Below are positions 1 through 26,272 of a stretch of DNA of 26,272 nucleotides, piece by piece. Positions within the stretch are counted from its first letter, which is position 1. The number at the start of each line of letters is the position of its first letter. Location: positions 1-26,272 of IMG/VR virus record IMGVR_UViG_3300027747_002272; one strand, 5' to 3'. Made by a program: the position numbers and the translations under genes. This DNA is from a virus. A model generated the notes under the pieces. That model worked only from the letters and a program-made list of their open reading frames with translations, was not told where the DNA came from and did no database searches.

Positions 1-1
1 T

Positions 2-1009
2 ATTACTTGGCCAACTATTCCTGGAAATTATCCAACATTGACAAATAGTGGTGGTGCAACAAGATTGGCCACTACAGTTACTCAAGCAGCCAATGGTTGG
101 TGGAGATTTTCAATATCGATGAATAATGGTTCGAATTCTGGATTAATGTGGCGTGTATATGTAACAACTAACTCAACAACAAACGTAAATGGTTATAGTG
201 TTTATATATGGGGTCCACAATTAGAATTTGGTTTGACTCCAACAACATACATACCAAATACTGGTATATTTACAAATATATTGCCTTTGGCTAACACCAA
301 CATGGTGATGAAAACAGCAGGTACAGGTAACAATTATATTAAAAGTACCTATGATGAAGTTACAGGAAATTTACCCGTAACTGATGGCTTAATTTTGTAT
401 ATGGATCCGATGAAGTTAGAATGTTATCCCGAATCAGGTAACACGGCATATGATTTAAGTTCATCTAAAAATATCATAACATTAAACAATGTAACGTATG
501 ATAAAAATGGTTATTTTGTTTATGATGGATTTAGTTCTTGGGCTAACACAACATATACACAACCAGCATACAAAGGAACTGATACTTTTACATGGAACAT
601 CTGGTTCATTCCAACAAGAATTAATACAGAAATTATTATGGGTAATCGATATTATTTTGGTAATGTTGACAATTTACAATTCGTAAAACTCACATCTATA
701 GGTTGGGAATATTATGATTCAGCTGGTCAACAAGGTGTTCAATCAGGTAATACATACGGAACACCAAACGTCTGGCAAAATGTTACGATGGTGAAGAATG
801 GACCAACATTATCATATTATAAAAACGGAGTCTTTATATTATCATCTACAGTTACTGTAAATATGACTGTGACAAATCCGTTTTATATTGGTGGTGTTGG
901 AGAATATTTCAAAGGCAGTATAGGTATTGTGAATGTTTACAATCGTGCCTTGAGTGTACAAGAAATCTCAGATAATTTTAATGCCTTTAGGTCCAGATAT
1001 GGCATATAG
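2..1009 (+). CDS. LamG-type tail fibre/adhesin protein, 5' partial
   Basis: The reading frame is open at the left edge of the window, so this is the C-terminal 335 residues of a longer protein; the TTG at 38 is an internal Leu codon, not a start. The first ~80 visible residues end a carbohydrate-binding-like beta module with the hallmark GWWRFSISM and YIWGPQLEFG...TTYIPNT, matching modules in the 713-residue protein at 4764. After a linker with the recurring Y-D-E-V motif comes a LamG/concanavalin-A-like domain: V-T-D-G-L-I-L-Y at its start and GSIGIVNVYNRALSVQEI near its end, a typical LamG_3 closing strand. Such modules bind sugars on the surface of phage fibres. It is followed 21 bases later by another structural gene. 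Family assignment is by motif recognition; the structural role is inferred from context. Confidence 0.75.
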   Translation: MTWPTIPGNYPTLTNSGGATRLATTVTQAANGWWRFSISMNNGSNSGLMWRVYVTTNSTTNVNGYSVYIWGPQLEFGLTPTTYIPNTGIFTNILPLANTNMVMKTAGTGNNYIKSTYDEVTGNLPVTDGLILYMDPMKLECYPESGNTAYDLSSSKNIITLNNVTYDKNGYFVYDGFSSWANTTYTQPAYKGTDTFTWNIWFIPTRINTEIIMGNRYYFGNVDNLQFVKLTSIGWEYYDSAGQQGVQSGNTYGTPNVWQNVTMVKNGPTLSYYKNGVFILSSTVTVNMTVTNPFYIGGVGEYFKGSIGIVNVYNRALSVQEISDNFNAFRSRYGI

Positions 1010-1015
1010 ATAACG

Positions 1016-1023
1016 AATAAATA
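1016..1023 (+). promoter_or_regulatory. possible T4-type late promoter AATAAATA
   Basis: AATAAATA matches 7 of 8 bases of the T4 late promoter consensus TATAAATA. It lies 7 bases before the ATG at 1031 and partly overlaps the ribosome-binding AGGA (1023-1026). In T4 transcription starts a few bases downstream of the octamer, so a transcript from here would be nearly leaderless. The call is weak for that reason. Confidence 0.25.
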
Positions 1024-1030
1024 GGATACT

Positions 1031-1489
1031 ATGGCAAAATTACTATCAGGCACACGAATATATGGTACCGCTAACGTAGATTCTACGCTGGCCGTGGGTG
1101 GAACCGTCTATGCTAACAACATAGTTACCACAAACATACCATTGGTTCTGAGTGATATCACCAGCCAATTTGACAATCTGAAATGTGTCTTTAATTTGAC
1201 AGTAGACCAAGCAAACGTAACCAGTATTGTAGATTCTAAAAATCTGGAAGTCGTTGTTAATGGTGCCAGGTTGTCGCCTTATGTGAAACAGATTACATAT
1301 CCATGGATTTTAAATTATGATTCATATAAAGGTTTCAGAGTAGTTAGTTCAAATACATCTTCAAGTTTGATTATATACAATGCACCAGCCCCTGGTGACC
1401 AATCCACGGTAACTATCATAAATAATTCATTGGTAGCTCAAACTAGAAAATATCCATATTCAGCCGCTACAATAGCACTAGGAGATTAA
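1031..1489 (+). CDS. small virion structural protein, IYG/ANV N-terminal type
   Basis: A 152-residue protein. The N-terminus MAKLLSGTRIYGTANVDS resembles that of the giant fibre at 6923 (MAKLTNTTIYGAANI), which suggests a shared attachment or adaptor motif. The middle contains VVNGARLSPYVKQITYPWI, a pattern seen in structural proteins of T4-like marine phages, and the end is YPYSAATIALGD. No catalytic motif, signal peptide or membrane segment is visible. It lies 21 bases after the LamG gene and 4 bases before the 954-residue structural gene, so it is probably co-transcribed with both. A minor virion or fibre-base role is likely but unproven. Confidence is high that the gene is real, moderate for the role. 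Confidence 0.65.
   Translation: MAKLLSGTRIYGTANVDSTLAVGGTVYANNIVTTNIPLVLSDITSQFDNLKCVFNLTVDQANVTSIVDSKNLEVVVNGARLSPYVKQITYPWILNYDSYKGFRVVSSNTSSSLIIYNAPAPGDQSTVTIINNSLVAQTRKYPYSAATIALGD
1480..1485 (+). promoter_or_regulatory. ribosome binding site AGGAGA
   Basis: AGGAGA sits 8 bases before the ATG at 1494 and inside the end of the preceding gene. It fixes the start of the 954-residue structural protein. Confidence 0.7.
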
Positions 1490-1493
1490 ATAA

Positions 1494-4358
1494 ATGGCAA
1501 AGCACGTAATACTTGAAAATTACACATTCACACCATCGTCAAGAACGGTCGTAGTGAATGGTAAGAACATTCGTAGAGAACAGTTGTTATTGATTACCAA
1601 CACAACATCCGGTACAGTAATTTACAACTTCTCGGATCCTAGTCTTGGCGCAACCAGTTACACCAACGCAGCAAACACAGTGACGGGTCAAGAAACTACT
1701 ACTGTTATTTTAAACTATGCAACTGGTTCAATGGCTTCTACAGATAAGTTGGCCATTCTTACAGAAGAAACTTATCAAGAAATGGTACCTGCTGAAACTT
1801 TTCGTGATCCTGTTGATAAGTTCCGTGTATCTCAACCACAAGCTTTGATTGATACCGACTTTGAGTATGGTCCACAACCAACGAAATGGGAATCAGTTAA
1901 TCTATTAAATAATAGGCCTTCTGCTTTCTATGATACTACACAGGGTATTTCCAATATTTCTAGTAACGTCACATTTTATGCTTCTGCTGGTACATATCAG
2001 ATTACAAACGTAACTGCTTCAGGCAAAACTGTTACTGTGGCAATTAATAATACCACAGGTATTACTGCCAACACTCCAATCTTTATTCAAGGTACTTTAG
2101 ATAATGCTAACGCTGACGGATGGTGGATTGTTGAAGGTGTTAATCCTGGTGTAAACTTTACTTATACAACAATTAATACTCCTGCGGCTGCATTGTTTGA
2201 TGTAAATAAAACAATTTTGTTTATGGGAACATTTTATACTGGTGCATCACTACAAACTTCAGGTGCATCAGGTGGTACTATTGTTCTTAACGGTACAGTA
2301 GGTACAGTAACAACTGCTAATGCTCACGGCTTTCGTGTTGGCGATGGTTTTTATGTTACAAACGCTACAGGTAATACAGGACTTTTAAATAGTTCTTTTA
2401 CTGTGGCAAATACTCCAAACACCAATATCTTTACATTCTCTTGTGCTGCAACAGGGACAATTACTGCTCCACAAAATAACTGTATCTATCCAAGATCATT
2501 AGGTTATGTGCAACACAGACCATTTGATGGTGGTGTTCAATTCTCCAACGTATCTCCATATCACGGTTATCAAGTTGTTCGTCAAACTCGTAGACAGTTC
2601 CGTTACCAATCTGGTAAATCAATGCAATTTTCTACCGGTTCAATTTTAAAACCATCAGTTTCTACTGATAACATTACTAGTTCTGGTACAACTGTTACTG
2701 TGACAACCAAGTTTTCTCATGGTCTTGGTGCTAATTCACAAATTATTGTTTCTGGTGCTACAGAAACCGCTTACAACGGATTATTTACTGTAACTGGTGC
2801 AAATACTCCATTACAGTTTACATATACTGCCAATTCAACACCATCAGCTGCTACAGCAACAGGTTTTCCATTGACTGTATCTCCATATTCTTGGTATGGT
2901 GCTGCAAACCGTGTTGGTATGTTTGATAGTCAAAATGGATTCTTTTTTGAATATGATGGTCAAACTTTGTATGCTGTTAAGCGTTCAAGCACTTTACAGA
3001 TTTCAGGTGTAGGTTCTGTTGTTACTGGTAACGGTGCTGTGTTTGGCACAAGCACCAAATTTAGTTCACAATTAAAACCAGGTGATACTATTGTTATTCG
3101 TGGTCAAACTTATTTTGTACAAACAATTACTTCAGATACTTTGATGTACATTTATCCTGAGTATCGTGGTATTACTGCATTAGCTTGTCAAATTTCTAAA
3201 GTAGTTGATTTGCGTGTACCACAATCACAATGGAATATTGATAAGTGTGACGGTACTGGTGCTTCTCTATATAACTTAGATTTAACCAAAATGCAAATGT
3301 TCTATGCCGATTATACATGGTATGGTGCAGGTGGTATTCGTTTTGGATTTAAAAATAATCGTGGCGAAGTTATTTACGCACATCGCATGCCAAATAATAA
3401 CATCAATACAGAAGCGTATATGCGTTCAGGCAACTTGCCTGCTCGGTATGAAACAAACACGATGCCTGTAAGAACTTATTTAACTGCTACATTGGCTGCT
3501 GGTGCAACATCAATGACGGTCAATGATACAACATACTTTCCTTTAGTTGGTGTATTAACTGTTACTGCTCCTGCTGATACTGGTGGTGCAATTGAATATG
3601 TTTATTATACAGGTAAAACTGCTACAACATTTACTGGTCTACAACGTAATGCTGCCAATACCGGCGGTGTTGCTTTAGGTACAAGTACTGCAACAACATT
3701 TACCTATTCTGCTACTGCACCAACTTTGGTTGAATCATTTTCACCAGGTCAAGCATCAACAGTTAGCCATTGGGGTTCTTCTGTAATTATGGATGGTCGT
3801 TATGATAATGATAAATCATTTGTGTTTAACTACGGACAAAACCAACAAGCGCAATATTTAATTCCAGGTCAAAGATATCCTGTGTTTAGTGTTCGTTTGG
3901 CTCCTGCAGTTGATAATGGACAATCTGGTGTATTAGGTCAACGTGAAATTATTAACCGCATGCAGTTGGCACCAGTTTCTTCTGGTGTGTATTCAGCAAA
4001 CAATGCCGTTCGTGCTGAATTAATTTTAAATGGTCGAGTGTCATCTGGCACATTTACACCTGTTGGTGGTTCATCTTTAGCTCAATTTGCTGTTCATGGT
4101 CCTGCTGCTGTAATTAACGGTGGTGAATCCATTTATACCTTCTTTGTACCACCAAACTCTGTTGACACACAAGATTTGACAGCATTACGAGATATTGGTA
4201 ATAGTATTTTAGGTGGCGGAGGATTAACTAATGCTGTTTCTAATACCTCATTAAGTATTTACCCCGATGGTCCAGATATTCTCACATTGTGTATCACTCC
4301 TGTGGGTGGTGCCGCTAACGTTGCTGCTCGTATCAGTTGGTCAGAGGCACAAGCTTAA
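1494..4358 (+). CDS. large virion structural protein of T4-like marine phages
   Basis: A 954-residue protein. The N-terminus (MAKHVILENYTFTPSSRTVV, then IRREQLLLITN and VIYNFSDPSLGATSY) is a signature I recognise from virion structural proteins of T4-like cyanophages. Residues ~175-440 contain three similar beta modules of the form TVT...HG...G..I.V.(G/N)AT...NG.FTV...FTYT. A conserved core at ~571-622 includes VVDLRVPQSQWNIDKCDGTG, then MQMFYADYTWYGAGGIRFGF and MRSGNLPARYE. A further module at ~664-719 (TATLAAGATSMTVNDTTYFP...YVYYTGKTATTFTGLQR) looks inserted into the core. The C-terminus is beta-rich. Arg codons are largely CGT, unlike the AGA-rich neighbouring adhesin genes, which fits an older and highly expressed core gene. 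Exact position in the particle (baseplate or fibre) is not determinable here. Confidence 0.75.
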   Translation: MAKHVILENYTFTPSSRTVVVNGKNIRREQLLLITNTTSGTVIYNFSDPSLGATSYTNAANTVTGQETTTVILNYATGSMASTDKLAILTEETYQEMVPAETFRDPVDKFRVSQPQALIDTDFEYGPQPTKWESVNLLNNRPSAFYDTTQGISNISSNVTFYASAGTYQITNVTASGKTVTVAINNTTGITANTPIFIQGTLDNANADGWWIVEGVNPGVNFTYTTINTPAAALFDVNKTILFMGTFYTGASLQTSGASGGTIVLNGTVGTVTTANAHGFRVGDGFYVTNATGNTGLLNSSFTVANTPNTNIFTFSCAATGTITAPQNNCIYPRSLGYVQHRPFDGGVQFSNVSPYHGYQVVRQTRRQFRYQSGKSMQFSTGSILKPSVSTDNITSSGTTVTVTTKFSHGLGANSQIIVSGATETAYNGLFTVTGANTPLQFTYTANSTPSAATATGFPLTVSPYSWYGAANRVGMFDSQNGFFFEYDGQTLYAVKRSSTLQISGVGSVVTGNGAVFGTSTKFSSQLKPGDTIVIRGQTYFVQTITSDTLMYIYPEYRGITALACQISKVVDLRVPQSQWNIDKCDGTGASLYNLDLTKMQMFYADYTWYGAGGIRFGFKNNRGEVIYAHRMPNNNINTEAYMRSGNLPARYETNTMPVRTYLTATLAAGATSMTVNDTTYFPLVGVLTVTAPADTGGAIEYVYYTGKTATTFTGLQRNAANTGGVALGTSTATTFTYSATAPTLVESFSPGQASTVSHWGSSVIMDGRYDNDKSFVFNYGQNQQAQYLIPGQRYPVFSVRLAPAVDNGQSGVLGQREIINRMQLAPVSSGVYSANNAVRAELILNGRVSSGTFTPVGGSSLAQFAVHGPAAVINGGESIYTFFVPPNSVDTQDLTALRDIGNSILGGGGLTNAVSNTSLSIYPDGPDILTLCITPVGGAANVAARISWSEAQA

Positions 4359-4370
4359 AAGGGGATTAAT

Positions 4371-4757
4371 ATGTCCTCTAGGGATTATATAAGACACGTA
4401 GTAACCGCAAACACTCTACCTAACGGTGCGAGAGTTGGTGATGAGTACTTTGATCCGATTGCCAATAAACTTTATAAGATATTGGCAATCAATGGTACTA
4501 CTGTTACTAGTACAGAGTTGTTGACAAATGGTCCTGCACTAGCAAATAGTTCTATCAATATAGGTAAAGTGAATCTTGTTGGTTATGCACCGACAAATTC
4601 TGCCAATACTGGAACATTAGTGGTATCTGGTGGTGTTGGAGTTTCAGATTCGGTTTATGTGGGAAACAGAATAGGTTTCTCTAACACAAACAATATTTCT
4701 GTATCATATCAAACATATAATCCTGCTACACAAACAATCGATACCTTCTTTGGGTGA
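4371..4757 (+). CDS. small structural protein with SGGVGVS fibre motif
   Basis: A 128-residue protein with a good ribosome site (AAGGGG, 4358-4363) ahead of its ATG. The N-terminal half (residues ~1-60) contains GARVGDEYFDPIANKLYKI, the form of small phage proteins that end in a short beta sheet. Residues ~75-100 carry one copy of the repeat NTGTLVVSGGVGVSDSVYVG, which occurs nine times in the giant fibre at 6923. The C-terminus (YQTYNPATQTIDTFFG) is unrecognised. Placement between two fibre or structural genes and the shared repeat suggest a fibre-associated or connector protein. Function is inferred from context only. Confidence 0.6.
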   Translation: MSSRDYIRHVVTANTLPNGARVGDEYFDPIANKLYKILAINGTTVTSTELLTNGPALANSSINIGKVNLVGYAPTNSANTGTLVVSGGVGVSDSVYVGNRIGFSNTNNISVSYQTYNPATQTIDTFFG

Positions 4758-4763
4758 TAAATC

Positions 4764-6905
4764 ATGGGTATTGTACAAAGACTTACATCTAATGGTACTC
4801 TATACACAGCAGGAACATTAGACGAAGCCACATTCAATCCCAATTCTACATACAGAAAAAATCTATTTCAATCCAGTAATTCTGTTAACACAGGTTATTG
4901 GGCGACAGCTGCTACAACTTTAACACCAAATGCTGGAGTTGCTCCCGATGGAACAATGACTGCAAGTTTAATTGTTGGAAACTCTGGTGCAGCTGGAAGA
5001 AAAGCAATATATCAATACATTTATAATGGCATATACAACAACGTAACATACGTCTATAGTGTTTATTTAAAATCTGCTGGTTTTAAAAACATTAATATGT
5101 GGATTGATACGTTTTATCTTTTGCCTAGTCCGTATAATGGTGCTGGTTGCCAAGTTGATTTAACAAACGGAACAACAAGTGGTTACCCAGGTACAACAGT
5201 TATTCCTATTGGTGATGGATGGTATCGTTGTTATGTTACTGGAACACCGACAAACCTAGGCATATATGGCCTCAACTTTACAATCAGTCTAGGTGAGGCA
5301 AACGGAAACGGAACAGCTGTTGGTGATGGTGTTTCGGGTGTTTATGTTTGGGGTCCTCAACTAGAAATAGGTTATACTGCAACTGTATTTGAACCGACAG
5401 GAGCAAATGCAGTACCTATACCATCGGCAAAATCAAAACTGGATGCTAATGGAAACATATATCTTACTGGTACATATGATGAAGTGACATTTAATCCTAA
5501 CTCCAAGTATACAAAAAATATATTACCATACAGTCAAGATTTTACCAGATGGGGATATCCATCAAACTTTTATGTTGTACCAAATGCAATCGCTGCGCCT
5601 GATGGAACATTAACAGCAAGTAAATTTACAATTCCTGATACTACTCCAGCAAATATCGTACAATATGGTCTGACAGTTCCTCAACCATCAACAAAATATT
5701 ATACATTTAGTGTTCATGTCAAACAATTTGATGTGAATAATCCTTATGTGTGTTTCTATTTTGGTTGTGATTATCCTTTAGGTAATCAATATTCAAATAA
5801 TTTTGGTAATGAAATAACATTTAATTTTAATACGTTAACTTTTGGTGGTACAAGTTTTCCAACTATCAGTACATCATATACAACTTTACCTAATGGATGG
5901 TATAGGTTGGCAATAACTATTCAACCTGTTATTTCGAGTACAACTACCTCAATTAATATTTCATACATAAGAACATATATGTACTCGAACCAAGGATATG
6001 GTCGAGCTGCAGGCACAGCATATTTTTGGGGTACACAGATTGAAGAAGGTACAGTCGCAACAACTTATGTGGCTACTGGTGCCAATGCTGTACCTATTTC
6101 TAATACTGCGGCCAGAATGGAATCTTCAGGTAATCATTATGTATCACAACTGTATGATGAAGTATCTGGTATACCACCAGTAACAGACAGTTTAGTTTTA
6201 TATGTTGATGCAGCTGTACAGAAAAGTTGGCCAGGAAGTGGTTTAATATGGAATGATATAAGTGGTGCAAACAATCACCTTACATTAACAGGAAGTCCAA
6301 CACCAACAGTACATTCATTAGGTTATTTCAATTTTAATGCATCACAGGCAAATCAAAACTTAGGTCAATTTGCTTATGGAATTTCTAATCCTGTACCAGA
6401 ATCAATAAAATTTAATGGAAGAGAACCATTTACTCTAATGGTTTGGGTTAAAATCACAAAAGTAGTTCCACAAAATTCTTATCAGCGTATATTGGATAGA
6501 GATGGTGCAGATTCTGTTACGGGTGTTAGGTCAGGATACAATATATGGACAGATGGTTCTGCTGACGGACTTACACAATATGTATACTCGGAGAGATGGT
6601 GTTATCCGGCTGGAGTTGGTAATGGTAATGTCGGAATTGCAATTCCAACATCACAATTTATCAATCAATGGAATCATTTTACTATAACTTTTGACGGCGA
6701 AAGAACAAGATTGTATAGGAACGGAATTCTAGTTTCATCTAATTCAACACCAGGAAACATATTAAATAATAGTGAATATTATAGTATATTTAAATACGGA
6801 GCCAACAAAGGGTATGTTGGTCAAAATCTAATATACAGTAGAGCTTTAACGGCCACAGAAATATTGGCCACATATGATGCTACGAAACTCAGATACGTAA
6901 ATTAG
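4764..6905 (+). CDS. tail fibre/adhesin with two carbohydrate-binding-like modules and a LamG domain
   Basis: A 713-residue protein built of three units, each introduced by a similar linker: GTLYTAGTLDEATFNPNS (~11-28), GNIYLTGTYDEVTFNPNS (~230-247) and GNHYVSQLYDEVSGIPPV (~456-473). Units 1 and 2 are beta-sandwich modules with TYVYSVYLK or YYTFSVHVK, a DGWYR or NGWYR strand, and endings YVWGPQLEIG...TGANAVP and YFWGTQIEEG...TGANAVP. Unit 3 (~470-713) is a LamG/concanavalin-A-like domain starting VTDSLVLYVDAA and containing FTLMVWVKI, WNHFTITFDGERTRLYRNGI and VGQNLIYSRALTATEI. It is a paralogue of the truncated protein at the left edge. Likely role: sugar-binding part of the tail fibre apparatus. 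No catalytic residues were recognised. It is separated by 6 bases from the previous gene. Confidence 0.75.
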   Translation: MGIVQRLTSNGTLYTAGTLDEATFNPNSTYRKNLFQSSNSVNTGYWATAATTLTPNAGVAPDGTMTASLIVGNSGAAGRKAIYQYIYNGIYNNVTYVYSVYLKSAGFKNINMWIDTFYLLPSPYNGAGCQVDLTNGTTSGYPGTTVIPIGDGWYRCYVTGTPTNLGIYGLNFTISLGEANGNGTAVGDGVSGVYVWGPQLEIGYTATVFEPTGANAVPIPSAKSKLDANGNIYLTGTYDEVTFNPNSKYTKNILPYSQDFTRWGYPSNFYVVPNAIAAPDGTLTASKFTIPDTTPANIVQYGLTVPQPSTKYYTFSVHVKQFDVNNPYVCFYFGCDYPLGNQYSNNFGNEITFNFNTLTFGGTSFPTISTSYTTLPNGWYRLAITIQPVISSTTTSINISYIRTYMYSNQGYGRAAGTAYFWGTQIEEGTVATTYVATGANAVPISNTAARMESSGNHYVSQLYDEVSGIPPVTDSLVLYVDAAVQKSWPGSGLIWNDISGANNHLTLTGSPTPTVHSLGYFNFNASQANQNLGQFAYGISNPVPESIKFNGREPFTLMVWVKITKVVPQNSYQRILDRDGADSVTGVRSGYNIWTDGSADGLTQYVYSERWCYPAGVGNGNVGIAIPTSQFINQWNHFTITFDGERTRLYRNGILVSSNSTPGNILNNSEYYSIFKYGANKGYVGQNLIYSRALTATEILATYDATKLRYVN

Positions 6906-6909
6906 TAAC

Positions 6910-6917
6910 GATAAATA
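6910..6917 (+). promoter_or_regulatory. possible T4-type late promoter GATAAATA
   Basis: GATAAATA differs from the TATAAATA late consensus at one base. It lies 5 bases before the ATG of the giant fibre gene, and no clear Shine-Dalgarno intervenes. If used, transcription would begin at or near the start codon. It may instead be an AT-rich initiation region. Confidence 0.25.
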
Positions 6918-6922
6918 AGAAT

Positions 6923-9900
6923 ATGGCAAAACTAACGAACACAACAATCTACGGCGCAGCAAATATCACAGGTAATGTGGTATCGACTGGTTATGGCTTT
7001 GACATTTCCGCAAATGGTGGAGTAGTAAATCTATCTACGGCCAATTCAATAACGTCTATTACGGTATCTAATAGTGGTGCTGGATATCAATCTGTACCTG
7101 CAATTCTGATTGCAAATCCAACAACTGGTGGTGTTGCAGCAAATGCTAATGCTATAATAAGATTCTCAGGAACAATTGCTGTAGGTAATGTTGGCGCTGG
7201 TTATTCAAATGGTGATTATCTTTACGCAAACGTTGCTGGTTCCAAATCAAATGCTTTATTTCAAGTCACAAGTAATACTGCAACTACTTATGGTACTGGT
7301 GGTATTAATGGTGTTAACTTAATTAGAGCTGGACAATACTACACTATACCACCAGGTTCAACAGGTGCCACTCCATACATAACAATCACCGGCACAACAG
7401 GAACTGGTGTAGGTGCTAACTTACAATCTCTTTCTGGTATCGCAATTGATTCTGTCGAATTCCAAAACTATGGTTCTGGATACGTACAACAACCTTCAGT
7501 AACAATTTCTGGTGGTTCACCAACTACTACATCAACAGCATATGCTATAATTGGAGATTCAGTAACAATTAAAGGTCTTGGTTATTCCACAATCAATCAG
7601 ACTTTTATGACCTTTAAAGGTCCAAATAGCCAATCAGACACATTCAGATTGGGTATTGGTAATGCCTTAACACCAGAATATGTTACATTAGAAAACACAC
7701 AATATGGCCGTTCAAACTTTTATGCTGGTGGTGGTACAAACTCTCAACTATGGCTTGGTGCAACAGGTAGTGGTTATATAAATTTCTCAACAAGAGGTAC
7801 ATCACTAATAACTCAATTTAGGGTTGCAGATACGGCATCAGCAATTAACTATTTACAAGTTACAGGTAATACCATTGGTTCAGGTCCACTCATTTCAGCA
7901 CAAGGTTCTGATACAAATATCGATATATATCTAGCCGCTAAAGGTACTGGTAGAATTAACGTAGCGTCTAAGATGGTTGTTGGTGCTGCCAATGTTAGCA
8001 ATTTCAATTCAACGGCATTATCAGATGGTTTAGTTGTAGCTAATAATGCTACTAGTGGTTCAATTGGATTTGGTGGCACCAATGGCCGTACATTGTCGGC
8101 ATATCAAGGTAGTAGTATAAGTAATTTTGATATGCTGGCCAACCAAGTTTATTATACGGGTGATTTATTAGTTACTGGTAAAATAAGTTCACCTAATGGT
8201 GCAACATCAAATCTAACATTAACAACAACAGCAGCAAACTCGACAGTCTATATTGATAGAACACTCTATTTGGCAAATGCCAACACATCAACAAGCAATT
8301 CAACAGGTGCTTTGATAGTTAATGGTGGTGTTGGTGTATCAGGTAACATATATGTTGGTGGTACTAATGCTGGTGTTAACGGAGTTTACACAGACGTTCT
8401 AAGATATGCTGCGAACGGATTGCCTTGGGTAATGAGTTCTGGTGGTGTTGTTGGTGGTAACGTATCAGCTTCTGGTTGGACAACCAACACAATCTTATTT
8501 GCCAATGCTACTGGATTCTTATCTACTGTTAGTGCTAATTTATCTTATTATGATGCTAATAATACCATAAGAACAGGTGGTTTAATACTTTCTGGACCTG
8601 TATTGGTTCAGAATACAACGCCATCAACCAGTAACACTACAGGTTCATTGGTAGTTTCTGGTGGTGTTGGTGTTTCTGGTAACGTATTTGTAGGTTCTGT
8701 TTATGCTAATACAGGATTTCAATTAGGTTATGCTGCTGATGGTGTTAGTCCAATACAAGGCACATTCAAGTGGAGCGGTCCAAACGTTTCTCCAGCTTGG
8801 TTTGGAATTTATGATTCTACTTCATCAAGATACTACGGAATATCATCATCACTACCTGGATCAATAGCTTCAGTTGGTGGTTATTATTCTGGTATGGGTA
8901 TTAGTGGAACAACATCATCAGCCGGTTCTCCAATATTTGGTGTATTAAACAATACACAATCAGGAAATGGATTGGGTAATACTGCTTTTACCATTTACGG
9001 TGATAGTAAAGTTATTACACTAAGAAATACTTTAGATGACAATCGTGGTAATGCAAACGTTACAGGTAATTTAACTGTGGGTAATTCCACATCATCTATA
9101 TCATCAACCAGTAACACTACAGGTTCATTGGTAGTTTCTGGTGGTGTTGGTGTTTCTGGTAACGTATACATTTCAAATACAATTTCTATATTAACTGATA
9201 GTGCTGGATTAACAAATCGGCCAATTACTATACAAGGTGGTCAATCAGGAACCTTTGGTGCAAGAATTGGTGTTGCTGAAGCTCTTGATTTTTATACAAT
9301 TAATTTTCCAATTTACTTTGCAACATCTGGTGCAAGAACATCTACACAATTTGTTGTTAATGCTACAGCATCGGCTGTAAACTATTTACAAGCATCTGGT
9401 AATACAACAGGTGGTGGTGTAGTATTATCGGCTGCAGGTTCAGATACAAACATTGGTATCAATATCACACCAAAAGGTTCAGGTTCGGTCAATATTACAA
9501 GCACTGCTGTAACTACAAGTAACACAACAGGATCTTTAGTTGTTTCTGGTGGTATTGGTGTTACAGGTAACGTATATCTATCTGCTGCAAATAACTTTGG
9601 TGTCACTTCATCGAGTTTTGGTAGTTATCGTTTAGGTTGGTCTGATAACTACTTATATAGAAGCGGTCAGTTTAATGGTATGGAATTTAGTGGTACCTAT
9701 TTCTCCATTAAACAAGGCCAATTCTTCGTAGAGGCAAACGTTCCTGCTACAGTTAGAAGTTTTATTAATAATGATTCAGGTAATAACACAGTAATTTTTT
9801 ACGCTGGTTCTCCTGTATTGGTTCAGAATACAGCAGCTGCTGTTAGTAACACAACAGGATCTTTAGTTGTTTCTGGTGGTGTTGGTGTTACAGGTAACGT

Positions 9901-12900
9901 ATATCTATCTGCTGCAAATAACTTCAATGCAAGTACTGGAAGTAACAGTTATCGTTTAGGATGGACAGATAACTTCTTTGAAAGAGATGCAGTTAACGGT
10001 GGAATGTTGTTTAGAGGTTCTTTCCTTAATGCACAAAATAATCTTTTTGCATCTGGTGTTTTTTATGCTCGTTCATATATTGCAAATGATACTGCTAATG
10101 GTGTAGTAATTTTTGGTGGTGCAAGTCCTGTATTACATCAAAACACAGCAGCTGCTGTTAGTAACTCAACTGGTTCTTTGATAGTTAATGGTGGTATCGG
10201 AACTTCTGGTGCTATCTATTCTACTGGTGGTTCAATCACAATCAATAACGGATTGGCCACAACAGGTAACTCAGGAACAATTTTCTTAGGTGACGGTTCG
10301 TTTACTAAGACATATGGCGGTTCTTGGACATTTGGTGGTGGTGTTAGGTCTACTGGTGCAGGATTTACTGCGGATGGAGTACCAGGTATATCATATACAG
10401 GTTATGTTTTTTCAGGAACAGGACAAGCTATTTACCAACCATCAACTGGTGTTGTTGGTGTTTTAGCAAATAGTGCAAATGCTTTTATGGTATCTACACC
10501 AGTAAGTTCTGTAAATTACTTACAAGTTTCTGGTAATACTACAGGTAATGCACCAACATTATCAGCACAAGGTTCTGATGCCAATGTAAACATGAACATT
10601 GTTTCATCCGGCAATACATCAATCATACAAGGTGCAAACAACTTTGTAACCTTTGGTGGTATGCCAGGAAATGAAGTCGTTAGAATTTATAGAAATAATT
10701 CAATTACTGGCGGTTATTTCAATACAGGTGCTTCTACACCACCGGCATTTTCGTTTATACCTCCACAATCGAATTTTGGTGCAGCAGTAATTAATTTAGG
10801 ATTAAATCCAAGAATTAATTCATTAGGTTCAGATGGTTATTATCTACAAACAAATACATCCGAAGGATATAATGGATCCGCACAACTTAAAATTGCACAC
10901 ACAGGTTCAACAGTAAACTACTTGAGTGTTAGTGGAAGTATAGCAGGTAACTCTGCTACTATGACAACACTTGGTTCTGATGCCAACGTGGCAATGTCAT
11001 TCTTACCTAAGGGTACTGGTGCATTTAATATATCAACAGCCAACGGTGTCAATTTAAGTTCTGGTAATACTACTGTTACTGGTCTCTCTATCTCGAATAA
11101 TGGAAGTAACTATACTTCATTTCCAACTTTAACTATTTCACCACCAACAACATCAAGTGGTATTACAGCAACAGGCTCGGTTGCTAATATGAACTTTAGT
11201 GCAGGCGCACCAACAGTTGTTAATGGTGGTACTGGATATTCATTGAATGATGTACTGACCATCGTTGGTGGAACACCAGTAAGTTCTGCTGGTACATTAA
11301 CAGTAACCGGTATTTCAGCTAATGTAATTACATCTGTAACATACACAGCATACAATACTTATTCAGTACTTCCATCTAATCCAGTTTCTGTAACTGGTGG
11401 TACTGGTACTAGTGCTACATTTAATTTACTTTGGAAACCAAACTTCTTATCTATTACCAATCCAGGTTCTGGTTATGTTGAACAACCAACAGTAAGTTTT
11501 AGTGGAGGTAGTGGTTCTGGTGTTACTGCTTATGCTAGTGTTGGTAGTAGTACATTAATTAAATCTCTTAGTTCTTCCATGAGTTTCTATACTCCTGGCG
11601 GAGAGTTTTTAAGATTACAAGAAAACAATAACGGCACCTTCTTTCAACCATTACAAATTATCCGTGATAATTCATCGAATGTCACTAAACTATCTGGCGT
11701 TGGTCAAAATTTAAGACTTGAAGCAACAAACTCTGGTGGTGTAATAACTTTGGGTGGTATAAGTGGTGATACTTCACTTCGTGTTTCACCTCTAAGTTCT
11801 GCTGTTAACTATGTAAACATAACAGGTAATACAGCAGGTGGTCCTGTTGTAATATCATCACAAGGTTCTGATACCAACATTGGTATCAATATTATACCAA
11901 AGGGTAATGGTTCCGCTAACATCGTAAGTACAGCAAATTCAACTAGTAATACGACTGGTGCTTTAGTAGTTACCGGTGGTATGGGTATCACAGGTAACGT
12001 ATTCTTATCTTCTGCCAATAATTTCTTCAGTACAACAACAGGTGCTAGTTATCGTTTAGGTTGGCCAGATAATCATTTCTACAGAGATGAAAGATATGGT
12101 GGAATAAATTTCTCTGGTGGCTATCTGAATATGGCCTCAACTTTTATCACCTCAGCTGCTCTTAGTATTAGAGGTACGGTTGTAAATGATGCAGGTAATA
12201 ATGTTGTAGTATTTGCCGGTAGCTCTCCTGTATTATTACAGAATACAACACCTTCTACAAGTAATATTACAGGCGCCTTGGTTGTTGCTGGCGGTGTTGG
12301 TGTCAAAGGTAATGTGGCTACAGATGGTATTATCTTTGCTGATGGTACAAGACAAATTACGGCAGGTTCGTCTATAGCCAATACAGTATATCTACAAGGC
12401 GTAAATGATAGCCAAAATGCTAGAATGGTCATCATTGAAGGTACCAATTCTAGCCAGAATGTAAGATTGGATTATAGTAATACCGCCATTACTATTATAC
12501 AAGGTGTTGATGTTGGCCAAAACAATCGTATGACCATCATTGAAGGTGTTGACGTTACACAGAACACCAATATTGCGAACAAGTTAAATCTAACCGGTTC
12601 TCTTAATCAAACTGTTTCGGGTAATGTAACCATCAGTCAAGATTTAATTGTTTCTGGTAACTTAATTATCACAGGTAACATCGCTTCACAAAATGTACAA
12701 CAACTAGCTGTTGCTGATCCATTAATCATTTTAGGTATTGGTAATTATGTTAGTGATACCAAAGATATTGGTTTTGCTGGACATTATAATGATGGTACGA
12801 ATGCTCATGCTGGTTTAATTAGAGATTCTGGAACAAAAGAATTCTATGTATTCCAGGGATATACTCCTGAACTAGATTCAAATAATAATGTTATCATTAC

Positions 12901-14353
12901 TGACCCAACGTTTACAACAGCAAACTTAAATGCTAACTATGTAAAAAGTAATTTAGTTGCTACGACAGTAGTAGTTAATGGTATTGATTTAAGTACTTAT
13001 ACTCAAGCAACATATGCTCAAGCCAATGTAACAATTGGAGTAGATACTAGTCAGAACGCTAGAATGACAATTATTGAGGCTACTGATGTAAGCCAGAATT
13101 CTAGAATGACCATCATTGAAGGTACAAACGCCAGCCAAAACGTAAGATTAGATTATAGTAATACAGCTATCACGATTATACAAGGTGTTGATGTTACCCA
13201 AAACACCAGATTAACTGTAATCGAAGGTACTGATGTGAGCCAGAATGCTCGCATGACTATTATAGAAGGTACCGATACAGCACAGAATACACGAATGACT
13301 GTGATAGAAGGTACTGATGCAAGTCAAAACGTAAGATTAGATTATAGCAATACAGCAATTACCATTATTCAAGGTGTAGATGTAGCACAGAACACATCTA
13401 TATCTGCTACTGATGGCAAAATGCAATCAGCTTATAATACAGCAAATAATGCTGTTGCAAATATTGGTCCAGTAATTACAACTAATACTACTGCTCAAGT
13501 TATTATTGCAAACACAGCAGCATCAACAAGTAACACTACTGGTTCTTTGGTAGTTAAAGGTGGTCTTGGTGTTGCAGGTAATATATCCGCTTCGGGAATC
13601 ATATCAACAAATTACCAAGGCGGAGGATTAACGGCTGCGCAAAATGCTGCAATGCAAATCTCTGGTGCCAATACAAAAGGTGGTACAGGATATTTCGATT
13701 TCTTATGGGCTAATAATACTTACTCAACATCAAATAGTTTATTCTTCCGTATTTCACCTTCATCCAATTTAGAAATTATTAATGGCATTTACACGACTAA
13801 AATATTAGATTTAAGTCAATCAGGAACTTTAAACGTAACAAATATGTTTGTTACAACAGGATCAGGAGCAATTTATGCAGATAGTATCCGTTACTCGGCC
13901 AATGGCTCTCCTTGGTCTTTTGGTGGCGGTTCTATTGCAATTACAAATGATACCACAAACTCAACTACATTATTTCCATTATTAACGTCAGCAAACTCCG
14001 GTACATTTAGTTCCGCCAATACATCAAACACTAAACTGTATTATGTTCCTTCAACTGGAACATTGAATGCTACAATATTTAATTCGTTGTCTGATGTTAA
14101 GTACAAAGAAAATATTATTACTATCGTTGATGCTGTCAATACTGTAAATCAAATAGATGGTGTATCATTTAGTTGGAAAGATAATGGACTTAAATCGTAT
14201 GGTGTTATTGCTAATGAACTTGAAAAGATTTTACCTGAACTAGTTACTACCGAAAATGATACAAAATCGGTTAATTATTCTGGCCTAATTGCTTTCTTAA
14301 TTAATTCAGTCAAGGAGCTTGATGCTAGGGTAAAGCAATTGGAGAATAGATAA
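6923..14353 (+). CDS. giant mosaic tail fibre/spike protein with C-terminal peptidase S74 chaperone
   Basis: A 2476-residue protein that is almost entirely repeats. Residues ~40-205 and ~1380-1546 hold NSG(A/S)GY...P..(T/I)I..G modules. Nine copies of TSNTTGSLVVSGGVGVSGNV-type strands are spread through the chain (near bases 8284, 8622, 9102, 9512, 9836, 10151, 11937, 12255 and 13520). Five copies of VNYLQ.(S/T)GNT.G....SA.GSD.NI alternate with them, and three ~110-residue modules begin SYRLGW.DN. Residues ~1828-1883 and ~2040-2157 are 14-residue QN.RMTIIEGTD.S repeats, probably a fibrous shaft. Between these lies ADPLIILGIGNYVSD...DIGFAGHY...HAGLIRD. The last 87 residues are an S74 chaperone domain with Ser2390 and Lys2395. 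The gene overlaps the next by one base (TAATG). Probable role: trimeric fibre contacting the host surface. Confidence 0.8.
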   Translation: MAKLTNTTIYGAANITGNVVSTGYGFDISANGGVVNLSTANSITSITVSNSGAGYQSVPAILIANPTTGGVAANANAIIRFSGTIAVGNVGAGYSNGDYLYANVAGSKSNALFQVTSNTATTYGTGGINGVNLIRAGQYYTIPPGSTGATPYITITGTTGTGVGANLQSLSGIAIDSVEFQNYGSGYVQQPSVTISGGSPTTTSTAYAIIGDSVTIKGLGYSTINQTFMTFKGPNSQSDTFRLGIGNALTPEYVTLENTQYGRSNFYAGGGTNSQLWLGATGSGYINFSTRGTSLITQFRVADTASAINYLQVTGNTIGSGPLISAQGSDTNIDIYLAAKGTGRINVASKMVVGAANVSNFNSTALSDGLVVANNATSGSIGFGGTNGRTLSAYQGSSISNFDMLANQVYYTGDLLVTGKISSPNGATSNLTLTTTAANSTVYIDRTLYLANANTSTSNSTGALIVNGGVGVSGNIYVGGTNAGVNGVYTDVLRYAANGLPWVMSSGGVVGGNVSASGWTTNTILFANATGFLSTVSANLSYYDANNTIRTGGLILSGPVLVQNTTPSTSNTTGSLVVSGGVGVSGNVFVGSVYANTGFQLGYAADGVSPIQGTFKWSGPNVSPAWFGIYDSTSSRYYGISSSLPGSIASVGGYYSGMGISGTTSSAGSPIFGVLNNTQSGNGLGNTAFTIYGDSKVITLRNTLDDNRGNANVTGNLTVGNSTSSISSTSNTTGSLVVSGGVGVSGNVYISNTISILTDSAGLTNRPITIQGGQSGTFGARIGVAEALDFYTINFPIYFATSGARTSTQFVVNATASAVNYLQASGNTTGGGVVLSAAGSDTNIGINITPKGSGSVNITSTAVTTSNTTGSLVVSGGIGVTGNVYLSAANNFGVTSSSFGSYRLGWSDNYLYRSGQFNGMEFSGTYFSIKQGQFFVEANVPATVRSFINNDSGNNTVIFYAGSPVLVQNTAAAVSNTTGSLVVSGGVGVTGNVYLSAANNFNASTGSNSYRLGWTDNFFERDAVNGGMLFRGSFLNAQNNLFASGVFYARSYIANDTANGVVIFGGASPVLHQNTAAAVSNSTGSLIVNGGIGTSGAIYSTGGSITINNGLATTGNSGTIFLGDGSFTKTYGGSWTFGGGVRSTGAGFTADGVPGISYTGYVFSGTGQAIYQPSTGVVGVLANSANAFMVSTPVSSVNYLQVSGNTTGNAPTLSAQGSDANVNMNIVSSGNTSIIQGANNFVTFGGMPGNEVVRIYRNNSITGGYFNTGASTPPAFSFIPPQSNFGAAVINLGLNPRINSLGSDGYYLQTNTSEGYNGSAQLKIAHTGSTVNYLSVSGSIAGNSATMTTLGSDANVAMSFLPKGTGAFNISTANGVNLSSGNTTVTGLSISNNGSNYTSFPTLTISPPTTSSGITATGSVANMNFSAGAPTVVNGGTGYSLNDVLTIVGGTPVSSAGTLTVTGISANVITSVTYTAYNTYSVLPSNPVSVTGGTGTSATFNLLWKPNFLSITNPGSGYVEQPTVSFSGGSGSGVTAYASVGSSTLIKSLSSSMSFYTPGGEFLRLQENNNGTFFQPLQIIRDNSSNVTKLSGVGQNLRLEATNSGGVITLGGISGDTSLRVSPLSSAVNYVNITGNTAGGPVVISSQGSDTNIGINIIPKGNGSANIVSTANSTSNTTGALVVTGGMGITGNVFLSSANNFFSTTTGASYRLGWPDNHFYRDERYGGINFSGGYLNMASTFITSAALSIRGTVVNDAGNNVVVFAGSSPVLLQNTTPSTSNITGALVVAGGVGVKGNVATDGIIFADGTRQITAGSSIANTVYLQGVNDSQNARMVIIEGTNSSQNVRLDYSNTAITIIQGVDVGQNNRMTIIEGVDVTQNTNIANKLNLTGSLNQTVSGNVTISQDLIVSGNLIITGNIASQNVQQLAVADPLIILGIGNYVSDTKDIGFAGHYNDGTNAHAGLIRDSGTKEFYVFQGYTPELDSNNNVIITDPTFTTANLNANYVKSNLVATTVVVNGIDLSTYTQATYAQANVTIGVDTSQNARMTIIEATDVSQNSRMTIIEGTNASQNVRLDYSNTAITIIQGVDVTQNTRLTVIEGTDVSQNARMTIIEGTDTAQNTRMTVIEGTDASQNVRLDYSNTAITIIQGVDVAQNTSISATDGKMQSAYNTANNAVANIGPVITTNTTAQVIIANTAASTSNTTGSLVVKGGLGVAGNISASGIISTNYQGGGLTAAQNAAMQISGANTKGGTGYFDFLWANNTYSTSNSLFFRISPSSNLEIINGIYTTKILDLSQSGTLNVTNMFVTTGSGAIYADSIRYSANGSPWSFGGGSIAITNDTTNSTTLFPLLTSANSGTFSSANTSNTKLYYVPSTGTLNATIFNSLSDVKYKENIITIVDAVNTVNQIDGVSFSWKDNGLKSYGVIANELEKILPELVTTENDTKSVNYSGLIAFLINSVKELDARVKQLENR
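8622..8687 (+). repeat. 66-bp exact direct repeat, copy 1
   Basis: This 66-base stretch is identical to 9102-9167, exactly 480 bases downstream and in the same reading frame. It encodes the STSNTTGSLVVSGGVGVSGN strand of the giant fibre. Exact identity at silent positions points to recent duplication or gene conversion. Confidence 0.85.
9102..9167 (+). repeat. 66-bp exact direct repeat, copy 2
   Basis: Identical to 8622-8687 by direct comparison; the copies diverge immediately after base 9167. It lies in the giant fibre gene. Confidence 0.85.
9518..9597 (+). repeat. 80-bp near-exact direct repeat, copy 1
   Basis: Matches 9845-9924 (offset 327 bases, in frame) with a single difference (ATT versus GTT, Ile/Val). 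It encodes SNTTGSLVVSGG(I/V)GVTGNV followed by YLSAANNF in the giant fibre. Confidence 0.85.
9845..9924 (+). repeat. 80-bp near-exact direct repeat, copy 2
   Basis: Second copy of 9518-9597 with one base different. Each copy precedes a SYRLGW.DN module, so the duplicated unit is probably a whole structural module whose ends have stayed more similar than its middle. Confidence 0.85.
12404..12570 (+). repeat. 14-residue shaft repeats, array 1
   Basis: Translated repeats of the form (S/G)QN.RM.IIEG.(N/D), interrupted by VRLDYSNTAITIIQGVD. The regular 14-residue spacing with Asn, Ile and Gly at fixed places suggests a fibrous or coiled-coil shaft. It continues as array 2 after about 160 residues. 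Confidence 0.7.
13040..13393 (+). repeat. 14-residue shaft repeats, array 2
   Basis: Longer array of QN.R(M/L)T(I/V)IEGTD.S repeats with two more copies of VRLDYSNTAITIIQGVD, starting near 13141 and 13331. Same motif as array 1 and known by sight from T4-like marine phage fibres. Confidence 0.75.
14090..14350 (+). other. peptidase S74 intramolecular chaperone domain with predicted self-cleavage site
   Basis: This stretch encodes the last 87 residues of the giant fibre. SDVKYKEN at its start has Ser2390 and Lys2395 spaced as the S-D-x-x-x-K dyad known from endosialidase-type S74 chaperones. Then follow DGVSFSW, YGVIANELEKILPELV, VNYSGLIAFLINSVKEL and a terminal coiled coil. In this family the chaperone cuts itself off just before the Ser once the trimeric beta fibre has folded. 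The predicted cut is therefore between Leu2389 and Ser2390. All key residues appear intact. Confidence 0.85.
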
Positions 14354-15570
14354 TGGCTGGAAATTTTACTGGACCTGAAGGTGATTTAGAAACTCCATTT
14401 AATAATTTTTCCAGTTATTTTATTGATGAATATAGTTTTATTGACCAATATAATCCTGGTAGTTTATGGACTTGGGGCTATAATGCTTATGGCCAATTGG
14501 GAGATAACACCGTATCCACCAGACAATCGCCTATACAAACGATAGCCAACACAACAAATTGGATACAAGTTTCTGCTGGTATATATCATGTAAGTGGAAT
14601 TAAATCTGATGGTACATTGTGGATATGGGGTTATAATAATAATGGTGAATTGGGTGATAACACCGTAGTTAGAAAATCATCACCTGTACAAACGGTTGCT
14701 GGTGCAAATAATTGGATACAAGTTTCTTGCGGAGAAGCAGCTACAGGTGCTATTAAATCTGATGGTACTTTATGGATGTGGGGGAGTAACGGTTCGGGCC
14801 AATTAGGAGATAACACCATAACAAAAAAATCATCACCGGTACAAACTGTTGCAGGCGGTAATAATTGGAAACAAGTATCAGTTGGTACCAGCGCAATTTC
14901 TACTGTTTCTGCTGCGATAAATATTTCCGGCCAACTTTTTTTATGGGGTTATAATGGTTATGGAGCTTTAGGAGATAATACCAGAACAAACAAATCTTCT
15001 CCTGTACAAACTGTTTCAGGTGGCACTAACTGGAAACAAGTTTCTTGTGGTGATAGTCATGTTGGTGCCATTAAAACAGATGGTACTCTCTGGATGTGGG
15101 GGAATAACGGTTCGGGCCAATTAGGTGATAACACAACAAATTCGAGCTCTTCTCCTGTACAAACTGTTTCAGGTGGTACTAACTGGAAACAAGTTTCTTG
15201 TGGTTGGGCAATCACTGGAGCTATTAAAACGGATGGTACTTTATGGTTATGGGGTGAAGGACCAGGAGGCCAATTAGGAGATAACACCATAACAAAAAAA
15301 TCATCACCTATACAAACTGTTGCAGGCGGTACTAACTGGAAACAAGTATCAATATCAGCATTTCATTCAACCGGTTTAAAAACTGACGGTACTTTATGGA
15401 CTTGGGGTTATAATACTTATGGCGAACTAGGAGATAACACCACAACAAAAAAATCATCACCTATACAAACTGTTTCGGGTGGCACTAACTGGAAACAAGT
15501 ATCAGCGGGTAATGAGATTACTATTGGTATTTATTTTTATGATTACAATAATCAATATCCAAATAAGTGA
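14353..15570 (+). CDS. RCC1-repeat protein A, predicted seven-bladed propeller
   Basis: A 405-residue protein. After a ~37-residue unique N-terminus (MAGNFTGPEGDLETPFNNF...) come seven ~50-residue repeats, LW.WG.N..GQLGDNT....SSPVQT.AGG.NWKQVS.G......IK.DGT. This is the RCC1 (regulator of chromosome condensation) signature; seven repeats equal one full seven-bladed beta-propeller. Repeat 3 departs from the rule, with ...VSAAINISGQ in place of IK.DGT. There is no signal peptide and no enzyme motif. The ATG overlaps the fibre stop (TAATG), with GGAG 8 bases upstream at 14341-14344. By position it is probably a fibre-tip or receptor-binding protein. The fold is confident, the function inferred. 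Its DNA repeats are partly near-identical. Confidence 0.8.
   Translation: MAGNFTGPEGDLETPFNNFSSYFIDEYSFIDQYNPGSLWTWGYNAYGQLGDNTVSTRQSPIQTIANTTNWIQVSAGIYHVSGIKSDGTLWIWGYNNNGELGDNTVVRKSSPVQTVAGANNWIQVSCGEAATGAIKSDGTLWMWGSNGSGQLGDNTITKKSSPVQTVAGGNNWKQVSVGTSAISTVSAAINISGQLFLWGYNGYGALGDNTRTNKSSPVQTVSGGTNWKQVSCGDSHVGAIKTDGTLWMWGNNGSGQLGDNTTNSSSSPVQTVSGGTNWKQVSCGWAITGAIKTDGTLWLWGEGPGGQLGDNTITKKSSPIQTVAGGTNWKQVSISAFHSTGLKTDGTLWTWGYNTYGELGDNTTTKKSSPIQTVSGGTNWKQVSAGNEITIGIYFYDYNNQYPNK
14797..14880 (+). repeat. 84-bp RCC1 unit repeat, copy 1
   Basis: Matches 15268-15351 (offset 471 bases) at 80 of 84 positions, including the silent run of seven A residues in the AAAAAAATCATCACC segment. It encodes GQLGDNTITKKSSP and TVAGG.NWKQVS in two different repeats of protein A. 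Confidence 0.8.
15268..15351 (+). repeat. 84-bp RCC1 unit repeat, copy 2
   Basis: Second copy of 14797-14880 with four differences. More diverged relatives occur throughout the three RCC1 genes, for example from about 15885 in protein B. Confidence 0.8.
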
Positions 15571-15575
15571 TATAA

Positions 15576-16778
15576 ATGGCATATACAACAAATTATATTA
15601 ATTCTTCAGGTTATGATGTTGGGTCAAATGTAGCATTTTACATTCCTAAAAGTTATATTCTTGACCGTTATGCTGAAATGCCAAACATATTTAAAGCACC
15701 GACTGTTTGGACTTGGGGTTCTAACTTTTATGGTGGCATAGGCGACAATACAACAAATACAGCATCATCACCGGTACAAACTGTTGCAGGCGGTACTAAT
15801 TGGAAACAAGTATCATCGAGTGGCTTTGGCTTCAAAGCAGCTATTAAAACTGATGGTACTCTATGGTTATGGGGTCGAAATATTTATGGCCAATTAGGAG
15901 ATAATACCATAACGGACAAATCTTCACCTGTACAAACTGTTGCAGGGGGTACTAACTGGAAACAAGTATCTACTGGAAGTAATTTTGTAGGAGCTATAAA
16001 AACTGACGGTACGTTATGGGTATGGGGAATTAATGATACTTATCAGCTTGGTGACTCAGGATCATCAACAAGACAATCATCACCTATACAAACAGCTTCT
16101 GGTGGTACCAATTGGAAACAAGTTTCTGCAGGATACTCTCACATAGGTGCTATTAAAACAGATGGTACTTTATGGATGTGGGGTAGTTATAACAAAGGTG
16201 AATTGGGAAACAGTGATAGTGCTACTCAAGTTTATGTACCTACACAAATAGGAGTGAATACAAATTGGACACAAATATCTTGTGGTCAAACAGTTTCAGC
16301 AGGAATTAAATCTGATGGTACATTGTGGACTTGGGGATTAAATCAAGGTGGAATATTAGGTGATGGCACATCAGTATATCCAGGAAGATCCTCGCCAGTA
16401 CAAACAATTGCTGGTGGAACAAATTGGAAACAAGTATCGTGTGAAGGTGGATTTTTTATGGCTGCTATTAAAACTGATGGTACTTTATGGATGTGGGGCC
16501 AAAATACTAGTGGTGAATTAGCTACCGGAAACAGAACGGATCGGTCTTCACCCGTTCAAACTATTTCTGCTGGTACAAATTGGTATCAAGTATCTGGATC
16601 ATCTGCTATTAAAACTGATGGCACATTGTGGGCTTGGGCTGGAAATTTATATTATCAATTAACATCTTATGTTTCTTCTCCTGTACAAATATATAATGGT
16701 GGCGGCAATTGGAAACAAGTTTCTAACGGAATTGCTATTCGTGATGATTCATCTGATATGTTTGGAAATCCTTATTAA
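15576..16778 (+). CDS. RCC1-repeat protein B, predicted seven-bladed propeller
   Basis: A 400-residue paralogue of protein A. The unique N-terminus, ~42 residues (MAYTTNYINSSGYDVGSNVA...), differs from those of A and C. Seven RCC1 repeats follow, from VWTWGSNFYGGIGDNT to LWAWAGNLYYQL. Repeats 4, 6 and 7 are the most degenerate (WTQISCGQTVSAGIKSDGT; a shortened YQVSGSSAIKTDGT; repeat 7 ends in AIRDDSSDMFGNPY instead of IK.DGT). The start codon lies 5 bases after the previous stop. No catalytic motif. Likely role as for A: a surface-exposed, ligand-binding propeller of the tail apparatus, inferred from its place in the fibre region. Confidence 0.8.
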   Translation: MAYTTNYINSSGYDVGSNVAFYIPKSYILDRYAEMPNIFKAPTVWTWGSNFYGGIGDNTTNTASSPVQTVAGGTNWKQVSSSGFGFKAAIKTDGTLWLWGRNIYGQLGDNTITDKSSPVQTVAGGTNWKQVSTGSNFVGAIKTDGTLWVWGINDTYQLGDSGSSTRQSSPIQTASGGTNWKQVSAGYSHIGAIKTDGTLWMWGSYNKGELGNSDSATQVYVPTQIGVNTNWTQISCGQTVSAGIKSDGTLWTWGLNQGGILGDGTSVYPGRSSPVQTIAGGTNWKQVSCEGGFFMAAIKTDGTLWMWGQNTSGELATGNRTDRSSPVQTISAGTNWYQVSGSSAIKTDGTLWAWAGNLYYQLTSYVSSPVQIYNGGGNWKQVSNGIAIRDDSSDMFGNPY

Positions 16779-16780
16779 TT

Positions 16781-17272
16781 ATGTCTACAATTAAAACGAT
16801 GACGATTGATGGCTTTTATTCCCAAGAAGAAGCCAAAAAATTATCTTCTATAACTCATGCTCTACCATTTATACAAAATGAATTTGGTAAAGAAATAGAA
16901 AACTTCAACTTGACTCCAGATAATCCTGATACATTATTTTCTAGTGTTCTAAATAAAAGAGTACATATGATTGAAGAACAATCTGGTATTTTAAGAAGAC
17001 CAGATATGTTCATACATTTTGAAAGTTTTGATTCACCGCAAGAATGGTTATTTGTTGTTGCCTTAGAAAATTCCACATTCAATTTATTTGAACATCAGTC
17101 TGGCGCCAAGTGTGCATTAGATGATTTCAAATTTAATTATCGTAATTTGTTTGAATGGAATTTAACAGTAAATTATTTGTTAGAACCAGGACAAGGAATA
17201 TTTTTTAGACCATGGTTATTTCATAGTTTTGATTCGGGATTAATACAAACATTTAGATTGAAAGAAATTTAA
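16781..17272 (+). CDS. predicted double-stranded beta-helix (Fe(II)/2-oxoglutarate oxygenase-like) protein
   Basis: A 163-residue protein. The opening TIDGFYSQEEAKKLSSI is typical of the N-terminal strand and helix of small phage prolyl-hydroxylase-like proteins. FIHFESF gives a candidate H79-x-E81 metal pair, PWLFHSFDSG a distal H148, and QTFRL an Arg159 eleven residues later. Together these fit the H-x-(D/E)...H...R pattern of Fe(II)/2OG oxygenases. LEPGQGIFFRPWLFHSF resembles the G-x-x-x-FxP...H strand of that fold. Length is short for the family, so it could also be a cupin-like binding protein without activity. It sits between two RCC1 genes: 2 bases after B, one-base TAATG overlap with C. 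Co-translation with the propellers is likely; a fibre hydroxylase role is a guess. Confidence 0.5.
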   Translation: MSTIKTMTIDGFYSQEEAKKLSSITHALPFIQNEFGKEIENFNLTPDNPDTLFSSVLNKRVHMIEEQSGILRRPDMFIHFESFDSPQEWLFVVALENSTFNLFEHQSGAKCALDDFKFNYRNLFEWNLTVNYLLEPGQGIFFRPWLFHSFDSGLIQTFRLKEI

Positions 17273-18444
17273 TGCCAAGTGGTTTTCAAATAAACGGATC
17301 CGATGTAGATGATTTATTTGTCTCCAGAGATATTTTCTCACAAGGAGGAATTATGACTTGGGGAGATAATACATATCTACAACTTGGTTATCCTACTGGA
17401 TCCACCAGAACTACACCAGGATATATGACTACACAAAGACCAAATTGGCGTCAAATTTCTGTAGGAGATAGTGCTTGTATGGCAGTTAAAACGGATGGTA
17501 CTATTTGGGGATGGGGTAGCCAAGGGTCCGGTAATATTGGTAATAATTTTATAGCTGATGTCTATACTGCTACTCCAGCACAAGAATGGTTTGCATCAAC
17601 AACATGGAAACAAGTTGTTAACGGTGGTAGCGGAGGAGGCGGAATTAAATCGGACGGTACTTTATGGACATGGGGTTCTCCAGGTTCAAATGGTAATAAC
17701 ACACAAAATTATAATTATACACCAGCACAAATTTATGGCGGTGGTAATAACTGGAAACAGATAGCTAGAGGTATATACGGATGGATGGCAGGTATCAAAA
17801 CTGACGGTACATTGTGGACTTGGGGTGGAAATTTTTATGGTAGTTTAGGTAATGGTAATGTTACGGGCACATCTTCTCCTGCTCAAACGGTTGCGGGCGG
17901 TACTAATTGGAAATTAGTGTCATGTGGATATAATTCTATGGCTGCTATCAAAACTGATGGCACATTATGGATGTGGGGAGATAATTCAAATGGCCAATTA
18001 GGTGATGGTACAACAATTAGTAAATCATCTCCCGTACAAGTAGCAACAGGCGGTACCAATTGGAAACAAGTTTCTGTAGGAGATTATTTTACAGTAGCTA
18101 TCAAAACTGATGGTACATTGTGGACTTGGGGAATAAATGACAAAGGTCAACTTGCTAACGGAACTTCTTCGTCATTTCCATATATATCGTCTCCAGTACA
18201 ATCAATATATAATACAGTTACATGGAAACAAGTTTCTGCCGGTAGACAATATGCTGGCGGAATTAAAACTGACGGTACATTGTGGATGTGGGGATACAAT
18301 CAAGTATCACAATTAGGTGACGGCACAACAACTAATAGGTCTTCTCCCGTACAAATACTTGTAGGTGGAGTAAATTTAAAATGGAAACAAGTGTCTTGTG
18401 GTTATGTACAAACAACAGCAGCTATAGTAGAAAACTATACGTAA
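17272..18444 (+). CDS. RCC1-repeat protein C, predicted seven-bladed propeller
   Basis: A 390-residue paralogue of A and B. A short N-terminus (MPSGFQINGSDVDDLFVSRD), of a kind I recognise at the start of small phage fibre proteins, leads into seven RCC1 repeats, from IMTWGDNTYLQLG to LWMWGYNQVSQLGDGTTTNR. Repeats 1-3 have diverged most (NWRQISVGDSACMAVKTDGT; TTWKQVVNGGSGGGGIKSDG; a shortened GSPGSNGNNTQNYN); 4-7 remain close to consensus. The differing N-termini of A, B and C over a common propeller suggest different attachment points or partners. The start overlaps the oxygenase-like gene by one base. It is followed by 22 bases without a strong ribosome site before the glycosyltransferase gene. 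Confidence 0.8.
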   Translation: MPSGFQINGSDVDDLFVSRDIFSQGGIMTWGDNTYLQLGYPTGSTRTTPGYMTTQRPNWRQISVGDSACMAVKTDGTIWGWGSQGSGNIGNNFIADVYTATPAQEWFASTTWKQVVNGGSGGGGIKSDGTLWTWGSPGSNGNNTQNYNYTPAQIYGGGNNWKQIARGIYGWMAGIKTDGTLWTWGGNFYGSLGNGNVTGTSSPAQTVAGGTNWKLVSCGYNSMAAIKTDGTLWMWGDNSNGQLGDGTTISKSSPVQVATGGTNWKQVSVGDYFTVAIKTDGTLWTWGINDKGQLANGTSSSFPYISSPVQSIYNTVTWKQVSAGRQYAGGIKTDGTLWMWGYNQVSQLGDGTTTNRSSPVQILVGGVNLKWKQVSCGYVQTTAAIVENYT

Positions 18445-18466
18445 AATTTATTAATGAAAATATATT

Positions 18467-19768
18467 ATGAAAAATATGAATCCTTTGGCAACCGCTGAAT
18501 TCTTTATACATATAAAACAAAACGATAAGGCAAAAATTGTTTTAGATTTAATGAAACCTTATTGCCGTACTATTGAACAAATAGATGAGGTTGGCAAATT
18601 ATATTCTGAGATAAGAGAATTTGAAGATACTCTAGAACTAGGTTTAAAAATTTATGAAATGTGTAATACTACACAAATGAAGTTTGACGCTAGAGTTAAT
18701 ATTATTAGAGCATATTTAAATTTAAACAAACCGTATGAAGCTTTATCTTTTATAAAAATAAATGAGATGGTTAATCCAGATGACCATCCAAATAAAATGG
18801 ATAAAGCTATGGCTTATTTTCTTTTGAACAGAAAAAAAGAAGCCGAAGAAATACTCAGAAAGATATTAACTGAAAATCCAAACGAAGATGTAGAAGCCAG
18901 AATTAATTTTAATCTAGGCACATACGATTTATCTAATGGAAATTTTAAAGAAGGCCTACATCATGTATTACTTGATGGTAGAAAATTAAATATATGGGAA
19001 TCTTTTGATTATCCAAAAGAACAATTATGGGAAGGTACTCCTCAACCAGGAAAAACAATTATTCTTTGTGCTGAAGGTGGAATAGGTGATGAGATTATTT
19101 CAGTTCGTTTTATGAAACATCTCAAAGAAGCCGGCATGAAACCGATTTGGATGACCAGTAGAAAAGATATATCGAATATATTTAATCGTTGTGGTTTTGA
19201 AACTGTATCTTACATAAAAAATATGCCTAAGGATTACTTATGGACATATTCTATGCCAGTACCAACATATCTAGATTTAAAAGAAGATGATGTTTGGTAT
19301 GGAACATATCTAAAACCAATACACAAAGCAAAAAAACTAGAAGGCAAAAAGAAAATTGGTATTAAGTATATGGGTAATCCTAAGTATGACCAAGATTTGC
19401 ATCGTACAATACCATTTGAAAAATTATTAGATTGTATTCCTGAAGATTATACAATATATTCTTTTCATGTTGATGAAGAAACTAACCATCCAAGAGTTAT
19501 TAATTTAAAAAATGATATTAAATCATGGGACGACACATTAGATTATTTGGACCAGATGGATATCGTTGTATCGAGTTGTACATCTTTGATTCATGCAGCT
19601 GGAGCAATAGGCAAAAAATCTTATGTTTTGGTGCCAATTTTAAATTATTATGTTTGGGCTAGACCTGGTTATCAAACAAAATGGTATGGTGATAATTTGA
19701 CAATACTAAGACAAACAGAATATGATAATTGGAAAGACCCATTACTTGAATTGAAAAATTTATTATGA
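18467..19768 (+). CDS. TPR domain fused to family-9-like glycosyltransferase
   Basis: A 433-residue protein. Residues ~1-170 are helical TPR-like repeats (for example NRKKEAEEILRKILTENPNE at ~121-140, then FNLGTYDLSNGNFKEGL). Residues ~195-433 are a GT-B domain like ADP-heptose:LPS heptosyltransferases: Gly-rich loop EGGIGDEI (203-210), YMGNPKYDQDLHRTIPFE (~301-318), the nucleotide-sugar site DIVVSSCTSLIHAAGAIGKK (365-384), and the closing VWARPG...WYGDNLTILRQ (~396-416). Likely reaction: sugar transfer from a nucleotide donor; donor and acceptor are unknown. Arg codons are mostly AGA. It overlaps the next gene by 4 bases (ATGA). Next to fibre genes it may glycosylate fibres or alter host surface sugars; both are inference. 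Confidence 0.75.
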   Translation: MKNMNPLATAEFFIHIKQNDKAKIVLDLMKPYCRTIEQIDEVGKLYSEIREFEDTLELGLKIYEMCNTTQMKFDARVNIIRAYLNLNKPYEALSFIKINEMVNPDDHPNKMDKAMAYFLLNRKKEAEEILRKILTENPNEDVEARINFNLGTYDLSNGNFKEGLHHVLLDGRKLNIWESFDYPKEQLWEGTPQPGKTIILCAEGGIGDEIISVRFMKHLKEAGMKPIWMTSRKDISNIFNRCGFETVSYIKNMPKDYLWTYSMPVPTYLDLKEDDVWYGTYLKPIHKAKKLEGKKKIGIKYMGNPKYDQDLHRTIPFEKLLDCIPEDYTIYSFHVDEETNHPRVINLKNDIKSWDDTLDYLDQMDIVVSSCTSLIHAAGAIGKKSYVLVPILNYYVWARPGYQTKWYGDNLTILRQTEYDNWKDPLLELKNLL

Positions 19769-20124
19769 ATAGAATATATAAAATAATAAACATCAATTTA
19801 ACGTCAGTAAGTACAGATGAAGAAATATCGGATGTACCATGTGGTACCTGTACAAAATGTTGTGAGATATTGGCACCTTACTTGACACCCGAAGAAGTCA
19901 GTTCAGGTAAATATCCACTTAGTTTAACTGACCCAACAGATTTAATGAGAACAGAACAACCAGAAGTTGGACCTACGGTGACGATGTTTAGAAATAAGAA
20001 TGGTGGATGTGGAATGTTTATAAATAATAGATGTTCTATATATGAAGATAGACCTTTTGCCTGTAGACAATTTGATTGTCGTAAGGGACACCACCCTAAG
20101 GTCATAGGAATATTGGATAAATAG
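19765..20124 (+). CDS. YkgJ-type cysteine-cluster (zinc/iron-chelating) protein
   Basis: A 119-residue protein with eight conserved-looking cysteines: C26-x2-C29-x2-C32-C33, then C82, C90, C100 and C105. The order CGTCTKCC ... GCGMFINNRCSIYEDRPFAC ... C is the classical YkgJ/CxxCxxCC family pattern, whose members are predicted to bind a metal ion or an iron-sulfur cluster. The biochemical function of the family is unresolved. Its ATG overlaps the glycosyltransferase stop by 4 bases, indicating translational coupling and possibly a shared task. The last codons overlap a late-promoter-like GATAAATA. No signal peptide. The family call is firm and the role unknown. Confidence 0.8.
   Translation: MNRIYKIININLTSVSTDEEISDVPCGTCTKCCEILAPYLTPEEVSSGKYPLSLTDPTDLMRTEQPEVGPTVTMFRNKNGGCGMFINNRCSIYEDRPFACRQFDCRKGHHPKVIGILDK
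20116..20123 (+). promoter_or_regulatory. T4-type late promoter GATAAATA
   Basis: One mismatch from TATAAATA. It lies 29 bases ahead of the ATG at 20153, leaving room for a normal leader with the ribosome site AGGAGAAA (20141-20148). The spacing makes this more credible than the other octamers abutting start codons. Confidence 0.5.
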
Positions 20125-20152
20125 TATTGTATATTTTATTAGGAGAAACATA

Positions 20153-20332
20153 ATGATTTTAGATTTGTCAACTGAGGCGGTAGACTTTATTCAACAAGTA
20201 TTGGGTGAACTACCAACTAAGACTGGTGCATTTTTGGTAATGAATGAGATTGCTCGTCAAAAACTAGAACAAACACCACAAGAAGCACCTAATCCGGCTG
20301 CTGACCCAACTGTGGTAACAACAGTTAATTAA
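20153..20332 (+). CDS. small conserved-looking phage protein, 59 residues
   Basis: This short gene has a strong ribosome site (AGGAGA, 20141-20146). It encodes MILDLSTEAVDFIQQVLGEL followed by PTKTGAFLVMNEIARQKL and a Pro/Ala-rich acidic tail ending VVTTVN. The DLSTE...QVLGELPTKTGAF pattern matches small proteins I have seen in other phages, usually beside structural genes. There is no domain of known function. It lies 11 bases ahead of the 107-residue gene, in the same promoter-terminator unit. Coding is supported by ribosome site, codon pattern and spacing; function unknown. Confidence 0.7.
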   Translation: MILDLSTEAVDFIQQVLGELPTKTGAFLVMNEIARQKLEQTPQEAPNPAADPTVVTTVN

Positions 20333-20343
20333 AGGAAATTAAA

Positions 20344-20667
20344 ATGGCAAATAGCTATACATGGGCTGTTACTGGCCTGATGGTACAAAACAAAGATGAC
20401 ATGGAAAATGTTGCTGTAATGTCCAACTTCAGTATCAATGGTACCGATGGTACACACACAGGTCAAGTAAGTTATTCTGTGAATTTACTTCCTGCTGATG
20501 CAAAGAACTTCACACCTTACAATCAAGTCACACAAGAACAGGCTCTCGCTTGGACTAAGACTGCTTTGGGTGAAGACCGTGTTGCCAATATGGAAGCAGA
20601 AGTTGCAGCACAAATTGCACAAGCTGCCATTCCAACTCCACAGCCAGCACCATTGCCTTGGGCTTAA
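20344..20667 (+). CDS. small phage protein of unknown function, ANSYTW type
   Basis: A 107-residue protein with ribosome site AAAGGAAA 11-4 bases upstream. MANSYTWAVTGLMVQNKDDM opens a compact beta domain (residues ~1-55: VAVMSNFSINGTDG, GQVSYSVNLLP), followed by a helical region (TQEQALAWTKTALGEDRVAN, EAEVAAQIAQA) and a Pro-rich end (TPQPAPLPWA). The layout matches a family of small uncharacterised phage proteins often found near fibre or structural genes; I do not know its function. It is the last gene before the terminator at 20687, separating the adhesin region from the neck-terminase unit. Confidence 0.7.
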   Translation: MANSYTWAVTGLMVQNKDDMENVAVMSNFSINGTDGTHTGQVSYSVNLLPADAKNFTPYNQVTQEQALAWTKTALGEDRVANMEAEVAAQIAQAAIPTPQPAPLPWA

Positions 20668-20686
20668 GACTTTCATAGTCTAAATG

Positions 20687-20715
20687 AACAGCGGCTTCGG
20701 TCGCTGTTTTTCTTT
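20687..20715 (+). terminator. rho-independent terminator with cUUCGg tetraloop
   Basis: AACAGCGGC (20687-20695), loop TTCG, GTCGCTGTT (20700-20708): a nine-base-pair stem with one G-U pair closing on the very stable C(UUCG)G tetraloop, followed by TTTTTCTTT. It lies 20 bases after the 107-residue gene and just ahead of the gp13 promoter. Confidence 0.9.
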
Positions 20716-20725
20716 CCACGCAAAG

Positions 20726-20733
20726 CATAAATA
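20726..20733 (+). promoter_or_regulatory. T4-type late promoter CATAAATA upstream of gp13
   Basis: One mismatch from TATAAATA. It is immediately downstream of the terminator and 21 bases before the gp13 ATG, with the ribosome site AGGAGG at 20744-20749. The position is right for driving the gp13-gp17 run. Confidence 0.65.
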
Positions 20734-20754
20734 TACCGATAATAGGAGGTTATT

Positions 20755-21528
20755 ATGCCGGCTGTAACAAGTAGAGCAACTTTAAAAGATTATTGCCTTA
20801 GAAGATTAGGCTTTCCAGTCATCGAAATCAACGTTGACGATGACCAATTGGAAGATAGAATTGATGATGCCATTCAATATTGGCAAGACTACCATTTTGA
20901 TGGTCTACAAAAAGTATACTATATCAAAAAAATAGATGCTACGGATGTGGCAAACAAATATTTAAGTCTAACCAATGTACTTGATTCCGCCAACGTACCA
21001 CTCGATATCGTTGGTGTCACAAGAATATTTCCAGTCCAAGATTCACAGGCAACTATTAATATGTTTGACCTGAGATATCAGTTGCGTCTAAACGAACTCT
21101 ACGACTTCACCTCCGCATCATACGTCAACTATACCTTGACTCAACAACACCTACGTTCTCTGGAGTTAATGTTCTCTGGAGAGGTTCCTATTCGTTTTAA
21201 CCGTCACATGAAAAAGTTGTTTATCGATTGGGCATGGGGAGCATCCGAAGCACCAACAGGTACTGTGGTAATTGCCGAATGTTATGCCGCTATCGATGCT
21301 GTGGAATATAACCGAGTTTGGAATGACCGTTGGGTTAAAGAATATACCACAGCACTATTCAAAAGAAGTTGGGCTAACAACATTAAGAAATTTAATGGTC
21401 TACAGTTGCCAGGTGGAGTAACTTTAAATGGCGATAAAATTTACCAAGAAGCGGTAGATGAAATCGATAAATTAGAACAACAAATGGAAACTCAATACGG
21501 AGCACCATTAGAATTCCTAATGAACTAA
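20755..21528 (+). CDS. gp13: neck protein gp13
   Basis: A 257-residue homologue of T4 gp13, the head-completion/neck protein that forms the collar with gp14 and joins filled heads to tails. Recognisable landmarks: TSRATLKDYCLRRLGFPVIE at the N-terminus, DDQLEDRIDDAIQYWQDYHFDG (residues ~28-49), a central NMFDLRYQLRLNELYDF, and WAWGASEAPTGTVVIAECYA to the RVWNDRWVKEYTTALFKR segment typical of the family. The C-terminal helix ends DEIDKLEQQMETQYGAPLEF. It is shorter than T4 gp13 (about 309 residues), as is usual in marine T4-like phages. Strong AGGAGG and a late promoter precede it, and gp14 starts 1 base after its stop. It is the first gene of the packaging/neck unit. Confidence 0.9.
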   Translation: MPAVTSRATLKDYCLRRLGFPVIEINVDDDQLEDRIDDAIQYWQDYHFDGLQKVYYIKKIDATDVANKYLSLTNVLDSANVPLDIVGVTRIFPVQDSQATINMFDLRYQLRLNELYDFTSASYVNYTLTQQHLRSLELMFSGEVPIRFNRHMKKLFIDWAWGASEAPTGTVVIAECYAAIDAVEYNRVWNDRWVKEYTTALFKRSWANNIKKFNGLQLPGGVTLNGDKIYQEAVDEIDKLEQQMETQYGAPLEFLMN

Positions 21529-21529
21529 C

Positions 21530-22417
21530 ATGGCAACATCCGTTTATTTCAACAACTACAACTCTAATGCTGAGCAAAGGGTAATAGAGGATATTATCGT
21601 GGAATCTATGAAGATTATGGGATTTGATTCCTTTTATCTTCCTAACGATAATGACATTGCTCGTGATTTGTTATATGGAGAAGATCCAGTTAAAAGATTT
21701 CAAACTGCTTTTCCATTAGAAATGTATCTTTCTTCTGACCCATTGGACTACCTAGGTCAACAAGAATTCTTTTCTAAGTTTGGTCTTGAAATTAAAGACG
21801 TTGTTAAGGTAATGGTATCTAGACGTTCTTTTGCACAAAGAGTTCCACAAAACACTTTCAATCGGCCACGTGAGGGTGATTTAATTTATATACCTTTCTT
21901 AAATGGCACTGGTGAATTGTATGAGATTACATTCACAGAACAAGCCAAAGATATGCATATGTTGGGTAGAAAACAACCTTACTTCTACGAACTTAGGTTA
22001 GAGAAATTCAAGTACTCACAAGAATTTATCAATACTGGTAATGAAGATATTGACCATGTTGTTAATGATTCTGCCTATATGATTGTATTGAATACAAATG
22101 CAGGTAACGGAGGCAACTATCAGGTACACGAAATTGTTTATCAATCTGCTGACTCCACACAAGCAAATGCTACGGCAGTTGCTCTTGCTCAATCTTGGAA
22201 TGGAGCAAACAATGAATTGATGGTTAGTAATATTTCTGGAACATTTGCTGACGGTGCTGTGATTATTGGTGCTTCAAGTAATGCACGACATACATTACTC
22301 AACTATGATCCATTGTTGGACAATTCATTCAATGAAACATATAGTAATAAACTTTTGGATACTGAAAGTAGTGCAATTATTGACTTCTCAGAATCTAATC
22401 CATTTGGTAACATATAA
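21530..22417 (+). CDS. gp14: neck protein gp14
   Basis: A 295-residue homologue of T4 gp14, gp13's partner in the neck. Family landmarks: NAEQRVIEDIIVESMKIMGF, YGEDPVKRFQTAFPLEMYL, LGQQEFFSKFGLEIKD, REGDLIYIPFLNGTGELYEI and FYELRLEKFKYSQEFINTGN. Residues ~195-254 hold an extra beta module (GNYQVHEIVYQ...ANNELMVSNISGTFADGAVI...SSNARHT) that is similar to one in gp15. The C-terminus (SSAIIDFSESNPFGNI) resumes the family pattern. The stop overlaps the gp15 start by one base (TAATG), so the two are translationally coupled. Confidence 0.9.
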   Translation: MATSVYFNNYNSNAEQRVIEDIIVESMKIMGFDSFYLPNDNDIARDLLYGEDPVKRFQTAFPLEMYLSSDPLDYLGQQEFFSKFGLEIKDVVKVMVSRRSFAQRVPQNTFNRPREGDLIYIPFLNGTGELYEITFTEQAKDMHMLGRKQPYFYELRLEKFKYSQEFINTGNEDIDHVVNDSAYMIVLNTNAGNGGNYQVHEIVYQSADSTQANATAVALAQSWNGANNELMVSNISGTFADGAVIIGASSNARHTLLNYDPLLDNSFNETYSNKLLDTESSAIIDFSESNPFGNI

Positions 22418-23412
22418 TGTCAGACACAACATACAATAGAATCATACGTAAACTCGTAGTTGGATTTGGTAATCTTTTTAAAGATATTACTCTCGTGCGT
22501 TACAATCCAGACCTATCTGAGGCTGAAAGAGTTCTCGTACCTATTGTATACGCCACAAAAGAATTATATGTTAAACGTTTAGAAGATGATCCTGATTTGA
22601 GTAAGAAAATTCAAACGGCATTACCAAGAATGTCATTTGAAATGTCTGGCTTAACTTATGATGCATCAAGAAAACAAAATACTAACTTTAAACAGTTTTC
22701 TAAAACAACCAATGGTGTAGTATCACAATACAATCCTGTTCCATATAATTTTGATTTCAATCTATACATCTATGTACGTAACATAGAAGATGGTACACAA
22801 ATCATTGAACATATTCTTCCATATTTTACACCAGATTATACAATCAAAATTAATTTGATTCCTGAAATGGGGATTACTAGAGAAGTACCAATCATTTTAA
22901 ATTCATCTACATCTGATATTGTATATGAAGGTGATAAAGATTCCGAAACACGTATGATTATTTGGACTTTGAATTTTACAGTCAAAGGATTTATATTTGG
23001 TAAGATAACAGAAACTGGTCTAATCAAAACATCAATCACAAATGTGTTGAGTACAATTACTCCAACAGATACAGTTGTGTTTAATTTGGCCACACCTGGA
23101 ATAGGAAAATATCAAGCAGGAGAAACTGTGTATCAGGGATATTCTGCGGGTACGGCAACGGCAACAGGTAAAGTAGTTATTTGGAAAAACAATACGTTAC
23201 ACTTAACAAATATTAATGGTAACTTTGTGTCTTCTAGTCCTATATGGGGTTATATCTCCAACGCCAACTATAACTTCACTGGTTATAATATAATATCACA
23301 ACAACCAGTTAACTTGGCTGAGATTATTGTTGTACCTAATCCAACTACAGCCAACTCTAATGGTCCTTATACATATACAACTACGATAACAGAGTTTCCT
23401 AATATAACATGA
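22417..23412 (+). CDS. gp15: tail completion/sheath stabiliser gp15
   Basis: A 331-residue homologue of T4 gp15, which caps the finished tail tube and sheath so that the tail can join the head. Landmarks: YNRIIRKLVVGFGNLFKDI, VLVPIVYATKELYVKRLED, ALPRMSFEMSGLTYDASRK (residues ~68-86), VPYNFDFNLYIYVRN and MIIWTLNFTVKGFIFGK. The body ends near residue 225. An appended beta module (~229-285, KYQAGETVYQG...NNTLHLTNINGNFVSSSPI...SNANY) and a tail follow, making it longer than T4 gp15 (272 residues). That module resembles the insert in gp14. gp16 begins 42 bases downstream. Confidence 0.9.
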   Translation: MSDTTYNRIIRKLVVGFGNLFKDITLVRYNPDLSEAERVLVPIVYATKELYVKRLEDDPDLSKKIQTALPRMSFEMSGLTYDASRKQNTNFKQFSKTTNGVVSQYNPVPYNFDFNLYIYVRNIEDGTQIIEHILPYFTPDYTIKINLIPEMGITREVPIILNSSTSDIVYEGDKDSETRMIIWTLNFTVKGFIFGKITETGLIKTSITNVLSTITPTDTVVFNLATPGIGKYQAGETVYQGYSAGTATATGKVVIWKNNTLHLTNINGNFVSSSPIWGYISNANYNFTGYNIISQQPVNLAEIIVVPNPTTANSNGPYTYTTTITEFPNIT

Positions 23413-23454
23413 TAGTCGGTAAAATTAAATTCGGTTATTAAACTATATACTATT

Positions 23455-23886
23455 ATGAATAATTTTGAAAAATCAATCGCAGAAGTCTTTGATGTAACTC
23501 CCACAACTCCCATAACTATTGAGACAAAGAAAAAAGAAACTTTGCCGGCAGTTAACAATGAGAAAGAACAAGAGTTACAACAAGACTTAACAGATGCCTA
23601 TGCACAATCTAAAGAAAACCTACAAGGTATTATTGACCAAGGTAAAGAAGCCATGGGAGAAATCTTAGAGATTGCAAAAGCAGGCCAACATCCTCGTGCG
23701 TTTGAAGTTTATGGTACACTACTTAAAAATATGGTAGATGCTAACAAAGAACTTCTAACTATACAAAAACAAATACGTGAGTTAGAAGGTATCAAAAAAG
23801 AATCTGCTGGTACCAATATTGACAAAGCTATTTTTATAGGTTCAACATCAGAACTTTCAAAACTTCTAAAGAGTAAGAATGGCTAA
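23455..23886 (+). CDS. gp16: terminase small subunit gp16
   Basis: A 143-residue homologue of T4 gp16, which recognises DNA and regulates the gp17 packaging motor. The core QSKENLQGIIDQGKEAMGEI, LEIAKAGQHPRAFEVYGTLL, KNMVDANKELLTIQKQIREL (about residues 51-110) is the classic central helical hairpin for ring assembly, with the hallmark QHPRA(F/Y)EV. N- and C-terminal arms are low in recognisable sequence, as is normal. No strong ribosome site precedes it (a 42-base AT-rich gap after gp15), so levels may be low, fitting the low stoichiometry of terminase. It overlaps gp17 by 8 bases. Confidence 0.9.
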   Translation: MNNFEKSIAEVFDVTPTTPITIETKKKETLPAVNNEKEQELQQDLTDAYAQSKENLQGIIDQGKEAMGEILEIAKAGQHPRAFEVYGTLLKNMVDANKELLTIQKQIRELEGIKKESAGTNIDKAIFIGSTSELSKLLKSKNG

Positions 23887-25558
23887 GCTAAATAAAGAAT
23901 CCTACCGTGACAACCCCCTACTGAAACGGGTAGGTGTACAAGTTAAATTTACCGAAGAACAGGTAGAAGAATACATCAAGTGTTCTAAAGACCCAATCTA
24001 CTTTGCAAAATACATTAAGATTATTACACTAGATGATGGTGTTGTACCATTTAAGATGTATGACTTCCAAGAGGAGATGATTAAGACGTTTTACAATAAT
24101 CGTTTTACAATTATGAAATGTCCTCGTCAGGTTGGTAAAACTACCACAACCGTGGCGTTTCTTCTTTGGACTATTCTATTTCAAGATTCACAATCTATTG
24201 CCGTTCTTGCCAACCGTGGTGAGACTGCACGTGGTATTCTAGGTAAACTCCAGTTGGCTTATGAGAATCTTCCAATGTGGTTACAACAAGGTGTCGTTGA
24301 ATGGAACAAAGGTCGTGTAGAACTGGAGAATGGTTCTGTTATTATTGCTTCTTCTACATCAGGTTCAGCAGCTCGTTCTGGTTCATTTAACATTGTGTTC
24401 TTAGATGAGTTCGCTTTCGTTCCATCTAATATCGCTACAGAATTCTTTACCTCAGTTTATCCTGTGATTACTGCTGGTACTAAAACGAAGATTATTATTG
24501 TGTCTACACCTAATGGTATGAATCTTTTCTATAAGATTTGGACAGATGCAGTAAATAAAAACAACAACTATACACCATTTGAAGTTCATTGGTCTATGGT
24601 TCCAGGTCGTGATGAGGCATGGAAAGAAGAAACAATTCGTAACACCTCAGAATACCAGTTTAGACAAGAGTTTGAAACCGAGTTCTTAGGTTCTTCCAAC
24701 ACCTTGATTTCTGGTAAGAAACTACAAGAGTTGGTATATCTGAATCCATTATCAGAACATGATATGTTGAAGATATACGAATACCCTATCAAAGGTGATG
24801 ATGAAACGACCAAGGACCACTTATACGCCATCTGGGTTGACGTTTCAGAAGGTCGTAACTTAGACTGTTCAGCATTCTCAGTTATAGATATTTCTACCAC
24901 TCCATATAAGCAAGTGGCAACATATAAGAGTTCTTCTATATCACCAATGTTATTTCCAACATTAATATATAATGCGGCACGACAATACAACGATGCCTAT
25001 ATTCTTGTTGAGATTAATATGAATCCTACGGTGGCAGACATTATCCACCAAGACCTTGAGTATGAAAACCTGTTTAAGATATTTACAGGTAATAAGAAAC
25101 CACAACAACTATCATCTGGATTTGGTCGTGGTGTACAGATGGGTCTCAAAATGTCTGTTGCCGTTAAAAGAATTGGCTGTTCCAACCTAAAAACATTGGT
25201 TGAAAATAATAAATTAATTATTAATGACTTTGACACGATTTCAGAGCTAACAACTTTCGTGGCAGATAAGACCTCGTTCAAGGCAGATGACGGACATAAT
25301 GATGATATGGTGATGGGTCTTGTTATGTTTGCTTGGGCTACAGGTCAGAAGTATTTCAAAGACATTGTGAACCATGATATCCGTAAACAAATCCAGTTAG
25401 AAAATATGAATCAGGTAGATGAAGAACTTTTACCTGCTCCAATTATCGAAACTGGACTTGAACGTGATTTTGAAATTATTGATGGTGACATATGGGAGCC
25501 AGCTAACGGTTCAGACATTTATTCTGGACTAATTAGAGATGCTATGAGAAATCTCTAA
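23879..25558 (+). CDS. gp17: terminase large subunit gp17
   Basis: A 559-residue packaging ATPase-nuclease homologous to T4 gp17. N-terminal ATPase: Walker A CPRQVGKT (81-88), Walker B IVFLDE (172-177, catalytic Glu177), coupling motif STPNG (209-213). C-terminal RNase H-like nuclease: Asp321 in YAIWVDVSEG, Glu378 in ILVEIN, and the acidic cluster DDGHNDDMVM (470-479), corresponding to the D-E-D triad of the T4 enzyme. It translocates DNA into the prohead at the portal and cuts the concatemer. All catalytic residues appear intact and length is near the family norm. Start ATG overlaps gp16 by 8 bases. Arg codons are mostly CGT, unlike the adhesin genes. Confidence 0.95.
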   Translation: MAKLNKESYRDNPLLKRVGVQVKFTEEQVEEYIKCSKDPIYFAKYIKIITLDDGVVPFKMYDFQEEMIKTFYNNRFTIMKCPRQVGKTTTTVAFLLWTILFQDSQSIAVLANRGETARGILGKLQLAYENLPMWLQQGVVEWNKGRVELENGSVIIASSTSGSAARSGSFNIVFLDEFAFVPSNIATEFFTSVYPVITAGTKTKIIIVSTPNGMNLFYKIWTDAVNKNNNYTPFEVHWSMVPGRDEAWKEETIRNTSEYQFRQEFETEFLGSSNTLISGKKLQELVYLNPLSEHDMLKIYEYPIKGDDETTKDHLYAIWVDVSEGRNLDCSAFSVIDISTTPYKQVATYKSSSISPMLFPTLIYNAARQYNDAYILVEINMNPTVADIIHQDLEYENLFKIFTGNKKPQQLSSGFGRGVQMGLKMSVAVKRIGCSNLKTLVENNKLIINDFDTISELTTFVADKTSFKADDGHNDDMVMGLVMFAWATGQKYFKDIVNHDIRKQIQLENMNQVDEELLPAPIIETGLERDFEIIDGDIWEPANGSDIYSGLIRDAMRNL

Positions 25559-25569
25559 ATACGACCTAT

Positions 25570-25577
25570 CATAAATA
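25570..25577 (+). promoter_or_regulatory. T4-type late promoter CATAAATA upstream of gp18
   Basis: One mismatch from TATAAATA, in the 72-base gap after gp17 and 53 bases ahead of the gp18 ATG. The same octamer precedes gp13. It would give the abundant sheath protein its own transcript. Confidence 0.6.
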
Positions 25578-25616
25578 TCTTTATGGTATCTTAATTGCCA
25601 ATATAACATCATATTC

Positions 25617-25623
25617 AAGGAGA
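25617..25623 (+). promoter_or_regulatory. ribosome binding site AAGGAGA of gp18
   Basis: AAGGAGA lies 7 bases before the ATG at 25631. It is one of the best Shine-Dalgarno sequences in the window, as expected for a major structural protein. Confidence 0.75.
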
Positions 25624-25630
25624 TAATAAA

Positions 25631-26272
25631 ATGGCATTTCAAATCTCTCCAGGCGTAAATTATTCTGAGGTTGACTTAACAACAGTTGTTCCCTCAATTT
25701 TAACTACCGCTGGTGCAACTGCAGGACCTTTTATATGGGGTCCAGTAAACAAAAGAATTCTAGTCGATTCTGAAATCACTTTAACAAATACATTTGGTAA
25801 ACCAGATTCTAATTCGGCAGTGTCTTTCTTCACGGCTGCTTCTTTCTTAGCGTACGGTAACAATTTACAGGTTGTTAGAACAGCAAATAACACATCCTAT
25901 AACGCTGACGGTAATACAGCATCCGTATTACAAATACAAAACGAAGATTCTTTCCAAGCATCATATTTGTTTAGTAATAATGCTAACGTGGCTGGGCCAT
26001 TTATTGCTCGTTATCCAGGTGCTGTAGGTAACTCTTTAACTATTTCCATGGTTGATGCTAACACATATTCAAATACTTGGAATGTTAACTCAGTTGGTAT
26101 TGCTTCTTACGTGACTGGTGCTCCAGGAACTTCAGCTCAAGCTACTGCAGCTGGTTCAGCAAACGATGAAGTTCATATTGTTGTCATGGATACTGGTGGT
26201 TTATTTACCGGTACAAAAAACACAGTATTGGAAGTATTCCCATTCTTATCAAAAGGTTTTGATTCTAAAGAT
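25631..26272 (+). CDS. gp18: tail sheath protein gp18, 3' partial
   Basis: The first 214 residues of the contractile tail sheath protein; the frame is open at the right edge. MAFQISPGVNYSEVDLTTVV matches the conserved sheath N-terminus (SPG...E.D.T..V), followed by AGPFIWGPVNK, TLTNTFGKPD, AASFLAYGNNLQVVRTA and FIARYPGAVGNSLTISM, all positions shared with T4 gp18. The N-terminal arm forms part of the inter-subunit mesh in known sheaths. It directly follows gp17, preserving the T4 order 17-18, with its own late promoter and strong ribosome site. Confidence 0.9.
   Translation, partial: MAFQISPGVNYSEVDLTTVVPSILTTAGATAGPFIWGPVNKRILVDSEITLTNTFGKPDSNSAVSFFTAASFLAYGNNLQVVRTANNTSYNADGNTASVLQIQNEDSFQASYLFSNNANVAGPFIARYPGAVGNSLTISMVDANTYSNTWNVNSVGIASYVTGAPGTSAQATAAGSANDEVHIVVMDTGGLFTGTKNTVLEVFPFLSKGFDSKD

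Follow-up and report, generated by a model that had tools for sequence, protein, structure and literature searches.

What do three genes encoding RCC1-type repeat proteins do behind the tail fibre gene of a virus? The question is raised by the whole 26,272-nt stretch of IMGVR_UViG_3300027747_002272, here called the window, to which all coordinates refer. The initial annotation had described three adjacent genes at the fibre locus of a T4-like phage. This setting is borne out by the S74 fibre gene directly upstream and by connector, sheath-stabiliser, and terminase genes, which follow downstream of the propeller locus in a T4-like order. Strict adjacency does not hold, since the gene of a 163-aa protein, here termed Y (16781-17272), separates the second RCC1 gene from the third. 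The locus has the following features:

6923..14353, plus strand: 2476-aa tail-fibre-like protein with a C-terminal Peptidase_S74 domain (intramolecular chaperone) and PHROG tail matches
14353..15570, plus strand: P1, RCC1 propeller, seven blades, 405 aa, slot A
14353..14463, plus strand: first 37 aa of P1, ahead of the blades, with the class A signature (PEGDLE...FIDQY)
15576..16778, plus strand: P2, RCC1 propeller, seven blades, 400 aa, slot B, with a degenerate last blade that is predicted to close
15576..15704, plus strand: first 43 aa of P2, ahead of the blades, with the class B signature (KSYILDRY)
16781..17272, plus strand: Y, predicted 2OG-Fe(II) dioxygenase-fold protein, 163 aa
17272..18444, plus strand: P3, RCC1 propeller, seven blades, 390 aa, slot C
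17272..17349, plus strand: first 26 aa of P3, ahead of the blades, with the class C signature (DDLFVSRDIF..GG)
18467..19768, plus strand: TPR protein, C-terminal half a putative GT-B-type glycosyltransferase; the commonest neighbour of RCC1 genes
19765..20124, plus strand: CxxCxxCC (zinc- or iron-chelating) protein, Pfam PF03692 (E 2.2e-9), its family present in 12 of 71 related loci
20344..20667, plus strand: DUF7936 protein, with whose gene the string apparently ends
20686..20709, plus strand: hairpin resembling a terminator, with a T-rich tail, behind the last gene of the string; a consensus match of a kind not more frequent than in shuffles

Peptidase_S74 occupies residues 2390-2442 of the 2476-aa fibre (Pfam, E 1.4e-10). 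The stop codon of the fibre gene overlaps the start codon of P1, and that of Y the start codon of P3, in both cases as TAATG. The T4 late-promoter sequence TATAAATA matched once in the window, at 20019, which is fewer than expected by chance and therefore uninformative. Sigma-70-like sites were not more numerous than in shuffles, the tRNA and Rfam searches returned zero matches, and NCBIfam had no name for any protein of the locus.

Splitting the three proteins at the WxWG strand yielded seven repeats of about 51 residues in each, which confirms the count given in the initial annotation for the three genes within 14353-18444. Above the Pfam cut-off, seven RCC1 repeats were detected in P1, six in P2, and five in P3; the sub-threshold repeats of P2 and P3 are degenerate and still align with the other repeats. 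The blades of P1 and P3 are clearer than those of P2. All three proteins pass the curated Pfam cut-offs for RCC1 as well as for the RCC1-like domain WD40_RLD (E-values of 6e-71, 1e-55, and 8e-85 for P1, P2, and P3). Related loci were collected by scanning viral contigs with P1 and P3 and adding isolate loci and the window, which gave 71 non-redundant groups. Exactly seven blades occurred in 125 of the 145 complete RCC1 ORFs of these loci, so the count of seven is not due to chance, and most of the remaining complete ORFs contained approximate multiples of seven (14, 21, or 41 blades).

P2, the protein with the weakest last blade, was modelled. From an input alignment of 35 sequences, the model reached a mean pLDDT of 80.8 and a pTM of 0.81. 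Its best solved match was RLD2 of HERC2 (Z 47.7, rmsd 1.7, 344 residues), and it also matched UVR8 (Foldseek 3e-29) and the beta-lactamase inhibitor BLIP-II (Z 30). The matches to solved RCC1 propellers extend along its length. P2 is thus predicted to fold as a closed seven-bladed RCC1 propeller, and the earlier suggestion of complete, closed propellers is supported by the model and these matches.

The commonest number of RCC1 genes per locus was three (29 of 71 loci), with a range from one to six, which answers the call in the initial annotation for a copy-number survey of related phages. The idea that every phage has three propellers in total was considered and rejected, given this range and single ORFs of up to 41-46 blades. 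The TPR family was found at most 4 kb away in 55 of the 71 loci, and in 47 of 67 cases it was the immediate next gene after an RCC1 gene. A DUF4376/tail-fibre-protein family was present in 28 of 71 loci, usually between the first and second RCC1 genes, and a fibre/S74-type family in 23 of 71; a Phage_tail_APC chaperone was also seen among the neighbours. As the TPR protein of the window recovered zero loci when used as a query, we used that of the Synechococcus phage S-SRM01, which among 50,697 phage records matched only S-SRM01 itself, BUCT-ZZ01, and AG-345-E08. The same three are also the closest RCC1 relatives. AG-345-E08, a distant marine virus, has three RCC1 genes too, with a different N-terminal motif. 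The arrangement is widespread among environmental phages, and annotated RCC1 genes are so arranged in the isolate S-SRM01; its rarity had been overstated in the initial annotation.

The three proteins begin differently, as had been noticed at the outset, with 37, 43, and 26 residues ahead of the first blade. In the related loci these segments form three classes with the consensus sequences PEGDL..F.TE..LID..VG (class A), DLG.K.VTK.YLIDVYP.L (class B), and DFDD.FV.R..F..G (class C), and the gene order A-B-C is found in the window, in S-SRM01, and in many further loci. To avoid circularity, slots were assigned from gene position alone. Slot 1 held class A in 24 of 28 loci, slot 2 class B in 27 of 29, and slot 3 class C in 22 of 24; duplicate-class loci exist as well (A-A in L042, C-C in L052). 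N-terminal identity was 37.6% when the same slot was compared across genomes vs 22.0% when different slots of a single genome were compared, and the best match of an N-terminus came from the same slot in 62 of 66 cases, a number reached by none of 500 permutations. For the propellers the slot signal was absent, with an identity of 49.5% for the same slot and the same value as background, and identity within one genome rose to 57.7% (permuted mean 49.7%, maximum 51.4%). The N-terminus goes with the slot and the propeller with the genome. This pattern suggests that the three genes recombine with one another, and such recombination would be the cause of the homogenisation of propellers within genomes.

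For classes A and C, complete N-terminal alignments proved too variable to serve as queries, and narrower sets worked. Searched alone, the class B and C N-termini retrieved RCC1 proteins only, apart from one cut case (L157), in which a glycine-rich stretch and a class B peptide run into a blade. Neither the collected loci nor these class B and C searches yielded a non-RCC1 head that carries one of the N-terminal peptides. Most likely, the N-terminal peptides dock each propeller at its own site on the fibre or baseplate; in the P2 model, this candidate docking peptide is of low confidence.

Variability within the 51-residue blades peaks, by entropy, at positions 6, 8, 9, 17, 19, and 40-42. The strands of the P2 model lie at blade positions 1-5, 20-25, 33-38, and 42-47, which would place loops 6-19 and 39-41 on the same face of the antiparallel meander. 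Positions 39-43 align with the GWRHT motif of UVR8, which forms the UVR8 dimer face. Among recent pairs of blades within one protein, dN/dS was 3.1 at variable positions vs 0.38 elsewhere, with equal pS at both; all dN/dS values given here were estimated by a simple counting method from non-independent pairs of equal-length 51-residue blades. In a split-half test, in which the eight most variable positions were picked on half of the loci and tested on the other half, dN/dS was 2.60 (1.64-3.43) at the eight loop positions vs 0.35 elsewhere. P1 alone gave 2.5 vs 0.27 at positions picked on the whole set. One propeller face, consisting of the s1-s2 and s3-s4 loops of each blade, varies under positive selection, and the scaffold and the opposite face are conserved. 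Strong selection on one face suggests a specific contact, and the variable face is likely the surface that contacts host-cell structures.

Physical links to fibres exist in several relatives. In L028, seven RCC1 blades form part of a 1565-aa protein with Peptidase_S74 at its end; other propellers are fused to N-terminal fn3, TIG, and He_PIG domains, and one fusion combines a glycine-rich tail-fibre-like stretch with a class B peptide and RCC1. Three tandem RCC1 proteins of phage W70 (PMC11370258) and one RCC1 protein of GAP32 (PMC5259590) were detected in virions by mass spectrometry, and the propellers of the phage described here may well be virion-borne. The receptor-binding role proposed in the initial annotation gains indirect support from the fibre fusions, the chaperone-like neighbours, the co-transcription layout, the selection on one face, and these remote relatives in virions. 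In the literature searched, we found no RCC1 propeller described as a phage receptor-binding protein.

Two neighbouring genes may encode enzymes. The model of Y (pLDDT 89.5, pTM 0.86) had its best Foldseek matches among 2OG dioxygenases (E 3.5e-5). Its family keeps H79-x-E81 and H148 invariant (12 relatives), and a Pfam 2OG match was seen in only one of 12 members (E 0.038). Y is a predicted 2OG-Fe(II) dioxygenase, a double-stranded beta-helix with the HxD/E...H metal motif. The TPR family carries a weak Glyco_transf_9 signal in 5 of 10 members (best E 0.012) and weakly matches a solved glycosyltransferase (E 0.0066); PF01075 (GT9) had zero matches among the window's proteins. The C-terminal half of the TPR protein is a weakly indicated, putative GT-B-type glycosyltransferase. 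That both enzymes act on the fibre or the propellers is a guess from linkage.

Taken together, the trio probably represents receptor-binding propellers that are linked to the fibre, each in a slot of its own. Each head would consist of a closed seven-bladed RCC1 propeller and a short N-terminal peptide and would be associated with the tail fibre on the virion, where the peptides of classes A, B, and C would dock the propellers at separate places on fibre or baseplate. The propeller would be the exchangeable head, and its selected face would touch host-cell structures. Recombination of repeats, both inside each of the three genes and from one to another, would homogenise the scaffold in each genome and could alter the propeller number by whole units, and Y and the TPR protein would probably modify fibre or propellers. 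As a more tentative extension, the locus may constitute a three-socket system of host recognition, in which three non-interchangeable peptides place exchangeable propellers on the fibre, blade-level recombination plus selection diversify their faces, and the dioxygenase and glycosyltransferase of the phage modify them.

A less specific role would be that of virion decoration or spacers, i.e., whisker-like or carbohydrate-sticking heads on tail or capsid that are not specific receptor binders. The presence of remote relatives of no known function in virions fits such a role, as does the highly variable propeller number per locus, with the largest ORFs mentioned above. We consider it unlikely, because three slot-specific N-termini and the linkage to an adhesin locus suggest defined positions, and strong selection on one face a specific contact. 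It could be partly true, however, since propellers that bind surface sugars loosely would give the same picture. Homogenised propellers within genomes and the duplicate A or C genes in some loci could also be explained if the three were redundant alternative heads, a copy-number or recombination reservoir from which only one is used at a time. This is quite unlikely, as the A-B-C order with its slot-specific N-termini is conserved across distant phages, which points to distinct positions used simultaneously. Whether the heads cooperate or are alternatives had been left open in the initial annotation; the slot-specific N-termini speak for cooperation from positions that are not interchangeable rather than for redundancy.

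Proteins that condense or package DNA inside the capsid are suggested by the family name and by PHROG, which files phrog_4219 under DNA metabolism. The W70 virion trio was assumed to be DNA-condensing (PMC11370258), and a role of phage RCC1 in DNA packaging or condensation was speculated upon from the family name (PMC7247149). We judge this very unlikely, given that the genes directly follow the fibre gene and overlap it, that a propeller is fused to fibre and S74 chaperone in a relative, that the surface loops are under diversifying selection, and that the RCC1 fold serves as a scaffold for interactions in general, as BLIP-II illustrates. BLIP-II also shows that RCC1 propellers can inhibit proteins tightly, and together with its similarity to the P2 model this could point to effectors that bind host proteins, inside the cell or after secretion, and are encoded as morons near the fibre genes; diversifying selection would fit such a conflict with the host, too. 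Fusions to fibre domains and S74, tail-assembly chaperones as neighbours, the co-transcription layout with the fibre, and the detection of relatives in virions make effectors the least probable explanation, with a very slim chance of being correct.

Receptor-binding propellers in dedicated slots thus remain the preferred reading. Phage RCC1 genes, annotated under chromosome condensation or DNA metabolism, here point to host recognition, and environmental T4-like phages commonly carry the module. With its single selected face and fixed docking tags, such a repeat scaffold would have a natural parallel in designed repeat binders. The function of phage RCC1 proteins becomes directly testable in isolates such as S-SRM01.

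Among known adhesins, gp38 of T-even phages has its own gene immediately behind that of the distal fibre; the protein is glycine-rich, has variable loops, and is likely located at the tip. It is a single adhesin and not a propeller, whereas the phage described here has propellers in three slots. With the propellers of RCC1, UVR8, and HERC2, the trio shares the sequence repeats, the count of seven, and the predicted fold. It differs from them in being phage-encoded, with very similar blades and slot-specific N-terminal peptides, and no Ran, nucleosome, or COP1 function is known for it; bacteria are not known to have Ran. Like the phage described here, Escherichia phage W70 (W70_237-239), GAP32, 121Q, PBEC04, and phAPEC6 encode RCC1-type proteins of some 40 kDa in tandem (PMC11370258, PMC5259590, PMC7247149). 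RCC1 trios in phages had been reported before. The W70 trio is very distant (0, 0, and 3 blades by the blade model built in this analysis), lacks the A, B, and C N-termini, and has no annotated fibre, TPR, or dioxygenase neighbours; its distance and its position away from tail-fibre genes weigh against the preferred reading. S-SRM01 resembles the window far more closely. Its RCC1 genes (PQC13_gp335, 337, and 344), which carry no annotation other than regulator of chromosome condensation, belong to classes A, B, and C in this order, with an S74 fibre upstream and the TPR and 2OG oxygenase genes adjoining. It differs from the window in that six blades were detected in the first gene and the third gene lies about 4 kb further on.

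The 1565-aa protein at L028:2-4696, a related viral locus, carries a C-terminal Peptidase_S74 chaperone domain and a seven-bladed RCC1 propeller within the same chain, and we read this domain composition as a fibre directly fused to an RCC1 propeller. A further adhesin candidate lies at the RCC1 locus of the window:

4764-6905: tail/virion-like protein, 713 aa, with a lectin-like Laminin_G_3 domain

An N-terminal signature distinct from the others, GxWxLxQ...W, was found at loci with multiple RCC1 genes (L203 (AG-345-E08), L064, L070, L091, L100, L105, L108 and L110), and these N-termini constitute a second family of putative docking peptides.

In L111, 51 RCC1 blades lie in one open frame of 5909 residues, cut at both ends. 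After the slot peptide, L244:26-274 and L155:3501-4274 have just one or four blades, reflecting either deletion by repeat collapse or the collapse of near-identical blades in assembly. L052:1870-2292, a class B gene of 140 aa with only about two blades, immediately follows a full class B gene and is either a remnant or the product of a deletion.

CxxCxxCC proteins occurred repeatedly near RCC1 genes, in the window (19765-20124) and at loci with protein clusters c4 and c6, and are possibly metal-linked modification partners. For the cluster of Y, the predicted dioxygenase-fold gene, the count of 15 loci is only an upper bound, because single-linkage clustering drew in kinase-like P-loop proteins (L012:12997-13419 and L092:7648-8088).

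A further RCC1 head exposed at a surface is found in Saccharibacteria, whose PilX2 pilin bears a seven-bladed RCC1 propeller (PMC12206443).
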